Assembly (NCBI GenBank): GCA_038882715.1
Contig: JAVZNR010000002.1
Span: 85,093-149,092 of the forward strand
DNA: 64,000 bases
Reading direction: 5' to 3'
Source of the DNA: Candidatus Bathyarchaeia archaeon
Lineage (GTDB): Archaea; Thermoproteota; Bathyarchaeia; Bathyarchaeales; DTEX01
The first letter of the stretch is position 1, and the number at the start of each line of letters is the position of its first letter. The position numbers and the translations under genes were made by a program. Positions 1 to 64,000 of this stretch are shown one piece after another. Below the pieces are notes generated by a model. It ran no database searches and was not told the DNA's origin. It saw only the letters and a list, made by a program, of their open reading frames with translations.

Positions 1-387
1 GAGATGGCAAAGGTTCATAGTTTAGGCGTAGCTATCGGCGATTGTAAACCGGAAAATATACTGCTGTCGTCGGATGAAAGAATATTTTTCTTGGATCTTG
101 AGCAGGCTGAAAGGGGAGGAGATCAATCTTGGGATATAGCTGAATTCCTATATTATCTCGGGCATTACGCACAGTTTTCGCCGCCTAGGCATATTGAAGA
201 AATCGTGAACAAGTTTATAGAGGGATATCTCGAGCTTGGCGGCAAGGTAGAGGTTGTAAAAAGGGCTCTCTCACCCCGCTACATAAAAGTGTTCGGGCTT
301 CTCGTTCCTCCACACGTAATATTCGCTATCTCCGATACCTGCAGGAAAATTCTAAAATCTGAGAGGGCGCATCATGAGCAATATTGA
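1..387 (+). CDS. Atypical protein kinase, C-terminal part (cut by window edge)
   Basis: The reading frame is open at the first base, so only the C-terminal lobe (about 128 residues) is visible. GDCKPENILL resembles the catalytic loop of RIO/Bud32/lipopolysaccharide-kinase-like enzymes, where the Asp is the catalytic base and Lys and Asn bind nucleotide phosphate and metal. FLDLEQA about 15 residues later sits where the metal-binding DFG segment should be, with Asp retained. The helical remainder (DIAEFLYYLGHYA) fits the C-lobe of this superfamily. The glycine-rich loop and N-lobe lie outside the window, so substrate and subfamily cannot be decided. The next gene on the same strand begins 54 bases later. 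Confidence 0.55.
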   Translation, partial: EMAKVHSLGVAIGDCKPENILLSSDERIFFLDLEQAERGGDQSWDIAEFLYYLGHYAQFSPPRHIEEIVNKFIEGYLELGGKVEVVKRALSPRYIKVFGLLVPPHVIFAISDTCRKILKSERAHHEQY

Positions 388-441
388 GTTATAGGAAGAC
401 ATAATAACAAAGTAAAAACCTATTTATGTTGAGGGGCTAAA

Positions 442-1764
442 TTGAGTGTGAAGATAACTTTCTATGGCGGAGTAAACGAGGTTGGCGGAAATAAAATTCT
501 CATAACCGATGGAGACACGCGAATTCTCTTAGATTTTGGCGCATCCTTCGCGTTAAGGGACAAGTTTTATTCGACGCCTTTTCTTTCGCCTAAGAGCGGT
601 CTAGATCTGATAAAGCTTGGGATACTGCCGGATTTGAAGGGGGCGTATCTTTTCGAGGAAGCAGATCCCAATATAGACGCGGTTTTCCTCTCGCATTCAC
701 ACATGGATCACATGGCTCACATATCATTTTTAAAGAGGAATATACCAATATACTGCGGCGAGACAACGGCTAAGATACTTAACGCGTTAAGCGACGTACA
801 TCCGGCAAGCGTAGAGTTCAACTTCGAAGGGGTCAAGTTTAAAACTTTCCGCACTGGCGACAAAATTAAAGTCGGCTCTATAGAGATCATTCCAATACAC
901 GTCGACCATTCGGTTCCAGGCTCTTACGGATTCATAATCCACACGTCTTCAGGCTCAATTGTCTACACTGGTGATTTCAGGTGGCATGGTTCAAAGCCTG
1001 AGCTAACAGAGGATTTAGCGTCATATTCAGCCAGTGAGAGGGTTGAGGTTCTCATATGCGAGAACACAAACATGACTGAGGTTGAGGTTTCCTCGGAAAG
1101 CGAGGTTATGTCAAAAATCAATAGCTTAGTCAGCAACACCCCAAAACTAGTTCTAACAGAGTTTGCATGCGCAGACATCGATAGGTTAAGATCATTCTAT
1201 GAAGTCGCTTTAAGAAACAATAGAGTGCTTGCAATATCTTTGAAGCAAGCCTACCTGTTGCATAAACTTGAATCCGACCCCCACCTGAATGTTCCCAAGA
1301 TTACTGACGGCTCCATTCTAATATTTCAAAAGGAGAAGAAAAGGTATTTTCGATGGGAGCAGGAGGTTATGAATTTAGGTGAACTGATAAGCCCCCGTGA
1401 GATCTCGGAAATGCAGGATAAAATAATACTTTACATGTCATTTTTCGATTTAAGCTGGCTTGTTGACATTAGCCCCTCGCCTGGAAGCTGCTACATTCTT
1501 TCTGCGTCTGAACCATTCAATGAGGAGATGGAGATAGATTTCAACAGGCTGTTAAACTGGCTTGAACATTATGGTCTTCCGCAATACCATGTGCATGTTT
1601 CAGGACACATAATACCGCTACATCTCAGAAAATTCTTGGAGATCGTTAAGCCTAGAAAAGTATTCCCTATTCATGGAACATACGTTAAGCTCTTTAAAAA
1701 ATTTGTTGGGGATCTGGGAAGTGAGATAACTTTACCTGAAAGAGAAAAGGAGTATGAAGTATAA
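442..1764 (+). CDS. RNase J-like beta-CASP metallo-beta-lactamase
   Basis: This 440-residue metallo-beta-lactamase fold protein is probably an RNA or DNA nuclease of the RNase J/beta-CASP group. The zinc motif HSHMDH is at residues 85-90. Further ligands are probably His in VDHSVPGS, Asp in YTGDFRWHG, and His in the C-terminal FPIHGTY. The opening TFYGGVNEVGGNKIL is typical of RNase J-type enzymes. At 440 residues it is shorter than bacterial RNase J (about 550) and lacks the C-terminal extension. The start is a TTG preceded by GAGGGG at 431-436, the only good ribosome site nearby. The exact RNA substrate cannot be read from sequence. A second beta-CASP protein lies at 34740-35762. Confidence 0.8.
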   Translation: MSVKITFYGGVNEVGGNKILITDGDTRILLDFGASFALRDKFYSTPFLSPKSGLDLIKLGILPDLKGAYLFEEADPNIDAVFLSHSHMDHMAHISFLKRNIPIYCGETTAKILNALSDVHPASVEFNFEGVKFKTFRTGDKIKVGSIEIIPIHVDHSVPGSYGFIIHTSSGSIVYTGDFRWHGSKPELTEDLASYSASERVEVLICENTNMTEVEVSSESEVMSKINSLVSNTPKLVLTEFACADIDRLRSFYEVALRNNRVLAISLKQAYLLHKLESDPHLNVPKITDGSILIFQKEKKRYFRWEQEVMNLGELISPREISEMQDKIILYMSFFDLSWLVDISPSPGSCYILSASEPFNEEMEIDFNRLLNWLEHYGLPQYHVHVSGHIIPLHLRKFLEIVKPRKVFPIHGTYVKLFKKFVGDLGSEITLPEREKEYEV

Positions 1765-1869
1765 AGAGCCATTTTTTTGTTAAAGCTCGGTTTTAGCGCG
1801 CATAATATGCTTTTAGGTTTGACAAGATTTTTAAGCAGGTATAATCTTCTTCTTTTTGTGGTGTTAAAT

Positions 1870-2520
1870 ATGAGCAGTAAAGATGAGATTCTAAATAAGA
1901 TTAGAGACGCTATTGTAAACTTAGATATTGATAATATTCAGAGACTTTGTATGGAGGCGCTTGAAGCCGGTATATCAGCATACGATATTGTGATGAAAGG
2001 AATGTCTAGGGGCATGGAGATAGTTGGCGAGAAGTATGAGAGAAATGAGTACTTTTTAGCCGAGTTAATAATGGCTGGCGAAGTGATGAAAGAGGGCATG
2101 AAGGTTTTAGAGCCCCATTTAAAGAGCGGCGAAGTAAAGAAGATTGGCAAAGTAGTTCTCGGAACTGTTCGAGGAGACTTGCATGACATTGGCAAAAACA
2201 TTGTCGCCACGCTGCTGACAGCCGCTGGTTTTGAAGTCATAGATCTGGGAGTAGACGTTTCACCCGAGAAATTCGTTGAGGCTGTTAGGGAAAACAACCC
2301 GGATATAGTTGGCATGTCGGCCCTACTGACGACAACAATGATTGAAATGGAGAACATTATAAAGGCGCTTAAAGACGCTGGGCTGAGAGATAAAGTGAAG
2401 GTAATCATTGGTGGAGCACCGATAACAAAGGAGTTCGCGGATAAAATTGGCGCCGACGCTGCGGCGAGGGACGCTGTTGAAGGCGTAAACATATGTAGGT
2501 CATGGGTTTCCTCAAAGTGA
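1870..2520 (+). CDS. Methyltransferase cognate corrinoid protein
   Basis: This 216-residue cobalamin-binding methyl carrier is like MtbC/MttC/MtaC. The N-terminal half (about 1-88) is the four-helix cap. The C-terminal half is a Rossmann-like B12 domain with DLHDIGKN at 103-110, in which His105 is the lower axial cobalt ligand, followed by SALLTTTM near 150 and a VIIGGAPIT loop. The ORF is open back to 1777, but homologs begin at about MSSKDEIL, so ATG 1870 is chosen. A promoter-like AATCTTC/TTTTTAAGC region lies just upstream. The stop is six bases before a URO-D methyltransferase, so the two are cotranscribed and should form a methyl-transfer pair. The substrate methyltransferase component is not obvious nearby. 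Confidence 0.9.
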   Translation: MSSKDEILNKIRDAIVNLDIDNIQRLCMEALEAGISAYDIVMKGMSRGMEIVGEKYERNEYFLAELIMAGEVMKEGMKVLEPHLKSGEVKKIGKVVLGTVRGDLHDIGKNIVATLLTAAGFEVIDLGVDVSPEKFVEAVRENNPDIVGMSALLTTTMIEMENIIKALKDAGLRDKVKVIIGGAPITKEFADKIGADAAARDAVEGVNICRSWVSSK

Positions 2521-2526
2521 CCTTGC

Positions 2527-3600
2527 ATGAAGAACGAGCTGAAACCGCGGGAAAGAATCAAACTAATTTTAGAGCACCGTGAAGCGGACCGTATTCCAAT
2601 TCATGATAGCCCTTGGGCAGCAACAGTAGATCGCTGGAGATCTGAGGGGTTGCCCTCCGGGGTTTCGCCCGCAGACTACTTTGGGTATGAGATCGCTATT
2701 TTTAGCGCCGATACAAGTCCGCGTTTCCCCGTTGAGGTTTTATACGAGAATGAAGAGTACATTGTGGAAAGAAACTCTTTTGGCGGAATAAGGAAAAACC
2801 ACAAGGATTATTCTACGACGCCGATGATCATTGATTATCCCTGTAAAAGCAGGGAAGACTGGGAGAAAATTAAGCCTAGACTTAAAGCCGACGACTACAG
2901 GGTTGACTGGGTAACAGGGCTGCAGTCTTTTCATCGTGAGAACAGTCGCGGACGCTTCATAATGTATGGGGCCGCTGTAGGATACGATAAAATACAGAGT
3001 TATGTCGCATCGGAGAGGCTGTTGAAGGCGATCATTAGGGAGCCGGATTGGGTTATTGACATGTATTGGACTGATGCTAAGCTAGTCATGGAAATGTGTG
3101 AACGAATGATGAGAGGGGGTTTCAAGTTCGACGGGGCCTTCCTTTACTGCGACTTAGGTTATAGGGGCGGATTATTCTTCTCGCCCAGACATTTTGAAGA
3201 GCAGCTTCATCCGGTGTTTAAGGAGCTATGCCGCTTCTTCCATAGCCACGGCATGTACGTGTTCTTGCACTGCTGTGGGCGTGTGAAAGACCTTATCCCA
3301 TATTTTATTGAGGAAGGGATTGACTGCCTGCAGCCCCTTGAAGTAAAAGCTGGAATGGATCTTGTGGAGCTGAAGGAGAAATACGGTGACAAGATGACGT
3401 TTATGGGCGGCATAGACGTAAGGCTTATGGCTCTCGACGACCCGAAGCCGATAGAGGAAGAGATAAAAAAGAAGATTCCGATAGCAAAGGAAGGCGGAGG
3501 ATACATTTATCACTCAGATCACTCCGTTCCAAAAAACGTCAGCTTTCAAAACTACAAAAGGGTTATAGATTTAGTCAAAAAATACGGGAAATACGAGTAA
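2527..3600 (+). CDS. URO-D family corrinoid methyltransferase
   Basis: A 357-residue TIM-barrel protein of the uroporphyrinogen decarboxylase superfamily, in the branch that moves methyl groups between a corrinoid protein and a substrate or coenzyme (MtaA/MtbA, O-demethylases). The start RERIKLILEHREADRIP is the family hallmark. His248-Cys249-Cys250 (FLHCCG) supplies likely zinc ligands that activate a thiol or oxygen nucleophile. The third ligand position near the C-terminus reads HSDHSVP instead of the Cys of MtaA, a pattern I associate with O-demethylating relatives. It begins 6 bases after the corrinoid protein gene. The methyl donor, such as a methoxylated aromatic or a methylamine, is not determined by the sequence. 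True heme-pathway HemE is unlikely given this partner. Confidence 0.82.
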   Translation: MKNELKPRERIKLILEHREADRIPIHDSPWAATVDRWRSEGLPSGVSPADYFGYEIAIFSADTSPRFPVEVLYENEEYIVERNSFGGIRKNHKDYSTTPMIIDYPCKSREDWEKIKPRLKADDYRVDWVTGLQSFHRENSRGRFIMYGAAVGYDKIQSYVASERLLKAIIREPDWVIDMYWTDAKLVMEMCERMMRGGFKFDGAFLYCDLGYRGGLFFSPRHFEEQLHPVFKELCRFFHSHGMYVFLHCCGRVKDLIPYFIEEGIDCLQPLEVKAGMDLVELKEKYGDKMTFMGGIDVRLMALDDPKPIEEEIKKKIPIAKEGGGYIYHSDHSVPKNVSFQNYKRVIDLVKKYGKYE

Positions 3601-3608
3601 AATTTCCT

Positions 3609-3622
3609 TTAAATCTTTTTTC
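3609..3622 (+). terminator. T-rich terminator between convergent genes
   Basis: A pyrimidine-rich run with six consecutive T (3616-3621) starts nine bases after the methyltransferase stop codon. Archaeal termination commonly needs only such a U-run. The oppositely oriented URO-D gene ends at 3624, so the site lies in the 23-base convergent gap. Confidence 0.4.
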
Positions 3623-3623
3623 G

Positions 3624-4724
3624 TTAGGAAAACGGACTATTCCTCCTATATTTTCTACTTGCTTTCAACAGCAGATTGAAGTTTTCTATGCTCATCTCAA
3701 TAGGTATGCCGCCCTCAGAGCCTAAGATAAATCCACCTCCCGGCGCTCCAATTCTAAGTCTATCAAGTAGATGCTCTTTAAGATCGGCGGCACCCATGAG
3801 ACCGATGTTTTTACTTAAGCCTCCCAGAAAACAGAGGTCGCCACCATATCTCTCCTTTAGTTCCTTTAAATCCATGTTATCGGTGGGGCCCACAGGGTTA
3901 AGCATATCTAGCTTAGCCCTGACGAGAAGCGGAACTAAAGCGTCAATCTTGCCATGACTATGCATGTTGACGAACGCACTATACTTATGCGCTAGATCTA
4001 TGGCTCTTGCATGCCATGGAAATATGAGATCCTCATAGAGTTTTGGGCTCATGAATGTTCCACGGGAATGGCCTAGGTCATCAGGCCATTCTATCATCAT
4101 GGCGCCTCTCTCAAGCAGGTTCTTTTCGGCTTTTAGGTTAAATTCACCTATCTTAGCGATAAGTTTCCTGTAGAAATCCCTTCTCATATAGATGTCTTTT
4201 AGGATTGTTTCTAGGGGGCCTCTTAGAAAATACCAGATCCCTGAGAAGAAGCCGTTTATGCTGCATGAAGGAAAGAAACCCTTCTCAACCACGTATTTTA
4301 TGGCTTTCTCGACACCCTCATATCTTGATGGGTCTTCAGGGTCTGGAAGTTCCATTTTATCTAAGTCCTCTTCGGTTTTAACCGGGTAGTCTATGTATTG
4401 TCGCGCCCACACATTTTTCTCCGTTCCTACGCGCCATTTAGCGCCAGTCTCCCACTCAACAATCCTCCATTCTTCACCAGACTCAATCACTCTTTTTATT
4501 TTAAACCCGGCGTTCGCCACCCCAATTATAAAATTATCCATGTAATCGGCTATTTTTATAGCCATATCCAATCCTTTCAACTCTGAACCAGTGGCGCCTA
4601 ACTCTGCTAACGGAATAAATTTGGCTCTAGATGCCTCATTCGTAAAATCTAAAACTTGGGGTGTAATCGGCGGCTCTTCATGAAGCAATGTTGCTAGGAC
4701 GCAGTTAAATCTACTGATGATCAT
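3624..4724 (-). CDS. URO-D superfamily protein, divergent paralog
   Basis: A second 366-residue URO-D barrel, convergent with the methyltransferase at 2527-3600. The family start is recognisable (LATLLHEEPPITP). The metal-site strand reads FVNMHSHGKIDALVP, so the HxC zinc pair of corrinoid methyltransferases is replaced by His-Ser-His. WPDDLGHSRGTFMSP in the middle and GGFILGSEGGIP at the C-terminus are further family landmarks. The altered metal site argues for a different substrate or for loss of methyl transfer. Because it is encoded convergently, it is not in the same transcript as the corrinoid protein, though neighbourhood suggests related chemistry. The start ATG gives a full-length barrel. 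Confidence 0.7.
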   Translation of the reverse strand: MIISRFNCVLATLLHEEPPITPQVLDFTNEASRAKFIPLAELGATGSELKGLDMAIKIADYMDNFIIGVANAGFKIKRVIESGEEWRIVEWETGAKWRVGTEKNVWARQYIDYPVKTEEDLDKMELPDPEDPSRYEGVEKAIKYVVEKGFFPSCSINGFFSGIWYFLRGPLETILKDIYMRRDFYRKLIAKIGEFNLKAEKNLLERGAMMIEWPDDLGHSRGTFMSPKLYEDLIFPWHARAIDLAHKYSAFVNMHSHGKIDALVPLLVRAKLDMLNPVGPTDNMDLKELKERYGGDLCFLGGLSKNIGLMGAADLKEHLLDRLRIGAPGGGFILGSEGGIPIEMSIENFNLLLKASRKYRRNSPFS

Positions 4725-4883
4725 AAACTTAACCCCATCTATTCCAGATGCTCCTATATCGTATTTTTGGCGAATCCGACTATAATATTATCGCCTAGCC
4801 AACTTTTATCATGCCTCTGCCTGCCCCCATTATTCTATTTGAGAGCGCTTTCCTCAACCGAATGGGACTTTATTTAAGTTAAG

Positions 4884-4912
4884 TTTATATTACTGAATGT
4901 CAAATTTGACAT
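4884..4912 (+). promoter_or_regulatory. TATA box plus 16-bp perfect palindromic operator
   Basis: TTTATAT at 4884-4890 is a TATA-like element. Starting seven bases after it is the perfect palindrome ATGTCAAATTTGACAT (4897-4912), which covers the expected transcription start about 25 bases downstream of TATA. A dimeric repressor bound here would block initiation. The first downstream gene is the ABC exporter at 4982, which leaves a leader of about 70 bases. No regulator gene is adjacent, so the repressor is unknown. Confidence 0.6.
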
Positions 4913-4981
4913 CAACATTGATATATTGCTATAAACTCAACGTTTATTGGATAAGATGTGAATAATTAAGGTTGAAAAACA

Positions 4982-6730
4982 ATGGCTAAATCGCCGATAC
5001 TTAGGGTTTATAGATACGTGATTAAGGAATGGAAGATTCTGATACCCGCCATAGGTTTTTCTTTCGCCTCAACGATCTTTGCAATGATGATACCGTGGTA
5101 TGTTAGGGAACTATTAAACTCCGTAGTTTCTTACGATGCTAGTAAACTTCTCCCCTTATCGCTATCTGTTATCGGGTTAACTTTTCTGGAAGGGCTTTCA
5201 GCGTTCATCGTTAGATACCTTTTCGAAACAATGGCCCAGAAGACAACTTATAGGCTCAGATTAGACCTTTACAATCATCTGCACGAGCTTTCTTATGGTT
5301 TCTACGATAAGGTGGACATTGGTGAAATAATTGTTAGGGTGACTAACGACATGGATAATTTAAATCGCTTCATAAGCTTCGCAACCATGCCGCTGCTGAG
5401 CGTGATCTTCTCATGCTCAATCGCGCTCTACATACTTTTATCTCTGAACGTTGAGTTAACTCTAACAGCGATATCCCTGCTGCCATTTATAGCGCTGATA
5501 ACGATCTCATTCAATAGGAAGGTTTACCCAATACTTGAAAACAGCTGGAGAGCGATGAGCCAATTCAACAGCGTTGTGCAAGAATATACTTCTACGGTGA
5601 AGATCCTAAAGGCTCTTGGAATAGAGGACGTTTTCGGAAAGATCTATAGATCTAGATTAGATAGCGTATACGACTTAAACATGAGGTTTCAAAAGTATGC
5701 CTCAATATCGTGGCCTTCAATAGGGCTTGTTTCAGCGGCCATTCAGCTAGTAGTCTACTTATATGGTGGGTTTAAAGCTGTTTCAGGGGTTTTAAGCATA
5801 GGGGACATCGTAGCATTCATATTATATCTTTCCATGCTCAATTGGCCGTTAATCGGGCTAGGTTTCTTCGTCCTAGATTATCAGAGGGCATCAGTTTCAG
5901 CATCCAGAATATTTGAGGTGCTTGATAAAGAGCCCGAAGTTAAAGACCAGCCCGGAGCCATCGATTTAAAGGAGGTTAAGGGCCACATAAAATTTGAAAA
6001 CGTTACATTCGGGTATAGTCACGATAAACCTATAATAAAAGATGTTAGTTTTGAGGTTAAACCCGGAGAGAAGGTCGCCATAGTTGGCCCAACAGGTTCG
6101 GGAAAATCAACCCTGATTAAACTCATACCAAGATTTTATGACCCTATAAGCGGACGCATACTTATAGATGGCGTAGACATAAAAAACATTAAAATTAAAT
6201 CTCTTAGGAAACATGTTGGGATAGTTCACCAAGACACTATGCTTTTCTCCGGGACAATAAAAGATAATATAACGTACGGTAGGCCTGATGCCTCCATGAG
6301 CGAGGTGATTGAGGCCGCTAAGGCTGCGGGGATCCACGACTTCATAATCAGCCTGCCTAAGAAATATGAGACGAATATTGCGGAGAGAGGCGTAACGCTT
6401 TCAGGAGGGCAGAGACAGAGGATAGCCATAGCGAGAACGCTTATAATTAATCCGAAAATACTGATTCTAGATGACCCTACGTCGAACCTTGATGCTGAAA
6501 CGGAGAGCATGGTTCTTGAAGCCTTAAAAAAGCTCGTTGAGGGTAGAACCGTGATCATAGTGACCCAGAGGCTCTCGATGCTTAAGATGGCGGATAGAAT
6601 AATGGTTTTAGAGGACGGTAGAATCGTTGAGGAAGGTAGGCATGAAGACTTAATGAAGCTTAATGGAGCGTATGCGAGACTATATAACGCTCAGTTCGCT
6701 CATCAGGAAGGATTTGCTGGAGGGTTGTAG
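4982..6730 (+). CDS. ABC exporter subunit with degenerate ATPase site
   Basis: A 582-residue half-transporter: six-helix exporter domain (about 1-320) and ATPase domain (about 335-575). Walker A GPTGSGKST is at 369-377 and the signature LSGGQ at 473-477 is canonical. The Walker B end reads LILDD, so Asp498 replaces the catalytic Glu, and the switch histidine is Gln529 (VTQRLSM). The pair of changes is characteristic of the degenerate-site subunit in heterodimeric exporters such as TM287 of TM287/288. The partner starts four bases downstream. Likely substrates are lipids or hydrophobic drugs, but specificity is not readable. Expression is probably controlled by the palindrome at 4897-4912. Confidence 0.88.
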   Translation: MAKSPILRVYRYVIKEWKILIPAIGFSFASTIFAMMIPWYVRELLNSVVSYDASKLLPLSLSVIGLTFLEGLSAFIVRYLFETMAQKTTYRLRLDLYNHLHELSYGFYDKVDIGEIIVRVTNDMDNLNRFISFATMPLLSVIFSCSIALYILLSLNVELTLTAISLLPFIALITISFNRKVYPILENSWRAMSQFNSVVQEYTSTVKILKALGIEDVFGKIYRSRLDSVYDLNMRFQKYASISWPSIGLVSAAIQLVVYLYGGFKAVSGVLSIGDIVAFILYLSMLNWPLIGLGFFVLDYQRASVSASRIFEVLDKEPEVKDQPGAIDLKEVKGHIKFENVTFGYSHDKPIIKDVSFEVKPGEKVAIVGPTGSGKSTLIKLIPRFYDPISGRILIDGVDIKNIKIKSLRKHVGIVHQDTMLFSGTIKDNITYGRPDASMSEVIEAAKAAGIHDFIISLPKKYETNIAERGVTLSGGQRQRIAIARTLIINPKILILDDPTSNLDAETESMVLEALKKLVEGRTVIIVTQRLSMLKMADRIMVLEDGRIVEEGRHEDLMKLNGAYARLYNAQFAHQEGFAGGL

Positions 6731-6733
6731 GAA

Positions 6734-8551
6734 TTGGGGTGGGTATTAGCCAGATACGCGAGGGAGGGCGCTGAGGGGAAGCCTAAGAGCTCCCCGATCA
6801 AAATAATTGCTAGACTTATGAGGCTTATATGGCGGTATAAGGCTAGGCTATTAATCTTTATCTTTGCAGCCTCAGCGGTTCTGATTCTGAACGTTTTAGG
6901 ACCGTATATTGGACGAAAGATCGTGGATGAGGGGATAATTGCTAGAAACCCGAACGTTCTAGTGCTATATGCATCTATTCTCGCGGCTATAGCGGTATGC
7001 AGCTGGCTTCTGGGGGTTATTAGAACCTATAGCATCGCGTGGTTAACGCAGAGGCTCCTCTACGATTTACGTGTTTCTCTTTTCGCCCATTCAGTGGAGT
7101 TAGACTACGCCTTCTTCTCATCCATGCCAGCTGGCCAAATCATATCTAGATTTACTAGTGATGTTGAAGCGGTTGGGCAGACGGCGACCACAGGCTTCAT
7201 AGACGCTGTATTCAACACTTTAACCATTATAGGAGCGGTCGCCGCCATGCTGAGCCTGAACGTTAATCTCACATTGGCAACGCTGTCTCTGGTGCCGCTA
7301 ATAATTATTTCAGTAATATTTCTGGCCAGAAGAAGCTATAAGGCTTACAGGGAGGTTAGATCAAAGGTTGGAGAACTAACCTCAAATATCGAGCAGACAG
7401 TCTCCGGCATGAGGGTTTCGCAATCCTTCTCCGATAGGGATAAAGTCGACCTGAGAAGATTTGAAAGAGTAAGCTACGAAACCATGCGCGCAAATATTAG
7501 GGCAACGCTTGTTATGGCGCTTACACGTCCGGTTTTAAGCATAATAAGGGCTGCAACCGTCGCTATACTGGCTTTTTATGGCGGGCATCTGATCATAAGT
7601 GGCGAGACAACGATAGGTACACTAATAGCCTTCTACAGCTATGTGGAAATGTTCTTTAATCCCGTGATAACTCTAACCGTGTACTATAACATGTTGCAGT
7701 CAGCTCTAGCAGCCGCGGAAAGAATATTTGAGTATCTTGAGACGAAACCATCAGTTAAGGATTCAAGCGACGCCGTGGACTTTGAGATTAAGAGCGGCGA
7801 AATAATCTTCGAAAACGTGAGCTTCGGATATGGTGAGACAAAAGTCTTCGAGAACTTTAACCTTAAGGTTAACCCGGGGGAAATACTAGCTGTTGTCGGG
7901 CCGACGGGCGCTGGAAAGACAAGCTTGGCGAACCTTATATTAAGGCTATATGATCCCCAGGGTGGACGCATACTTATAGATGGTGTAGACATAAGGAAAA
8001 TTAGGTTGAGTTCTCTTAGAAGGCAGATATCTTTGGTTCCACAGGAGCCGATACTCTTCAAAGATACTGTTAGAGAGAATATTCGCTACGGTAAGCCCGA
8101 CGCCAAAGATGAGGAGATCATTAGGGTTATACATGATCTTGGGCTTGAGCCGATTATAAAAACTCTGCCTGAGGGGCTTGACACGATGGTGTCTGAGGGC
8201 GGCGCTAACCTCTCTGTTGGGCAAAGGCAGCTGATAAATGTTGCTAGAACCCTTCTCCGGAAACCGAAAATAATAATACTTGATGAGGCGACCAGCAGCG
8301 TAGACCCCTACACCGAGAGCTTGTTGCAGGAGGCTTTAAAGAGGCTTTTAAGCGGCAGAACATGCATAATAATCGCGCATAGGCTCTCGACGACTTTTCT
8401 AGCGGATAGAGTCATAGTTTTAGATGGAGGAAAAATAGTTGAGGAAGGGACACATAACGAGCTGCTGAAGAGAGGAGGCTTGTTCGCAAAGCTCTATGAG
8501 CTTCAGATAGGTGAATTGATTAAGGCTGAAACCTTGAGCAGATCTAGATGA
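6734..8551 (+). CDS. ABC exporter subunit with intact catalytic site
   Basis: A 605-residue partner half-exporter with about 30 extra N-terminal residues, six membrane helices (about 35-325) and an ATPase domain. Walker A GPTGAGKTS is at 389-397, Walker B ends in Asp517-Glu518, and the switch His549 is present, so this chain carries the competent nucleotide site. Its signature is LSVGQ (493-497) rather than LSGGQ. It would therefore complete the degenerate site formed with the first subunit's Walker motifs, while the first subunit's LSGGQ completes the catalytic one. The start is TTG, three bases after the upstream stop codon, consistent with translational coupling and 1:1 assembly. Confidence 0.88.
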   Translation: MGWVLARYAREGAEGKPKSSPIKIIARLMRLIWRYKARLLIFIFAASAVLILNVLGPYIGRKIVDEGIIARNPNVLVLYASILAAIAVCSWLLGVIRTYSIAWLTQRLLYDLRVSLFAHSVELDYAFFSSMPAGQIISRFTSDVEAVGQTATTGFIDAVFNTLTIIGAVAAMLSLNVNLTLATLSLVPLIIISVIFLARRSYKAYREVRSKVGELTSNIEQTVSGMRVSQSFSDRDKVDLRRFERVSYETMRANIRATLVMALTRPVLSIIRAATVAILAFYGGHLIISGETTIGTLIAFYSYVEMFFNPVITLTVYYNMLQSALAAAERIFEYLETKPSVKDSSDAVDFEIKSGEIIFENVSFGYGETKVFENFNLKVNPGEILAVVGPTGAGKTSLANLILRLYDPQGGRILIDGVDIRKIRLSSLRRQISLVPQEPILFKDTVRENIRYGKPDAKDEEIIRVIHDLGLEPIIKTLPEGLDTMVSEGGANLSVGQRQLINVARTLLRKPKIIILDEATSSVDPYTESLLQEALKRLLSGRTCIIIAHRLSTTFLADRVIVLDGGKIVEEGTHNELLKRGGLFAKLYELQIGELIKAETLSRSR

Positions 8552-8577
8552 CACTTAGGCATCTACTGCCTGAACAC

Positions 8578-9579
8578 TCATGTTTTCTTCCACTCTAAAA
8601 TTATTCCCAGAGTGGATTCCCTTGATTCAATGATCTTTCTGTACGCGTTTGCCGCCGCCTCAAACCGCACTTTCTCAGTAATTAGGTCTCGAACTTTTAG
8701 AAGCCCCCTGCTTAATAGTTTCAAACTTAGTTTTACATCATCTCTCTGCGTCCAGAACCTGCGGCTTGACTCATAGTATGGCCTAACATTGTTGTGGGCC
8801 CCTATTATCATGGCGCCTTTCCTATGAACCAAGCTATAAAAGTTGACTGTTGAAACGCCTCTTGGGCTGCCCAGAAGAACGACTCTTCCACGCGTTCCCA
8901 CAAGTTCAAGCGCTAGGGGAATTGCGTCCGGGTTACCTGTAGCCTCAATGACAACGTCGACACCCTTTCCCTCCGTGATTTTCGTCACCGCGTCCCTTAA
9001 GTCTACTTTGCTGGGATTCAATGTTTCGTCGGCGCCGCATTTCTTCGCCACATCCAACCTATAATCATAAACGTCGACGCCTATTACAGGTATCCCTCCG
9101 CTCAGCTTCGATAATTGTAGGGCTAAGTTGCCAACCAGCCCTTGACCTAGAACCAGAACAGATTCTCCGATCTCTATGTCCGCTTTTCTAATCCCTTGCA
9201 TCGCTATGGAAGCTAAAGCGAAGAATGACGCCTCGTCAAAGGATAGATTGCTAGGTATTTTCTCTATCTCTTTTTCTTCGGCGAGCACGTGGCTGGCATG
9301 AGGTTTCTGTGAAACCACTCTGTCGCCCACATTAAATGATGAAACGGCTTCACCTTTAGCGCACACTATTCCAGCATTCGAGTAGCCCGGATACATAGGG
9401 AACTTTGCAGGCGTATTCGGCAAAGCCATTAAAAACGCTGTCTCCGTGCCGGGACTAATTAACGTTGAAACGCTCTCTATAAGCACCTGTTTAGGACCGG
9501 GTTTATCCGGGATGAAATCTTCTACTTCAACTAAACCTATATCTTTGAAAACAATGCGTTTCCCCTTCAACATGGACAA
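8578..9579 (-). CDS. MDR-family dehydrogenase lacking catalytic zinc motif
   Basis: A roughly 333-residue medium-chain dehydrogenase/reductase. GroES-like N-terminal domain, then a Rossmann domain with VLGQGLVGNLALQLSK as the dinucleotide loop and GVDVYDYRLD after the second strand, where the acidic residue suggests NAD preference. The usual catalytic Cys segment is replaced by STLISPGTE and the GHE motif by YPGYSNAG, as in the bacteriochlorophyllide-dehydrogenase-like MDR branch, so classical zinc alcohol dehydrogenase chemistry is doubtful. TTG 9579 is preferred because GGAGGGA lies six bases upstream; ATG 9573 and TTG 9594 are alternatives. The substrate is unknown. Confidence 0.75.
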   Translation of the reverse strand: MSMLKGKRIVFKDIGLVEVEDFIPDKPGPKQVLIESVSTLISPGTETAFLMALPNTPAKFPMYPGYSNAGIVCAKGEAVSSFNVGDRVVSQKPHASHVLAEEKEIEKIPSNLSFDEASFFALASIAMQGIRKADIEIGESVLVLGQGLVGNLALQLSKLSGGIPVIGVDVYDYRLDVAKKCGADETLNPSKVDLRDAVTKITEGKGVDVVIEATGNPDAIPLALELVGTRGRVVLLGSPRGVSTVNFYSLVHRKGAMIIGAHNNVRPYYESSRRFWTQRDDVKLSLKLLSRGLLKVRDLITEKVRFEAAANAYRKIIESRESTLGIILEWKKT

Positions 9580-9698
9580 AACGGATCCCTCCAACTAATT
9601 GATGCTTCTATTTCCACATGGGCAGCTTAAACTTTAAAGCTTAATATCCTGAAATAATACTTTATACAGTTTTTAGAGTAAGGGTTGAGGTGCTGCTA

Positions 9699-11558
9699 AT
9701 GGTTGGAGGATACGCTGGTAAAATCGTGGAGGTTAATCTTTCTAACGGACGCGTTAAAGAGGAAAACTTGGATCTCTCGTTGGCTAGGAGATTAATTGGG
9801 TGTCTAGGAATATCCTCTAAGATTATGCTTGAGATGGTTGATAGAGATGTGGAGCCTTTAAGCCCGGAAAACAAGCTTATTTTCGCCACAGGGGTGCTAA
9901 CGGGGTCTAATGCGCCGGCTGCCTGCAAATCTATTATAGTTTCAAGGTCTCCTCTAACAAATATTTGGGGCGAATCCATTTTTTCAGCCAACAGCGGCAT
10001 CGAGCTTAAGCGTGCTGGGTACGATATGCTTCTGATGGATGGAAAAGCTGAGAAACCGGTCTATCTTTGGATACATGACGGCGGCGTTGAAATTAGGGAT
10101 GCCAGCGGCATTTGGGGCATGGACACGTTTACAGCATGCGAGTCCATAAAGAAGGATTTGGGTGAAAGAAAGGCGGCTGTAGCATCTATTGGGCCAGCTG
10201 GCGAGAGACTTGTTAGATTAGCCTCCATTATAAGCGATAACGGTAGGGCTGCTGGGAGATGCGGTTTAGGCGCAGTTATGGGTTCAAAGAACCTGAAAGC
10301 CATAGCGGTGCTGGGTTCACGGAGAATAGATGTTGCTAACCCTGAAGCGCTCGCTGGCCTAAGCAGAGAGATTGTGGAGATTGTGAAGGATAGGATGAAA
10401 GCTTTCACGGAATATGGAACATCGAGAGGCGTTGTAGCGTTCGAGGAGATGGGTAACCTGCCAATAAAGAATTGGACAATGGGGAGATTTCCCGGAGCTG
10501 AGAAAATCTCAGGCATGAAAATGGCTGAAACAATTCTATCTGATAGAAAGTCTTGTTTCTCCTGCCCCGTAGCCTGCGGGAGATACGTTAAGATAAGCGA
10601 GGGGCCCTATGCCCCGCTGGAGGGCTATGGCCCAGAATATGAAACTATCGCGGCTTTGGGCTCATTATGCATGAATGATAATCTAGAGGCAATAGCTAAG
10701 GCGAACGATCTATGTAACAGGTTTGGTTTAGACACAATATCGGTTGGAGCCACCATAGCCTTCGCGATGGAGTGCTATGAGAAGGGCATAGTGACGAAGG
10801 AAGACACTGGAGGAGTCGAGCTGAGGTGGGGTGACCCGGACGCCATAATTAAAATGGTTGTTCTCATCGGTAGGAGAGAAGGGTTCGGGGCAATATTAGG
10901 CGAGGGCGTTAAGAGGGCTGCTGAAATTATCGGGAAGGGCGCCGAGAGATACGCTATGCACGTTAAGGGCCTTGAAATACCCATGCATAATCCCTATAGG
11001 TTTAAGGAGATGGGGTTGCAGTACGCTGTATCGGAGAGGGGGGCTTGCCACTTGAGGGGGCTTTCAATGCTCCCATCCAGAGGGATTCTTCTTCCAGACA
11101 TCGGGTTTAACGAGAAGCTCGATGGATTCGCCATTGAGGGGAAAGCCCATGTGGTCAAGGTAATGCAGGATGTTTGCCGCGTTGTTGACGCTCTAGGAAT
11201 CTGCAAGTTCGTCTATCTATTCGGCGGCGTCCCCTTAAGGAAGATCGTGCAACTATACACTGCGGTAACCGGTTGGGAAACAACATTAGAGGATCTCTTG
11301 AGGGCTGGTGAGAGAATATGGATGCTCCAGAGACTGTTTAACGTTAGAATGGGAGTTAGCCGCAAAGACGACACCTTACCCAGAAGATTTCTAGAGGAAC
11401 CTATGGTTGATGGCGCAGCTAAAGGGCAAACTGTTAATTTAGAACCTATGCTCGAAGAATATTACGTTGAGCGCGGACTAGACTGCGAGGGAAGACCAAG
11501 AAGAGAGAAGCTGCTTGAGCTCGGATTAGACTTCACCGCCAAATATGTCGACTGGTGA
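9699..11558 (+). CDS. Aldehyde:ferredoxin oxidoreductase (tungsten AOR)
   Basis: About 619 residues, the usual size for AOR, which oxidises aldehydes to carboxylates with ferredoxin using bis-tungstopterin and one 4Fe-4S cluster. The start GGYAGKIVEVNLSNG is the family N-terminus. CFSCPVAC (around residue 286) gives three cluster cysteines as CxxCxxxC, and ALGICKF near the C-terminus gives the fourth. ATG 9699 is chosen because GAGGTG at 9687-9692 is correctly spaced; GTG 9690 in the same frame is possible. The stop overlaps the GTG start of a MoaD-like gene, so cofactor sulfur carrier and enzyme are co-made. A second AOR/MoaD pair is at the right edge. The aldehyde substrate is unknown. Confidence 0.9.
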   Translation: MVGGYAGKIVEVNLSNGRVKEENLDLSLARRLIGCLGISSKIMLEMVDRDVEPLSPENKLIFATGVLTGSNAPAACKSIIVSRSPLTNIWGESIFSANSGIELKRAGYDMLLMDGKAEKPVYLWIHDGGVEIRDASGIWGMDTFTACESIKKDLGERKAAVASIGPAGERLVRLASIISDNGRAAGRCGLGAVMGSKNLKAIAVLGSRRIDVANPEALAGLSREIVEIVKDRMKAFTEYGTSRGVVAFEEMGNLPIKNWTMGRFPGAEKISGMKMAETILSDRKSCFSCPVACGRYVKISEGPYAPLEGYGPEYETIAALGSLCMNDNLEAIAKANDLCNRFGLDTISVGATIAFAMECYEKGIVTKEDTGGVELRWGDPDAIIKMVVLIGRREGFGAILGEGVKRAAEIIGKGAERYAMHVKGLEIPMHNPYRFKEMGLQYAVSERGACHLRGLSMLPSRGILLPDIGFNEKLDGFAIEGKAHVVKVMQDVCRVVDALGICKFVYLFGGVPLRKIVQLYTAVTGWETTLEDLLRAGERIWMLQRLFNVRMGVSRKDDTLPRRFLEEPMVDGAAKGQTVNLEPMLEEYYVERGLDCEGRPRREKLLELGLDFTAKYVDW

Positions 11559-11836
11559 ATAAGGCAGTGGTAAGAGTCAAGATTATACTGTTAGACGAGA
11601 ATTTAAGGAAAAGTATCGCTGAAAAAGAAATAGTTTTTGAGCTTCCGGAAGGATCCACCATTAGAGAACTGCTGAAGAAAGCTATGGAGCGGTACGGCGA
11701 AGCATTTGTAAAGGCGTTGAGGCCGGAGGTGTCCATAATGTTGAACGGGCAAAACATAGAGTTTCTAGGAGGGTTTAACGCGAAGCTCGCGGATGGGGAT
11801 CGGGTTGCCATAGTACCTATTGTGGCTGGCGGATGA
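11555..11836 (+). CDS. MoaD/ThiS-like sulfur carrier for AOR
   Basis: A 93-residue ubiquitin-fold protein ending exactly in VAGG, the Gly-Gly tail that is adenylated and thiocarboxylated before sulfur transfer to molybdopterin/tungstopterin. GSTIRELLKKAMERYG and LADGDRVAIVPIVAGG are typical of MoaD. Its GTG start overlaps the AOR stop codon by four bases (GTGA), strong evidence for coupling. AOR-linked MoaD copies are common in archaea and presumably serve the W-pterin of the adjacent enzyme. Its counterpart at 62594-62917 differs by carrying residues after the Gly-Gly. Confidence 0.85.
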   Translation: MNKAVVRVKIILLDENLRKSIAEKEIVFELPEGSTIRELLKKAMERYGEAFVKALRPEVSIMLNGQNIEFLGGFNAKLADGDRVAIVPIVAGG

Positions 11837-11847
11837 CGGAGAAAGAA

Positions 11848-11881
11848 TTTTATATATCCTTTCTCTCTCATAACATGAGAG
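11848..11881 (+). promoter_or_regulatory. TATA box and 7-bp inverted repeat before the aldolase gene
   Basis: TTTTATATAT at 11848-11857 is a strong archaeal TATA element, preceded by purines (GAAAGAA) where BRE is expected. Eight bases after it lies CTCTCAT-AAC-ATGAGAG (11865-11881), two perfect 7-base arms around a 3-base centre, covering the predicted start site. This is the position of a repressor operator for the 11908 aldolase gene. Confidence 0.55.
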
Positions 11882-11907
11882 CAATAGTCTGATTGTGGTG
11901 ATGGTTA

Positions 11908-12897
11908 ATGCCCCTTGTTAATGAGAAGGATCTGCTTCTACCAGCGTTGGAGGAAGGAAGGGCTGTAGGAGCCTTCAATGCCAACAACATGGAGATGGTT
12001 CAAGCATTTATATGGGCTGCTGAAGAGGTAAGTAAAGAGCTGGGTGAACCAGTAGACTTAATAATTCAGGTTAGCCCAGGAGCCGCCAAATACGCAGGCT
12101 GGTCTATGGCTGCTGGAATGGTTAAAATAGCTGCCGCCGAAACGGATATTCGAGTTGCATTAAACCTTGATCACGCAACCGAGATCAGCCATGTGAAAAA
12201 AGCTCTTGAAACCGGTTTCACAGCGGTTCTCATCGATGGGTCCTCGCTGCCGCTGGAAGAGAATATTCGTTTAACACGTCAGGTCGTTGAAATGTGCCAC
12301 GCTAGAGGCGTACCGGTTGAGGCTGAATTGGGTAAGATACCTAGAATCGAAGACTACTTCTCTAAGGGAGATATCGCCTATTTAAGGAGCTTGCCGCCAG
12401 CTGAAGCTGTAAAGATTATACGTGAAAAAGCCGGTAAATCTGTTGAGGAACTTATGGCTAAGCCTGAAGACGTCGAATACTTCGTTAAGAAGACTGGATG
12501 CGATTTTCTCGCCGCAGCGTTTGGCTCGATACATGGCATATGGGACGATATATGGCCTATAAGGGTAGATAGGCTAATAGCTATTCAAGAAAGGATGCGT
12601 ATACCATTGGTTTCACATGGCTCATCCGGCATCCTAATGACGCCAAAAGACGCTGAGAGAAAAGGAATAAAGCTGCTTAAGGGTGAAGGAACCCTACTAG
12701 ACGCCATTAAAACCGGCGGGGTGACAAAGGTTAATGTCGCAACAGCCTTATCCATAGCTTTCATAGAGGGCTTCATAGAGGCCTATAAGGCTAATCCAAG
12801 CGAAAAAGACTTCCGGAATTTCGGCGACGCTGCCCGCAGGAGAGTTAAGGAGAAAGTTAAAGAGTACATGCGGCTCTTCGCCGGAAAAGTAGAGTAA
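11908..12897 (+). CDS. Class II (metal) fructose/tagatose-bisphosphate aldolase-like
   Basis: A 329-residue class II aldolase barrel. VGAFNANNMEMVQA near residue 20 is the family N-terminus. NLDHA at 86-90 contains the catalytic Asp88 and zinc ligand His89. EAELG near 138 and FGSIHGIW near 205 supply further metal ligands, and SHGSSGI binds phosphate. These enzymes split ketose 1,6-bisphosphates into dihydroxyacetone phosphate and an aldehyde in glycolysis or hexitol breakdown. Archaea generally use other aldolases for the central pathway, so a catabolic or KbaY/GatY-like role is possible. It has its own promoter with an inverted-repeat operator and precedes a sugar isomerase-like gene. Confidence 0.8.
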   Translation: MPLVNEKDLLLPALEEGRAVGAFNANNMEMVQAFIWAAEEVSKELGEPVDLIIQVSPGAAKYAGWSMAAGMVKIAAAETDIRVALNLDHATEISHVKKALETGFTAVLIDGSSLPLEENIRLTRQVVEMCHARGVPVEAELGKIPRIEDYFSKGDIAYLRSLPPAEAVKIIREKAGKSVEELMAKPEDVEYFVKKTGCDFLAAAFGSIHGIWDDIWPIRVDRLIAIQERMRIPLVSHGSSGILMTPKDAERKGIKLLKGEGTLLDAIKTGGVTKVNVATALSIAFIEGFIEAYKANPSEKDFRNFGDAARRRVKEKVKEYMRLFAGKVE

Positions 12898-13012
12898 AGG
12901 ATACCTCCTGAAAAATTTCCTTCAATAACAAAATTTTTCATTTTGAATTGATTTCGGGATGGAATGGATAGAGATCTATACATAAATGGTTTTTAGAGGG
13001 TTACGAAGCAAT

Positions 13013-13876
13013 ATGTTTAAAATATCGGTCATATCGGATGAGGTATCTCAGGATCTTAGGCGCGTAGCCGCTTTCGCAAAAAGATTTAATCTTGATGGCG
13101 TTGAAATTAGGAGCGTCTGGGGAAAGGGGCCGCATCTCCTCCTTCGGGAGGCAGATGAAATCAAGAGAATTTTATCTGAATATGGGTTAAAAGTTAGCGC
13201 GATAGCTTCACCTTTCTTTAAGGCGGATATCGACAGTGAAAGCGAGTATAAAGAACATCTAGATATATTAAGAAGATGCATTGAATTAGCGATTAAGCTG
13301 GACGCTAAGATAATTAGGGGGTTCACGTTTTGGAGAAAGGGCAATATGGAAGACTACATTGACCGGATACTGGAAAAGTACCGGAGACCCCTAGAGATCT
13401 TAGAGAGCGAGGACGTAATTTTAGGCGTTGAAAATGAGCCTTCAACATTTGCTGGAAATGGGAGGGAGCTCGCCCTATTTCTCTCCAAAATTAATTCAAA
13501 GAAGGTTGGGGCTGTGTGGGATCCGGGAAACGACATTTTCGACCCATCGGGCGAAGTGCCTTATCCCGACGGTTACAGGTACGTTAAGGGCTGGATTGTC
13601 CACGTGCATGTTAAGGATGGCGTTAGGATGGGGAGTGAGGGAAAACCTGAAGTTACAGCCTTCGGTGAGGGCGAAGTAGCCTTTAGGGAGCAGTTTAGAG
13701 CCCTGAGAGACGACAAATATGGCGGATATATTTCGCTGGAAACGCATTGGAGGCCTAAAAGAAAGATTCCAGAAGATATTTTAATGAAGCCGGGTGGAGA
13801 TGAATTCTCCTATGCTGGTGAGGAGGCGTCAGAAATATGTATAAGGAACCTTCTTCAAATGCTGAATACTCTATGA
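13013..13876 (+). CDS. Sugar phosphate isomerase/epimerase (AP endonuclease 2-like barrel)
   Basis: About 287 residues of the xylose-isomerase-like TIM barrel. FKISVISDEVSQDL, NLDGVEIRS, a Glu in GVENEPSTF, the Asp/His region VWDPGNDIF and VHVHVKDG, and a final Glu in ISLETHW form the usual metal-binding set. Such proteins isomerise or epimerise keto-sugars or act on inositol-like compounds. The ORF opens at ATG 12986, but CTATACATA at about 12976-12984 looks like a TATA box whose start point would fall after that ATG. ATG 13013, which directly precedes the conserved FKISVIS, is therefore chosen and is nearly leaderless. It may work with the aldolase upstream. Confidence 0.75.
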   Translation: MFKISVISDEVSQDLRRVAAFAKRFNLDGVEIRSVWGKGPHLLLREADEIKRILSEYGLKVSAIASPFFKADIDSESEYKEHLDILRRCIELAIKLDAKIIRGFTFWRKGNMEDYIDRILEKYRRPLEILESEDVILGVENEPSTFAGNGRELALFLSKINSKKVGAVWDPGNDIFDPSGEVPYPDGYRYVKGWIVHVHVKDGVRMGSEGKPEVTAFGEGEVAFREQFRALRDDKYGGYISLETHWRPKRKIPEDILMKPGGDEFSYAGEEASEICIRNLLQMLNTL

Positions 13877-13900
13877 AAGGCCTGCAAGAATTATATTTCG

Positions 13901-15241
13901 TCAATTCTTCAATATTTCCTGAATTTTCAAACGCCACTTCGACATCTCGTTAGGCGACTGCGGGTAATCTTCATAGGCTTTTTTAACGGCCTTAGATTTT
14001 CTAGCCATCGCATACAGTTTTCTTAGGAAAGATACTCTTCCAAGCCCTATGAAAACTCTCCTCGTCGCATCGGTTATGTTTAAACGCACGTCCCCCTCTA
14101 ACCCAGCCTTCAAGACGTCCTCCTCTTTTATCAGCCTATACTTCATCCCGTAATTAATATCCTCGTTCGTCAGGTTTTGCAGGAAAACACGGAAGACATC
14201 TAATCCCGCCTGCTTTGCGCCGTAAGTCTTCATGTAACGTACATTTATCGGCCATAAATTCTCTATGCTAGGCTCACCCTTCTCCAGCGCCTCGGAGATA
14301 ACCTCTCCGGATATTTTACCAGCCATCATTGACGGGCCCATGCCTCCCCCGTGAATCGGGTTTACATGGCATGCCGCGTCGCCTATAACAACTATGCCGT
14401 TGCTGACGAACGAGTCTAGCGGGCGTCTCGTCGGGACAATGCCGCCCCCGCCGTGAATAAGCCTTGAACCTTCGAAAATCTGCTTGCTTAAAACAAACTT
14501 GTATAGCTGGTCTCTTGGGTTTGGAAAGCTGCCGATGGCGGCTACGCCTAACCCAACGTTGACGCTGCTTCCCCTCTTGGGGAAAACCCAGTAGTATCCG
14601 CCCGGCGCAGCCTCCAAGTCTAGGTATATTTGGCAGAACTCAGGCTCCTCTATTTCAGTCTCTAAGACGCGTATCTCCCTATAGCATAAAACCTCATCTT
14701 TCCTATCTATTGTTGTATCTATCCCCATCTCAGGCGGGAGTCTTCTTCGTAGTACAGCGGCGTAGCCGCTTGCGTCTATCATAGCTCTCCCCTTAATCTC
14801 CATCTTTAAATTTGTTCTCAGATCTTTAACGATTACTCCCCTGACGAAGCCGCCTTCTATGATTGGTTCAAGGGCTTGTGTTGAATCCAGAAGCGAAGCC
14901 CCAGAGTCCATGGCTTCCTTAAGCAACCTTTGTCCAAAGGCCCGCCTATTCACTATAAAGCCGTGGAGACCTTCTCCGACAAGCCGAAAGACCGTCTCAA
15001 GGTTCGGCGAGTAAACTTTTATGCCCATTATGGTTCTCTCGAGCTCCTCTCCGCTTGGATATCTTAAGCCTAGATTATCGAAGTGATGTTTTCCTATGGC
15101 GTCGCCGCATACTTTGTCGCCGATAGATCCAGCATCCTTATAGTCGATTAGGCAAACCGATAAACCGGTTTTTGCGGCGGTTCTAGCAGCCATACAGCCA
15201 GCGGTTCCAGCGCCGACAATAACGACATCAAATTTCTCCAT
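13901..15241 (-). CDS. Geranylgeranyl reductase family flavoprotein
   Basis: A 446-residue FAD enzyme. VVIVGAGTAGCMAARTAA at the N-terminus is the FAD dinucleotide loop; VCGDAIGKHHF is a family segment; APGGYYWVFPKRG matches the PxxYxWxFP-like substrate motif; and VVIGDAACHVNPIHGGGMG binds FAD ribityl/phosphate. Archaeal members hydrogenate geranylgeranyl chains of membrane lipids (digeranylgeranylglycerophospholipid reductase) or of quinones. The protein sits at the inner membrane face. It lies 82 bases downstream of a same-strand HTH regulator and might be cotranscribed with it. The exact lipid substrate is not certain from sequence because archaea carry several paralogs. Confidence 0.85.
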   Translation of the reverse strand: MEKFDVVIVGAGTAGCMAARTAAKTGLSVCLIDYKDAGSIGDKVCGDAIGKHHFDNLGLRYPSGEELERTIMGIKVYSPNLETVFRLVGEGLHGFIVNRRAFGQRLLKEAMDSGASLLDSTQALEPIIEGGFVRGVIVKDLRTNLKMEIKGRAMIDASGYAAVLRRRLPPEMGIDTTIDRKDEVLCYREIRVLETEIEEPEFCQIYLDLEAAPGGYYWVFPKRGSSVNVGLGVAAIGSFPNPRDQLYKFVLSKQIFEGSRLIHGGGGIVPTRRPLDSFVSNGIVVIGDAACHVNPIHGGGMGPSMMAGKISGEVISEALEKGEPSIENLWPINVRYMKTYGAKQAGLDVFRVFLQNLTNEDINYGMKYRLIKEEDVLKAGLEGDVRLNITDATRRVFIGLGRVSFLRKLYAMARKSKAVKKAYEDYPQSPNEMSKWRLKIQEILKN

Positions 15242-15323
15242 GATAGCCGCGCCTCTCCTTAAATATGCACATCTATAGCCGGATTGGAATTAAACTTTTA
15301 CGGGAAACAATCCGGGCTTCACT

Positions 15324-15797
15324 CTACGGCCCCATCTCCTCCTTAAATATCTCCAGCAGCCTCTCCTTATCGATTCCAAGTTTACTTGCAAGCTCCTTTA
15401 TCCACTTCACATATGATCTGAAGACGTTGCATGCGATCTCAACTTTATCTTTTGTTGAAAGGTTCTCCTCCTCAACTAGAAGAAGCGCAAACCATCTGCC
15501 CAGATCTGTGAGCGTGTATGCCTTAAGCCAAACCGCCCTTCCAGAAGACTCGGTTTTCTCCATATGCTCGCCCAGTATGCCAAGATCCACAAGGGCCTTC
15601 AAATGCTCTATAATTGTTTTATTAGAGTAGCCTAAATCCTCAATCAAATCTCTCTGATAAATCTTCTCAGAGAAACCTCTCCTCAAAGCAAACTTCAGAA
15701 TGTCAACCGGAACGGAGGAGCCGAAAACCGCCCTCAAAACCTCATACTTGCTACCTTTGGGTAGGAAAATTACATATGGATAAACTCTTCTATCCAT
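15324..15797 (-). CDS. Winged-helix transcriptional regulator
   Basis: A 157-residue DNA-binding protein. SVPVDILKFALRRGFSEKIYQRDLIEDLGYSNKTIIEHLKALVDLGIL is a helix-turn-helix with wing, and the C-terminal third is helical, probably for dimerisation. The frame extends upstream to 15956, but that stretch is AT-rich noncoding-like DNA holding the divergent promoter. ATG 15797, preceded by a TATA-like CTATTTATC (minus strand, near 15830), gives a near-leaderless start. It is divergent from the ECF-type membrane protein gene and upstream of geranylgeranyl reductase, so it probably controls one of these and itself. The palindromes in the shared upstream region are candidate binding sites. Confidence 0.75.
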   Translation of the reverse strand: MDRRVYPYVIFLPKGSKYEVLRAVFGSSVPVDILKFALRRGFSEKIYQRDLIEDLGYSNKTIIEHLKALVDLGILGEHMEKTESSGRAVWLKAYTLTDLGRWFALLLVEEENLSTKDKVEIACNVFRSYVKWIKELASKLGIDKERLLEIFKEEMGP

Positions 15798-15847
15798 ATT
15801 TCCGCCAAAAATCTTCTTCGGCGAAACAAGATAAATAGTTTTATGTT

Positions 15848-15861
15848 GCTGAGCGCTCAGC
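15848..15861. promoter_or_regulatory. 14-bp perfect palindrome between divergent promoters
   Basis: GCTGAGCGCTCAGC reads the same on both strands. It sits between the minus-strand TATA-like element of the regulator (near 15830) and the plus-strand TATA-like AT run (15874-15886) of the membrane protein gene. Its GC content contrasts with the AT-rich surroundings. The location fits an operator controlling both promoters, perhaps bound by the adjacent regulator. Confidence 0.5.
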
Positions 15862-15895
15862 TCGACCGAAAACTTAATATATTTTATGAAATAAG

Positions 15896-15926
15896 TTACA
15901 CAAAAATGTAAAAAATTACACAAAAA
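15896..15926 (+). promoter_or_regulatory. Two phased TTACACAAAAA repeats at a start site
   Basis: TTACACAAAAA occurs at 15896-15906 and again at 15916-15926, exactly 20 bases apart (two helical turns). The intervening TGTAA (15907-15911) also makes inverted pairs with both TTACA units. The block follows the TATA-like run at 15874-15886 and covers the predicted transcription start of the 15930 gene, as a repressor site would. Confidence 0.5.
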
Positions 15927-15929
15927 GTG

Positions 15930-16649
15930 ATGGATATGAAGATTACAAGCGTCCAAGCGTCGTTGACGGCGATATTTGCGGCTCTACAGGCGATTTTAAC
16001 AATATTCCCGCTAGGCATAACTATTGGCGTTGCCGGCACGATAACTTTGGGCGCTGCGGGCGGCCCCCTAATAGGCATTTTGCTCGGCCCATACCTCGGA
16101 GGATCAGCCGCCCTAATAGGCTCTCTAGTAGGGTGCTTCATTAACCCTTCAGGCGCCATTTTTGGATTTTTAACCATTATACCGCCGTTTCTAGGTGCTG
16201 TGGGAGCCGGCTGCGTTAGGTTTAACAGAGGATATATTGCAGGCGCAATTATCCTCGCATCGCTTATGGTCTTTTACGCGCATCCTTATGGGCAGCAAGC
16301 CTATATTTACCCGTGGCTTCACGTAGTCGCCATGATAATAGCTTTCTCGCCACTAGCTGTTATGGCTAGCTCATCTTTCGCTTCTCTGAGTTTCTCTAGA
16401 ACTTTATTTGGCGTAACCATGGCGTCTTTTGTGGGCGTTATGTCAGATCATATCGCTGGAAGCGCAATAGCCATATGGTACTTCAATCTACCCCCCGCGA
16501 TATGGTATTCGGCGATGCCAGTTTATCCGATAGAGAGAATCATAGCGATGATAATAGCCGCAATCATAGCCGCCCCAATCTACCAGAGACTTAGGAAAGC
16601 TGGTCTCCTATATGGAGTAGCGCACCAACAGTCAAGTGATGAAAAATGA
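15930..16649 (+). CDS. ECF-type substrate-binding (S component) membrane protein
   Basis: A 239-residue hydrophobic protein with about six membrane spans. SVQASLTAIFAALQAIL at the N-terminus, then a glycine-rich GAAGGPLIGILLGPYLGGSAALIGSLVG, are typical of ECF transporter S components of the BioY/ThiW/PanT-like fold, which capture a vitamin or precursor and dock onto EcfT-EcfA1-EcfA2. A complete EcfA1-A2-T set is at 32157-34616 without an S gene beside it. The stop overlaps the ATG of a CitG-like gene (ATGA). The ligand is unknown; the CitG link hints at a coenzyme-A or pantothenate precursor, but that is only a guess. GTG 15927 is an alternative start. Confidence 0.6.
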   Translation: MDMKITSVQASLTAIFAALQAILTIFPLGITIGVAGTITLGAAGGPLIGILLGPYLGGSAALIGSLVGCFINPSGAIFGFLTIIPPFLGAVGAGCVRFNRGYIAGAIILASLMVFYAHPYGQQAYIYPWLHVVAMIIAFSPLAVMASSSFASLSFSRTLFGVTMASFVGVMSDHIAGSAIAIWYFNLPPAIWYSAMPVYPIERIIAMIIAAIIAAPIYQRLRKAGLLYGVAHQQSSDEK

Positions 16650-17650
16650 AATCTAGGGAGATAACTGAGTATATTAGGCAGAGAGCCGAGCTTGCAGCGG
16701 CTTTGGAGGTTAGCGGTTGGCCTAAGCCCGGCAACGTTCACAGGACTAAAGATCATGCCGACGCTAGGTTTGAACATTTTCTGGCTGGCGCAGTAGCTCT
16801 GGGCCCTTCTATCGCGGCTGCATCCTTAAGGGGGATTATGGCGGCTAGGGGTAAAATAAGCCTGTCAAAGGTTGGTGTGGGCCGGCTCATTAAGGTGGCT
16901 GTGCGTGACATGCTGTCTTCACATAATGGTGGAAACACTCATCTAGGCGTCTGCCTACTCTTCGTTCCTCTCTCAATTGCCGCTGCGAAAACCTATGTTG
17001 AGGAAAACGGTTTTTTGCTGGAGCCTTTAAGAAGAAATTTCGATGCCATTATGCGCTCAACAACCCCGATAGATGCGGTTAGAGTTTATGAGGCCATAGC
17101 CATAGCGAGCTCCCCGAATGAGCTGGGCAGCGTCAGCGGAGGGAAGGCTCCAGACATATATGAGACTAACTTCAAAAGGAGGATTTTAGGTTCGGGGATA
17201 ACCCTCTTCGACGCCATGATGGAGGCCTCATCCTACGATACAGTTGCGAGAGATCTTGTAACAGGCTTAGATATCTCCTTCAATGTCGGTTTTAGAGAGC
17301 TGACCAAGACCTTTAACATCACTAGGGATATAAATATCGCTGTGGTTCACACTTTCCTGAAAATACTCTCAGAGTTTCCGGACACGTTCATAGCTAGGAA
17401 GATAGGCCTCAAGAGAGAACGCGATATCAGAAGGGCTGTTGAGCTGGGCATTAGGGAGACTGCGTGGATATCTGAAGCCGCGAAGAGAATCCTTGAGCTG
17501 GGCGGATTAATGACAGATGATGGTAGAGCCGCCTTATGGGAGCTGGATGAAAAGCTTCAGATGCTCGGCAAAAATTTCAGCCCCGGAACAACGGCGGACC
17601 TAACAGCCTCATCCATAATGGTTGCTCTCTTAGCCGGCCTGAAATTCTAG
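16646..17650 (+). CDS. CitG/MdcB-like triphosphoribosyl-dephospho-CoA synthase family
   Basis: A 334-residue all-helical protein. AALEVSGWPKPGNVHR, then SSHNGGNTHLGVCLLFVPLSIAA and the later SFNVGFREL are landmarks of COG1767, whose bacterial members make 2'-(5-triphosphoribosyl)-3'-dephospho-CoA, the prosthetic group precursor of citrate lyase and malonate decarboxylase. No lyase or acyl-carrier gene is nearby, and archaeal members are of unproven function. It is translationally coupled to the S-component-like gene upstream and followed after 18 bases by a nucleotidyltransferase-like gene, suggesting a nucleotide or coenzyme pathway fed by a transported precursor. Confidence 0.7.
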   Translation: MKSREITEYIRQRAELAAALEVSGWPKPGNVHRTKDHADARFEHFLAGAVALGPSIAAASLRGIMAARGKISLSKVGVGRLIKVAVRDMLSSHNGGNTHLGVCLLFVPLSIAAAKTYVEENGFLLEPLRRNFDAIMRSTTPIDAVRVYEAIAIASSPNELGSVSGGKAPDIYETNFKRRILGSGITLFDAMMEASSYDTVARDLVTGLDISFNVGFRELTKTFNITRDINIAVVHTFLKILSEFPDTFIARKIGLKRERDIRRAVELGIRETAWISEAAKRILELGGLMTDDGRAALWELDEKLQMLGKNFSPGTTADLTASSIMVALLAGLKF

Positions 17651-17668
17651 GATCAGCGGTGCTTAATC

Positions 17669-18709
17669 TTGGGTTTTAATCAACCTATCAGGGCTCGTGA
17701 GGGCGACTTCATAGAGACAGTTGAGGGCTTAATCTTTGATGTTAAGGGGCTTATTCACCCGCCGGATAGGACGATAGCTTACTTAAGGTATTTTGAGAGC
17801 CCTGAGGGTGAGAGGATCAGGGGCTCTAAAAGATACATGAAGGTTTATTCGCTAAGCGATAGGGACGCCGTCCTAAGGCAGAAGTATCCGCACTACATTT
17901 ACTATGATGATGTTTTCGGCGAGTGGCTTGAGGGCGCACCCAACAGCCTCATTATAGAGCATTATCAGCCGATACAGAAGGCTTTAAGCCTAATTAGGGG
18001 GCGGGATCTAAGCGCCATTGAGGCGCAAGCAGTCAGGTTTATTCAGGAGATTCGTGATTACGCGGGCATTCCCATAGGTAATCTCGGCGTTTCAGGCTCA
18101 ATCCTAGTAGGACTCTACGCCTCCAGCTCCGACATCGATGTCGTAGTTTATGGTAGGAGGGAGTCCGTAGCCACATATAATGGTTTAAAGGAGCTTTTAA
18201 GCGAGAAGAGGAGCGGTTTCTCACCCTACGACCTCAGCGACCTCAAGAAGCTATACGATTTCCGGTCTATGGATACTTGGATGCCATTCAACGAGTTTTG
18301 CAAGGTTGAGTTGAGGAAGGCTTTTCAAGGAAAATTCCTTGGCAGAGACTTTTTTGTCAGGTTTGTGCTCGATTGGTGCGAGGTCGATGAGAAATATGGC
18401 GATAGAGTTTATAGGAGCGTTGGTTACGCTAGAGTTAAAGCGCTAGTAGAGGACGACTCAAACGCGATATTCACGCCGTGCCTATACAGGATCTCTGAGG
18501 TTAAGCTGCTTGGGGGCGAATGTGATACGCGATTACTGAGGGAGATAGTTTCCTTTAGGGGGAGGTTCTGCGACCATGCCAGAAGAGGCGAACATGTTGT
18601 TGCGCAGGGCAAAGTTGAAAAGGTTGTTGAGAATGATGGAAGCGAGTATTACCGGATGGTTTTAGGCGCCAAACCTTCGGACTTCATGATTGTTGAGGGC
18701 ATGCTATAG
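17669..18709 (+). CDS. Predicted nucleotidyltransferase (pol beta-like), copy A
   Basis: A 346-residue protein with a central minimal nucleotidyltransferase signature, VSGSILVGLYASSSDIDVVVYG (GS followed by DxD), the pol beta/KNTase active site that binds metal and NTP. About 130 residues upstream and a beta-rich C-terminal domain (about 240-340) flank it; the latter contains ARVKALVEDDSNAIFTP. The acceptor molecule is unknown. The start is TTG with GGTG upstream. Copy B on the opposite strand (18704-19768) matches it along most of its length, including IHPPDR/IHPPNR, DIDVVVYG/DIDLTVYG and the C-terminal FTPCLY/FMPAKY regions. It lies 18 bases after the CitG-like gene. Confidence 0.65.
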   Translation: MGFNQPIRAREGDFIETVEGLIFDVKGLIHPPDRTIAYLRYFESPEGERIRGSKRYMKVYSLSDRDAVLRQKYPHYIYYDDVFGEWLEGAPNSLIIEHYQPIQKALSLIRGRDLSAIEAQAVRFIQEIRDYAGIPIGNLGVSGSILVGLYASSSDIDVVVYGRRESVATYNGLKELLSEKRSGFSPYDLSDLKKLYDFRSMDTWMPFNEFCKVELRKAFQGKFLGRDFFVRFVLDWCEVDEKYGDRVYRSVGYARVKALVEDDSNAIFTPCLYRISEVKLLGGECDTRLLREIVSFRGRFCDHARRGEHVVAQGKVEKVVENDGSEYYRMVLGAKPSDFMIVEGML

Positions 18710-19768
18710 CAGCGGCTTCACATAGTCTTTCCCGCGGGCTTCCTGAGAACCTACAAGGACCCTATGGTACTCTTCGCCCCTCTTATTGTCGACGACATGC
18801 TCTAGTTTCCCATAGGCAACTATCTTCTCGCCTCTATTAGCTATGCCCGCATAGAGCCCCTCGTAGGAAGCAACCTCACATATATCGTCAACCCGCAGCC
18901 CCTCTAAGACCTTAACATCCTCAACAAGGTATTTTGCCGGCATGAAGTCGGATTCCGAATCATCAATAACTGTCGCTGTAATCTTAACCATACCTCTAGG
19001 CCTAAAAACCCTCTCGCCATACTTCTCTTTAACCTCACGCTCAAATTTAACTGGGTGCGTCGAGAACGCTGTTCCCCGGAATAATCCAATGTTCCATTTC
19101 CTATTCAGCAGCGTTTTAGCCTCCTCATATGTGAGCGGATAAAGCCTCAACTTATTTAGACACCACTCCTCGGCTTTGGCGCCACTGAACCTTTGCAGAT
19201 CCGCCGCCCTATCGGAGTAGATCCGTGTGAGGGCTTCCTTCACGTGTCTAGAATTCTCCATCCCGTAAACTGTCAAGTCTATGTCTGAGAACGGCTGGTG
19301 TATGCCTAAGAGGATCGAGCCAGTCACACCGAAGTTCTCCAGCGGGACTCCGCTCTCATCGGATATTTTGAGGGCTAGGTCCAATGCTTTCCTCTCTAGG
19401 GGATCTAACTCCTTCCGCTTAGCTTCAGTCAGCCGCCTCATTTTTTCTTCGGGTTTAAAATGGTAGAGTATTTTCTCGACGGGGACAGCCGACATCTTTA
19501 TGCCCATAGCATGCGAATAATATAGATATTCCGGATACTGCTCAAGGAACTTAAGGGTATCTATAAGATCAAGCATCGTGTAGCGTCGCATGATCCGACG
19601 GAACCTTACGTCGTTCCTACCCCAAAGACCATTCTCAGCTGGAACGTACTTAACGTAAGAGATTACTCTGTTAGGCGGATGGATTGATCCGACAACGCAG
19701 AATAAAAAGCGCTCAAGGGTCTGGACGAAATCCCTATCCCTAAACCCGCGCTCCAAGTACACTTTCAC
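18704..19768 (-). CDS. Predicted nucleotidyltransferase (pol beta-like), copy B
   Basis: A 354-residue paralog of the 17669 gene, encoded tail to tail with it. The active-site strand-loop is VTGSILLGIHQPFSDIDLTVYG. The N-terminal GSIHPPNRVISYVKYVP and C-terminal GEKIVAYGKLEHVVDNKRGEEYHRVLVG parallel copy A, so an inverted duplication followed by strong divergence is likely. Both stop codons are contained in one six-base palindrome, CTATAG (18704-18709). Head and tail domains are shared with copy A, but identity is low enough to suggest different acceptors. A pol-beta-type label in databases would not mean DNA polymerase activity. Confidence 0.65.
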   Translation of the reverse strand: MKVYLERGFRDRDFVQTLERFLFCVVGSIHPPNRVISYVKYVPAENGLWGRNDVRFRRIMRRYTMLDLIDTLKFLEQYPEYLYYSHAMGIKMSAVPVEKILYHFKPEEKMRRLTEAKRKELDPLERKALDLALKISDESGVPLENFGVTGSILLGIHQPFSDIDLTVYGMENSRHVKEALTRIYSDRAADLQRFSGAKAEEWCLNKLRLYPLTYEEAKTLLNRKWNIGLFRGTAFSTHPVKFEREVKEKYGERVFRPRGMVKITATVIDDSESDFMPAKYLVEDVKVLEGLRVDDICEVASYEGLYAGIANRGEKIVAYGKLEHVVDNKRGEEYHRVLVGSQEARGKDYVKPLL

Positions 19769-19959
19769 CCTTCAAGTACGCTGACAAATCAATAAGACAT
19801 AGCGGCGACGTATTTAAAGCGATGCTCCCTGCCTAACCTTTTCAGAAAGAAGAAAATAAAAATAATATTATGGTTTTATGGTTTGGATGGCGCAATCCCC
19901 TCCGATTAGATATCTTAATAAGGCTTAGGTACAATTGTTTATTGGCTGGTGGTGAAGTT

Positions 19960-20814
19960 TTGGAGCGGCGTAGGTATGGTAAAACTAACGTTGAGCTCTC
20001 AGTTATTGGCTTCGGCGGGATCCTCGTCATGAATGAGAGCCAAGAGTCAGCTAACCGGATAGTTTCCGAAGCTATTGAGAGGGGAATAAACTATTTTGAC
20101 GTGGCTCCAAGCTATGGTAATGCCGAGGAGCGTCTGGGACCCGCACTTAAGCCTTATCGCAGCTCGGTTTTCCTAGCATGCAAGACCGCTAAACGCGCCA
20201 AGAAGGAGGCTTGGGAGGAACTCCATCAGTCGCTTAAACGGCTGTGCACAGATCATTTAGACTTATATCAGCTGCACGGGGTCACAACGCTCGAAGAAGT
20301 TAAACAGATATTCGGTGAGGGGGGAGCGATTGAAGCCCTCGTGGAGGCTAGGGAGCAGGGAATAGTTAAATACTTGGGTTTCTCAGCCCATAGCGAGGAG
20401 GCTGCCCTAGCCCTCTTAGACCTATTCAACTTCGACAGCGTCTTATTCCCGATAAATTGGGTTTGCTGGCATCAAGGCGACTTCGGGCCTAGGGTTGTTA
20501 AGAAGGCTGCTGAGAAGAACACCGCGATCCTAGCGATAAAAACCCTTGCGAAAAGAAGATTAAGAGAGGGTGAAGAGAAGAAGTGGCCTAAATGCTGGTA
20601 TGCCCCAGTTGAGAGCTTCCAAGAGGCTTTGATGGCTGTTAGATTCACGCTCTCTCTGCCGGTAACATCCGCTGTCACCCCAGGGCACATTGAACTGTTA
20701 AGATGGATGTGCGATGCGGCTGAAATGTTTAAGCCACTATCAAAAGATGAAGAGATGGAGATCGCTGAGAGAAGTAAAGGCTTAGAGCCAATATTTTCCA
20801 GCCAGCATCATTGA
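19960..20814 (+). CDS. Aldo/keto reductase
   Basis: About 284 residues of NAD(P)H-dependent aldo/keto reductase barrel. MERRRYGKTNVELSVIGFGG is the family opening, and the catalytic tetrad is visible as Asp and Tyr in YFDVAPSYGNAEERLG, Lys in ACKTAKR, and His in LYQLHGV. The frame is open back to 19870, but homologs start at MERRRYG, and TTG 19960 has GGTGGTGA six bases upstream. Activity would be interconversion of a sugar, aldehyde or ketone with its alcohol; the substrate is not readable. It stands alone between the nucleotidyltransferase pair and a small hypothetical gene. Confidence 0.82.
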   Translation: MERRRYGKTNVELSVIGFGGILVMNESQESANRIVSEAIERGINYFDVAPSYGNAEERLGPALKPYRSSVFLACKTAKRAKKEAWEELHQSLKRLCTDHLDLYQLHGVTTLEEVKQIFGEGGAIEALVEAREQGIVKYLGFSAHSEEAALALLDLFNFDSVLFPINWVCWHQGDFGPRVVKKAAEKNTAILAIKTLAKRRLREGEEKKWPKCWYAPVESFQEALMAVRFTLSLPVTSAVTPGHIELLRWMCDAAEMFKPLSKDEEMEIAERSKGLEPIFSSQHH

Positions 20815-20902
20815 TGTTTACTGTTAGGCACATAGCGGCATATTTCAGCATATTAATTAAGGTTAAATTTTCTTCTCCATACTCTGACATTCGGTGTCGT
20901 CT

Positions 20903-21241
20903 ATGAGGCTTAATGAAGCCATTATGCTATCTAAGGACCTTAGGATTTTTGGGCGAACTTTTAGTGAGTGCGCTAAAGTTATGGGCGATACCACTCAGGT
21001 TGTTAAATCCGTTAAGCCCTTAATGGGTAATTATGGAAGCAGCGGTTTAGGCTCAAAGCTCATCGCGGCTGGCATGGCATGCATAGTTTTTCCAGAACCG
21101 GTTGTCTCGGACATTATTGGGTCAACATTGATCGCGGCGGGGATGCTAATTAAGAGCAGAAGGGGGCTAACAGCTATGGATGTGCTTAAAGAGACCAGAA
21201 AGATAATGAATGATCTAAGAAGAATCAGTGTAGAACTGTAA
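20903..21241 (+). CDS. Small conserved-looking protein with two hydrophobic segments
   Basis: A 112-residue protein not matched to a known family. Residues about 45-60 (SKLIAAGMACIVFPEP) and 62-78 (VSDIIGSTLIAAGMLI) are hydrophobic and Gly/Ala-rich, so it may be membrane-associated. The C-terminus is a charged helix (DVLKETRKIMNDLRRI). ATG 20903 is preferred over the in-frame GTG 20894, though neither has a strong ribosome site. The next gene is convergent, with a hairpin between them. Confidence 0.45.
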   Translation: MRLNEAIMLSKDLRIFGRTFSECAKVMGDTTQVVKSVKPLMGNYGSSGLGSKLIAAGMACIVFPEPVVSDIIGSTLIAAGMLIKSRRGLTAMDVLKETRKIMNDLRRISVEL

Positions 21242-21276
21242 CCGTTTTTAGCACATCTATATGGGGACGGCTTAGA

Positions 21277-21308
21277 AAACCAATATAAAAATAGCCTTTT
21301 TATGGTTT
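21277..21308. terminator. Bulged hairpin in convergent gap
   Basis: AAACCA...TAAAAA pairs with TTTTTATGGTTT across a short loop (TAGCC), with a three-base bulge on the left arm. It lies between the stops of the convergent genes at 21241 and 21363, with T-runs on both strands, so it could end transcription in both directions. Confidence 0.4.
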
Positions 21309-21362
21309 GTTTCCCCAATCTCCCCTACATTACTTGAGAAACCTGGAGAAGAAAAAGATGTC

Positions 21363-23555
21363 TTACTGTTGAACTTCAAGTTTTCTAAGAAACTTTTTAG
21401 CGTACTCGACGCATTTCCTTTTGAAATTCTCGTAGCTTTCTGAGAACTCATTCATCGTTTTTACGGTTGCGCCATAATTTCTCCATTCAGAGGGCTTTAA
21501 ACCCCTGCAGCCATATTTTTCTGGAGCGGTTATACCTACCTTCTTTAGGAGGGCGATTTGCTCATCTGTCAACTCGAAGGCTTTGATGAACTCTTCAGCA
21601 ATATGCTTCCATCCGGAGCACATTATTCTTAGGGGTATCTCCGGATCAACGCTCTCGAAAACCGACTCCCTATATTTAGAGATATTGAAGTCTCTGTCTA
21701 GGCTTCTAAGCAGAACACTCATTTGGTGATTAGGAAACTCCGTATGCGTCATGTGGGAGCTGGCGAGTAAAAGAAGAGTCTCCTCAGGCTTCCTTTTTGA
21801 AGCCGGCAGCGCATCTATCCCCTGAATAACCGCATCAGCTTGCTCTCCGCTGAGACCGAACTCTGATTGAATGTAATATAACCATTTACCTATGTTTTGT
21901 GGGCTGAAAAAGATCTCATAGACTCTCTTAGTTATAAGTATCCCGCTTAATCCGATCGCCTCCTCAATCTTAGCTAGGTACTCAGCAACCTTCTCTTTCG
22001 AGCCGTAGGGAACCCCATGCGAAGCGAGAAAAACTGTAAACGGCTCCTTACTAATTGGGCTAAGGAAGCGTCTACTGCAAAGCAATTTTATCTTTTCATC
22101 CATAGACTTCTTCTCCTTCACGTTATCCCAGACACCCATGGCTTCTGCGAGCTCCTTTAAGGCCCCCTCTTTATCCGAGCTCTTCTCAAGAGCGCTTCTC
22201 AAGAGCTCCTCGGCATGAACCTCCCTTAGGTGATCGTCATGTCTGCCAATCATGCTTGTCTCATAAACGGTCGTTAACCGTAAACCTTTTTTAACCGCTT
22301 CAGCCCGCCCCCTAATCTTCGCGAGGATCAACTCAACCTCTTGGGAGACCGTAAACGTCACAGTATTATTTGTGCCGATCCCTAAGCTCTCAAGCCTTCT
22401 CGTCAGCTCAATCGATGCGGGTGAGCTTCCGGCAACCTTAAAAACAATGTTTGGTCTACCGTGCTCGATGCTTGTTGAATATCCCCAGAGAAGATAATGA
22501 TCGTATTTCTTGAGGAACTCTTCGGCGTCAGCATATATTTTCAAGGCTTCCCTGAAACTCTTCTCGTAATCATCCGCTATTGTGGGGTTAAGCTGCAAGC
22601 TAACCATGCCGTGACGCATGTTTGAGGCGATAGCTATGGGTCTGAAAACCGCGAGGTTTGGCCAAATACAGACCTCCGTGCCTTTCGCAGTGATTTCATC
22701 GCCGTAAAGATCAGGGTTTTCCCTTAACTGCTCCTTAAGACCCTCTACGGCGGTCTTGAAATCTGGACATAGATCCTCCCCCTTATAGCCTTCCCATAAA
22801 GTAGGGTCATCGTCGAAAGCCGCGGCTGCTAGAACGGGGTTTGTTGAAACCTGAACAAAACCTAAGTGTCTAAGCCACCTCAAACCTAAAGCATAGTCGT
22901 TGCCGAACTTGCATAAGCCTTCTTTACTTAGCCGATAATACACGTTGTTCCTGATGCTTTCTTTAGCGGATTTTAGGAAAGACTCCATTACATTATTTAA
23001 GTCAACCTTCTTCTCTAAGTCCTCGGCTATATGAGCAACCATGGCGCCGGGCGGACGATGAAAGCCGCTCATAACCTTCCTCATGTCTGAAAGAAATAGT
23101 TTGATTACGGCTTGGGCTACCTTGGCTTCGCCTAGATTCCTACGCTCTAAAGCCTCCATCTCTTTGGCAGCCTCAACTATGCTGGCGAAAGCCTTAGCTG
23201 CTTCAACATCGGAAAAACCGATGATTTCTTTCTCGAATCCAACAATGTTTAAAGCCGCTTGAATTAAAGCGTCATATATTCGTGCACATGTAAGGATTTT
23301 CCTTTCCTCTTTCAGCAAATCTAAATTCATGTTCCCGATGAAAACCCTATTGAACATGAAGCTAAATTTCCTGTTAACTCCAGCAACAACGTCTTCTAAG
23401 CTACCGATCATCTCCCTGTTCAACAGGTGGTCGGCAGCTAGCTTGGTGTAACCCCTTACCGCTAGACGAACAACATGATCCGCGTGGTCAAAGCTGAGCG
23501 CCGGAAAATCTAAAGGCTCCGGCTTAGAGCATAGGATTATTTTCTCTATACTCAT
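21363..23555 (-). CDS. Large transaldolase-family protein
   Basis: A 730-residue protein, far longer than classical transaldolase (about 220-330). The central part has transaldolase-fold features: LRWLRHLGFVQVSTNPVLAAAAFDD resembles the TSNPSL-type strand, and IVFKVAGSSPASIELTRRLESLGIGTNNTVTFTVSQ contains the Lys expected to form the Schiff base plus the downstream TxxFS-like strand. About 200 helical residues precede this core and about 270 follow it. The donor and acceptor sugars are unknown. It may transfer dihydroxyacetone units in pentose metabolism or act as a specialised aldolase. It is encoded singly, divergent from the DapA-like/IlvD sugar-acid genes. Confidence 0.65.
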   Translation of the reverse strand: MSIEKIILCSKPEPLDFPALSFDHADHVVRLAVRGYTKLAADHLLNREMIGSLEDVVAGVNRKFSFMFNRVFIGNMNLDLLKEERKILTCARIYDALIQAALNIVGFEKEIIGFSDVEAAKAFASIVEAAKEMEALERRNLGEAKVAQAVIKLFLSDMRKVMSGFHRPPGAMVAHIAEDLEKKVDLNNVMESFLKSAKESIRNNVYYRLSKEGLCKFGNDYALGLRWLRHLGFVQVSTNPVLAAAAFDDDPTLWEGYKGEDLCPDFKTAVEGLKEQLRENPDLYGDEITAKGTEVCIWPNLAVFRPIAIASNMRHGMVSLQLNPTIADDYEKSFREALKIYADAEEFLKKYDHYLLWGYSTSIEHGRPNIVFKVAGSSPASIELTRRLESLGIGTNNTVTFTVSQEVELILAKIRGRAEAVKKGLRLTTVYETSMIGRHDDHLREVHAEELLRSALEKSSDKEGALKELAEAMGVWDNVKEKKSMDEKIKLLCSRRFLSPISKEPFTVFLASHGVPYGSKEKVAEYLAKIEEAIGLSGILITKRVYEIFFSPQNIGKWLYYIQSEFGLSGEQADAVIQGIDALPASKRKPEETLLLLASSHMTHTEFPNHQMSVLLRSLDRDFNISKYRESVFESVDPEIPLRIMCSGWKHIAEEFIKAFELTDEQIALLKKVGITAPEKYGCRGLKPSEWRNYGATVKTMNEFSESYENFKRKCVEYAKKFLRKLEVQQ

Positions 23556-23717
23556 TCCAGTATGCCACCAGCATCTACAAGACTAAGCATCATTAAAATT
23601 ACCTGAAAACTCAAATAGTTTTAAAAGGTTTGCGTCTCGCGGTTAAGTCTATCTGAATGATATGGTTTCCACGTTCTTCGATCACTTTTATATCCCGCGA
23701 TGCAAGACTTATTGAGG

Positions 23718-24632
23718 GTGATTTTACTGAGAAACCTGAAGAGTTTAAGGGGTATCGTTCCCTCCCTACATACGATCACTTCCCCAAACGGTGAGCTCTC
23801 TGAGGAAGATATTAGGTCTGAGGTTAGGTTTAATATTGAGTGCGGCGTGCATGGTCTCGCCGCGGGTTTAGGTGCCGGGGAATTCTATAAGTTTTCTGAT
23901 GAGGAAAGGAAAAAGCTGTTTGAGATAGTTGTTGACGAGGCTAATGGAAAGGTTCCTGTTTTAATAGGAGCTTGGCACACTGGGACGGAGCCTGCTTTAA
24001 TGCTAGCTAAATACGCTGAGGATATCGTGGCTGACGGCGTAATATTGGTGCCGCCATTCTTTAATAGGGTGGAGTCAAAACTCTGTCTTTACGAGCATTT
24101 CTCTAGAATAGCGGGGAGCATTAGCATCCCGGTGATGATACAGGATAATGAGGATGCTTTTGGAGTACACATATGCCCCTCCCTCTATAAGAGGCTGGTT
24201 GAGGAGAACCCTAACATCTATCTAGCCAAAATAGAGGGGGCCGGAACACTAGAGAAAATAAGGGTTCTGAAAGAAATGCTAGGGGATAGAATAGCGATTT
24301 TCGGCGGGTCGGCTGCAAGACTATTTTATGAAGAGATGGCCCTTGGAGCCAGTGGGAATATTCCAGACGCTTGTCTACCGGATCTGCTTGTAGATGTTTT
24401 CAACAAGTATGAAAGCGGCGACGCTGAGGGGTCAAAGAAAACCTACGAGAGGTTCAGGCGCTGGCTCAACTTCCTGCTTCTACACCCGCTTCAGGCAGCC
24501 GAGATAGAGAAAGAGACGCTTAGGTTAAGGGGCGTCATCAGGTGCTCCCATACGAGAGGGCCTAAAATCGGCTTAAGCGAGGAAGATAAGCAAGTTTTAA
24601 AAAGAATATTGGAAGAGATTTGTGTGATTTAG
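23718..24632 (+). CDS. DapA/KDG aldolase-like class I aldolase
   Basis: About 304 residues of the dihydrodipicolinate synthase/N-acetylneuraminate lyase family. GIVPSLHTITSPNGELSEEDIRSEVRFNIECGVHGLAAGLGAGEF is the family N-terminal phosphate/carboxylate loop region, VILVPPFF contributes the conserved strand, and LAKIEGAG contains the Schiff-base Lys. TTTTATAT at about 23684-23691 is a TATA box that predicts transcription starting near 23712, so GTG 23718 (in frame) is preferred to ATG 23700. The downstream IlvD/Edd dehydratase overlaps its end. Together they suggest dehydration of a sugar acid to a 2-keto-3-deoxy acid, then cleavage to pyruvate and an aldehyde. Confidence 0.78.
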   Translation: MILLRNLKSLRGIVPSLHTITSPNGELSEEDIRSEVRFNIECGVHGLAAGLGAGEFYKFSDEERKKLFEIVVDEANGKVPVLIGAWHTGTEPALMLAKYAEDIVADGVILVPPFFNRVESKLCLYEHFSRIAGSISIPVMIQDNEDAFGVHICPSLYKRLVEENPNIYLAKIEGAGTLEKIRVLKEMLGDRIAIFGGSAARLFYEEMALGASGNIPDACLPDLLVDVFNKYESGDAEGSKKTYERFRRWLNFLLLHPLQAAEIEKETLRLRGVIRCSHTRGPKIGLSEEDKQVLKRILEEICVI

Positions 24633-24646
24633 GAGTGTTGAGTAAA

Positions 24647-26317
24647 TTGAAGCTGAGAAGCGAGAAGATGGGCTGGATTCTTAGGGGTTTAATTAGGGCT
24701 GGAGGATACAATTACGAGACTGGGAAACCCATAGTGGAGATCGTTAACACTTGGAGTGAATGGAATCCCGGCCACAATCATTTAAGAAAGGTTGCCGAAG
24801 CGGTTAAGCGTGGAGTTTTATCCGCTGGCGGCTTTCCGCTAGAATACAATACGCTTTCCCTATGCCCGGGTCAAAGCCTTCCAAACCGCAATCTGCTTGC
24901 CCTAGAGGTTGAATCGGTTATTTGCGGTGTAGGTGGAAAAGAAGATCCGGCACCATACGCTGAGCCAGCTGACGCTGTAGTATTTATTTGCAGCTGCGAT
25001 AAGGATGTGCCAGCTCTTTTAATGGCTGCAGCCCGAATAAACCTGCCATCAATATTCGTTTTGGGCGGGGCTATGCTTCCAGGCAAATTTAAAGGTGAAG
25101 ATGTTGTATGCTGCACCGATGCACAGCGATTAGAGCGCGACTTCAGGGCTGGAATAATCACGGAGGAAGAGTGGAGAGAATTTCAGAACAGTGTCTTCCC
25201 GTGCTCAGGGGCCTGTGGGCCCATGGGAACCGCAAACACGATGCAGTGTATGGCTGAGGCCCTCGGTATGGCGCTGCCCGGCTCAGCATGCTCTCCAGCC
25301 ACGTTAGCTGAAACATATTGGAGAGCTGAGGAAAGCGGGCGGAAAATCATGGAGTTGCTTAAAGAGAATGTAAGGCCGCGGGACATAATGACTGAGAAAT
25401 CTCTGGAAAACGCTATAAAGGTTCTCATGGCTATTGGGGGTTCAACCAACGCTATAATTCACCTCATAGCTATAGCACGCGAATTGGATCTGAATTTACC
25501 GTTAGAAAGATTTGACGAAATAAGTAAGAGGACACCGTTCCTAGTTGATGTGAAACCCAGCGGTCGTTACGCCGCCGTAGATTTTCATGCTGCTGGCGGG
25601 GTGCCAGCCTTAATGAAGCAGATGGAGCCTACGCTTAATCTTGACGTCTTAACTGTTACTGGTAGGACGCTTAGAGAGAATCTGGCGAACGTTCGCGTCA
25701 AGGACGCCAACATAATTAGACCGTTAAACCAGCCGCTTTTACCCGAGGGCGGCATAGCGATACTTAAAGGGAATCTGGCTCCTAGAGGGGCAGTTATCAA
25801 GCATTCCGCTTCAATAGATCGCAGGCTGCTCCAACATAGGGGGCCAGCCCTTGTCTTCAACTCTCCTGAGGAAGCTTACAGGTATTTGCTGAGAGAGGAT
25901 ATAGAGATTTCCGAGGATCATGTTTTAATTCTTAGGTATCAGGGGCCTAAGGCTGCATGCATGCCTGAAACCGGTGCATTGCCGATACCGACGGCTCTGG
26001 CTAAGAGAGGCGTTAAAGATATTGTGAGGATAACTGATGGAAGGATGAGCGGCACGCATTTTGGGACAATAGTTCTACATGTGTCGCCTGAAGCATATGT
26101 AGGCGGCCCATTAGCTGCCGTGGAGAATGGCGATATAGTGGAGCTTGATCTTACGCGAAGGCTACTAGAGGTTAAATTGACAGACAAGCAGATCAAGGAG
26201 AGGTTAGAGAGATGGGTTCCGCCTGAACCCAAATATAATTATAGGAGGGGGCCTCACGCCCTTTGGTTTAACTTCTGTACGCAGGCTGATGAGGGGTGCA
26301 TTTATCCGTTCATGTAA
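24647..26317 (+). CDS. IlvD/Edd family sugar-acid or dihydroxyacid dehydratase
   Basis: About 556 residues, the family's size. Iron-sulfur ligands are seen in LSLCPGQS, SCDKDVPALLMAA and PCSGACGPMGTANTMQ. GGSTNAIIHLIAIARE and the C-terminal DGRMSGTHFGTIVLHVSPEA are also hallmarks. These enzymes remove water from dihydroxyacids: branched-chain amino acid precursors (IlvD), 6-phosphogluconate (Edd), or aldonates such as gluconate and xylonate. The directly preceding DapA-like aldolase favours the aldonate role. The ORF can be read from GTG 24620, overlapping the aldolase stop; TTG 24647 is chosen because LKLRSEKMG aligns with usual N-termini and GGAGTG lies upstream. Confidence 0.85.
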   Translation: MKLRSEKMGWILRGLIRAGGYNYETGKPIVEIVNTWSEWNPGHNHLRKVAEAVKRGVLSAGGFPLEYNTLSLCPGQSLPNRNLLALEVESVICGVGGKEDPAPYAEPADAVVFICSCDKDVPALLMAAARINLPSIFVLGGAMLPGKFKGEDVVCCTDAQRLERDFRAGIITEEEWREFQNSVFPCSGACGPMGTANTMQCMAEALGMALPGSACSPATLAETYWRAEESGRKIMELLKENVRPRDIMTEKSLENAIKVLMAIGGSTNAIIHLIAIARELDLNLPLERFDEISKRTPFLVDVKPSGRYAAVDFHAAGGVPALMKQMEPTLNLDVLTVTGRTLRENLANVRVKDANIIRPLNQPLLPEGGIAILKGNLAPRGAVIKHSASIDRRLLQHRGPALVFNSPEEAYRYLLREDIEISEDHVLILRYQGPKAACMPETGALPIPTALAKRGVKDIVRITDGRMSGTHFGTIVLHVSPEAYVGGPLAAVENGDIVELDLTRRLLEVKLTDKQIKERLERWVPPEPKYNYRRGPHALWFNFCTQADEGCIYPFM

Positions 26318-26468
26318 ATTTCTAGATTGTCGGATAGGCTTATAATAGTCAACGCCCATCTTTCTCTAATATATTATGTAATCTGTGTTTGGTGCCCTCA
26401 GCGGATAATTGCATAGGCTTAAAGGTGAAAAGGTGCCTTAAGACTAATGGCTTAGGTTTTGTAATAAT

Positions 26469-27893
26469 ATGGTGGGCGAGAAAATGCCGTGTAAAGATGA
26501 TCGCTACATTATGGCTTTAGATGAGGGGACAACAAGCGCTAGAGCGCTCATATTTAGTCAGGAGCCTAGTGTTGTAGGTTTAGGCCAACATGTTTTCTCG
26601 CAAATTTATCCGCGCCCAGGATGGGTTGAACATAACCCTGATGAGATATGGATTGCTCAACTGGCAGCTATCAAAGATGCCCTTAAATCTGCGCATGTAG
26701 GGTTTGAAAAGATTGCGGTTATAGGGGTGACGAATCAGAGGGAGACCACTATACTCTGGGATAAAGCAACGGGTAAACCAGTATATAACGCCGTAGTTTG
26801 GCAGTGTAGGAGAACCGCTGAGATCGCCGATGAGCTTAAACGTGAATATGGGGACATGTTTAAGGATAAAACCGGTTTAATCCCAGACTCGTATTTCTCA
26901 GGACCAAAAATTAAATGGCTTCTGGAGAATGTTCCCGGCTTAAGGGAGAGAGCGCTCAGAGGCGAAATACTGTTCGGCACTGTCGATACCTTTCTAATTT
27001 GGAGGCTTACTGGCGGAAGAGTACATATTACAGATTATAGCAACGCTTCTAGAACCCTGCTCTTCAATATCCATAAACTGTGCTGGGATCAGGAGCTACT
27101 AGAGATTTTAGGTGTGCCTGAAAGCATGCTGCCTGAACCGAAGCCCTCAAGCCAAATTTACGGCTATACTGATCCAGAATTGTTTGGCGCCAGCATCCCG
27201 ATAGCCGGCGACATAGGCGATCAGCAGGCAGCACTATTTGGGCAAGCGGCTTTTAGAGAAGGTATGGCTAAATGCACCTATGGGACAGGAAGCTTCCTGC
27301 TAATTAACATCGGCGGCGCCCCACGTGAATCCAGAAATCTCCTAACAACGGTGGCGTGGTGCATAAATGGGGAAGCGACATACGCTTTAGAGGGAAGCAT
27401 CTTCATATCGGGCGCAGCCATACAGTGGCTTAAGGAGGCTCTGGGACTTATAAGCGACCTATCTGAGATAGAGGTTTTAGCATCATCAGTTGAAGGTAGC
27501 GAAGGCGTATTTTTCGTACCAGCCTTCGTCGGGCTTGGGGCTCCATACTGGGATCAGTATGCGAGAGGATTAATTATAGGGTTGACTAGAGGCACCGGTC
27601 GAGCGCACATAGCGAGGGCTGTGCTTGAATCAATAGCCTATCTAACGCGGGACGTCATTGAAGCTGCGAAAGACGCTGGCGTGGGGATCAGCGAGCTTAG
27701 AGTGGATGGCGGCGCCTCAAAAAATAACCTTTTAATGCAGTTTCAAGCGGATATCTTGGGTTTAAGAATTGTTAGGCCAAGGATCCTTGAGACCACAAGT
27801 CTGGGAGCGGCTTACATGGCTGGTTTAGCAGTAGATTATTGGGGCAGTTTATCGGAGATATCTTCTATGTGGAGGGCTGAAAAAAATCTTTGA
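26469..27893 (+). CDS. glpK: Glycerol kinase, frameshifted near its 3' end
   Basis: FGGY-family kinase: ATP-dependent phosphorylation of glycerol to glycerol 3-phosphate. [16 protein letters not shown] is the N-terminal phosphate loop, [13 protein letters not shown] and [13 protein letters not shown] are glycerol-binding segments, [12 protein letters not shown] is the second phosphate loop, and [21 protein letters not shown] is the C-terminal signature. The annotated frame ends after RAEKNL (474 residues), about 30-35 residues short of normal. The missing tail is encoded directly afterwards in another frame; the break is at a run of seven A (27880-27886). ATG 26484 is a plausible alternative start. 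It heads the glycerol operon with the 28021-31151 genes. Confidence 0.88.
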
Positions 27894-28002
27894 GCCGGCG
27901 ATAAGCGAGTGTGAAAGAGACAGATTGTATAGGGTTTGGAGAGAAGCCGTGAAGAAATCTTTAGGTTGGGCTAAGGTGCTTAAGGAAGCCGGTCTAGAGT
28001 AG
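27880..28002 (+). other. glpK: Frameshifted C-terminal tail of glycerol kinase
   Basis: If one A of the A7 run (27880-27886) is skipped, the kinase frame continues as [18 protein letters not shown], then REAVKKSLGWAKVLKEAGLE, ending at TAG 28000-28002. This is the usual glycerol kinase C-terminus (FEP...L..GW..AV..S.GW), and the complete product would be about 505-510 residues, the normal length. The open, well-conserved tail argues for a recent mutation, an assembly or sequencing slip in the homopolymer, or transcript slippage, rather than an old pseudogene. Confidence 0.85.
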
Positions 28003-28020
28003 GATAGGAGAAAGGCGCGT

Positions 28021-29529
28021 ATGCGCGAAAAACCCATACGCGTAGCCGTAATTGGGGCTGGGGTCGTAGGTGCAAGCATATCAAGGGTTCTCTCCATGTT
28101 CGAGGACTTTGAGGTCATCCTAGTGGAGAAAGAGGCGGACGTGGGTTGGGGCGTCAGCAAGGCCAACACTGGTATAATTCACGCGGGCTACGATGATGAG
28201 CCGGAGCTGTATCCATTAAGGGCTAGGTTATGCGTTGAAGGAAATAGGATATGGCGTAAATGGGCTGAAGACCTCGATATACCGATTAAATGGTGCGGCT
28301 CCCTAGTTTTAGCCTTCGACGACGATGAAGCAAACATTCTTAAAGAACTCTTCCGCAGAGGCTTAAAGAATGGCGTTGAAGGCTTGGAGATAGTTGGCGC
28401 AGGGGAAGTTAAGGTTTTAGAGCCAAACGCTTCGGAAAACGTTACAGCAGCCCTCTGGGCTCCAACCGCCGGCCAGATATCTCCATGGGACGCTGTGATC
28501 GCCCTTGTGGAGAACAGCGTCGCAAACGGTGTAAAGCTGCATTTATCTACTGAGGTTAGAGGCGTGAGGGTTAAAGGTGGATGCGTTACTGGTTTGGAGA
28601 CGAGTAGAGGTTTCCTAGAAGCCGACTGGGTTATTAATGCATCCGGCCTATATGCGGATAAAATAGCTGAGACGGCGGGTATAGGGGGTTATAGGATAAA
28701 GCCTAGAAGAGGCGAGTATTTCGTTTTTGATAGGGAGGCTGAGCCGAAGGTGACCAGAATCCTGTTTCCGACACCTACGCCGATATCCAAGGGGGTTGTC
28801 GTAACGACGACTGTTGAAGGAAACCTTATGATCGGGCCAAGCGCTGAGGATTTAGCCGAATACCAAAGGGATGAAAAGGGCAACACTCGCAGCGGCTTAG
28901 ATTATGTTTGGAGCTCAGCCTCCAAGCTTGTGAAGAAGCTTCCGCCCAGAAGCATGATTATTAGATTCTTCGCTGGTTTAAGGCCTGAGCCGACTGGTGG
29001 AGACTTCATAGTGAGAAAGTATGATGAAGTCCACGGCTTCATAGATGCTGCGGGCATGCGTTCGCCGGGATTAACCTCGGCTCCGGCGGTAGCTTACATG
29101 GTTCTAGATCTGCTTAGATCTGACCTCGGCCGTGAGCTCAAGCGAAAGGAAGACTGGAACCCTTATAGGAAGCGTATATTAAGGTTTTTTGAGCTGACGC
29201 ATAGCGAGAGGAGCGCGTTAATAAGTAGGGAGCCTAGGTATGGCCGAATAGTATGCGTTGACGAGATGGTGACTGAGATGGAGGTGGTTGAGGCAATCAG
29301 GAGGGGGGCGACAACAATAGATGGCGTTAAATTTAGAACTAGAGCCTGCATGGGCAAATGCCAAGGATCATCATGCATGTATAAGATCGCAGTGATACTG
29401 TCCAGAGAGTTGGGCATACCGCTCTGGAAGGTTTCAGTTAAAGGATCTGGGACAGAGATAGGCATAGGAGACGTTAAAGCATTATTTGAGGAGGAAGGGG
29501 AGTGCGAGAGAAGCAAAGAGACCTCGTAA
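28021..29529 (+). CDS. glpA: GlpA-like glycerol-3-phosphate dehydrogenase with BFD [2Fe-2S] domain
   Basis: A 502-residue FAD protein oxidising glycerol 3-phosphate to dihydroxyacetone phosphate. The N-terminal VAVIGAGVVGASISRVLS is the FAD loop, NTGIIHAGYDDEP is a DAO-superfamily segment, and FFAGLRPEPTGGDFIV and AAGMRSPGLTSAPAVAYM belong to the GlpA/YgaF-like C-terminal FAD region. Residues about 415-490 form a BFD-like domain with cysteines in VCVDEMVT and RACMGKCQGSSC that could hold a [2Fe-2S] cluster. It begins 18 bases after the kinase tail. The next gene starts inside its 3' end. Electrons probably pass to the FAD/NAD partner. Confidence 0.87.
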   Translation: MREKPIRVAVIGAGVVGASISRVLSMFEDFEVILVEKEADVGWGVSKANTGIIHAGYDDEPELYPLRARLCVEGNRIWRKWAEDLDIPIKWCGSLVLAFDDDEANILKELFRRGLKNGVEGLEIVGAGEVKVLEPNASENVTAALWAPTAGQISPWDAVIALVENSVANGVKLHLSTEVRGVRVKGGCVTGLETSRGFLEADWVINASGLYADKIAETAGIGGYRIKPRRGEYFVFDREAEPKVTRILFPTPTPISKGVVVTTTVEGNLMIGPSAEDLAEYQRDEKGNTRSGLDYVWSSASKLVKKLPPRSMIIRFFAGLRPEPTGGDFIVRKYDEVHGFIDAAGMRSPGLTSAPAVAYMVLDLLRSDLGRELKRKEDWNPYRKRILRFFELTHSERSALISREPRYGRIVCVDEMVTEMEVVEAIRRGATTIDGVKFRTRACMGKCQGSSCMYKIAVILSRELGIPLWKVSVKGSGTEIGIGDVKALFEEEGECERSKETS

Positions 29530-30758
29530 TAATAGGCGGCGGGCCAGCCGGGCTTGCAGCAGCGGTGAAAGCTTGGAACCTTGGCATTAAGAGCATATCT
29601 CTCATAGATGAGTCTGAAAGGCTAGGCGGCCTTCTACCGCAATGTATACATCCAGGCTTTGGGCTACATTATTTTAGGGAAGATTTAACTGGCCCAGAAT
29701 TCGCGGCTAGGCTCATAGAGAGGCTTAGGGAAACAGGGGTTGAGGTTTTAAGTGGAGCACATGCCGCCCAGATTGAAGTTGAGCCCGGCGGCTTAAAAAA
29801 GGTTTATGGATACAGGTATGGGGAAGCCTTTAAAATTGGATCTAAGGCTATCATTTACGCCGCTGGCTGTAGAGAGAGAACCCGTTTCGAAGCCGGTATC
29901 CTAGGCGATAGGCCCTCAGGCGTCTATACGGCTGGCGAGGCGCAAACATTAATGGATATTTATGGTATTTTACCCGGCAAGGAGATAGTGATCGTTGGTT
30001 CAGGCGACGTTGGCTTAATAATGGCTAGAAGGTTCGCTCTAGAGGGCGCAAGGGTCAAAGGCGTTGTCGAGATGATGCCATATCCCGGAGGACTAATGCG
30101 CAACATTGTTCAATGCTTGGAAGATTTCGCAATACCGCTATACCTAAGCCACATAGTAGCCGAGATAAAGGGTTCAAGAAAGGTTGAGTCAGTTAAAATA
30201 GCAAAAGTTGATGATAAGCTTAGTCCGGTAGAAGGGTCTAGTTTTGAGATAAAATGTGACGCTGTTATACTGGCCGTCGGCCTTAAACCGAGAACTGAGA
30301 TTCTTGCTAGAGCTGGCGCCCTCATAGATGACGCTACTGGAGGGCCAATAGTGAACGATTGGCTGGAAACCACTATACCAGGGGTTTTCGCCGCTGGCAA
30401 CGTGCTTGTAGTTAACGATCTGGTTGACTATGCCGCTGAGCAGGGTGAGTGGGCCGCTGAGTCCGCTTTCAAATTTATAAGTGAGGGGGATCTTCCAAGA
30501 TCCGGGGTTAAGCGTTTAATCCGGGGGCGCAACGTAAGGCTCATTGTTCCCCAATTAGTCAGCTGCCTCCGAGATGTTGTGTTCTATGGGAGGGTCAGCG
30601 TGCCGGAGGAGGATGTCGCAATCCGGTTTGAGGAGGTTGGAAAAGTCTTTAGGTTGCCGGCGGTTAGGCCGCCGGAAATGTTTAGGATTAAAATATCGGC
30701 TAGCGATCTCTCAATGTTAGGTGGCGAAAAACTAACTGTCAATATCGTGAGGGTGTGA
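29502..30758 (+). CDS. FAD/NAD(P) oxidoreductase partner of GlpA-like dehydrogenase
   Basis: A 418-residue pyridine nucleotide-disulfide reductase-like flavoprotein. LVIIGGGPAGLAAAVKA binds FAD, VIVGSGDVGLIMARRFALEG is the NAD(P) loop, and GVFAAGNVLVVNDLVDYAAEQGE is the C-terminal FAD site. The redox-active CxxC of disulfide reductases is not evident, so it acts as an electron-transfer subunit. It starts with GTG 28 bases inside the GlpA-like gene and is followed after six bases by a DUF1667 gene. The three-gene module resembles archaeal and clostridial glycerol-3-phosphate oxidation complexes, where this subunit probably links to NAD(P) or ferredoxin. Confidence 0.82.
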   Translation: MREKQRDLVIIGGGPAGLAAAVKAWNLGIKSISLIDESERLGGLLPQCIHPGFGLHYFREDLTGPEFAARLIERLRETGVEVLSGAHAAQIEVEPGGLKKVYGYRYGEAFKIGSKAIIYAAGCRERTRFEAGILGDRPSGVYTAGEAQTLMDIYGILPGKEIVIVGSGDVGLIMARRFALEGARVKGVVEMMPYPGGLMRNIVQCLEDFAIPLYLSHIVAEIKGSRKVESVKIAKVDDKLSPVEGSSFEIKCDAVILAVGLKPRTEILARAGALIDDATGGPIVNDWLETTIPGVFAAGNVLVVNDLVDYAAEQGEWAAESAFKFISEGDLPRSGVKRLIRGRNVRLIVPQLVSCLRDVVFYGRVSVPEEDVAIRFEEVGKVFRLPAVRPPEMFRIKISASDLSMLGGEKLTVNIVRV

Positions 30759-30764
30759 GGTGTA

Positions 30765-31151
30765 ATGGCGGGGCGCTCTAATGAAATTTCAAACTTCCGT
30801 AAGATCACTTGCATAATATGTCCGCTGGGATGCGCTCTTAGGGTGCTGCTGAAAGACGGTAAGGTGGTTTTGGTCGAGGGAAACAGATGCCAAAGAGGAG
30901 TAACATATGCTCATAGTGAAGTTAAACCTAAAAGGGCTCTTATAACTGTAGTTAAGGTTCATGGCGGCGTACTTCCAGTCGTATCAGTAAAGACATCTAA
31001 ACCAATACCCAAAGACTTAATACCCGAAGCTATGAAAGCGATCTCTAAAATATCCGTTAAGGCGCCGATCAAAATAGGTGACGTAATAATTAAAGATCTC
31101 TTTAGTTTAGGGGTTGACATCATAGCAACAAGGGAAGTCGAAGCAGTTTAA
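30765..31151 (+). CDS. DUF1667 small cysteine-rich redox-associated protein
   Basis: A 128-residue protein of the DUF1667 family, which regularly accompanies GlpA-like dehydrogenase and its FAD partner. ITCIICPLGCAL and GNRCQRGVTYA supply four cysteines that could bind iron-sulfur or zinc; the C-terminal half (PIPKDLIPEAMKAISKI, VKAPIKIGDVIIKDL) is characteristic. It is probably a third subunit for electron transfer. Operon position: six bases after the FAD oxidoreductase, and last gene of the glycerol unit. Confidence 0.8.
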   Translation: MAGRSNEISNFRKITCIICPLGCALRVLLKDGKVVLVEGNRCQRGVTYAHSEVKPKRALITVVKVHGGVLPVVSVKTSKPIPKDLIPEAMKAISKISVKAPIKIGDVIIKDLFSLGVDIIATREVEAV

Positions 31152-31270
31152 GGACGGATTGAGTTCTAATGTTTTTGTATTACGCCGCCAACCAATAAAT
31201 CCTTAAATACTGTGAAACTCTAATCGTAGGGTAATAATGCTTTAACGGAAAATTTGAGGGACCTTTAAAC

Positions 31271-32137
31271 ATGTTGAGAATTAATGTTGATAGGCTTGTT
31301 AAGATATCTGTTATAGGTGAGGTTTCAAGCCCTGTTTTCCGCCGATCCCCATACAGAATTTCGTCTGAAGGGAAACCAGTTGTGCTGCCGGGGGTTGGTG
31401 GAATAACATATAATGTTCGTGTTGGAGACCTAGCGGTGGGCTGGGCTGCGGATCACGTTGAGCCCGGTGTAAGTGTCAGAAATAAAGAAGGCGAGGATGC
31501 GAACATGGCTTTAAATGTTTTAGCATGCGTTGGCAATGAAGCCGTTGTGGTTTCAGGCGACGCTAAGGGCGCTAGAGGGGTTGTTATCGGAAAGCATGGG
31601 GGAATAGAGCATGTGCTCGTAGATTTTACACCTGAAACATTAGAGAAGCTGGTTATAGGAGATAAGGTTTTAATAAAGGCCTTCGGCGTCGGCTTAGAGA
31701 TAATCGATTATCCTGAAATTAAAGTCATGAACATCGACCCATACTTTCTTGAAAAGATTGATCCTAAACCCCTAGACGACAGAATCGAGTTTCCGGTAAC
31801 TCACATTATCCCAGCGTCAATCATGGGTTCTGGGCTAGGCGCCGATCAGACATATTCTGGAGATTACGACATACAGTTGTTTGATGAATCCATAGTTAAA
31901 GAGTATGGCTTAGAAGACTTGAGGCTAGGCGACCTAGTGGCGATTCAGGACGCTGACAGCTCTTATGGACGCGTATATTTGAAGGGAGCCATAACTGTTG
32001 GAATCGTAGTGCACTCTAACTGTGTGATTTCGGGACACGGGCCTGGAGTAACAACCCTATTAACTTCTAGGAGCGGGAAGATAGTTCCAAAAATCAGCCC
32101 AGACGCAAATATAGCGAGGATCTTAAATCTAAGGTGA
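31271..32137 (+). CDS. DUF4438 domain protein
   Basis: A 288-residue protein recognised as DUF4438 by GVGGITYNVRVGDLAVGWAADHVEPGVS, followed by ANMALNVLACVGNEAVVVSGDAKGARGVVIGKHGG and PASIMGSGLGADQTYSGDYDIQ. The fold is beta-rich and soluble; biochemical function is unknown. CCTTAAATACTG at about 31201 resembles a TATA element, giving a leader of about 40 bases with GAGGG before the ATG. It is transcribed separately from the glycerol operon. Confidence 0.75.
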   Translation: MLRINVDRLVKISVIGEVSSPVFRRSPYRISSEGKPVVLPGVGGITYNVRVGDLAVGWAADHVEPGVSVRNKEGEDANMALNVLACVGNEAVVVSGDAKGARGVVIGKHGGIEHVLVDFTPETLEKLVIGDKVLIKAFGVGLEIIDYPEIKVMNIDPYFLEKIDPKPLDDRIEFPVTHIIPASIMGSGLGADQTYSGDYDIQLFDESIVKEYGLEDLRLGDLVAIQDADSSYGRVYLKGAITVGIVVHSNCVISGHGPGVTTLLTSRSGKIVPKISPDANIARILNLR

Positions 32138-32156
32138 GCCTACTTAACTTGTCTGT

Positions 32157-32951
32157 TTACGTTAAACTTTGGAGAACTTGGATTAGGGACGGGATTTTAA
32201 CCGTTAGCCAGACGTAAATAGATGAAACAAGCATAACTACTGAGATTAAAATGAAAATGTAATCTTTCTTTCCCATCTTTAGCACGTATAGATTTGTGCG
32301 CTTCTTTGAGGCGCCCCAAGCCCTAGACTCCATGGCTTCTGCCAGCTCAAGGCTTCTCCGTATAGCGTTAACTATTAACGGAATTAGGATCGGAATATAG
32401 TTCCTTATTCTCCTCATGAAGTTTCCGCCCTCTAGATCCAGCCCACGCGCCCTTTGAGCATCCATTATCGTTTGAGCTTCTTCGGCTAAAACCGGCACGA
32501 AACGTATAGCTGTCGTAAAGGCGAAGCAGAACTCGTAGGGAACCCCCATCTGCTCCATAGATAAGCTGAGCATGTCCGGCGATGTTGTAAGGAAGAATAT
32601 GGAGAATGACTCTACTAGAACTATGAATCTAACGCTCATGGCTAAGGCATACTCAACGACGATTCCTATTGATTGGTTGCCGCTGTAAAAGTAGAGTGAG
32701 ACAACATTCATAACGAATATTAGTAGCGCGAAGAACGCCGAGCCTCTAAGAAGGCGAAACCACTCTCTTTTAACCCTAGCCAATATGACGAGCGGCACCT
32801 GCAGAAGCAATATCACTAAGAGCGGAATAAGCTGGCTGAAAAGTATCGCTATAATGAAGAGAACGCATACATATATGAATTTAGCTCTAGGATCTATTTT
32901 ATGTATCGGGGAGAAGACGCTCCTATATCTTAAGCCGTCAAACATGCTCAC
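32157..32951 (-). CDS. ecfT: ECF transporter T component
   Basis: A 264-residue membrane protein with about five hydrophobic helices. The cytoplasmic coupling helices carry the paired Ala-Arg-Gly-type motifs seen here as DAQRARGLDLEG and MESRAWGASKKR, which contact the two EcfA ATPases. Its start overlaps the end of EcfA2 by four bases (ATGA), the third gene of an EcfA1-EcfA2-EcfT operon. No S component adjoins, so it is probably a shared (group II) energising module for S subunits encoded elsewhere, perhaps the 15930 protein. Confidence 0.88.
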   Translation of the reverse strand: MSMFDGLRYRSVFSPIHKIDPRAKFIYVCVLFIIAILFSQLIPLLVILLLQVPLVILARVKREWFRLLRGSAFFALLIFVMNVVSLYFYSGNQSIGIVVEYALAMSVRFIVLVESFSIFFLTTSPDMLSLSMEQMGVPYEFCFAFTTAIRFVPVLAEEAQTIMDAQRARGLDLEGGNFMRRIRNYIPILIPLIVNAIRRSLELAEAMESRAWGASKKRTNLYVLKMGKKDYIFILISVVMLVSSIYVWLTVKIPSLIQVLQSLT

Positions 32952-33775
32952 AGATACATCACCCGGCTTAATCTCTCCAGGATTAAGCGCCTAGCTTCAT
33001 AAACGCTTATGACTTTTCTCGGAAAACCGAGATCATTGAGCCTCATGAAGACTTGGGTTATTTCAGGAAATATCAGCGAAGCCGTGTTGATCGCCTCTAG
33101 ATCGGTTAACACGTCTTTCGCATCACCTTCAGCGACTATTTTGCCATTAGCCATTAAAATAACCCTCGGCTCACATTCAGCTACGAATTCAATATCATGC
33201 GTCACCATTATCACGGTTTTACCCTGCTGATTCAATTGAAGTATAAATTGCCTAAGCTTCTCCTTTTGATAGCTATCTTGACCTATGGTTGGTTCATCCA
33301 GCACCAGAATATCGGGGTCCCATGCGAGAACCGACGCCAAAGCAACCCTCTTCTTCTCCCCGCCGCTAAGCATGAAGGGAGAAACCTTCCTATATTGGGC
33401 TAGGTCTAAAAGGTTAAGCGCCCAATCAACTCTCTCCCTAATAACCTTCTCATCAAACCCGAAGTTTCTAAGCGCAAAAGAAATCTCATCCTCAACGGTC
33501 TCGCTGAAAAGCTGGTGATCCGGGTTCTGGAATACGAAACCAACTTTCCTTGAAAGGGCCGCCACGGTTGTATGCTTTGTGTCAACCCCGTCAACTAGAA
33601 CTCTACCCTTCGTCGGCTTAAGTAAACCGTTAAAATGTTTAACTAAAGTCGTCTTGCCAGCCCCATTCTGACCCATTATTGCAACAAACTCGCCATCATC
33701 AATCTTCAGTGAAATCCCCTTCAAGACCTCAACGCCGTTAGGGTAAGTGAAGTAGACATCCTCAACTTCTATCGT
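32948..33775 (-). CDS. ecfA2: ECF transporter ATPase EcfA2, apparent ACG start
   Basis: About 275 residues of ABC ATPase: Walker A MGQNGAGKTT, Q-loop VFQNPDHQ, signature LSGGEKKR, Walker B ILVLDEPT, and switch His in VTHDIEF. The first ATG/GTG/TTG-type codon in frame is TTG 33724, but that would delete the first beta-strand. Reading upstream gives IEVEDVYFTYPNGVEVLKG, the standard EcfA N-terminus, and the codon before it is ACG (33773-33775). GGAGGTG lies exactly seven bases upstream (33783-33789), strongly placing initiation there. A single T-to-C change from ATG, or a genuine ACG start, explains it. It overlaps EcfA1 by 14 bases and EcfT by four. Confidence 0.85.
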   Translation of the reverse strand, partial: TIEVEDVYFTYPNGVEVLKGISLKIDDGEFVAIMGQNGAGKTTLVKHFNGLLKPTKGRVLVDGVDTKHTTVAALSRKVGFVFQNPDHQLFSETVEDEISFALRNFGFDEKVIRERVDWALNLLDLAQYRKVSPFMLSGGEKKRVALASVLAWDPDILVLDEPTIGQDSYQKEKLRQFILQLNQQGKTVIMVTHDIEFVAECEPRVILMANGKIVAEGDAKDVLTDLEAINTASLIFPEITQVFMRLNDLGFPRKVISVYEARRLILERLSRVMYL

Positions 33776-34616
33776 GTGAGAGCACCTCCACTATAGATCT
33801 ATATGTTTCCTCAGGGCTTATGGGGATTCTGCCTAAATCTACACCTGATTCCTTCAGTAGAAGATATAGTTTAACGACCTTTGGCACCCCGATACCTATT
33901 AGCCTAACCCTCTCATCTAAGAAGACTCTTCTAGGCTCATCATCCATAACTATTTCCCCATTATTCATGATGATTACGCGGTCAGCGAATCTTGCAGCTA
34001 AATCTAATCTATGCTCAACGAGAATAACCGTTATACTAAGATCTCTATTCAACTGGTGGATAACCTCCAGAATATTTTTGGCGCTTAACGGATCGAGAAA
34101 AGAAGTCGGCTCATCAAGAACTATTACCTCAGGCTGCATAGCAAGTACAGATGCTATTGCAACGCGCTGCTGCTGGCCGCCTGAAAGCTCGAAAGGGGGC
34201 CTATCCTTTAAATCATATATGCCAGTAATCTTTAGCGCCCAATCAACCCTTCTGCGTATTTCATCCCTAGGATAACCCAGATTCTCTAGCCCGAACGCCA
34301 CATCCTTCTCAACATTTAGGGCGAAGAGCTGATTTTCCGGGTTCTGGAACACTAGCCCAACATGCTGCGCCAGCTCGTAGATTGGGTGCTCGACGGTTCT
34401 TAGCCCGGCAACAATTAATTCTCCTTCAAGTTTGCCGCCATAGAAGTGCGGTATAAGCCCGTTAAAGCATCTGCATAAGGTTGTTTTACCGCAGCCGCTT
34501 GGGCCGGTCAAGAGGATAAACTCTCCTTGCTCTATCCTAAGATTTATGTTTTTGAAGGCTGGCCTATCAGCCGATGGATAAGTGTACATTAGGTTTTTAG
34601 CTTCGACTATTGTCAA
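33762..34616 (-). CDS. ecfA1: ECF transporter ATPase EcfA1
   Basis: A 284-residue ABC ATPase, first gene of the ECF module. MTIVEAKNLMYTYPSADRPAFKNINL is a normal EcfA N-terminus, followed by Walker A TGPSGCGKTT, LVFQNPENQLFAL, signature LSGGQQQR, Walker B VIVLDEPTSFLDP and switch His in VEHRLDLA. It pairs with EcfA2 and drives vitamin or metal uptake through EcfT and exchangeable S components. The promoter region of about 120 bases upstream is shared divergently with the beta-CASP nuclease gene. Confidence 0.9.
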   Translation of the reverse strand: MTIVEAKNLMYTYPSADRPAFKNINLRIEQGEFILLTGPSGCGKTTLCRCFNGLIPHFYGGKLEGELIVAGLRTVEHPIYELAQHVGLVFQNPENQLFALNVEKDVAFGLENLGYPRDEIRRRVDWALKITGIYDLKDRPPFELSGGQQQRVAIASVLAMQPEVIVLDEPTSFLDPLSAKNILEVIHQLNRDLSITVILVEHRLDLAARFADRVIIMNNGEIVMDDEPRRVFLDERVRLIGIGVPKVVKLYLLLKESGVDLGRIPISPEETYRSIVEVLSHDRS

Positions 34617-34704
34617 AGTCTAGTTGCACCTTAACTACTTTCAGCAGGAGTTATACTTAAAAATAGCGCGGCAATTAAACTAAATGTTTGAATAATTAGA
34701 ATTA

Positions 34705-34711
34705 TTTATAT
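34705..34711 (+). promoter_or_regulatory. TATA box for a leaderless gene
   Basis: TTTATAT at 34705-34711, in an AT-rich upstream region, predicts a transcript start near 34733-34738, only a few bases before ATG 34740. The beta-CASP gene is thus probably translated from a leaderless message, which fits the absence of a ribosome binding sequence. Confidence 0.5.
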
Positions 34712-34739
34712 GGGATGTTAAACAAAAGATTTTTAGCCC

Positions 34740-35762
34740 ATGCAAATCAAAGAGAGATGGTCGTCCTCCTTGAAAATAAAATGGGAAAATGGTGTGGTAA
34801 TAGAGTACAATAAAACGAAGATAATTTTTGACCCGCAAACTAGGAGACTAAATTGTTACGCTGCTTTTATAACGCATGCCCATGTGGATCATTCTCACGC
34901 CTTCAAAGTTAAACATATATCTAAATTCTCTTCCGAAGAAACAATGCATCTTGCGACGATAGATGGCACTAAAACAAGCAATTGGCGACCTTTACCCCTA
35001 AATGAAAAAATTATGTTGGACGCCATTGAGATAACACCGCATTCCTCAGGCCACGTTTTAGGCTCATATGAATTTGAGGTAGCTACGCCTGATGGCACCG
35101 TCCTGTTTACAGGAGACATGAACACAAGAGAATCTAGAATTATTAAGCCAGCTGAACCAGTGAACTGCGATGTGCTAATTATTGAGTCAACGTTCGGCTC
35201 CCCAGACTTCATCTTCCCACCGGACGATATTCTCGCTAAAAGCATGGTGGAATGGGCGGGCAGGATGCTGAAAGAAGGCAGGATCCCAGTTTTCCGGGCG
35301 GATTCGCTTGGAAATGCGCAGGAGGTAATAAAAATATTTAATGAGAACACGGATCTGCCTGTTATCTCACATTGTAAGGTCACAAAGATCAATAAGATAT
35401 ATGAGACTTATGGTTGCAGAATGGAATATATTGATATGGAGTCAAAGGATGCAGGCGACTTAATCTCAAACCGAAATGCCGTGATTGTTGCGCCTAAACA
35501 TTTCGATTTATCCTATAGCCTAGAATATGTTTCAGCCTTGGTCTCCGGATGGGCGTTGAAATTCAGGCGCAATTCCTTTCCCCTAAGTGATCACGCAGAC
35601 TTCCCAAATCTAATAAAGTTTGTTGGTGATTGCAGCCCTAAGTTAGTCTTAACATATCATGGGGGAAGATTCAATAGCATCTTAGCGAAACACATTGAGA
35701 AGAAACTTAAGATAAGGGCTTACCCAATTGACTTGATCACGACAAATTTCTGCCAGCAGTAA
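34740..35762 (+). CDS. Beta-CASP metallo-hydrolase (mRNA 3'-end processing-like)
   Basis: A 340-residue metallo-beta-lactamase of the YSH1/exonuclease-like COG1236 group. FITHAHVDHSHAF carries the HxHxDH zinc motif; PHSSGHVLGSYEF gives the next His; LFTGDMNTRES the Asp; and FPLSDHADFPNL plus LTYHG the C-terminal metal ligands. VIIVAPKHF-like and SGWALKFR segments fall in the beta-CASP region. Such proteins cut or trim RNA or act on DNA ends. It is shorter than archaeal CPSF homologs and lacks KH domains, so it belongs to the small single-domain branch. Own leaderless promoter; the following gene starts 108 bases later. Confidence 0.78.
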   Translation: MQIKERWSSSLKIKWENGVVIEYNKTKIIFDPQTRRLNCYAAFITHAHVDHSHAFKVKHISKFSSEETMHLATIDGTKTSNWRPLPLNEKIMLDAIEITPHSSGHVLGSYEFEVATPDGTVLFTGDMNTRESRIIKPAEPVNCDVLIIESTFGSPDFIFPPDDILAKSMVEWAGRMLKEGRIPVFRADSLGNAQEVIKIFNENTDLPVISHCKVTKINKIYETYGCRMEYIDMESKDAGDLISNRNAVIVAPKHFDLSYSLEYVSALVSGWALKFRRNSFPLSDHADFPNLIKFVGDCSPKLVLTYHGGRFNSILAKHIEKKLKIRAYPIDLITTNFCQQ

Positions 35763-35870
35763 CTTAAATAATAGGAAGCTCGAACAGCACGTGAAAGAAG
35801 ACATGTCTCAGCCATGGGTAGCTAACGCTTATTTCTCTCCTTTCCTCTAAGAATATGGAGATAGAGAACC

Positions 35871-37280
35871 TTGAATAGAGTTAAAAGATTCTGGAAAAAC
35901 TTGGTGAGAAATCCGTACTTTCTGGGATTTGTAAGTCTTTTATGGCTTCTTTTCAGGTCTGGGACTAAACCTTCACGGATTATTTATCCATGTCAGAGGG
36001 CGTCTGCAACCATAAGCTTTTATCTTTTAATATATCCGCTCTTCGCTTCAATACTTATCTTTCTCAAGAAATTTCTAAGAATATCATCTTACGCCAAAAG
36101 GGTTTCCGGCAGAAAGATTTTATCCGTTTCTCTAATATCCCTATCAGCAATAGTCACCGTCTTAGCAGTTTACGCCAACATAATTATTAATCCCGAAACA
36201 GTGTTAAGTGGGAGGGCAACATTAATTGAGAAAAAGACCACTGTTTCATTAATACGTGTTAATGGGCGGCCCCTTGAAGAAGCGCTGAAGGAAGCCATTG
36301 ATCTCGTAGGTGGAATAGACCATTATATACCGCCTCAATCAAAAGTTCTCATCAAACCAAACATAGTTAGAAAACAGGAGCCGCCGGACACCACTGATCC
36401 AGCCATAGTTGAAGCGTTGATTAATATTATAAGAAGCAGAAATCCATCTGTAATTTGGGTAGCTGATGGAAGCGGTGAAGGTAACACCCTTGAAAACTTT
36501 AAGGCTTTAGGCTATCTGCCAGTCGCCGAGAGAACAGGGGCTATTCTCGTCGACTTAAACCATGGCGACATGGTTAATGTTCCGGCAGGGGGCATTGTCT
36601 TCAATAGTTTCCAATTTAACCGCATAGTTGTGGAGGCCGACGTCTTTATATCTCTAGCATGTATGAAAACCCACTCTCAGGCCGTAGTAACATTAACGAT
36701 GAAAAATCTCATAGGAATAGCTCCCGGCTCGTTGTATGGATACCCGCCTAGCCCAACAAAAGTGATTCTACATGAGAAGGCGGAAGTGAAGGGCGATCGA
36801 TACATGGCGGGCGTGATAGTTGATCTATGTAAGGCTAGAAAAATCGATTTAGCGATAATCGATGGCAGAATCGCCATGGAGGGGGAAGGGCCGCATGAAG
36901 GTGACCCGGTGAAACTCGACCTGTTAATAGTTGGAGCGGATCCGGTTGCAACCGACGCTGTGGCTTCAGCGATAATGGGCTTTGATCCAGAGAAGGTGCC
37001 GACCTTGTATCTTGCCAATCAAATTGGGCTTGGAACAAACAATTTACATGAAATTGAGATTAAAGGTGAGAGGATTGAGGATGTTTTCTATCCATTTAGA
37101 CCAGCTCCTGGACATGAGGGTTTTCAGATACTTTCAAGTACTGAACGTGAACTCTATAGATGGAGAATGAACCTGATTTGCATTAGCGCTTCTCTTTGGA
37201 TCATAACGCTGTTAGCTGCGGGATGGAGGCGGGGCGTCGCCTCCACAAACGATAAAATTCGTCTGAACATGAATATATAA
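35871..37280 (+). CDS. Membrane-anchored DUF362 protein
   Basis: A 469-residue protein with three predicted N-terminal membrane helices (about 18-30, 48-68 and 82-106), a DUF362 domain (about 130-415) and one C-terminal helix (about 438-457). DUF362 features: VLIKPNIV, ADVFISLACMKTHSQAVVTLTMKNLIG, and GADPVATDAVASAIMGF. DUF362 proteins often associate with iron-sulfur or corrinoid redox systems, but the biochemical role is undefined. The start is TTG, in frame just after AGAGAACC. A soluble paralog is at 55638-56822. Membrane attachment at both ends is unusual among members I know. Confidence 0.72.
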   Translation: MNRVKRFWKNLVRNPYFLGFVSLLWLLFRSGTKPSRIIYPCQRASATISFYLLIYPLFASILIFLKKFLRISSYAKRVSGRKILSVSLISLSAIVTVLAVYANIIINPETVLSGRATLIEKKTTVSLIRVNGRPLEEALKEAIDLVGGIDHYIPPQSKVLIKPNIVRKQEPPDTTDPAIVEALINIIRSRNPSVIWVADGSGEGNTLENFKALGYLPVAERTGAILVDLNHGDMVNVPAGGIVFNSFQFNRIVVEADVFISLACMKTHSQAVVTLTMKNLIGIAPGSLYGYPPSPTKVILHEKAEVKGDRYMAGVIVDLCKARKIDLAIIDGRIAMEGEGPHEGDPVKLDLLIVGADPVATDAVASAIMGFDPEKVPTLYLANQIGLGTNNLHEIEIKGERIEDVFYPFRPAPGHEGFQILSSTERELYRWRMNLICISASLWIITLLAAGWRRGVASTNDKIRLNMNI

Positions 37281-37376
37281 TTCAAAGATGTTAAGGTTGC
37301 AGGAGGCGGCTAACGAATTGCCGTAATATGGAAAGATTTATTAAATGTCTGGCTAGATTGATTGTGGGTGTTTAAA

Positions 37377-38171
37377 ATGATTAGGCCCGTAGCATTTAGG
37401 AATAAGGGTCAACAGATAATAGGGGTTCTCCATAAGCCCGACAATATTAAGCCTCATGAGAAGGTTCCGGGAATAGTTATGTTTCATGGCTTTACTGGCA
37501 ATAGAAGCGAGGCCCATAGGCTCTTTGTCCAAATAGCTAGAGGGCTATCCAGCTGCGGTTTCGCTGTTCTACGTTTTGATTTCAGGGGTTCAGGGGACAG
37601 TGATGGAGACTTTGAAGATATGACACTGCCAGAGGAAGTAAGCGATGCTGAGAGAGCCGTAACATTCTTACTTAGGCAGAGGAATGTTGACAGGGAAAGG
37701 ATTGGTGTCATAGGCTTAAGTATGGGTGGTAGGGTTGCGGCAATCCTCGCTTCAAAAGACAAGAGGATTAAGTTCGCAGTTTTATATTCGCCGGCTCTAA
37801 GCCCATTAAAGGAAAGGTTCCTTTCATTAATGAGTAAAGAGGCTTTAGGGAGGCTTGAGTCTGGTGAGCCAATAGAGGTCTCCAGCGGATGGTACCTGAA
37901 AAAAGCATTTTTCGAGACCATTGACTACATAGTCCCCCTAGACATAATGGGCAAAATTAGGGTTCCAGTCTTGATAATACATGGCGATCGAGACGAGGTT
38001 ATACCAGTGGAGGAATCCGTGAAAGCCTATGAGCGGGTCAAGGGCTTAAATGAGAAGAATGAGCTTTACATAGTTAAAGGTGGAGATCACACATTCTCTA
38101 AGAGGGAGCATACTTTAGAGGTTCTAAAGAAGACAATTGAATGGTTAAACTCATTAAATTTAATTCATTAA
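37377..38171 (+). CDS. Alpha/beta hydrolase (acylaminopeptidase/esterase-like)
   Basis: A 264-residue serine hydrolase. VMFHGFTGNRSEAH forms the oxyanion strand, GLSMGGR is the nucleophile elbow with catalytic Ser, VLIIHGDRDEVIP carries the Asp and GGDHTFSKREH the His. This is a full triad in a protein of normal size, soluble, probably an esterase or peptidase. The frame starts at TTG 37362, but ATG 37377 follows GGGTG by six bases and a TATA-like TTTATTAA at 37337-37344 puts the transcript start near 37366, so ATG is chosen. Not in an operon. Confidence 0.82.
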   Translation: MIRPVAFRNKGQQIIGVLHKPDNIKPHEKVPGIVMFHGFTGNRSEAHRLFVQIARGLSSCGFAVLRFDFRGSGDSDGDFEDMTLPEEVSDAERAVTFLLRQRNVDRERIGVIGLSMGGRVAAILASKDKRIKFAVLYSPALSPLKERFLSLMSKEALGRLESGEPIEVSSGWYLKKAFFETIDYIVPLDIMGKIRVPVLIIHGDRDEVIPVEESVKAYERVKGLNEKNELYIVKGGDHTFSKREHTLEVLKKTIEWLNSLNLIH

Positions 38172-38207
38172 ATTTAATTTAATGTAGCTCCAAAAACATT
38201 CTCCAAT

Positions 38208-39218
38208 CTATTGATATGGACTGTTTTTAAGCTTTTCCCTAAGAATCTTAGCTGTATACTTGAAGGCTTTCTCTAGATCCCCAGCCCCATTAACACCCGC
38301 AGAAGTCGAATGCCCTCCACCCATCCCGTGAAGGTATTCGCCCAATATTTTCGCGAGATCTCTACCCAAATGTATCCCAGTCTTATTGTAGAATTCGCTG
38401 CTGGATCTTAAGCTGATAGATATTTTATCTTTGTCTTGAGAGCCGACTATCGCTAAGCTTGCTCCAACATCTACAAGCGCTCTTGCGGCCGATGCTTGAA
38501 AGGAGCCGACATGCGAGAAGGCTATAACCCAGCCATATATCCGCATGAGCCTCATTCTTCTACAGGCTTTAAGCCGAGCTATACGCTCAGAAACATCCAT
38601 CGGCACTAATAGGAGCTGCAATATTTCTTGGGCGTCGACGCCGAGATCTATGAGCTCAGATATCACCTTAAATGTTGAGGAGGAAGCCAAGGTAAAATGC
38701 CTTGTATCGAAGGCGATCCCTAAAAATAGGGCTTCAGCAACGTCCCTTGAAGGCTTAACATTGGCCTCCTTAAAAAAATCATGGATTATTTCACAGGTAG
38801 ATGAGAGATCCTCTCGGCATACGCATAGAGACGTAATTTTCACAGTCTCTGGGTGAGGGGTATGGTGGTCAATAACGATTTTTGGGGAAGCGGACTCGCA
38901 TACGTTTTTCCTCCACTCGCCCAGCTGCTGCACAGTGCTTGTGTCCAACATGAATATTATGTCGGCCTTACTGAAATTCGGTTTCTCATTCTCCACCCTC
39001 ATTGAGAAACGCTCCAAAATACTCTTGGATACTTTGCTAACGCTTTCAGGCGACGCAACCTCAACCTCAATTTCAGGCTTAAAATATTTCAACAGTTTGA
39101 TAAGGGCATAGGATGAGCATATGGCATCAGGGTCCGCGTTCTGATGGCATAAAATTAACGCTGACTTAACCCCCCTCTTCTCCACAATGTCAATTATTTT
39201 CTGAAAGGAGCAACCCAT
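38208..39218 (-). CDS. DHH/DHHA1 phosphoesterase
   Basis: A 336-residue member of the DHH superfamily (NrnA/RecJ-like). LCHQNADPDAICSS is the first metal motif, FMLDTSTVQQLGEW the second, IDHHTPHP the DHH signature, and AFDTRHFTLASS the fourth. The C-terminal DHHA1 part contains the GGGHSTSAG RNA/DNA-binding loop (HGMGGGHSTSAGVNG). Likely degrades oligoribonucleotides or pAp, or acts as a short-nucleic-acid exonuclease. The ORF extends to 39293, but that overlaps the DUF3194 gene; ATG 39218 before GCSFQKII is chosen. The order prefoldin beta, DUF3194, DHH is an archaeal arrangement. Confidence 0.82.
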   Translation of the reverse strand: MGCSFQKIIDIVEKRGVKSALILCHQNADPDAICSSYALIKLLKYFKPEIEVEVASPESVSKVSKSILERFSMRVENEKPNFSKADIIFMLDTSTVQQLGEWRKNVCESASPKIVIDHHTPHPETVKITSLCVCREDLSSTCEIIHDFFKEANVKPSRDVAEALFLGIAFDTRHFTLASSSTFKVISELIDLGVDAQEILQLLLVPMDVSERIARLKACRRMRLMRIYGWVIAFSHVGSFQASAARALVDVGASLAIVGSQDKDKISISLRSSSEFYNKTGIHLGRDLAKILGEYLHGMGGGHSTSAGVNGAGDLEKAFKYTAKILREKLKNSPYQ

Positions 39219-39252
39219 TTTTTCAACCTTAAACTCTTGATACCCAATGAGA

Positions 39253-39555
39253 CTAGGATTGAATCTCTTCCAGATATTTTTCAACGGCTTCAAAAGCGGC
39301 CTTTATAGATTCTTTAGCAATTTCATCAGCATTTATATTCTTGCAAAGCGGCGAAAGCGTTAACTCAACTTCTATATCGATATTCAGAGAATCCAAGCTT
39401 TCCAAGTCAACCGATATGGAGGCATCCGATATGTACTCTTTAGGAACCTTAGACGTGATATATTTTCTCGCAGCCCTCTCAGCTATTTCGCATATTTTCT
39501 CTAGATCCTCATACGACAATGAGCTTACTGGACGTTTACTCAAAGCATACGGCAC
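39253..39555 (-). CDS. DUF3194 protein
   Basis: A 100-residue acidic protein of the DUF3194 family, found in archaea next to prefoldin beta. It holds a helical N-terminus (EDLEKICEIAERAARKYI) and a strand-rich middle (ISVDLESLDSLNIDIEVELTL). The function is unknown; its conserved site in the ribosomal/prefoldin cluster suggests a role in translation or folding. GTG 39555 or TTG 39543 could start it; AGGTG fits TTG 39543 better by spacing. Confidence 0.75.
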   Translation of the reverse strand: MPYALSKRPVSSLSYEDLEKICEIAERAARKYITSKVPKEYISDASISVDLESLDSLNIDIEVELTLSPLCKNINADEIAKESIKAAFEAVEKYLEEIQS

Positions 39556-39578
39556 CTAAGCGTAGCCTCTGTCCATCT

Positions 39579-39941
39579 TTATGCTGGTGATATTGGCTGC
39601 AAATCTTTTTGGAGCTTCTCCTGCAGCTCTTTTATTTGGCTTCTGAGCCTTTCCTCCTGCTTCGTGAGGACTGAAACCCTCATTGTAGCGATTTCTTTTC
39701 TCTCGGCAAGCTCGCTGGTAACTTTAGCCTTACTCGTCCTTATGAGTAAGGAGCCTATCGACTTATAAATCACCGCATCATCTGGGGTTTTTTCAATCTC
39801 GCTTAAAGCCCTGTCAATTTCAAGAATCTCTAAATCGAGCTGCTGTTTCTGCGCTAAAACCGTCTGGAGCGTCTCCTGTAGTTGCTGCAACCTAAGGAGC
39901 CTCTCCTGAACCGCTGGCGGTAGCTTAATCTCTTCACTCAT
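39579..39941 (-). CDS. pfdB: Prefoldin subunit beta
   Basis: A 120-residue protein with the two long coiled-coil helices (about 8-45 and 75-115) joined by a beta hairpin (VIYKSIGSLLIRTSK) that assembles the prefoldin barrel. LPPAVQERLLRLQQLQETLQTVLAQKQQLD is the standard archaeal start. With PfdA it forms the alpha2beta4 holdase that passes unfolded chains to the thermosome. Start ATG 39941; a TATA-like CTATATAATA lies about 20 bases upstream (minus strand), so leader length is short. Confidence 0.92.
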   Translation of the reverse strand: MSEEIKLPPAVQERLLRLQQLQETLQTVLAQKQQLDLEILEIDRALSEIEKTPDDAVIYKSIGSLLIRTSKAKVTSELAERKEIATMRVSVLTKQEERLRSQIKELQEKLQKDLQPISPA

Positions 39942-40040
39942 ACTTCACTACCACCACATATTATATAGCGGGTAACATTAAATACGTCTTACAAATAATA
40001 TTTGGGTTGTCGCAATTAAAGGTTTCCAAAATCCTTCTAA

Positions 40041-41387
40041 CTAGGCGCTTCTACTCCAGAACTCTTGAGGTAGAATAACCCTACAGGCTTTCTCTTGAAC
40101 CCACTTTTTCTCCAAGTTATATCTCGATAACGGTTTTGTTAAGTGTCTTTCTGATCTAGGCGGCGCAATGTATAGTCCCGGCTTAACGTCCCTCTCAACC
40201 TTAACTGCCACTTTCGTGAGCTTCGGGCCGTGAAAGCCGCACTTGTAGCACTCGAACCCCTTGCCTCTACCCATAGATTTCATCCTCTTACTGCAAACCG
40301 GGCATAGCGGATTCTGAAGAATAATTCTGTCGGCTAAACTGAGAACCTCGAGCTTCTCAACGTTTATAGTCATGGGGTTCTTCCTAGATCTTGGGCGAAC
40401 CCCGCCATAAACCTTCACTTGATCGCCCTCAGTTAACATACAGGCTATTTTTCGTAGGTTGCCGCTCTCCTCGTAGGCTGCGCAATCCACTGCTCCCGTC
40501 TCATCCCATATACGGAATATTACATGTCCCCCGGGGATAATTTTAGGAGAACCCTTAATCCAACCTTGAACTATTACCGGATGATATGGCCTCACATCCC
40601 TTATAGAGCGAACCGCTCTTAAATGCGCATCAGTTCCATGATTTGTCCTAAAAATAACCCAGCGGTCTATTGGCTCATAGGAGTGGATCATCTCATGCGC
40701 AGATTTAACCGCCTCCGGCGTCTCGCCTCTAATACCATAGAGTACTGGATCCGGCCCCCTAGGAGTTATCAGAATCCTGCCGGTCTCGGGGTCAATGTTG
40801 TTAAACGTTAAATTAACCATTTTTTTATCCATCTCTATCACCGACGATTCGTCGATTTTTCTGGGGGTTCCCCAATTCTCCCTCCTCCTATAGGCTATTA
40901 GTTCAAATGTATGGTCCCAGCTCAAGGTTTCGCCGATGGCGGCTAGCCCTCCAATAATCCCTCGCCTACTATTGTAGCCGACAGCTTCAGCCTTAAACCT
41001 CCTTATCACCTTTAAGGCATACTTAATGCTTACAATCCCTTGGATGGTTTCCTTGGCAAACCTCTCGATTTCCTCAGGCACCTCGCCCACAAGAAAAACA
41101 ATTCCCGGGTCGGTTCCTCTATAGCTGAGATCCGAGTTTTCCTCGATGACTTCGATCGCCTCCTCTTTCACATCCTCATATAGGCTGTCTTCGCATATGA
41201 TTCTCAGGCAGAGCGCCCCATTGCCGCGGGTTTTCCAAGGAACATTTGGGTTTAATCTAATGAGGTTCGGGTAATCTGCGAATTGAACCCCCATCCTGCA
41301 AAACCTTTCGATCATTAGCGCTGCAACGTAGGTTGTACATCCACCTCTAGGTGAATCGGTGTCGTCGAACCCTATATGCAGCTTCAT
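40041..41387 (-). CDS. tiaS: tRNA(Ile2) 2-agmatinylcytidine synthetase TiaS
   Basis: A 448-residue archaeal enzyme that attaches agmatine to C34 of tRNA-Ile2 so that it reads AUA. MKLHIGFDDTDSPRGGCTTY is the catalytic N-terminal motif, RLNPNVPWKTRGNGALCLRI follows, and GYNSRRGIIGGLAAIG is the ATP-binding kinase-like region. The middle has an OB-fold (IVQGWIKGSPKIIPGGHVIFRIWD) and the C-terminus a zinc ribbon, CPVCSKRM...CYKCG (about 383-403). This is full length for the family and essential in archaea. It stands on its own transcript between prefoldin and an Lrp-like gene. Confidence 0.95.
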   Translation of the reverse strand: MKLHIGFDDTDSPRGGCTTYVAALMIERFCRMGVQFADYPNLIRLNPNVPWKTRGNGALCLRIICEDSLYEDVKEEAIEVIEENSDLSYRGTDPGIVFLVGEVPEEIERFAKETIQGIVSIKYALKVIRRFKAEAVGYNSRRGIIGGLAAIGETLSWDHTFELIAYRRRENWGTPRKIDESSVIEMDKKMVNLTFNNIDPETGRILITPRGPDPVLYGIRGETPEAVKSAHEMIHSYEPIDRWVIFRTNHGTDAHLRAVRSIRDVRPYHPVIVQGWIKGSPKIIPGGHVIFRIWDETGAVDCAAYEESGNLRKIACMLTEGDQVKVYGGVRPRSRKNPMTINVEKLEVLSLADRIILQNPLCPVCSKRMKSMGRGKGFECYKCGFHGPKLTKVAVKVERDVKPGLYIAPPRSERHLTKPLSRYNLEKKWVQEKACRVILPQEFWSRSA

Positions 41388-41496
41388 TTGCCTAACACTT
41401 CCCTAAATATGCCGAATATGCCACATATATTTGGCGATTCATCTTATGAAGGATGGTGAAAAGCAAAGTTAATATCTTTTTAAATAAAAAATAGTA

Positions 41497-41559
41497 TTGC
41501 CGGATGAAGAGAAGGCATTTGATTGAGGTGATGATAGATCAGAGTTAAGCTGACGGCAA
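41497..41559 (+). ncRNA. Candidate C/D box sRNA
   Basis: In the gap after tiaS: terminal arms TTGCCG (41497-41502) and CGGCAA (41554-41559) pair perfectly. Inside them lie a weak C box (GATGA, 41503-41507), an 11-base guide, a D'-like TTGA (41519-41522), five bases, a perfect C' box GTGATGA (41528-41534), a 15-base guide and a D box CTGA (41550-41553). Size, order and spacing are those of archaeal 2'-O-methylation guides; AATATCT at about 41471 could be its TATA element. The C and D' boxes are imperfect and targets were not identified. Confidence 0.55.
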
Positions 41560-41640
41560 AAATATTATCTTGTAAATTATTGTCTCGCTTATAACTTCAT
41601 GAGCGCCCATTCAATTTCGTCTCTTGCTGATAGTTTGCTG

Positions 41641-41886
41641 CTACTCTTTTTTCATCTCCTCAATAACTATCATCGTTAATGTGGATCTAACCTTATTTAT
41701 TCTGCGTATCTTCCATGTAACTATGTCTTTAAGCTTCTCCATAGATTCGGCTCTAACTTTAGCCACTATGTCATAAACTCCATAGACGCTGTAAGCCTCT
41801 TCAACTCCTTCAACCCTCTTAAGCTCATTTAAAACTTCTCCCTCAGACCCTATCTCCGCATTTATTAAGACGAACGCTATTGGCAT
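41641..41886 (-). CDS. Stand-alone Lrp/AsnC ligand-binding (RAM) domain
   Basis: An 81-residue protein consisting only of the Lrp/AsnC C-terminal domain: AFVLINAEIGSEGEVLNELKRVEGVEEAYSVYGVYDIVAKV, then the last helix and strand with TLTMIVIEE. There is no helix-turn-helix, so it cannot bind DNA by itself. Such small proteins bind amino acids and may modulate full-length Lrp proteins or other enzymes by forming mixed multimers. An inverted repeat lies immediately upstream. Confidence 0.8.
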   Translation of the reverse strand: MPIAFVLINAEIGSEGEVLNELKRVEGVEEAYSVYGVYDIVAKVRAESMEKLKDIVTWKIRRINKVRSTLTMIVIEEMKKE

Positions 41887-41897
41887 AAGGATCCCTC

Positions 41898-41915
41898 AAA
41901 CAATTAATATTGTTT
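41898..41915. promoter_or_regulatory. AAACAAT-N4-ATTGTTT inverted repeat
   Basis: Two 7-base arms separated by TAAT lie 12 bases upstream of the Lrp-like start codon (minus strand) and about 55 bases before Nnr on the plus strand. An AT-rich dyad at this site could be an operator for a full-length Lrp-type regulator, or part of overlapping TATA elements of the divergent genes. Confidence 0.35.
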
Positions 41916-41968
41916 AAATGCTTAAAAACCTTCTTAATTTTTGTTGAAAACTCTGTCTGGTGGACGCC

Positions 41969-43507
41969 ATGTCTGAGAAGATCATAACAACGAGGGAGAT
42001 GCGCGCCTTAGACTTAAACGCCGAGTATTTCGGGATCTCAAGGCTACAACTAATGGAGAACGCTGGGAGAAGCGTCGCCGCCGAGATTGCGTCGCGTTTT
42101 AAACCATCAAACACGAAAATCTCCGTTTTCTGCGGTTTAGGTGGAAATGGCGGAGACGGCTTTGTCGCGGCAAGGCATCTAATATGCATGGGCTTTAAAG
42201 TTAACGTCTTACTCGCCGGAAGGCAATCCGACATAACCAACGAGGAATCTAGAAGGAACTGGGAGGCCTTAAGATCGTTACGCAAGTCGTTAACTCTACG
42301 CGAGGTTTACGATTCATCGCTTATACCTGATGTTGAAGCCGATGTCGTTGTGGACGCGCTTCTAGGAATAGGTTTAAAAAGCCCCCCTAGACCACCCATC
42401 TCACAAATGATAGAGAAGATTAATGAATTAGATGCCTTCCGAGTCGCGGTTGACGTCCCGAGCGGAATAGACTCGGATACAGGCGCGGTTTTAGGCGAAG
42501 CCGTAAAAGCGCACTTGACAGTTACATTTCACAAGCCGAAGCCGGGCCTTTTAAAAGCCAAGGAATATGTCGGCGAGTTAATCGTCAAGCAGATAGGGAT
42601 CCCGGAAGAAATTGAAAGTTTTGCTGGACCGGGCGATGTTTTAACCATATTAAAGCCTAGGCCGCCGGAAGCCCATAAAGGCGATTTCGGCAGGTTGCTT
42701 GTAGTTGGGGGAAGCGAGACATTCAGCGGCGCGCCCACTTTGACGGCTTTGGCGGCTTTAAGGGCTGGCGTAGACCTAGTTTACATCGCGGCGCCCCGTG
42801 AAACAGCTTACGCTATATCCTCGATATCGCCGGATCTTATAACTCTTAAGCTTGAAGGAGACCATTTAAGTGTAAGAAACATGCCGATAATAAGGAGCTA
42901 CGTGGAGAGGGTGACGGCCATCGCTATAGGTCCAGGCTTAGGCTTACATAAGGAGATTGAAGAAGCCGTTAACGAGATAGTGGAGGCGGCTGAAAAGCGG
43001 GGGATCCCAATATTGCTTGACGCTGATGGATTAAAAGCATTCGCTAACTTTAAGCATAGGCTTAAGACGCCAGCGGTCCTGACCCCCCATTTAGGCGAGT
43101 ATACTCTTTTAGCTGGCGAGAGGCCGCCGGAGGATCTTGAGGGAAGAGCTGAGCATGTGAAGAAGACGGCCGAGGATCTTAACGCAGTTATACTCTTAAA
43201 ATCCCACGTAGACATAATTTCGGACGGCTTCAGAATTAAATTTAATTTTACCGGGAACCCGGGCATGACCGTTGGCGGCACAGGCGATGTGCTTTCCGGC
43301 ATAGTTGCTGCTTTTCTATCTCAAGGTATAGATCCGTTTGAGGCTGCTGTGGCCGGAGCCTTCATTAACGGCGCCGCCGGAGACTTTGTGGTGGCTGAAA
43401 AGGGCTATCACATGGTTTCTAGCGACCTCATTGACTGGATACCGAAAGTTATGAATGATCCTATAAGCCATATGAAGATTAAGAGGCAGATGAGGGGGCA
43501 ACCATGA
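41969..43507 (+). CDS. nnr: Bifunctional NAD(P)H-hydrate epimerase/dehydratase
   Basis: A 512-residue fusion that repairs damaged NAD(P)HX. The N-terminal YjeF epimerase part (about 1-210) has RLQLMENAGRSVA, VFCGLGGNGGDGFVAARHL and VDVPSGIDSDTG. The C-terminal ribokinase-like dehydratase (about 220-505) has HKGDFGRLLVVGGS, IAIGPGLG, PILLDADGLKAF and the anion-hole GNPGMTVGGTGDVLSG. It is predicted to use ADP as in other archaea and bacteria. ATG 41969 is selected because GGTGG precedes it by five bases; GTG 41960 is also in frame. The stop overlaps the ATG of the presenilin-like gene. Confidence 0.93.
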   Translation: MSEKIITTREMRALDLNAEYFGISRLQLMENAGRSVAAEIASRFKPSNTKISVFCGLGGNGGDGFVAARHLICMGFKVNVLLAGRQSDITNEESRRNWEALRSLRKSLTLREVYDSSLIPDVEADVVVDALLGIGLKSPPRPPISQMIEKINELDAFRVAVDVPSGIDSDTGAVLGEAVKAHLTVTFHKPKPGLLKAKEYVGELIVKQIGIPEEIESFAGPGDVLTILKPRPPEAHKGDFGRLLVVGGSETFSGAPTLTALAALRAGVDLVYIAAPRETAYAISSISPDLITLKLEGDHLSVRNMPIIRSYVERVTAIAIGPGLGLHKEIEEAVNEIVEAAEKRGIPILLDADGLKAFANFKHRLKTPAVLTPHLGEYTLLAGERPPEDLEGRAEHVKKTAEDLNAVILLKSHVDIISDGFRIKFNFTGNPGMTVGGTGDVLSGIVAAFLSQGIDPFEAAVAGAFINGAAGDFVVAEKGYHMVSSDLIDWIPKVMNDPISHMKIKRQMRGQP

Positions 43508-44301
43508 GCGTAGATCTTCTACTGCCCTTAATCCTCTTCTCAATAATTGCGGCGTCGCTGCTAGTTTATAGGAGATTTGAGAGAAGGGTAAGGGGAATTT
43601 TAGAGGATAAGAAGCTTAAAGCCCATGAAGTGATCCTTATAGCCGCATCCATGGGCATATTTGTTACATTAATCGCCCTAATGCCGAGCTACTTGATCCA
43701 GACGCTCTTTCTATTCGCTTACTTCTATATGCTGCTAGTGTTCTCATACCTTATTTTAAATAAATGGTTTTTAGCGATATTTCCGCCAATAGCTTTCTTA
43801 GCCGCCTACCTCTCAACGATCTATCTGATGCCAGAAAACTCTCTAGCAGCGTTTATCTCCATGAACCTTTTAGCGGCATTCTTCGCAATCATGGTTATCA
43901 TATACATGAATTTCCTCTTCTCATGGAAGATCACTGTAATCTTCGCAGCACTTTTAACAATAATGGATTTCATACAGGTTTTTTGGACGGGACACATGGT
44001 TGAAGCAGCCTATAAAATGGAAGCCCTCCGATTACCGGTAACTATATCCTCGCATCTTGCAAAGCTGGGTTTAGGAGATGTTTTTCTATCCGGACTCTTA
44101 TCAGCGCAGACAGCTGCCAAGTATGGTCTCAGAACAGGTCTCGTCGTCGCTGCGGCAATAAGTGTATCCTTATTCATCTTCGAAATACTGGTTCTTAACT
44201 CCCTCATAGGCTACAGTGTTTTCCCAGCGACGATAATCGTTTTATTGGGTTGGCTTCTTGGAGTAGGTTTTCAACTTCTTAAAAAGGGGATTAAAAGTTG
44301 A
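43504..44301 (+). CDS. Presenilin-like A22 family intramembrane aspartyl protease
   Basis: A 265-residue protein with about eight to nine hydrophobic segments. Two intramembrane aspartates match presenilin/signal-peptide-peptidase motifs: Asp155 in LTIMDFIQVFWTGHMVEAA (the YD site, here MD) and Asp192 in LGLGD, the invariant GxGD site. The C-terminal PAL motif appears as Pro241-Ala-Thr, so its last residue differs. Archaeal homologs cleave membrane-spanning substrates. It begins four bases inside the Nnr stop (ATGA), so it is cotranslated with nnr, though no functional link is known. Substrates cannot be predicted. Confidence 0.78.
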   Translation: MSVDLLLPLILFSIIAASLLVYRRFERRVRGILEDKKLKAHEVILIAASMGIFVTLIALMPSYLIQTLFLFAYFYMLLVFSYLILNKWFLAIFPPIAFLAAYLSTIYLMPENSLAAFISMNLLAAFFAIMVIIYMNFLFSWKITVIFAALLTIMDFIQVFWTGHMVEAAYKMEALRLPVTISSHLAKLGLGDVFLSGLLSAQTAAKYGLRTGLVVAAAISVSLFIFEILVLNSLIGYSVFPATIIVLLGWLLGVGFQLLKKGIKS

Positions 44302-44338
44302 AGAAAAAAATTAAAGGGAGACTCTATTACAAAAATTC

Positions 44339-45547
44339 TTAATGGAGACTGTTTTCCTCTATGAAAACTTTTATCCTCTTTAGGCCTTCTTTTATGTTTT
44401 CCTCTGAGGCAGCATAGGAGATTCTCAGGTGCTCTCCATCACCCTCGTTTTTATGCCCAAAGTGAATATCAGATAAGACAGCTACACCGGCCCCGTAAAG
44501 CAGGCGCGCCCTGAAATCTTCAGAATCCTTTGCGCCGACAATCTTGCAGGCTTCTGTAACATTTGGCCAAGCGTAGAAGGCTCCCTTAGGCTTTAAGCAG
44601 CGGATGCCTTTAATTGAGTTTAAGCCATCAACTATTATTTCCCTTCTTCTCCTAAAGCTCTCAATCATTCTTCTCGAATCGTCTTGCGGGCCCTTTAGCG
44701 CAGTTAACGCCGCGTACTGATTTGGGTGTGGTGCACATGACTCGGTGTTTGTCACCCAGCGGGCTAAGTGTTGGGCGAGCTTCGGGTTCGCTGCAAAACC
44801 TATTCTCCAGCCGGTCATCGCATATGTCTTTGAGACCCCGTCTACGATCACCGTTCTCTCCAGCATTCCATCTATTGAGGCTATACTAACGAATTCGCCG
44901 TCATAAACCATTTGAGAGTAAACTTCATCTGAGAAAACCCATAGATTATCGTAGCGTTTCACTATATCGGCCATTTGCTCAAGAGTTTCCCTATCTAAAA
45001 CCCCGCCCGTAGGGTTGTGGGGTGAATTCAATATAAGCAGCCTAGTCCTCTCATTAACTATTTTCTCCAAGTATTCCACGTCTACTTTGAAGCCATTTTT
45101 TTCAAGTATTGGTAGTGGAACCGGCACTGCGCCGTACGCTCTTATCAAAGATTCATATATTGGGAAGCCGGGGTTAGGGTAGATAACCTCGTGGCCTTTA
45201 CCATGATCAGTAACCGAAAGTATAGTATACCCTATGAATGGTTTAGCGCCGCATGCGACCACAACCCATTCCGGCTTAATGTCAATCCCCCTAGTCTCAG
45301 AGAAATATTCAGCGATAGCCTCCCTGAGCTCCGGTATCCCAGCCGAAGGTGTATATCCAGTTTTTCCACTTCTTATGGCTTCTATTGCGCCCTCCTTAAT
45401 GTAGTTTGGTGTGTCAAAATCTGGTTGGCCTATGCAGAAGTTCATTATGCTTTTGCCCCTTCTAACCATCTCGTTTACTTCCCTTAAGACATCGAAAGCC
45501 GTTTCGGTTCCGAGATTTCTCGTTCTCTCTGATATATCTGGCATCAT
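44339..45547 (-). CDS. Class I/II aminotransferase
   Basis: A 402-residue PLP enzyme of the AspC/AlaT-like fold type I. FCIGQPDFDTPNYI is the N-terminal substrate loop, YTPSAGIPELREAIA follows, LNSPHNPTGGVL and VFSDEVYSQMVYDG line the cofactor pocket, and GVSKTYAMTGWRIGFAAN contains the Schiff-base Lys. LRISYAASEENIKEGL with the substrate-binding Arg closes the protein. It transfers amino groups between an amino acid and 2-oxoglutarate; aspartate, alanine or aromatic preference is undecidable here. It is on its own, with 38 bases before the convergent presenilin-like stop. Confidence 0.88.
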   Translation of the reverse strand: MMPDISERTRNLGTETAFDVLREVNEMVRRGKSIMNFCIGQPDFDTPNYIKEGAIEAIRSGKTGYTPSAGIPELREAIAEYFSETRGIDIKPEWVVVACGAKPFIGYTILSVTDHGKGHEVIYPNPGFPIYESLIRAYGAVPVPLPILEKNGFKVDVEYLEKIVNERTRLLILNSPHNPTGGVLDRETLEQMADIVKRYDNLWVFSDEVYSQMVYDGEFVSIASIDGMLERTVIVDGVSKTYAMTGWRIGFAANPKLAQHLARWVTNTESCAPHPNQYAALTALKGPQDDSRRMIESFRRRREIIVDGLNSIKGIRCLKPKGAFYAWPNVTEACKIVGAKDSEDFRARLLYGAGVAVLSDIHFGHKNEGDGEHLRISYAASEENIKEGLKRIKVFIEENSLH

Positions 45548-45686
45548 TATTCCCTCGCAACCATTTAGACCTATACTTGGCTAATCCCCTATTTCTTAAG
45601 AGGTACTTACTAAAAAATTTTCCCTTAAAAATAACGTATAAATAATTCAACCCGCAATGTCTAAAACTGTTTGGGGGTGGATAGTA

Positions 45687-45971
45687 ATGCTTAAGGCTGA
45701 GTATAAGGCTGAGGGAGGCAAGCTGATTAAGGTTCAGATGACTAAAAAGGGAGATAAAATAGATTCAATAAAAATAACCGGCGACTTCTTTATGCATCCG
45801 GAGGATCTTATCGATGATCTTGAAAAAACCCTTCTAGGCTGCCCCCTCGACGAAAACATAATAGCGGAGACCGTTAAACGCTTCATTAGAGATAGAGATG
45901 TGATGCTGCTGGGCGCAACCCCCGAAGACTTTGCGAAATGTATAATTAAGGCGGGTGGTAGAGATGGCTGA
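45687..45971 (+). CDS. lplB: Lipoate-protein ligase accessory domain (LplB type)
   Basis: A 94-residue protein equal to the C-terminal domain of bacterial LplA: MLKAEYKAEGGKLIKVQMTKKG, DFFMHPEDLIDDLEKTLLGCPLDE and ATPEDFAKCIIKAG. As in Thermoplasma, the ligase is split and both parts are needed to form lipoyl-AMP. The frame extends to 45657, but ATG 45687 follows GGGTGG and the conserved start MLKAEYK, so it is chosen. Its end overlaps the lplA start by eight bases. TATA-like CGTATAAATAA is near 45633. Confidence 0.85.
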   Translation: MLKAEYKAEGGKLIKVQMTKKGDKIDSIKITGDFFMHPEDLIDDLEKTLLGCPLDENIIAETVKRFIRDRDVMLLGATPEDFAKCIIKAGGRDG

Positions 45972-46734
45972 GAAGTGGCGTCTACTAGACACTGGCGTTA
46001 ACGATGCGTTTTATAATATGGCTTTAGATGAAGCTATAGCGGTAGCCAGATCTAGAAACATTGTTCCGAACACCATACGCTTCTTTAGATGGGAGCCTTC
46101 AGCCGTCTCCATAGGATACTTCCAAAGCATGGAGGAAGAGGTGGACATAGAGGCTTGTAGGAGATTAGGCATCGACTACGTTAGAAGAAGGACCGGGGGC
46201 GGAGCCGTGTACCATGACCTTAATGGAGAACTAACTTACAGCATAATAATCAATGAAGATCATCCGCTGGTCTCCAGAGACTTTCAAAAAACATACGAGA
46301 ACCTTTGTTCAGGGTTGGTTAGGGGGCTTAGGCTTCTAGGTGTTCCCGCAGAGTTTAAACCAATAAACGATATAGTTGTTGGGGGGAAGAAGATTTCTGG
46401 AAATGCCCAAACAAGGGGAATGGGCGTTGTACACCAGCATGGCACAATACTCCGCGATGTAAACCCGACAATAATGTTCACGGTGCTTAAGGTTCCCAGC
46501 GAAAAGATCCGTGACAAAATGATAAAATCCGCGGAGGAAAGGGTAACCTCAATAAAAAGATATTTAGGGAGAGAGGTTAGCTTTGAGGAACTTAAACATG
46601 CTTTAATAAAGGGTTTCGAGGAGTCTTTTGGAATAGAGCTGGTGCCCGGAAAAGTAGATGTTTTCGAAGAAGAGTTGGCGGTAACTTTGAAAAGAGAGAA
46701 ATACTCGACTAGAGAATGGAATTTCAGGAGGTAG
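45964..46734 (+). CDS. lplA: Lipoate-protein ligase A, catalytic subunit
   Basis: A 256-residue catalytic half of a bipartite lipoate ligase. WRLLDTGVNDAFYNMALDEAIA opens the fold, RRRTGGGAVYHDLNGELTYS is the lipoyl-AMP loop, and GGKKISGNAQTRG contains the catalytic Lys. It activates lipoate and attaches it to lipoyl domains of oxo-acid dehydrogenases or GcvH. ATG 45964 is chosen over GTG 45955 because GGTGGTAGAG precedes it. The protein lacks the accessory C-terminal domain, which the preceding overlapping gene supplies. Confidence 0.88.
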   Translation: MAEKWRLLDTGVNDAFYNMALDEAIAVARSRNIVPNTIRFFRWEPSAVSIGYFQSMEEEVDIEACRRLGIDYVRRRTGGGAVYHDLNGELTYSIIINEDHPLVSRDFQKTYENLCSGLVRGLRLLGVPAEFKPINDIVVGGKKISGNAQTRGMGVVHQHGTILRDVNPTIMFTVLKVPSEKIRDKMIKSAEERVTSIKRYLGREVSFEELKHALIKGFEESFGIELVPGKVDVFEEELAVTLKREKYSTREWNFRR

Positions 46735-46746
46735 AAGAACTAGCGG

Positions 46747-47424
46747 CTAGACTTGTCGATCGCTCGCTTTCATCTTTCCTTTTTTCAGCTCATCGATAAC
46801 ATTTAGTATTTCTTTAACTATGACTTCTGGGGGCGTCATTAAATCATTACAATGTATGTCTCTTAGGACCCCTTTTTCCCTGTAGTAATGTATTAGCGGC
46901 TCCGTGCTTCTCCTATAAACATTTAGGCGCTCCCTAATAACATCGGGTTTATCATCGTCTCTTTGGTATAGCTCGCCGCCACACGCATCGCAGACCTCGT
47001 CCACCCTCGGTTTTAATGTAAGCCTATTATATATGGCTCCACACTGCCTGCACACAAGCCTGTTAGATAAGCGCTGGACAATTATTTCGTCCGGCACATT
47101 CAGGTTTACAACTAGATCTATCTTGGAAATTTTTTCAAGTTCTTCAGCCTGCCTTAAAGTCCTTGGAAAACCGTCAAGTATAAAGCCCCTCTGGGCATCG
47201 GGTTTCCTAAGCCTATTAACCAGCATAGCAATAATTATTTCGTCCGGCACCAGTTCACCCCTATCGCTATACTCCTTAATCCGCTTTCCAATCTCCGTCT
47301 GAGCCTTTATCTCCTCACGAACCATATCGCCAGTAGAGATATGCGGGACACCAAGTATCGCGGTGAGCCTAGAGGCATACGTCCCCTTCCCAGATCCAGG
47401 CGGGCCAAGCATAACGATTCTCAT
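46747..47424 (-). CDS. adk: Adenylate kinase
   Basis: A 225-residue kinase catalysing ATP + AMP to 2 ADP. MRIVMLGPPGSGKGTYASRL is the P-loop start, ISTGDMVREEIK binds AMP, ILDGFPRTLRQAEEL is conserved, and the LID carries four cysteines, CRQCGAIYNR...CDACGG, which bind zinc. This is the long-LID bacterial-type architecture rather than the trimeric short archaeal AdkA. The ORF reads back to 47481, but homologs start at MRIVMLG, so ATG 47424 is used. It is the last chromosomal gene before the mobile element. Confidence 0.93.
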   Translation of the reverse strand: MRIVMLGPPGSGKGTYASRLTAILGVPHISTGDMVREEIKAQTEIGKRIKEYSDRGELVPDEIIIAMLVNRLRKPDAQRGFILDGFPRTLRQAEELEKISKIDLVVNLNVPDEIIVQRLSNRLVCRQCGAIYNRLTLKPRVDEVCDACGGELYQRDDDKPDVIRERLNVYRRSTEPLIHYYREKGVLRDIHCNDLMTPPEVIVKEILNVIDELKKGKMKASDRQV

Positions 47425-47550
47425 ATAGGCCACCATGGCATAGGTGTTTAGCGTTAAATAAGAGGTAGAGGGAGGCTCCACATAAATGTTTATTTATCTT
47501 AAAGTTTGGTAAATCGTGGATTTTTTAACCTCAGCTTTCATCATAAAAGA

Positions 47551-47563
47551 ATAAAAATTAAAT
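47551..47563. repeat. Left 13-bp target-site duplication
   Basis: ATAAAAATTAAAT directly abuts the outer CCCC end of the left terminal inverted repeat. The identical 13 bases follow the right end at 52069-52081. Removing the element and one copy restores a continuous AT-rich sequence in the promoter of the 52117 gene, so this is the host target duplicated on insertion. Confidence 0.9.
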
Positions 47564-47679
47564 CCCCAAACCCAAACCCACATCCCCACCCCCGTATCCC
47601 ACTACCCTCAGTCACAGTCAGTCACAGTCAGTCACACAGTCAGTCAGCCACAAACAAAAACAAAAAAAGAAAAAAGGCT
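47564..47679. repeat. Left terminal inverted repeat (116 bp)
   Basis: Outer to inner it holds a C-rich end (CCCCAAACCCAAACCC and further C-tracts), a GTCA/GTCACA tandem block, and an A-rich end. It matches the right end inverted almost perfectly: one T/C difference in the first 60 bases, one extra 10-base unit (GTCAGTCACA) here, and small A-run differences. The nearest element gene ends four bases inside it. Confidence 0.92.
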
Positions 47680-47682
47680 AAA

Positions 47683-47871
47683 CTAAGCCCTATGCTTAAA
47701 CCATAGGTAAACTGCTAAGGCGACGACAAAGAATGAGATTAGCATAACTGTGAAGAAACGTACTTCAGGGTTAATAGGGTATTGACCAGCCATATAGTTT
47801 ATTGTCAACGGAAATATGAAGAATATTGTAAAGAGCCAAGCTAAAAGAACGATCAGCCTACTCGCTTCCAT
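47683..47871 (-). CDS. Small two-helix membrane protein of the element
   Basis: A 62-residue protein with two hydrophobic helices (about 5-25 and 38-58) joined by a short loop, ending in KHRA. No family is recognised. It is the last gene of the element's left operon, overlapping the primase-like gene by 14 bases and ending four bases from the inverted repeat. A role in membrane attachment, exclusion or a toxin-like effect is possible but unproven. Confidence 0.55.
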   Translation of the reverse strand: MEASRLIVLLAWLFTIFFIFPLTINYMAGQYPINPEVRFFTVMLISFFVVALAVYLWFKHRA

Positions 47872-48307
47872 TCCCGTAAACCCCTAGCTTATCAATCAAA
47901 CTCAGAATCTTCTCCCTAGCGTTAAAGTAAACCCGTATGCCTAAATCCTGCCTTCCAACCCTACAAACAACCATAGGAATATGCCTAAAACCTTCTTTAG
48001 TGGGCTTTGGGCTAAGCCTAAGTGTTTCAGCCTCTTTAATCAACTGCATGCAAACCCACTTATACACATTAGGGTTACCGCTCATTATAGCTATCCAAGC
48101 CATAATCTTGTAAACCTTACTCCAATATCTGAAAGGCCTATTAAAAACAACATGATAGTTTCCTTGACTGCTCTCAAGAATAACATAACCGCCCAACTTA
48201 AACCGCTTAAGCACTAAATCAGCTAACTCCTTAACCTTCTCCAACGGCATGCCATCCAAATCAACCATAACAATATTCCTAAGCGTTAAGCCCACTATAG
48301 GGGGCAT
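47858..48307 (-). CDS. Candidate minimal archaeo-eukaryotic primase-like protein
   Basis: A 149-residue protein. IVMVDLDG (Asp16, Asp18) fits the hhhDhD metal motif of archaeo-eukaryotic primases, and ESSQGNYHVVF (Ser46-His52) fits the sxH nucleotide motif with its strand; ETLRLSPKP near 95 may be the basic third region. Order and spacing match the AEP catalytic core, though it is about half the usual length and lacks a zinc or helicase domain. It could make primers for element replication in the absence of a PolB. An alternative is an unrelated small RNA-recognition-motif-fold replication initiator. It starts four bases after the upstream gene's stop. Confidence 0.5.
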   Translation of the reverse strand: MPPIVGLTLRNIVMVDLDGMPLEKVKELADLVLKRFKLGGYVILESSQGNYHVVFNRPFRYWSKVYKIMAWIAIMSGNPNVYKWVCMQLIKEAETLRLSPKPTKEGFRHIPMVVCRVGRQDLGIRVYFNAREKILSLIDKLGVYGNGSE

Positions 48308-48310
48308 AGG

Positions 48311-48769
48311 CTAGCTAATCACCTCTGGCCGATAATCCCACTCCATCCAATAATCAAGATACCTACGGGCTTCCTTAGCATGGCACTCAACAAAACGCTT
48401 CTTAGGAGGATGGATAACAGCATCCTGCATAGCCCTATACAACTGCCTACCCGTTCCATACATCTCTAAACGCCTACTCTCCCCTCCAACCGTTCCATAA
48501 AGAGCTATACGCTTACCCGCCTCAACCCACCTAACCCTAGCCCGCCTAACAGTAACCACCATAGGCGCTTTCTCACTCTCCCTAACCCTCTTTAAAAGAT
48601 CTTTTCTCCTCATCCCAAGCCCCTCTCTCTGCAATTCTCTCTGAATCAAGTTAGCTGAATAGCCTCGATGAACATAATCCCTAATAAGTCTTTCACGCCT
48701 CTTAACTTCAGCCTCACTAAGCCTTTTCCCCGCCAACTTCCTAGCCTCCGTAAGCTTGTTTACTGTCAT
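48311..48769 (-). CDS. Basic DNA-binding-like protein of the element
   Basis: A 152-residue, strongly basic protein without recognised family. Residues about 20-60 (VKRRERLIRDYVHRGYSANLIQRELQREG) look like a helix-turn-helix, followed by a beta-rich stretch (VVTVRRARVRWVEAGKRIALYGTVGG) and a C-terminal part with single Cys and aromatic residues. It overlaps the zinc-finger gene before it by 29 bases and is followed by the primase-like gene, so it may assist replication or transposition. Confidence 0.5.
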   Translation of the reverse strand: MTVNKLTEARKLAGKRLSEAEVKRRERLIRDYVHRGYSANLIQRELQREGLGMRRKDLLKRVRESEKAPMVVTVRRARVRWVEAGKRIALYGTVGGESRRLEMYGTGRQLYRAMQDAVIHPPKKRFVECHAKEARRYLDYWMEWDYRPEVIS

Positions 48770-49052
48770 CCATCATCTTCTTAGCCGTTAAGCGTGTTAA
48801 ACCTCCACGCATGAGAATAAGTAAAATCTGTTCGTCAGGTATGCCTTGAAGCCTAGCCTTATGGATTGCTTCAAGCTTCGCTTTTCTCCAAGAAAGCCCC
48901 CTCATGTAAGTAGGATCTAAAAGGTCGTTCTCTAAACTTTTGTCTAAAGGAACTTTAGGGTTATCTGATTTATAGGTTTTCATGCACTCTTCACTACAGA
49001 AGTCTAGGCCTTCTGGAATAGGTTTACCGCAAACCCTACAGTTCTTAGCCAC
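48741..49052 (-). CDS. Zinc-finger protein of the element, longer
   Basis: A 103-residue protein starting with a four-cysteine zinc ribbon, CRVCGKPIPEGLDFCSEEC, and continuing with a charged helical region (SWRKAKLEAIHKARLQGIPDEQILLILMRGG). GTG 49052 is selected: GGAGG of the preceding gene's end lies nine bases upstream, whereas TTG 49061 would touch it. It shares the CxxC...FCSxEC type finger with the 49045 protein, suggesting tandem duplication of that module. Its 3' end overlaps the next gene. Confidence 0.55.
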   Translation of the reverse strand: MAKNCRVCGKPIPEGLDFCSEECMKTYKSDNPKVPLDKSLENDLLDPTYMRGLSWRKAKLEAIHKARLQGIPDEQILLILMRGGLTRLTAKKMMDDSKQAYGG

Positions 49053-49209
49053 TCTTCTCAACCTCCATAACTTTCTTGAGAAACTGCATTTTGTTTTCTA
49101 ATGCTAGTTTCCGCTTGTATTCAAAGAAGCATTCTAGGCTACAGAATTTTCGTGGTCTATCGCTTATGAATTCTTTACCGCATTTTAAACATACGCATGT
49201 ATATGGCAT
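49045..49209 (-). CDS. Small zinc-finger protein of the element
   Basis: A 54-residue protein: CVCLKCGKEF, then RKFCSLECFFEY, a four-Cys treble-clef/zinc-ribbon like finger, then a basic helix ending VEKSG. A near-consensus ribosome site GGAGGTGATT lies seven bases before ATG 49209. It opens the five-gene left operon and overlaps the next start by eight bases. Likely a DNA- or protein-binding accessory; the function is unknown. Confidence 0.6.
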   Translation of the reverse strand: MPYTCVCLKCGKEFISDRPRKFCSLECFFEYKRKLALENKMQFLKKVMEVEKSG

Positions 49210-49274
49210 TTTTCAATCACCTCCTTTTCTACAAAAGATTTATATGGAGTGAATTTGGATATAGTTTTTGGATG

Positions 49275-49295
49275 GCTATATTGCCATATTATAGC
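49275..49295. promoter_or_regulatory. GCTATA-N9-TATAGC dyad in divergent element promoter
   Basis: Inverted arms GCTATA (49275-49280) and TATAGC (49290-49295) lie between the left operon (start 49209, minus) and the winged-helix gene (start 49320, plus). The arms resemble TATA elements, and a nested ATTGC...GCAAT pair overlaps. The position allows joint control of both directions, possibly by the winged-helix protein itself. Confidence 0.35.
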
Positions 49296-49319
49296 AATTA
49301 AATATAAGGGAAAAGCTAT

Positions 49320-49961
49320 ATGAAAGCCAAACATGAGGGAATGAAAGACAAGCGTGAGGGAAAAGAGAAAAAGGCTACAACGAAAATCAAGATAGGCATA
49401 TTTCAAGGAAAACAAGCCAAATACAATAGGTTTCTTCTCGAAACATTGTATGATGAGGGTCCATTATCAGCTTGGGAATTAGCTAAAAAGGCAAGAGAAA
49501 ACCAAAACCTACATAGCCTTCATGCCATTTTCAATAAAAGGTTGAGGATTCTGGAAAAGAAGGGATATGTGAAGAGGGTTGAAGGAAAATGGCTTTTACA
49601 GTTTAAAGGCATGATCGCCGTTCTAATAATTCAAGAAAACCCTAAGCCTTTTAATGAAATTTGGGTTCAACTGGTTGAAAACCTCTTAGGGATAGATGAA
49701 AAAGACTTGGCGTTTTTAAGAAGCCGTAGAAGAATCGAAAAATATCTTAAATTTATAAGGGCAAAACTTGAGGATTTGAAAAAGTATGAAAACTGGGTTT
49801 TATTATCTGATTATGTTAAAAAGATGATGGAGAAAGGCTTTTTCAACCTTGATGTTATTGAAAATGAAATTTTAGCGATGCTAATAATTGGAAAAATTTT
49901 ACATGAACAAGAATATGCAGAAAAAGATTTAGAGAATCTAATTAAAGAACTACTATTCTAG
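49320..49961 (+). CDS. Winged-helix protein of the element
   Basis: A 213-residue basic protein. After about 35 charged residues, KYNRFLLETLYDEGPLSAWELAKKARE, HAIFNKRLRILEKKGYVKRVEGKW form a MarR/PadR-like winged helix (about 38-95). The rest is helical and Lys/Glu-rich. It could repress the element or bind its ends with Cas1. Its stop lies inside the 3' end of cas1 (20-base convergent overlap), linking the two genes physically. The ATG has a weak AAGGGA ribosome site. Confidence 0.6.
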   Translation: MKAKHEGMKDKREGKEKKATTKIKIGIFQGKQAKYNRFLLETLYDEGPLSAWELAKKARENQNLHSLHAIFNKRLRILEKKGYVKRVEGKWLLQFKGMIAVLIIQENPKPFNEIWVQLVENLLGIDEKDLAFLRSRRRIEKYLKFIRAKLEDLKKYENWVLLSDYVKKMMEKGFFNLDVIENEILAMLIIGKILHEQEYAEKDLENLIKELLF

Positions 49962-50967
49962 GCTTCCAACTGCTTGTTTCGTTTCTTAGGTGTTTGGCTA
50001 GAAGGTAGGCTTCCTCATTCATTAGGGTTTCAATTGTCTGCTTGTTTCCATGCTTTATTCTTGGAATGTTCACTTTTGTCTGAAATAGCCTATTTAAGCC
50101 CTTAACGAATTCCCTTGTTTTCTCCCTGCTTAAAACCTCTCTTTTGCCTATCCTATTTGTGCTATATCGCTCTGTTTTAACTGTGAAGTCTTTTTGCTTT
50201 AGTGTTTGGCTGAACTCTATAATGTAGTCGTCTACTAGGTAGCGGTATAGCTCCATTAAATCACAAACCAAGCTAGGCTTACCCAACTGTTCACTATGCA
50301 AAAAGCCTAGGTAAGGCTCTAGATGAGCGTTTAGGATGGCTGAGTAAACCCTAAACTTTAGAAGGGTATAGGCTAGGTTAAAGGTATTGTTCACGCCGTC
50401 GTAGGCTTTCCAACCCTTACGCTCCTCAACCCTGAAAGGCAATAGGCTGAATATTTGCTTGAAATAGTGTTTTGAGGCTTTCCCCTCAATCTGATTAAGC
50501 CTATATCTGGCTTCTCTCAGGCTTTTAGCCTCTATAGCCTTTATCCGCTCCTTAACTTCCTCTAGGCTTATCTCCTTTAAGCCATGCTTTCTCAGAACCA
50601 TGTTTTGCCCCTCTATTTTGCTTAGAACTATTGTTTTGGCTATTTCTACGCCTTTACCCTTCTCATGGGCTTGATACTGTGCTATCCTAGTTTTAACATG
50701 GCTATCGTCATCTAGGCTTCTAAGAATGGCTACGGGCTTACCGTTTCGTGTCTTAATGATGATTGGAATATTCCAGAATCCACAGCACGCTAAGACTGAA
50801 GTGCTTATGAAGTTTCCGCTTGAAATGGTTATTTCGCCTATCTCGTTTTCAAAGAGTGGGATGCGCTCAACCCTACCATGCTTATCTTTAATGATGAAAC
50901 AGCCTTTTTCCATGCCTAGGTAAAAGCCGTTTCCCTCAATCGCTATGTTCAAAACCTTAGCCTTCAA
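49942..50967 (-). CDS. cas1: Cas1 integrase (casposase-like)
   Basis: A 341-residue Cas1 with the two-domain fold: N-terminal beta domain (about 1-90) and helical catalytic domain. Expected metal-site residues are all present: Glu161 in IEGKASKHYF, His224 in YLGFLHSEQ, Asp236 and Glu239 in SLVCDLMELYR. VNNTFNLAYTLLKFRV and the C-terminal EEAYLLAKHLRNE also match. No Cas2, Cas4, effector or CRISPR array is nearby, and it sits in a bounded mobile element, so it probably integrates the element as in casposons. It lacks the C-terminal helix-turn-helix extension reported for casposases. TTG 50967 starts it after GGGGGATAAG; the promoter carries TTCCACAAT repeats. Confidence 0.93.
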   Translation of the reverse strand: MKAKVLNIAIEGNGFYLGMEKGCFIIKDKHGRVERIPLFENEIGEITISSGNFISTSVLACCGFWNIPIIIKTRNGKPVAILRSLDDDSHVKTRIAQYQAHEKGKGVEIAKTIVLSKIEGQNMVLRKHGLKEISLEEVKERIKAIEAKSLREARYRLNQIEGKASKHYFKQIFSLLPFRVEERKGWKAYDGVNNTFNLAYTLLKFRVYSAILNAHLEPYLGFLHSEQLGKPSLVCDLMELYRYLVDDYIIEFSQTLKQKDFTVKTERYSTNRIGKREVLSREKTREFVKGLNRLFQTKVNIPRIKHGNKQTIETLMNEEAYLLAKHLRNETSSWKPRIVVL

Positions 50968-50981
50968 GACTTATCCCCCAT

Positions 50982-51078
50982 TTCCACAATTCCACAATTA
51001 CCCTTTAGGGGATAAGTTGCCTATAAGCCTTTCGCTATTGTGGATTAGCGGAAAAAAGTTTATAAGCAATTCCACAAA
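50982..51078. promoter_or_regulatory. Four TTCCACAAT motifs in the cas1/RHH divergent promoter
   Basis: TTCCACAAT occurs at 50982-50990 and 50990-50998 (tandem), inverted as ATTGTGGA at 51037-51044 and as TTCCACAAA at 51070-51078. Minus-strand TATA (CTTATAG, near 51022-51028) places the cas1 start among the tandem copies; plus-strand TTTATAAG (about 51059-51066) places the RHH start just past the last copy. The pattern fits binding by RHH dimers, probably the 51102 product, repressing both genes. Confidence 0.6.
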
Positions 51079-51101
51079 ATAATAATCCTAAAGGTGAAAA
51101 C

Positions 51102-51254
51102 ATGAGCATGGAAAAGAAAATAAAATTCAGCGTCCTAATTCCAGAGCCAATATGGGAGAAACTCAGCATACTAGCAATCAAAAAACGCATGAGCAAAAAC
51201 CAACTAATCCTCCAACTCATCCAAGAAGCCCTAGAAAAAGAACGCCTTAGCTAG
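51102..51254 (+). CDS. Ribbon-helix-helix (CopG-like) regulator
   Basis: A 50-residue protein: the strand KKIKFSVLIPEPIWEKLS followed by two helices (SILAIKKRM and NQLILQLIQEALEKE), the minimal RHH/CopG layout in which a dimer inserts the strands into the DNA major groove. ATG 51102 follows AAAGGTGAAA. It is divergent from cas1 and lies next to four copies of a 9-base motif, which makes it the likely repressor of itself and of cas1. The membrane-coiled-coil gene follows 30 bases later. Confidence 0.7.
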   Translation: MSMEKKIKFSVLIPEPIWEKLSILAIKKRMSKNQLILQLIQEALEKERLS

Positions 51255-51283
51255 TTTTCTTGAGAAGTAGATGGGGGATTATT

Positions 51284-51955
51284 ATGAATGTGAAATGGGT
51301 TGTTTTAGTCCTAATTGCCTTATTAGCTGGTTTCGGAGGTGGTTTCATTTCTAGTTACTTAGTCTTTCAGCAGCAGATTGCCAACCTAAGAATGGAGATA
51401 AAAGAACTGCAGGAGCAGTTATCTGATTTAGGAACTATTTACTCAAATATCAGCACGCTTATAGGAGCACAAAATGAACTTATTAGTGGGCTACAAGAGC
51501 AAGTAGCTAATTTAGAGACTCTTAGTTCAAACATTAGTGCTTTACCGGAAATTCGAAATGAGCTCAATAAGCTGGAATCCATTCTACTGAACATTGTTTC
51601 GCTGCTTCAGCAGCTACTAAGCAAGGAGTATGCAAAAATCGAAAAACTGGAATTTCTTGTAGCATACGCAGAAAAAGCGATTTCTGAATTTAGTGTCGTA
51701 TTAAAAATAAAGAATACGGGGTCGTCTGATGCAATGATACAGATGATATTACTTAATGGAAGGTTGGATGGAAGCGCCAGAGTGAATGGCACTTCTCTTT
51801 CAAGTACATATTTAGGCATACCTGTGAAGGTCGGGCAGATCACATCACTAATCATAACTCTTCCAGCAGGCACTTACACGTCGGGGCAAACTATCGAAAT
51901 AATGGTTCAGACAACAGTCGGCAATCAATACCCCAAAACTATAGTCTTACCATAA
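51284..51955 (+). CDS. Anchored coiled-coil protein with beta-sandwich domain
   Basis: A 223-residue protein: one N-terminal membrane helix (about 4-28, GGGFISSYLVF), a long coiled coil (about 32-110, with LQEQLSDLG, LISGLQEQVANLE heptads), and a C-terminal beta-rich domain (about 120-223, VVLKIKNTGSSDAMIQ, LPAGTYTSGQTIEIMVQ) that resembles archaeal cell-surface adhesion or pilin-like domains. It is predicted to face outside. ATG 51284 follows GGGGGATT. It is the cargo at the right end of the element, ending nine bases from the repeat. The role is unknown. Confidence 0.55.
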   Translation: MNVKWVVLVLIALLAGFGGGFISSYLVFQQQIANLRMEIKELQEQLSDLGTIYSNISTLIGAQNELISGLQEQVANLETLSSNISALPEIRNELNKLESILLNIVSLLQQLLSKEYAKIEKLEFLVAYAEKAISEFSVVLKIKNTGSSDAMIQMILLNGRLDGSARVNGTSLSSTYLGIPVKVGQITSLIITLPAGTYTSGQTIEIMVQTTVGNQYPKTIVLP

Positions 51956-51963
51956 TCATTACC

Positions 51964-52068
51964 AGCCCTTTTCTTTTTCTTTTTTTGTTTGTGGCTGACT
52001 GACTGTGTGACTGACTGTGACTGAGGGTGGTGGGATACGGGGGTGGGGATGTGGGTTTGGGTTTGGGG
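51964..52068. repeat. Right terminal inverted repeat (105 bp)
   Basis: The inverted partner of 47564-47679. It ends in GGGTTTGGGTTTGGGG on the plus strand next to the right target duplication. The inner block has one fewer 10-base GTCA-type unit than the left copy. The G-tracts at 52040-52068 could fold as a G-quadruplex. Confidence 0.92.
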
Positions 52069-52081
52069 ATAAAAATTAAAT
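52069..52081. repeat. Right 13-bp target-site duplication
   Basis: ATAAAAATTAAAT immediately after the right inverted repeat is identical to 47551-47563. Here the sequence also contributes the AT-rich TATA-like element (TTAAATATTT) of the 52117 gene, so insertion did not remove that promoter. Confidence 0.9.
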
Positions 52082-52116
52082 ATTTGCCTAAGAAAGATAT
52101 CTACTCAAGATGAGAG

Positions 52117-52380
52117 ATGGCTAGAAAGTCTAAGAAGGAAACGCAAAGGATGCTTAAGGCTGTCGTCGTCCTCTTACGCAACACAACTTGGAAGTGCGGT
52201 AGGGTTGAGCGCCTCATCGTTGAGTACCTACAAAGCCACTTGATCAAATATGGTACTCCACGCTCATCAGTAAAAGAGATAACCCAATATTTCACTGTGA
52301 ATGGGAAGTCAAAAAACGAGCTCTTTGATGCGCTTAAAAGGCTAGAGAGAAGGCGGATAATAGAGATCAGAGAGATCTAA
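52117..52380 (+). CDS. Small winged-helix-like protein next to the insertion site
   Basis: An 87-residue, Lys/Arg-rich protein; VERLIVEYLQSHLIKYG, SVKEITQYFTVNGKSKNELFDALKRLERRRIIEI resembles a winged helix. TTAAATATTT (about 52076-52085) would be its TATA element, with transcription starting only about ten bases before ATG 52117. It lies outside the element's repeat and target duplication and is therefore host-encoded; its promoter is the casposon target. The family is not recognised. Confidence 0.5.
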   Translation: MARKSKKETQRMLKAVVVLLRNTTWKCGRVERLIVEYLQSHLIKYGTPRSSVKEITQYFTVNGKSKNELFDALKRLERRRIIEIREI

Positions 52381-52431
52381 TATCTTCCCCTGCTTTTTAT
52401 ATTCCCTATTGTTTTGCGATATCCCCATCAT

Positions 52432-52462
52432 AAAAAATAGGAGAGAGCCTTAAGAAAAGGCT
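52432..52462 (-). terminator. Hairpin plus U-run terminator
   Basis: On the minus strand, AGCCTT pairs with AAGGCT around a five-base loop (52446-52462), followed by a tract of six T (52432-52437). It lies directly after the stop of the galactonate dehydratase-like gene at 52467. Confidence 0.55.
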
Positions 52463-52466
52463 GATT

Positions 52467-53582
52467 TCACCATTCTGCCACCGACCCGTCCTCATAGTAG
52501 AGCCGAGGGGTCTCCCACGTACCATCATAAATCTTATCTTTGATAAGGCTCTCATCCAACTCTATCCCTAATCCGGGCTCCTTCGGTATCTCCACGTACC
52601 CATTCTTCATTTTAAATGGCTCCACAAGGTATCCTTCACCGAGCGTAACCTGCTCTTGTATAAGAAAGTTTGGTGTACAAGCATCCAGCTGAATGCATGC
52701 CGCCAAAGCTATTGGGCCTAGGGGGCAATGAGGCGCTATAGTAGCATAATAGGTTTCAGCCATGGCCGCTATTTTCTTACACTCCATTATGCCGCCAGCA
52801 TGCGATAGGTCTGGCTGAAGTATTGAGGCAGCCTGTTTTTCAACGACTTCTCTGAAACCCCATTTGGTGAATAATCGCTCCCCAGTAGCTATTGGGATGG
52901 AGGTTGATCGCGCTATAGTCGCCATCGTGTCCACGTTCTCCGGTAGGCATGGCTCCTCAAGAAACATCGGGTAATACGGTTCTAGAGCCTTTGCTATGCG
53001 GATCGCCATAGCTGGGCTTAATCTACCATGACAGTCAATGGCTATATCCACATCGTCGCCAACAGCGTCCCTAACAGCTTTAAACCTTTCAACAGCCTTC
53101 TTCACCAGTGAGAAAGAGTCCACCGGTCTGACCGCTTCGAAGAGGGTCGTCTTCAAGGCCGTGAAACCCTGCTCCACTTTGGCCAAAGCGTTTTTAGCAT
53201 ACTCTTCGGGTGTTCGTCCGCCAAAATGCGCGTAAACCCTTATCTTGTCCCGGCATCTTCCACCCAAAAGCTGGTAGACCGGCACGCCAAGCTTCTTACC
53301 TAAAATATCCCACATCGCCTGCTCAATACCGCTTATAGCGCTTGTAAGCACAGGGCCGCCGCGATAGAATGTCCCCCTATACATTGCCTGCCAATGATGC
53401 TCGATTCTCAGCGGATCCTTGCCAATAAGATATCTTTCCAATTCTCTTACTGCCATTTCAACCGTTCTGGTTCGCCCCTCAAGCGTCGGCTCCCCATAAC
53501 CGATGATGCCTTCATCAGTATACATTTTTAGGAAAAGCCATCTTGGCTTCACATGAAACATTTCAATCTTAGTGATCTCCAA
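52467..53582 (-). CDS. Galactonate dehydratase-like enolase-superfamily enzyme
   Basis: About 371 residues of the mandelate racemase/muconate lactonising group, closest in appearance to galactonate dehydratase (DgoD). GYGEPTLEGRTRTVEMAVREL and FYRGGPVLTSAISGIEQAMWDILGKKLGVPVYQLLGGR form the N-terminal capping domain; the barrel carries the metal ligands Asp in IAIDCHGR, Glu in FLEEPCLPEN, Glu in ATGERL, and the catalytic His in APHCPLGPIALAA. It dehydrates a sugar acid to the 2-keto-3-deoxy acid. TTG 53582 before EITKIEMFHVK fits the family and follows a GGTGGG ribosome site; TTG 53603 is possible. First of a sugar-acid cluster. Confidence 0.82.
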   Translation of the reverse strand: MEITKIEMFHVKPRWLFLKMYTDEGIIGYGEPTLEGRTRTVEMAVRELERYLIGKDPLRIEHHWQAMYRGTFYRGGPVLTSAISGIEQAMWDILGKKLGVPVYQLLGGRCRDKIRVYAHFGGRTPEEYAKNALAKVEQGFTALKTTLFEAVRPVDSFSLVKKAVERFKAVRDAVGDDVDIAIDCHGRLSPAMAIRIAKALEPYYPMFLEEPCLPENVDTMATIARSTSIPIATGERLFTKWGFREVVEKQAASILQPDLSHAGGIMECKKIAAMAETYYATIAPHCPLGPIALAACIQLDACTPNFLIQEQVTLGEGYLVEPFKMKNGYVEIPKEPGLGIELDESLIKDKIYDGTWETPRLYYEDGSVAEW

Positions 53583-53632
53583 ACCAACCCACCAGACAAG
53601 CAATATCTACTTTTCCGCTTAAAAACTTAATT

Positions 53633-54712
53633 TTATTTGAGGGGAACTATTTTGACGCAGGCTGGGGCAGGCACATGCGCAACATGCCCTGTTGGTTTAG
53701 GCATTCCCGTTTTATCATCGACTCGGAAAGACACTATACTATCACTGTACTGGTTAGCCACCAGAATAAACGTGCCGTAGGGATCTATTGCAAAATTGCG
53801 TGGCCATCTGCCTTGGGTGTGCACGTGACCAACAGTCTCTATAAAACCGTTTTCTCCGTCGACTCGGAAAACAGCTAAACTATCGTGTCCGCGATTTGAA
53901 GCATAAAGGAACTTGCCTGAGGGAGACGCATGTATATCCGCCGCATAGTTCTCACCCTTAAAATCGCTTGGCAAAGTCGATTCCACCTGAATCTCCCTCA
54001 GTGAACCATCACGCTCATTATAGGCGTATGCGACCACCGTTGAATCAAGCTCATTAACAAGATACGCGAACCTCCCGTTCGGATGAAAAGTAAAATGCCT
54101 TGGACCTGAGCCGGGTTTAGTGCTAACCCATGGCTGGTCGCCCTGCTTTAATTTACCTTTCTCCAGGTCTAACTCATATATTATTATTTTATCGAGTCCG
54201 AGATCAGGCACATAGGCATGCCTGTTAGCCGGATCTATTACAACGGAGTGTGGATGAGGCCCCTCTTGCCTTTCGGGGTTAATGCTTGAACCTTTATGCT
54301 GAACAAAGCTGGCAGCGTCTCCGAGGCTCCCATCCTGATTTCTCGGCAGCATACATACGCTTCCGCCCGCATAGTTCGCCACAAAAATGTATCTGTCGGA
54401 TACATCGAGAGATATATGACAGGGGCCAGCTCCCCTAGAGGATTTACTATTCAAGAAGAATATTTTACCGTTTTTTCCGTCAATAGAAAATGCGCTGACC
54501 GCGCCAGCTCTTTCCCCTAGGAAATCCATGATTTCATTGACAGCGTATAAATTTTGGTGTTTAGAGTCTACTGCTAGAAACGAGGGGTTAGGTAGAGTCT
54601 TCACCTTCTCTACGAGTTCGAGCGCGCCGGAATCTGGGTTCATGCGGTAAATATAGATTTCCCCACCATCTTTGGAAGTATAGGTTCCAACGTATGCAAA
54701 GATTTCACCCAT
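53633..54712 (-). CDS. Lactonase family beta-propeller (6-phosphogluconolactonase-like)
   Basis: A 359-residue seven-bladed propeller of the YbhE/Pgl lactonase family: FAYVGTYTSKDGGEIYIYRMNPDSG at the N-terminus, GPCHISLDVSDRYIFVANY, GPHPHSVVIDPANRHAYVPDLGLDKI, and SGPRHFTFHPNGRFAYLVNELDSTV are repeated blades with conserved His and Asn. Such enzymes open sugar lactones to acids. It is 50 bases from the galactonate dehydratase-like gene, same strand, so an operon producing and dehydrating aldonates is likely. The cytoplasmic start is clear. Confidence 0.82.
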   Translation of the reverse strand: MGEIFAYVGTYTSKDGGEIYIYRMNPDSGALELVEKVKTLPNPSFLAVDSKHQNLYAVNEIMDFLGERAGAVSAFSIDGKNGKIFFLNSKSSRGAGPCHISLDVSDRYIFVANYAGGSVCMLPRNQDGSLGDAASFVQHKGSSINPERQEGPHPHSVVIDPANRHAYVPDLGLDKIIIYELDLEKGKLKQGDQPWVSTKPGSGPRHFTFHPNGRFAYLVNELDSTVVAYAYNERDGSLREIQVESTLPSDFKGENYAADIHASPSGKFLYASNRGHDSLAVFRVDGENGFIETVGHVHTQGRWPRNFAIDPYGTFILVANQYSDSIVSFRVDDKTGMPKPTGHVAHVPAPACVKIVPLK

Positions 54713-54765
54713 ATATTTTCACCGAAACATATTTTCAGCGGGCTTAAGATTTAACAATTCTCTTC

Positions 54766-55533
54766 TCAGCGGCAGCTCTTCTTGATGAGATTTTCAGCAT
54801 TTCTGTAAAATATTTCTTCAATCTGCTCGCTAGAGAGACCTAACTGTGGAAGCACAGTAAGCCAGAAGTGCACGTATCTCAAGAAATCTTTAGGCTGGGC
54901 GTCTGAACCAAAAAGCAGCTTAGAGGGTTTAACGTCAAAGAATAAGCGGCTTCTGAGGGTTAATGCTATGTAAAACGTGTGTCCTCCCGAAATATCGAAG
55001 AATATATTTGGATTATGAAGGGATACTACCGATGCTTCCTCGCACCATGGATGCCCCAAATGCGCTCCAATTATCCTGAGCTCTGGAAAGCTTCTCGCTA
55101 TGGTTTCCAGATATACTGGACGCATGTTTCTGGACGAGACTCTCCTGAACTTGTCTGCAGCTGTTCTAGCTACGATACCTGTATGGAAAAGCATCAGCAT
55201 CCCATATCGCTCCGCCCGCTCATAATAGGGGAAATACTCATCAACATCATAGGGTTTAGGCGGACCAATAAATTTAAGGCCAGAAAACCCTTTTGCATAA
55301 AGATCATCCACTATTTCAACCGCATCTCTCCCTAAGTCAACGTATCCAAACCCAACGATTAGATCCGGATATTCCTTTAACGCCCTCTCAACGATATCGT
55401 TACCCATATTCCCGAATCCGCTTGGAAGCCCGCAAAGAAAACTTTTTATAATGCCGGCTTTCTCGCAGCTCTCAGCAAACTTCTTTAGGTCACCATCGGC
55501 TGGAGGATGCACATGCGCGTCTATAATCCTCAT
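54766..55533 (-). CDS. Amidohydrolase-2-like metal hydrolase or decarboxylase
   Basis: A 255-residue amidohydrolase-2 (COG2159-like) barrel. MRIIDAHVHPPADG contains the HxH metal pair, LFHTGI near 120 the next His, IIGAHLGHPWCEEA another, and FGSDAQPKDFL the final Asp. Members hydrolyse lactones or remove carboxyl groups; a sugar-lactone role fits the neighbourhood. ATG 55533 is preferred; ATG 55542 gives three more residues. It is 53 bases downstream of nothing on its strand except the DUF362 gene at 55638, all transcribed leftward. Confidence 0.72.
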   Translation of the reverse strand: MRIIDAHVHPPADGDLKKFAESCEKAGIIKSFLCGLPSGFGNMGNDIVERALKEYPDLIVGFGYVDLGRDAVEIVDDLYAKGFSGLKFIGPPKPYDVDEYFPYYERAERYGMLMLFHTGIVARTAADKFRRVSSRNMRPVYLETIARSFPELRIIGAHLGHPWCEEASVVSLHNPNIFFDISGGHTFYIALTLRSRLFFDVKPSKLLFGSDAQPKDFLRYVHFWLTVLPQLGLSSEQIEEIFYRNAENLIKKSCR

Positions 55534-55637
55534 ATTAATCACTCCTCTTGCTACAATTAGTTCTCAAACCGTTCAAAAATTAAAATCTAATCTTAAAAAT
55601 GGAGGAAATGGAGGAAAGAAAAACTTTTGCTCCCACT

Positions 55638-56822
55638 TTAAGTCTCTCGGCTTAACAGTTCTTTTAGGGTACGCTGAACATCCTCTGGTTGAGGCGGGCA
55701 TCCTGGAATAAATATACCCTTTAATTCATTGTAAAATGTGGGGGCCGCGCAGTAACCGCACAAGAGAATCGTTTCTTTTATATCCCCTGATCCCTTCACT
55801 ATGGAATTAGCCTTCGCTTCAGGTCCTATTACACAAATAATTTTACGTTTCTCGCCTACAATGTGACGGAAACTTCTCAGCGTGAACAGGACATGCACGG
55901 CTGTCTGAAGGCAACCCGTACAGGCATTAAAATTCATGACTTTAAGCTCATTCATCCTACTGTTGATGAAGTCCGCTGTGCCTGCAGCCTTACCGAAGTA
56001 GGCTTCCTCCAATGGGACTCCAATAATCCTTATTTGATTCATGTCTCTTGTACCTAAACCGTCTTCCTCAGCCCACTTAAGATATCTTAGGGAAGATGGA
56101 TTAATTCCAAGAATCTTTGCTGAAACAGCGTCTATTGCCACTGGGTCGAAGCCTGCAAGGGTTAGGTTAAGCCTAAAAGTCTCCTTAAAGTCCTCTAGGG
56201 GCCTAGGCCCCAAATGAAATGTCGTGTACGTGCCATCGACAACTATTAGATCCGCCTTCTTAACCTTATATAGATCGATGATAGCCTCCTCAACCCTGTT
56301 TAAAGCATGGTACAGAACCCTATCTTCAGGCGGAATTAAACCATACATGTTTTTTATGGCTACCGTTATCCCGCAGGAAGCATGTGTCTTTAAAGTTGGC
56401 ACGTTAATGAAGACATCGGACTCTAGAAACGGCTTGGAGAGCCTAACTCTCTTAAAGAACCTTGGATTCTCAACATTCACTTCCACAAAAGGGTACTCAT
56501 TTAGCTCTAGGAACTTTGCGCCCAGCTCATCCGCGAGCTTTTTATACTGAAGAATAGTTTCTGTTTGCTTTCTGTAAGTGGGGGTTTCACCGATGAGAAC
56601 TTCCGATGCGCCGGCGCAAAAACATTCTTCAACCAAAACCCTAATAGTTTCAAGCTGAACAACTTCGCCTGTTATAAAGGGTGCCCCATCCACAATATTT
56701 GGCTTTATAAAAACCCTATCACCCTTACCCACCGCTTTGCGAACCCCGTCTAAAAGGTTTATTGCCTCCCTTGTGCGAGCAACTATATCCTCACCCTTCG
56801 CAATAGAAACCTCAGTCACCAT
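55638..56822 (-). CDS. DUF362 protein (soluble)
   Basis: A 394-residue DUF362 protein: VFIKPNIVDGAPF, SDVFINVPTLKTHASCGITVAIKNMYG and FDPVAIDAVSAKILGI are the family landmarks. C-terminal cysteines (ACTGCLQT, LLCGYCAAPTF, PGCPPQP) suggest an iron-sulfur or redox site not seen in the membrane-bound paralog at 35871-37280. The function is undefined; the sugar-acid cluster around it gives no firm clue. It begins with ATG after a TATA-like AT-rich stretch. Confidence 0.72.
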   Translation of the reverse strand: MVTEVSIAKGEDIVARTREAINLLDGVRKAVGKGDRVFIKPNIVDGAPFITGEVVQLETIRVLVEECFCAGASEVLIGETPTYRKQTETILQYKKLADELGAKFLELNEYPFVEVNVENPRFFKRVRLSKPFLESDVFINVPTLKTHASCGITVAIKNMYGLIPPEDRVLYHALNRVEEAIIDLYKVKKADLIVVDGTYTTFHLGPRPLEDFKETFRLNLTLAGFDPVAIDAVSAKILGINPSSLRYLKWAEEDGLGTRDMNQIRIIGVPLEEAYFGKAAGTADFINSRMNELKVMNFNACTGCLQTAVHVLFTLRSFRHIVGEKRKIICVIGPEAKANSIVKGSGDIKETILLCGYCAAPTFYNELKGIFIPGCPPQPEDVQRTLKELLSRET

Positions 56823-57041
56823 TAAGGGCTACCTCGATATTCAATTTAATGTATTAGTTTAGAGAATCACCGAGACTATATGAGTTTTCCGGCTTAGAAT
56901 TATCGCTACTCTGCTCAGCTAGAGGCAGAGAGCACATCATTTTAACGCAGCTGCTGGAAAAGCCAAATGCCTACCTAAAGCCCAAAAATATGTGGGGATG
57001 GATTATAAGGTTTAAAGCGACTATAGCAATTCGAGATCGAG

Positions 57042-57560
57042 TCACTGGCTTAAAGCCTTTATAATCTCCCTACAGAAGAGTGGCAGGTCGCTTGGAACCC
57101 TTGAGGTTATAATGTTTCCGTCCCTCACAACCGGAGAATCTTCATATTTGGCCCCAGCGTTAATCACATCGTCTTTTATAGCGGATACGCAAGTAGCTCT
57201 TTTCCCCTTCAAAATACCTGCAGATATGAGAACTTGCGGACCATGGCATATAGCCGCCACAATCTTCCCTTGCTCGTAAATACTTTTAACAAAGTTTAGA
57301 ACTCTTGGGTCTCTTCTTAGTCTGTCAGGCGCCCACCCTCCCGGAATAATCACGCAGTCGAAATCCTTGGGGTTGGCTTCATCCATAGATAGGTCTACCT
57401 CTATGGAAAGCCCATGCTTACCTTTAACCACCTCTTTTTTCACCGCTAAAACTTTAACTTCCGCGCCCTCCTCTATTAGCCTCAAATATGGATAATGAAG
57501 CTCTAAATCCTCGTATTCCGGCCCAGCTAATACAGCCACTTTCTTTCCTTTTAAACTCAA
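57042..57560 (-). CDS. DJ-1/PfpI family protein
   Basis: A 172-residue protein of the PfpI/DJ-1 family, with VAVLAGPEYEDLELHYPYLRL at the start and catalytic Cys in VAAICHGPQVLISAG, next to the acidic Glu near residue 15. Members act as intracellular protease/deglycase or glyoxalase III. ATG start with GAGG upstream. It is the last gene before the GH4 gene region on the same strand. Confidence 0.85.
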   Translation of the reverse strand: MSLKGKKVAVLAGPEYEDLELHYPYLRLIEEGAEVKVLAVKKEVVKGKHGLSIEVDLSMDEANPKDFDCVIIPGGWAPDRLRRDPRVLNFVKSIYEQGKIVAAICHGPQVLISAGILKGKRATCVSAIKDDVINAGAKYEDSPVVRDGNIITSRVPSDLPLFCREIIKALSQ

Positions 57561-57629
57561 GGATACCTCGCCTCTATTCTATTATAAACATTAGATTTGT
57601 AATTTATATGAAAAAGGGCCTCTCTCAAG

Positions 57630-59003
57630 TTACTTGAAGTGTTTAGCCATCTCCACGTTTTCCGGAAGGGAGAGCAGATCGTTTATCGTCTCCTCAACCT
57701 GCCCTACGCTCTTTGTTCTAGGATCCACGATTAGCCAGTCGAAGAGCAGGTCTCTTCCACCCTCTAGGAAGGCTTCCAGCGCCCACTCCATCCTCGTCAT
57801 TCTCGGATATATAACGTAGTTCATGATGCTTTTCGGTAAACTGCTCACTTGGATTCTATGCACCCCTTTTCCATCCACCTTGGCCGGAACCTCAACTGCT
57901 ACATCATCCGGAATCCCGTTAATAGCGCCCTTATTAAGTACATTCACCTGATATAATCCCTCCTCATTGTTCGCTATGGAGTTAATTATTGGCACAACAG
58001 ATTCTTGGCTTATCTTTGGCGGCAAAATATCAGTTAATGGAGATTTAACATCATGCAATGCATCAATAAACTGGTTAAGCCGCTTTTCATGGCTCTCTAA
58101 ATATAGTTTCCAGCCGATCTCGGAGTCCGGCCCCCCGGTTGGGCCAAACCATTTCTTTTTCGTCCTCAAATTCCAATGGTATTTCCATGTCCCTCCCCTC
58201 ACAGAGTCTCCAACGGGGAATAGGCCATAACGCCTATACATATCTACGGCCGCCGGAGACATTTGTATGTCGAAGGGGTTTCTTTGCTTTCTACGCCATC
58301 TTCTCCAGTATTTCTCCGCGTTCTTAGTGATCCATTCGTCTAAAAGCGGGTAGGCATTCTCGCCTTTATACGTGAACTTCGTCATCCAGATCACGTGGTT
58401 GAACCCTACTGCCTCAAAATCTACGTCTTTTAAATTCAATTCCAGCTCTCTTGCAATCTCCTGATACCCTAGGTGGCCGTGGCAGAGACCTATAACATTA
58501 ACTTTAGTCTTTCTAGAGAGGAGGGTTGTGCCCTCGAAAACCGGGTTGGCTAGGAGAAGGAGCCACGCATCCGGGCTAAGATCTTCGATGGTTCTGGCGA
58601 TATCCATCATAAGCTTGAACTGGTAGTAACCCCATATAGTATGATAGTCTGAAACCATGTTCCATTCAACGCTGTTAATTCCCCTATAGTATCCATGTTT
58701 CTCAGATATCGCCCTCATATTCTCGTAATAGCTGTGGCCGCCAGCCAAGGCCGTATTTATCACAAAATCCGCATCCTTAATGGCTTCTTGAGCGCTCATG
58801 GTTTTCTCGATCTTTAAATCAGCCCCCACCTCAGAGGCATATCTTCTAGCTAACCCATAAATCACTTCCAAGCGCTCTTTATCTATATCCATTAATGTTA
58901 CGGTGCTACCCCACAAACCTTTCATTAGAGAAAGGTCGCGTATTAAAGTTGCAGACCAAGCTATGCTTCCAGCGCCTATAACGCTTATCTTAACCTTAAC
59001 CAA
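57630..59003 (-). CDS. Glycoside hydrolase family 4 (alpha-glycosidase/galacturonidase-like)
   Basis: A 457-residue GH4 enzyme, which uses NAD and Mn for an oxidation-elimination mechanism. VKISVIGAGSIAWSATLIRDLSL is the dinucleotide loop, VTLMDIDKERLEV follows, LLLANPVFEGTTLL, and NVIGLCHGHLGYQE supplies the metal-binding Cys/His, with AVGFNHVIWMTK the next His. A substrate such as a pectin-derived galacturonide, or an alpha-glucoside, is likely given the nearby sugar-acid genes; exact specificity is not readable. The start ATG precedes the conserved VKVKISVIG. Confidence 0.82.
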   Translation of the reverse strand: MVKVKISVIGAGSIAWSATLIRDLSLMKGLWGSTVTLMDIDKERLEVIYGLARRYASEVGADLKIEKTMSAQEAIKDADFVINTALAGGHSYYENMRAISEKHGYYRGINSVEWNMVSDYHTIWGYYQFKLMMDIARTIEDLSPDAWLLLLANPVFEGTTLLSRKTKVNVIGLCHGHLGYQEIARELELNLKDVDFEAVGFNHVIWMTKFTYKGENAYPLLDEWITKNAEKYWRRWRRKQRNPFDIQMSPAAVDMYRRYGLFPVGDSVRGGTWKYHWNLRTKKKWFGPTGGPDSEIGWKLYLESHEKRLNQFIDALHDVKSPLTDILPPKISQESVVPIINSIANNEEGLYQVNVLNKGAINGIPDDVAVEVPAKVDGKGVHRIQVSSLPKSIMNYVIYPRMTRMEWALEAFLEGGRDLLFDWLIVDPRTKSVGQVEETINDLLSLPENVEMAKHFK

Positions 59004-59081
59004 CAGTAAACCACCTCAAATATGTTTTAATATTACTTGGAGAATATTTAAGGGTTAAAGAGTTTAGCATTCAGCATTTTT

Positions 59082-59789
59082 TCACTTTATTAGTGGAAGG
59101 ATCTCCTCCATCACGTAATTTACGAAGTCCTCAATCGAACTTTTACTGAAGAGCGTTACCACACAATTTCTCGTAACGCCGACGACTATGCCTCTCTTCA
59201 GAACTTCGAAGACAACATACCATATTTTCCCATGCTTTAAATACTCTTGGTATAGGCTTGTGTCCGCGAGGTCTGATCCAGCCAAACAGAGCTTCTCGAC
59301 GCCGGGTATGTCGACGTTATCAAACCATATTAGTTTAGTTGCCTGAGGATTTGATTCATGTAGAGCCTTAAGTCTCTCATGAGGGATCTCGACTTCAAGT
59401 ATAACGTTAGGTTTTATAAACAAAATCCTACTAATCTTGTTTGCAACGTAGTTTGTTAGCAGTTTTTTTAGCCCGCGGGCTGTTGAGGGGGCTAAAACCA
59501 CTAGGAAAAATCTATCATTAAATTTTTTAATCCAGAATGGAGATTCCTCTGTAACAGGTGTCTCCACGATTTTACGCCTATAGACTCGGCTCCGGATAAA
59601 GTCCCTGCTAAAAATGCCGGAAATGAAGTCGCTGCCCACTTTTAAATCTGTTATTTCGGAGACTAGGTTTATGGTTTCACCGCTAATGGTAGTATAGGGC
59701 TCTTCCTCGCGGTAAGTCTTAAGCTTTTGAGCGACGAAGAATAAGTTAACGTCCTCTTTAATCTCAAATATCTTGGCTGGCAGAACCAA
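59082..59789 (-). CDS. Hypothetical archaeal protein
   Basis: A 235-residue soluble protein with no recognised family. The N-terminus is strand-rich (KIFEIKEDVNLFFVAQKLKT, EEPYTTISGETINLVSEITDLKVG), the middle (FFLVVLAPSTARGLKKLLTNYVANKIS) amphipathic, and the end helical. A similar low-cysteine, basic composition is common in archaeal proteins. It is on the same strand as GH4, 78 bases upstream of it, but the context says little. Confidence 0.5.
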   Translation of the reverse strand: MVLPAKIFEIKEDVNLFFVAQKLKTYREEEPYTTISGETINLVSEITDLKVGSDFISGIFSRDFIRSRVYRRKIVETPVTEESPFWIKKFNDRFFLVVLAPSTARGLKKLLTNYVANKISRILFIKPNVILEVEIPHERLKALHESNPQATKLIWFDNVDIPGVEKLCLAGSDLADTSLYQEYLKHGKIWYVVFEVLKRGIVVGVTRNCVVTLFSKSSIEDFVNYVMEEILPLIK

Positions 59790-59908
59790 TTCTCAACACC
59801 ATTAGCGCTGTGCTGCCAATATTATTATTTTCATGGATGTTAAGATAAATCTTATATTTCATTTTAAGTAACGCTATTATGCCCTAAACAATAATGAAGT
59901 GATAGCGT

Positions 59909-60286
59909 ATGTCTAAAAGCAAAAAGGTTATAGGTCAAGGCAAGATCCTCTCAAGAGCCGTAATTTATAATGACTTAATATTCGTCTCAGGGATAGGTCC
60001 CCACGACCCCGAGACCGGTAAAGTTGTCGAGGGCGGGATAAAAGAGCAGACCAGGAGAGTTATGGAAACCATGAAAGCCATACTTGAAGAGGCTGGAAGC
60101 AGCCTAGATAACGTCTTAAAATGCACCGTTTACCTAACTGACATAAATCATTACAACGAGATGAACGAGATTTACAGCTCATACTTTAAGATCCCGCCTG
60201 CCAGAACCTGCGTTCAAGTAGCTAAGCTTCCTAGACCTGGAGAAAATGTTTTAGTGGAAATAGATGCCATAGCCTATAAGCCCTAA
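59909..60286 (+). CDS. ridA: RidA/YjgF family imine deaminase
   Basis: A 125-residue trimeric RidA protein that hydrolyses reactive 2-iminoacids. VIYNDLIFVSGIGPHDPETGKVV is the family start, IKEQTRRVMETMKAILEEAGSSLDNVLKCTVYLTDI the middle, and FKIPPARTCVQVAKLPRPGENVLVEIDAIAY contains the catalytic Arg and Glu. It precedes a PLP enzyme by 44 bases, a sensible partner since PLP beta-eliminations release imine intermediates. Confidence 0.9.
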   Translation: MSKSKKVIGQGKILSRAVIYNDLIFVSGIGPHDPETGKVVEGGIKEQTRRVMETMKAILEEAGSSLDNVLKCTVYLTDINHYNEMNEIYSSYFKIPPARTCVQVAKLPRPGENVLVEIDAIAYKP

Positions 60287-60330
60287 AACATTAGGGGTGT
60301 TGAAATAAGCCTCCTTGGAGATCAGCGTGT

Positions 60331-61470
60331 ATGAGCATTTACGATGAACTGGGGGTAAAACGCGTAATCAACGCTATGGGAACATATACATTTCTCGGCG
60401 GCTCAGTGATACTGCCCGAAGCCATTAAAGCGATGAGCGAAGCCGCGAAAGCCTTCGTCAACATGGATGAGCTTCAGAAGAGGGCTGGCGAGATAATAGC
60501 CGAGATAACTGGCGCTGAAGCAGCCTGCGTAACCTCCGGCGCCGCAGCGGGATTAGTTCTAGCTGTCGCCGCATGTATGACTGGAGATGATCCTGAGAAG
60601 ATGGCTAAAATACCATACATAGATTTCCCTAGAAACGAGGTTATTGTGCCAGCTATTCAGGATAATCCTTACGTTAGAAATTTGGCTATTCCATGCGCAA
60701 AAATAGTCAAGGTTGGAAGCGAACAGGGCTATACTCCAGAAGATATAGAGAGAGCCATAAACGAGAGAACCGTAGCCATAGCATTCATATTCTTCACATC
60801 GAAGAAAGGATGTGATCTAGAAGCCTTAAAGGAAGTTGTGAAGATTGGAAAAAAGCATAATATTCCAGTTATTGTGGATGCCGCTGCGGAGCTTCCTCCA
60901 TTCGAGAACTTGAGGGATATTGTGGCAACTGGCGCCGACTTAGTTGTTTTCAGTGGTGGAAAAGATATTCGCGGGCCAAATGATACGGGTCTCGTCATAG
61001 GTAGGGCTGACCTGATAAGGGCTATAGTTGCGCATAGCTCCCCCCGCCACTACATGGGCAGACCCATGAAAGTCAGCAAAGAAGATATTGTGGGGCTTGT
61101 CGTGGCCTTAAAGCATTATACGCCGGAAGCAGTTGAGGCTAGAAGGAGGAGGTGGGAGGAAATAGTTCAATATTTCATTAAGGAGCTTTCCAGCGAGTAT
61201 GTTAAGGTTGAGAGGATTATGCCAGATCCATCTAAACATGAATACTCAGCCCAAGGCTGGCCTAGAGCGAGACTAACATTTAATGAGAGCGCTTTGGGCA
61301 TAACTGCTGCTGAAATCAACAAAATGCTCCTTGAAGGCAACCCCCCAATATATGTCCATCAACAGGGGAATGAAATAACCATCAATCCGCAATGCCTCCA
61401 AGATGGTGAAGAGAAGATAATAGCCGAGAGAATAAAAGAAATTCTGAAAAAGAAGATAACAGGAAAGTGA
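60331..61470 (+). CDS. SelA-like PLP-dependent lyase (DgaE-like)
   Basis: A 379-residue PLP fold type I protein of the SelA family, close in layout to D-glucosaminate-6-phosphate ammonia-lyase DgaE. LGVKRVINAMGTYTFLGGSVILPEA is the N-terminus, AACVTSGAAAGLVLAVAACMTGDD the glycine loop, VIVDAAAELPPFENL the cofactor Asp, and VFSGGKDIRGPNDTGLV contains the Schiff-base Lys. The missing SelA tRNA-binding N-domain excludes a selenocysteine synthase. It lies between RidA and an amidohydrolase, an arrangement expected for degradation of an amino sugar acid. Confidence 0.78.
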   Translation: MSIYDELGVKRVINAMGTYTFLGGSVILPEAIKAMSEAAKAFVNMDELQKRAGEIIAEITGAEAACVTSGAAAGLVLAVAACMTGDDPEKMAKIPYIDFPRNEVIVPAIQDNPYVRNLAIPCAKIVKVGSEQGYTPEDIERAINERTVAIAFIFFTSKKGCDLEALKEVVKIGKKHNIPVIVDAAAELPPFENLRDIVATGADLVVFSGGKDIRGPNDTGLVIGRADLIRAIVAHSSPRHYMGRPMKVSKEDIVGLVVALKHYTPEAVEARRRRWEEIVQYFIKELSSEYVKVERIMPDPSKHEYSAQGWPRARLTFNESALGITAAEINKMLLEGNPPIYVHQQGNEITINPQCLQDGEEKIIAERIKEILKKKITGK

Positions 61471-61494
61471 AATAAACTATCAAGGTGGACCGAA

Positions 61495-62619
61495 ATGTAC
61501 GATATAGTTATAAAGAATGGTTTGGTCATAGACCCATCGCAGGGAATTAAAGAGGTTATGGATGTAGCCATATTTAATGGTAAGATCGCTGATCTACGCA
61601 GGGGCATAAACGCCACTGGCGCAAGATACGTCATCGACGCATCCGGATTAATAGTTGCCTCTGGGCTGATAGACCTACATGTACACTGCTGCTATGGGAT
61701 TGCCCACATCGCTGTTAACCCTGATCTAGCGTGCTTAGCGAAGGGCAGCACAACGGTCGTAGACGCTGGGTCTACGGGTGAATTAAACTTTGTGGGCTTT
61801 AAGAAGTATGTTATAAAAAACGCTGAAACCAGAATTTACGCTTTAATAAACATTGAGTCTCAAGGGATGATCGAGTTCTCCAGACCGAACCAGAAGTGGC
61901 CGAGCCTAATTACGGGCCGCGACGAGATGTTTATAAATATTGATGGGACTGTGGAGGAGATTAAACGAAACCGCGACGTCATTATAGGCATAAAATGGGC
62001 TCACCATGGAATTAAAGGTGTTGAGTTGGCTAGAGAGGCGGCGGATAAGGCTCAATGTCTCCTAATGGCTGAGAACCACCTTCAACCTGAAACCCTAAAA
62101 TACATGAAGAAGGGCGACGTGATAACGCACCTCTACCATGGATTAAAAATGGAGCAACATGATGGATTGCTTGACGCCGATGGAAATGTTCAATCGGAAT
62201 TCTTCGACGCTGTAAAACGTGGCGTGGTTTTAGATGTTGGTCACGGCGCAGCCAGCTTCAAGTGGTCGGTTGCCAGAAAAGGAATCGAGCAGGGAATAAA
62301 ACCCGACACGATAAGTACAGACCTACATACAGGAAGCTATAATGGTCCAGCCTACGATATGCCCACAGTTATGTCAAAGTTCCTTCACTTGGGCTTATCG
62401 CTTGAGGAGGTTATAAACGCTGCTACCGCTAAGCCCGCTGAGGTTATTGGCAAGAAGGATGTTCTCGGCACCCTAAAGATTGGCGCGTGCGGAGACATCA
62501 CGATTCTAAAGCTGGAGGAGGGTAGATTCCCGCTTGAAGATACTGCCGGAGAATGGGAGATCTGCAAACAAAGGTTGAGGGCAGTAAAAGTTATCAGAGA
62601 TGGAGAAATAGTCTTCTAA
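61495..62619 (+). CDS. Amidohydrolase/deacetylase family metallohydrolase
   Basis: A 374-residue amidohydrolase of the dihydroorotase-like branch (EF_0837/AHA_3915-type). GLIDLHVHCCYGIA contains the HxH metal pair, IKWAHHGIKGVEL the metal-bridging region, MAENHLQPE and DVGHGAASFKW further His ligands, and ISTDLHTGSYNG the catalytic Asp. These enzymes often accompany SelA-like lyases and deacylate N-acyl sugar acids or amino acids. Its last 26 bases overlap the 3' end of a convergent MoaD gene. A GGTGG ribosome site is upstream of ATG 61495. Confidence 0.8.
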   Translation: MYDIVIKNGLVIDPSQGIKEVMDVAIFNGKIADLRRGINATGARYVIDASGLIVASGLIDLHVHCCYGIAHIAVNPDLACLAKGSTTVVDAGSTGELNFVGFKKYVIKNAETRIYALINIESQGMIEFSRPNQKWPSLITGRDEMFINIDGTVEEIKRNRDVIIGIKWAHHGIKGVELAREAADKAQCLLMAENHLQPETLKYMKKGDVITHLYHGLKMEQHDGLLDADGNVQSEFFDAVKRGVVLDVGHGAASFKWSVARKGIEQGIKPDTISTDLHTGSYNGPAYDMPTVMSKFLHLGLSLEEVINAATAKPAEVIGKKDVLGTLKIGACGDITILKLEEGRFPLEDTAGEWEICKQRLRAVKVIRDGEIVF

Positions 62620-62917
62620 AAGTTAAAGAGCCCCCGCCAGCCACTGGCGGTAAAATGACAACAACATCCCCATCCTTTAATCTTGTTTTAGTGCCTTCAA
62701 GCAAATTGATATTTACCCCGTTCAAAAGCATCACGAGGCCGAAATCAGTTACCCCCTGCTGGCTAGACAAATACTTTATTTTCTCCTTAAACCCGCTTAT
62801 TTCGCTGGAGATCTTTGAGATCAAATCGCTTATGCTGGCTCCCTCATTTAACTCAACCGTCAGCTCATCACCTAACATGGGCGTTAATTCGCCAAAGGCC
62901 CTAACTTTTACCCTCAT
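62594..62917 (-). CDS. MoaD/ThiS-like sulfur carrier with C-terminal extension
   Basis: A 107-residue ubiquitin-fold protein: MRVKVRAFGELTPMLGDELTVELNEGASISDLI and the final LKDGDVVVILPPVAGG are MoaD-like. Unlike the 11555 copy, twelve residues follow the Gly-Gly (GSLTFRRLFLHL), which must be removed, or the stop lost, for thiocarboxylate formation. The extension lies in the overlap with the amidohydrolase gene. It starts 79 bases after the end of the adjacent AOR, same strand. Confidence 0.78.
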   Translation of the reverse strand: MRVKVRAFGELTPMLGDELTVELNEGASISDLISKISSEISGFKEKIKYLSSQQGVTDFGLVMLLNGVNINLLEGTKTRLKDGDVVVILPPVAGGGSLTFRRLFLHL

Positions 62918-62995
62918 CTCTGGCTCCCGATTAGATTGGCTTAATCCTTCTCAGACAAAACAAAAATGAAAGTAAGGGGGTTTAAAGGTTTTAGA

Positions 62996-64000
62996 CTACT
63001 GTTTCCTCACTTTATCTAAGGCTTTATCGACGTCTTCAAGCCCGAGCTCCCTAAGAACCGATGATTTCGGTATGCCCCTCTCATCCCAGCCAATAGCCTC
63101 ATAGTACTGTTTCCTCATATCTTCAAATGTTTTCCTATCAGTGGTCTTGCCTTTATATGGCCCTGAGGGAAGCGGCTCATAGAATCTCGGCGGATTATCA
63201 TCATGTATCTCTGGCCTCCAGAATATGTCTGGCCCACCTAGGAGGAGAACCGCCCTCTGTATATGCATTATTCTTCTTCCAAGCACGCGGCACCAGTCGG
63301 CGTCGGTTAGATCCCATCCCGTAACCGCTTTATAGAAGTCCCATATTAATGGGCTTCCGCACATGCTGCATACAACCGCTGAATCGAAGAAAACGATCCT
63401 CGCATCGTTGTAGGCGTCGTAAACCCCTGAAGTATGATCGCCGCATTGCGGTGAACATGCGTAGGCGATTGGATTGAAATCTAGCCCACTCCTAGTCCCA
63501 TGTGCTCCAACCTCAACACCCTTAACGTGCACAGCGTATTTTGTGACGTCTACGCCCTTCATCTCACTTATCTTTAAAGCCGCCCTATAGGTTCCCTCGG
63601 CAAGTATGTCTCCTATACCCTCACGCTTAACTATCATTCTAGCAAGCCTCTCAAAGGCTTCTACGTCCCCCCAGTTTAATTCGAAGCCTAAATCCTCTTT
63701 AGTCAATATTCCCCTCTGATAAAGCTCTGCTGCGAAAGCAAGCGTGTTGCCGCCGTTTATTCCGGAGAAACCTAAGTAATCTATGAGGGCCGACAAATAT
63801 ATGCATTTATCTGGGTCAAATATTCCGAGGTTAGGTCCAAGGTAAGCCTGCATCTCGTAGTCCGGGTCATCGGTGATAGCTCCCTTATATGGCCCTGTCT
63901 TAACAACTGCCACCTTCATGCAGGCAACCGGGCAGTTGAAGTCGCTCCAGTATCTTTTAACCCAGTACCTGAAGTCGAATTTAGGTCCACCAAACCTTTT
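62996..64000 (-). CDS. Aldehyde:ferredoxin oxidoreductase, C-terminal part (cut by window edge)
   Basis: An open frame continues upstream of ATG 63919 to the window edge, so the N-terminal part lies outside. Visible are FNCPVAC (iron-sulfur cysteines of the AOR CxxCxxxC motif; ATG 63919 is inside this motif and cannot be the start), GVEVGAHGTRSGLDF, and a Cys-containing VVCSMCGSPLI near the C-terminus, which supplies the distal cluster ligand. It ends in LGLEDVDKALDKVRKQ. It is paired with the MoaD gene at 62594-62917, like the AOR at 9699-11558, but sequence differs, so the two AORs probably use different aldehydes. Confidence 0.88.
   Translation of the reverse strand, partial: KRFGGPKFDFRYWVKRYWSDFNCPVACMKVAVVKTGPYKGAITDDPDYEMQAYLGPNLGIFDPDKCIYLSALIDYLGFSGINGGNTLAFAAELYQRGILTKEDLGFELNWGDVEAFERLARMIVKREGIGDILAEGTYRAALKISEMKGVDVTKYAVHVKGVEVGAHGTRSGLDFNPIAYACSPQCGDHTSGVYDAYNDARIVFFDSAVVCSMCGSPLIWDFYKAVTGWDLTDADWCRVLGRRIMHIQRAVLLLGGPDIFWRPEIHDDNPPRFYEPLPSGPYKGKTTDRKTFEDMRKQYYEAIGWDERGIPKSSVLRELGLEDVDKALDKVRKQ

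Follow-up and report, generated by a model that had tools for sequence, protein, structure and literature searches.

A putative autoregulatory operator array between cas1 and a ribbon-helix-helix gene in a small archaeal Cas1 element

What restrains a Cas1 integrase whose gene travels on a mobile element? The CRISPR adaptation machinery is presumed to stem from casposons, and very little is known of how their integrase is restrained; the sole case of control found in the literature searched is CARF activation in M. mazei (PMC7465815). The question is raised by a site in the 64,000-nucleotide stretch of DNA analysed here (the window), where cas1 and the gene of a 50-residue protein diverge from a gap of 134 bp (50968–51101) that contains a cluster of short repeats. 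The original prediction took these repeats for operators through which the small protein, assigned to the ribbon-helix-helix (RHH) class, limits integrase production. In our analysis the probability is roughly 0.6 that 50982–51078 is an operator array at which an RHH protein would regulate its own gene and repress cas1 in a Cas1-driven transposon. The features discussed below are listed in Table 1.

Table 1. Coordinates of the element, its genes and the sites in the cas1–RHH gap (positions in the window)
Feature	Position	Strand	Remarks
Left target-site duplication	47551–47563		ATAAAAATTAAAT; 13-bp exact match to 52069–52081
Whole mobile element, 4505 bp	47564–52068		Bounded by terminal inverted repeats (TIRs) and target-site duplication
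Left TIR	47564–47673	+	CCCCAAACCCAAACCC... plus CACAGTCAGTCA tandem repeats
Small ORF, 62 aa	47683–47871	-	Hydrophobic segments; no Pfam match over cut-off
Archaeo-eukaryotic-primase-like protein, 149 aa	47858–48307	-	Homologues in relatives
Conserved family protein, 152 aa	48311–48769	-	Homologues in L037, L063, L064
Treble-clef zinc-finger protein (DUF2116), 106 aa	48741–49061	-	Pfam 6e-8
Cys-rich ORF, 54 aa	49045–49209	-	
Winged-helix-like protein (wHTH213), 213 aa	49320–49961	+	Alternative regulator; Pfam MarR E = 0.0038, below cut-off
cas1 integrase, 341 aa	49942–50967	-	Pfam Cas_Cas1 7e-51, TIGR00287 2.4e-54
Left arm, 10-bp perfect inverted repeat	50969–50978		ACTTATCCCC; overlaps cas1 SD-like GGGGGAT (minus strand)
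Site 1	50982–50990	+	TTCCACAAT, exact
Site 2	50990–50998	+	TTCCACAAT, exact; tandem with site 1, one base in common, period 8
Right arm, 10-bp perfect inverted repeat	51008–51017		GGGGATAAGT
Putative proximal TATA-like element of cas1	51021–51028	-	CTTATAGG
Site 3	51037–51045	-	Inverted copy ATCCACAAT, one mismatch
Putative TATA of RHH promoter	51058–51066	+	TTTATAAG; begins 43 bp before RHH ATG
Site 4	51070–51078	+	TTCCACAAA, one mismatch; TTCCACAA exact; follows the putative RHH TATA and precedes the start codon
RHH protein, 50 aa, candidate repressor	51102–51254	+	ATG at 51102; SD-like AGGTGA just upstream
Membrane-anchored coiled-coil protein (cc223), 223 aa	51284–51955	+	Probable cargo sharing a transcription unit with RHH
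Right TIR	51969–52068	-	blastn
Right target-site duplication	52069–52081		Overlaps TATA-like region of host gene p87

The repeat cluster and the promoters it may cover

The exact tandem pair and the fourth copy with its single mismatch were found as had been described; the inverted copy also carries one mismatch, which the original prediction had understated. Counted by the 8-mer TTCCACAA, the gap contains three perfect copies and one copy with one mismatch. The motif-cluster score of the gap was reached in none of 2,000 dinucleotide shuffles of 50968–51101, and the motif alone, with up to one mismatch, gave four sites against a shuffle mean of 0.05 (maximum, 2). When 946 real 134-bp segments of the window were scored, four scored as high as the gap; two of these overlap the tandem-repeat TIR of the element and the other two overlap a two-copy 14-bp tandem repeat, TCATTAAATTTAAT, at 38151–38179. 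Of the 21 copies of TTCCACAAT in the 1.64-Mb genome, sites 1 and 2 are the sole adjacent pair. The repeat cluster is real and non-random.

The tandem pair is located 15–31 bp ahead of the cas1 start codon, and sites 3 and 4 point towards each other from either side of the putative RHH TATA, which is preceded by an A-rich BRE-like sequence, CGGAAAAAA. On the other strand, 51058–51066 is also a possible distal TATA of cas1. Judging from the TATA-like and SD-like sequences, the sites would overlap both promoters. A check of TATA spacing over the window genes, which were few and gave a noisy result, showed no clear peak, so the positions of the cas1 and RHH promoters are unsure.

The start codon of cas1 is a TTG at 50967, and a TAA lies in the same frame two codons before it. 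We also noticed a feature missed in the original prediction, a perfect 10-bp inverted repeat that encloses sites 1 and 2; perfect arms of 10 bp were reached in 33 of 2,000 shuffles. The predicted fold of the cas1 leader was -26.1 kcal/mol (z = -2.5), and one of 200 shuffles was as good. Given a transcription start sufficiently far upstream, the predicted hairpin can hide the ribosome-binding site of cas1, and the UUG start codon and the hairpin may add to a low output of Cas1.

RHH (MetJ/Arc/CopG) repressors are formed by a beta-strand and two helices in about 45 residues. That the small divergent protein belongs to this class is favoured by several RHH models of Pfam that agree on the same residues, and is made less firm by their scores, all of which fall below the curated cut-offs (Arc, E = 0.0023; HicB, 0.0046; RHH_1, 0.025). 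The sole matches of the protein in the PDB were MatP, Mnt and Arc, which were weak (phmmer). An operator of the RHH type has at least two short tandem or inverted sites over a promoter; four sites were found here, with a putative promoter overlap. The C-terminal domain of the neighbouring cc223 is widespread among genomes of the class, and the host genome itself has a second copy (G000:C10:39185–39556, 64% identity). This domain is a host family, and cc223 was therefore taken as cargo; the idea of RHH–cc223 as a conserved module was rejected on the same ground.

The Cas1 element and its relatives

The assignment of cas1 proved correct: the gene is that of a genuine integrase, is apparently intact and sits in an element with TIRs. 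The protein is full length, its catalytic residues (E161, H224, D236 and E239) are invariant in the family alignment, and it is the only Cas1 in the host genome. In a profile search the M. mazei casposase 6OPM was the second-best match (E = 4.6e-27). The Cas1 models cover residues 8–331 of 341, leaving no C-terminal HTH, which is a feature of casposon family 2. A Cas2-like gene, which a CRISPR-Cas adaptation module has together with Cas1 and an array, was not found in the element.

The TIRs are about 110 bp long, and the left one matches 52070–51969 at 88% over 112 bp (blastn). The flanking genes, adk and p87, are neighbours with no insertion between them in each of the ten further genomes of the genus; p87 (52117–52380) therefore belongs to the host, and the insertion is genuine. 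It falls at a conserved TATA-like sequence upstream of p87 (52069–52116).

Related Cas1 proteins with 46–71% identity were found in genomes of the host's class, and among 398 genomes drawn from the phylum strong matches were confined to this class. The 15 Cas1 proteins of the family group together, apart from 16 others of the class, in a clade supported at 100/100. Ends could be recognised in at least eight relatives, most of them tipped with C-rich simple repeats (CCCAAACCC, CCCAACCC, CCTT and TCC), and seven of these relatives have exact, AT-rich duplications of 13–15 bp; the relatives with bounded ends are 3.4–7.7 kb long. Many fragments of cas1 genes of this family were also seen in the class, which suggests frequent decay. 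The insertion in the window and several other sites of the family lie 30–60 bp before start codons. Strict targeting of promoters was rejected for the family: L061, L065 and L069 sit between gene ends, and therefore only a preference for AT-rich intergenic DNA is claimed.

The primase-like gene and cas1 are the most widely shared genes of the family. Four of eight members of the primase-like family match the AEP-like model PF24387 (best E = 2.6e-4), and their DxD motif is invariant; a PDB search with the family gave no matches. L038, L039, L061 and L069 have in common an AAA-like ATPase ORF (MLLIAKPESGKT...), placed between the gene of the regulator and that of the primase-like protein; this ORF is absent from the window element. 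As regards PolB, no ORF of the element is large enough or matches, and none was seen among the ORFs listed for those relatives that were examined, the set without PolB being 47564–52068, L034, L036, L037, L039, L061, L063, L065, L068 and L069. Casposons have been described with PolB, and the element is therefore casposon-like and lacks a defining feature. No description of Cas1 elements without PolB was met in the literature searched, which covered few subscription journals.

A scan of viral contigs with the window Cas1 protein alone gave no match, and a scan with the alignment yielded two contigs (L092 and L093) with a Cas1 of the clade at 50% identity. In the stretch of L092 that was examined there was neither a TIR nor an RHH gene next to cas1; this cas1 lies among genes resembling structural genes of tailed viruses.

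A DNA search with 50940–51130 across 257 genomes of the class gave short, chance-like matches only, and a homologous operator region was found in none of the 256 genomes other than that of the host. Among congeners, homologues of the RHH protein were limited to two degraded copies, one with an unrelated upstream sequence (G002) and one truncated (G003); weak matches were also found in G222 and G036. Decayed remnants of the element were seen elsewhere in two congeners (L079:4099–4838 and L078:3900–5635); the remnant in G003 keeps the RHH gene, cc223 and the right end, and that in G002 keeps the RHH gene and the right TIR tip. The nearest relative, L002 (Cas1 identity 71%), has no RHH gene; a wHTH gene stands upstream of its cas1, which follows. 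An RHH gene divergent from cas1 or its operon was found with Pfam in two relatives, L064, where the match to TacA1 exceeded the cut-off, and L069, where it was weak; the gene in this position in L039 is RHH by eye only, and in L034 a MazE/AbrB protein gene is divergent from cas1 or its operon. This recurring layout of a divergent gene for a DNA-binding protein suggests that the regulator was swapped while the position of control was kept. The recurrence of RHH genes near cas1 lends modest to moderate support, because mobile elements often carry genes of this kind. The same RHH protein with the same sites was found in no relative, and no comparable repeat cluster was found when the gaps upstream of cas1 were compared in 13 relatives, including L039, L064, L069, L034 and L065; inverted pairs were present in the gaps of L037 and L064 (in L064, one inverted 9-bp pair).

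With some hesitation, and at slightly less than even confidence, we propose that these elements constitute an undescribed family of small Cas1 transposons without PolB, seen here in one archaeal class only, with a primase-like gene, TIRs tipped by C-rich repeats and AT-rich targets of 13–15 bp that often overlap a promoter TATA. Their integrase would be silenced by interchangeable, element-encoded RHH, MazE/AbrB or wHTH regulators in a lysogeny-like switch. This polymerase-free family of Cas1 transposons is a more unusual part of the findings than the operator.

How cas1 might be repressed

Since the sites lie over putative promoter elements of both genes, an autoregulating RHH repressor of cas1 is the best explanation of the cluster. 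The 50-residue protein would bind the TTCCACAA sites as cooperative dimers. If the proximal TATA serves as the cas1 promoter, transcription would begin at the tandem pair, and sites 3 and 4 would flank the TATA/BRE of the RHH gene. Bound RHH protein would bar the entry of a transcription factor or RNA polymerase at both promoters, so that it would limit itself and the gene downstream of it, and Cas1 would stay low. Binding, repression, the positions of the promoters and the effect on transposition are what we infer from the arrangement.

The main rival, which we consider unlikely, is that the sites are operators of the winged-helix protein wHTH213 and that the RHH protein controls something else. 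A wHTH or HTH gene stands directly upstream of cas1 and in the same direction in L002, L038, L039, L063 and L064, and therefore wHTH control may be the rule in the family; in the window element the wHTH213 gene is convergent with cas1 and overlaps its 3' end. However, wHTH213 has no homologue detected in the relatives, and TTCCACAA is absent from its own upstream gap (49210–49319). Asymmetric tandem sites of 8 bp are, moreover, more characteristic of RHH proteins than of winged-helix dimers. Somewhat less probable still is a restraint of Cas1 mainly at the level of RNA, in which the ACTTATCCCC/GGGGATAAGT hairpin of the leader would hide the SD by the UUG and the TTCCACAA tandem would be no more than its loop. 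The perfect 10-bp arms and the z-score of the leader fold speak for such a brake, but these statistics are moderate and were obtained after the region had been picked out. The brake also requires a transcript that starts upstream of 51017, whereas the proximal TATA would leave the 5' arm untranscribed, and it leaves both site 3 and site 4 unexplained.

In plasmid copy control and partition, too, RHH proteins occur together with short tandem repeats. The repeats could accordingly be iterons or a partition-like site of an excised element, with a CopG- or ParG-like RHH protein, a role with which the primase-like gene would agree; we regard this as improbable, as there is no ParA-type ATPase among the ORFs of the element and the repeats, 2.7 kb away from the primase-like gene, are placed precisely where two promoters diverge. 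That the cluster arose by chance, or is a decaying tandem repeat without function, would fit the fact that no conservation could be demonstrated. The shuffles, none of which scored as high, make this the least credible of the readings, and four separated copies, one of them inverted, are not what simple slippage yields.

Comparison with known systems

If the RHH reading is true, a repressor and its operator in a 4.5-kb Cas1 element would make a small, testable control circuit; the polymerase-free family, if real, would mean that PolB is dispensable for the life style of a Cas1 transposon. With casposon families 1–3 (PMC4046053) the element shares Cas1, long TIRs, a target-site duplication (here of 13 bp) and HTH, RHH or zinc-finger genes, and with family 1 a compact Cas1 without a C-terminal HTH. 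Casposons carry PolB (PMC4046053), whereas the window element has a primase-like gene instead; further differences are the length of its relatives with bounded ends (3.4–7.7 kb) and its insertion into AT-rich intergenic DNA next to a TATA-like region of the host.

In M. mazei, the cas1-solo of a casposon is activated by the host CARF protein MM_0565 (PMC7465815). Both cases concern transcriptional control at the cas1 promoter of a casposon or a casposon-like element, but there a host protein activates, while here an element-encoded RHH protein is proposed to repress. SvtR of SIRV1, a 6.6-kDa RHH dimer that acts as a repressor at its own promoter, is believed to form polymers along DNA (PMC5569661); its sites are imperfect inverted repeats, and SIRV1 is a rod-shaped virus. 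Closest among the known systems is F55 of SSV1, an RHH dimer that binds tandem repeats at the TSS and BRE of its own gene and of neighbouring genes and represses their promoters (PMC5569661). The site of F55 is ATAGATAG, and SSV1 is a virus with another integrase; binding, established for F55, is in our case a deduction. What the two would have in common is a small RHH protein of an archaeal mobile element, tandem sites of period 8 over the start region and, by analogy, autoregulation.
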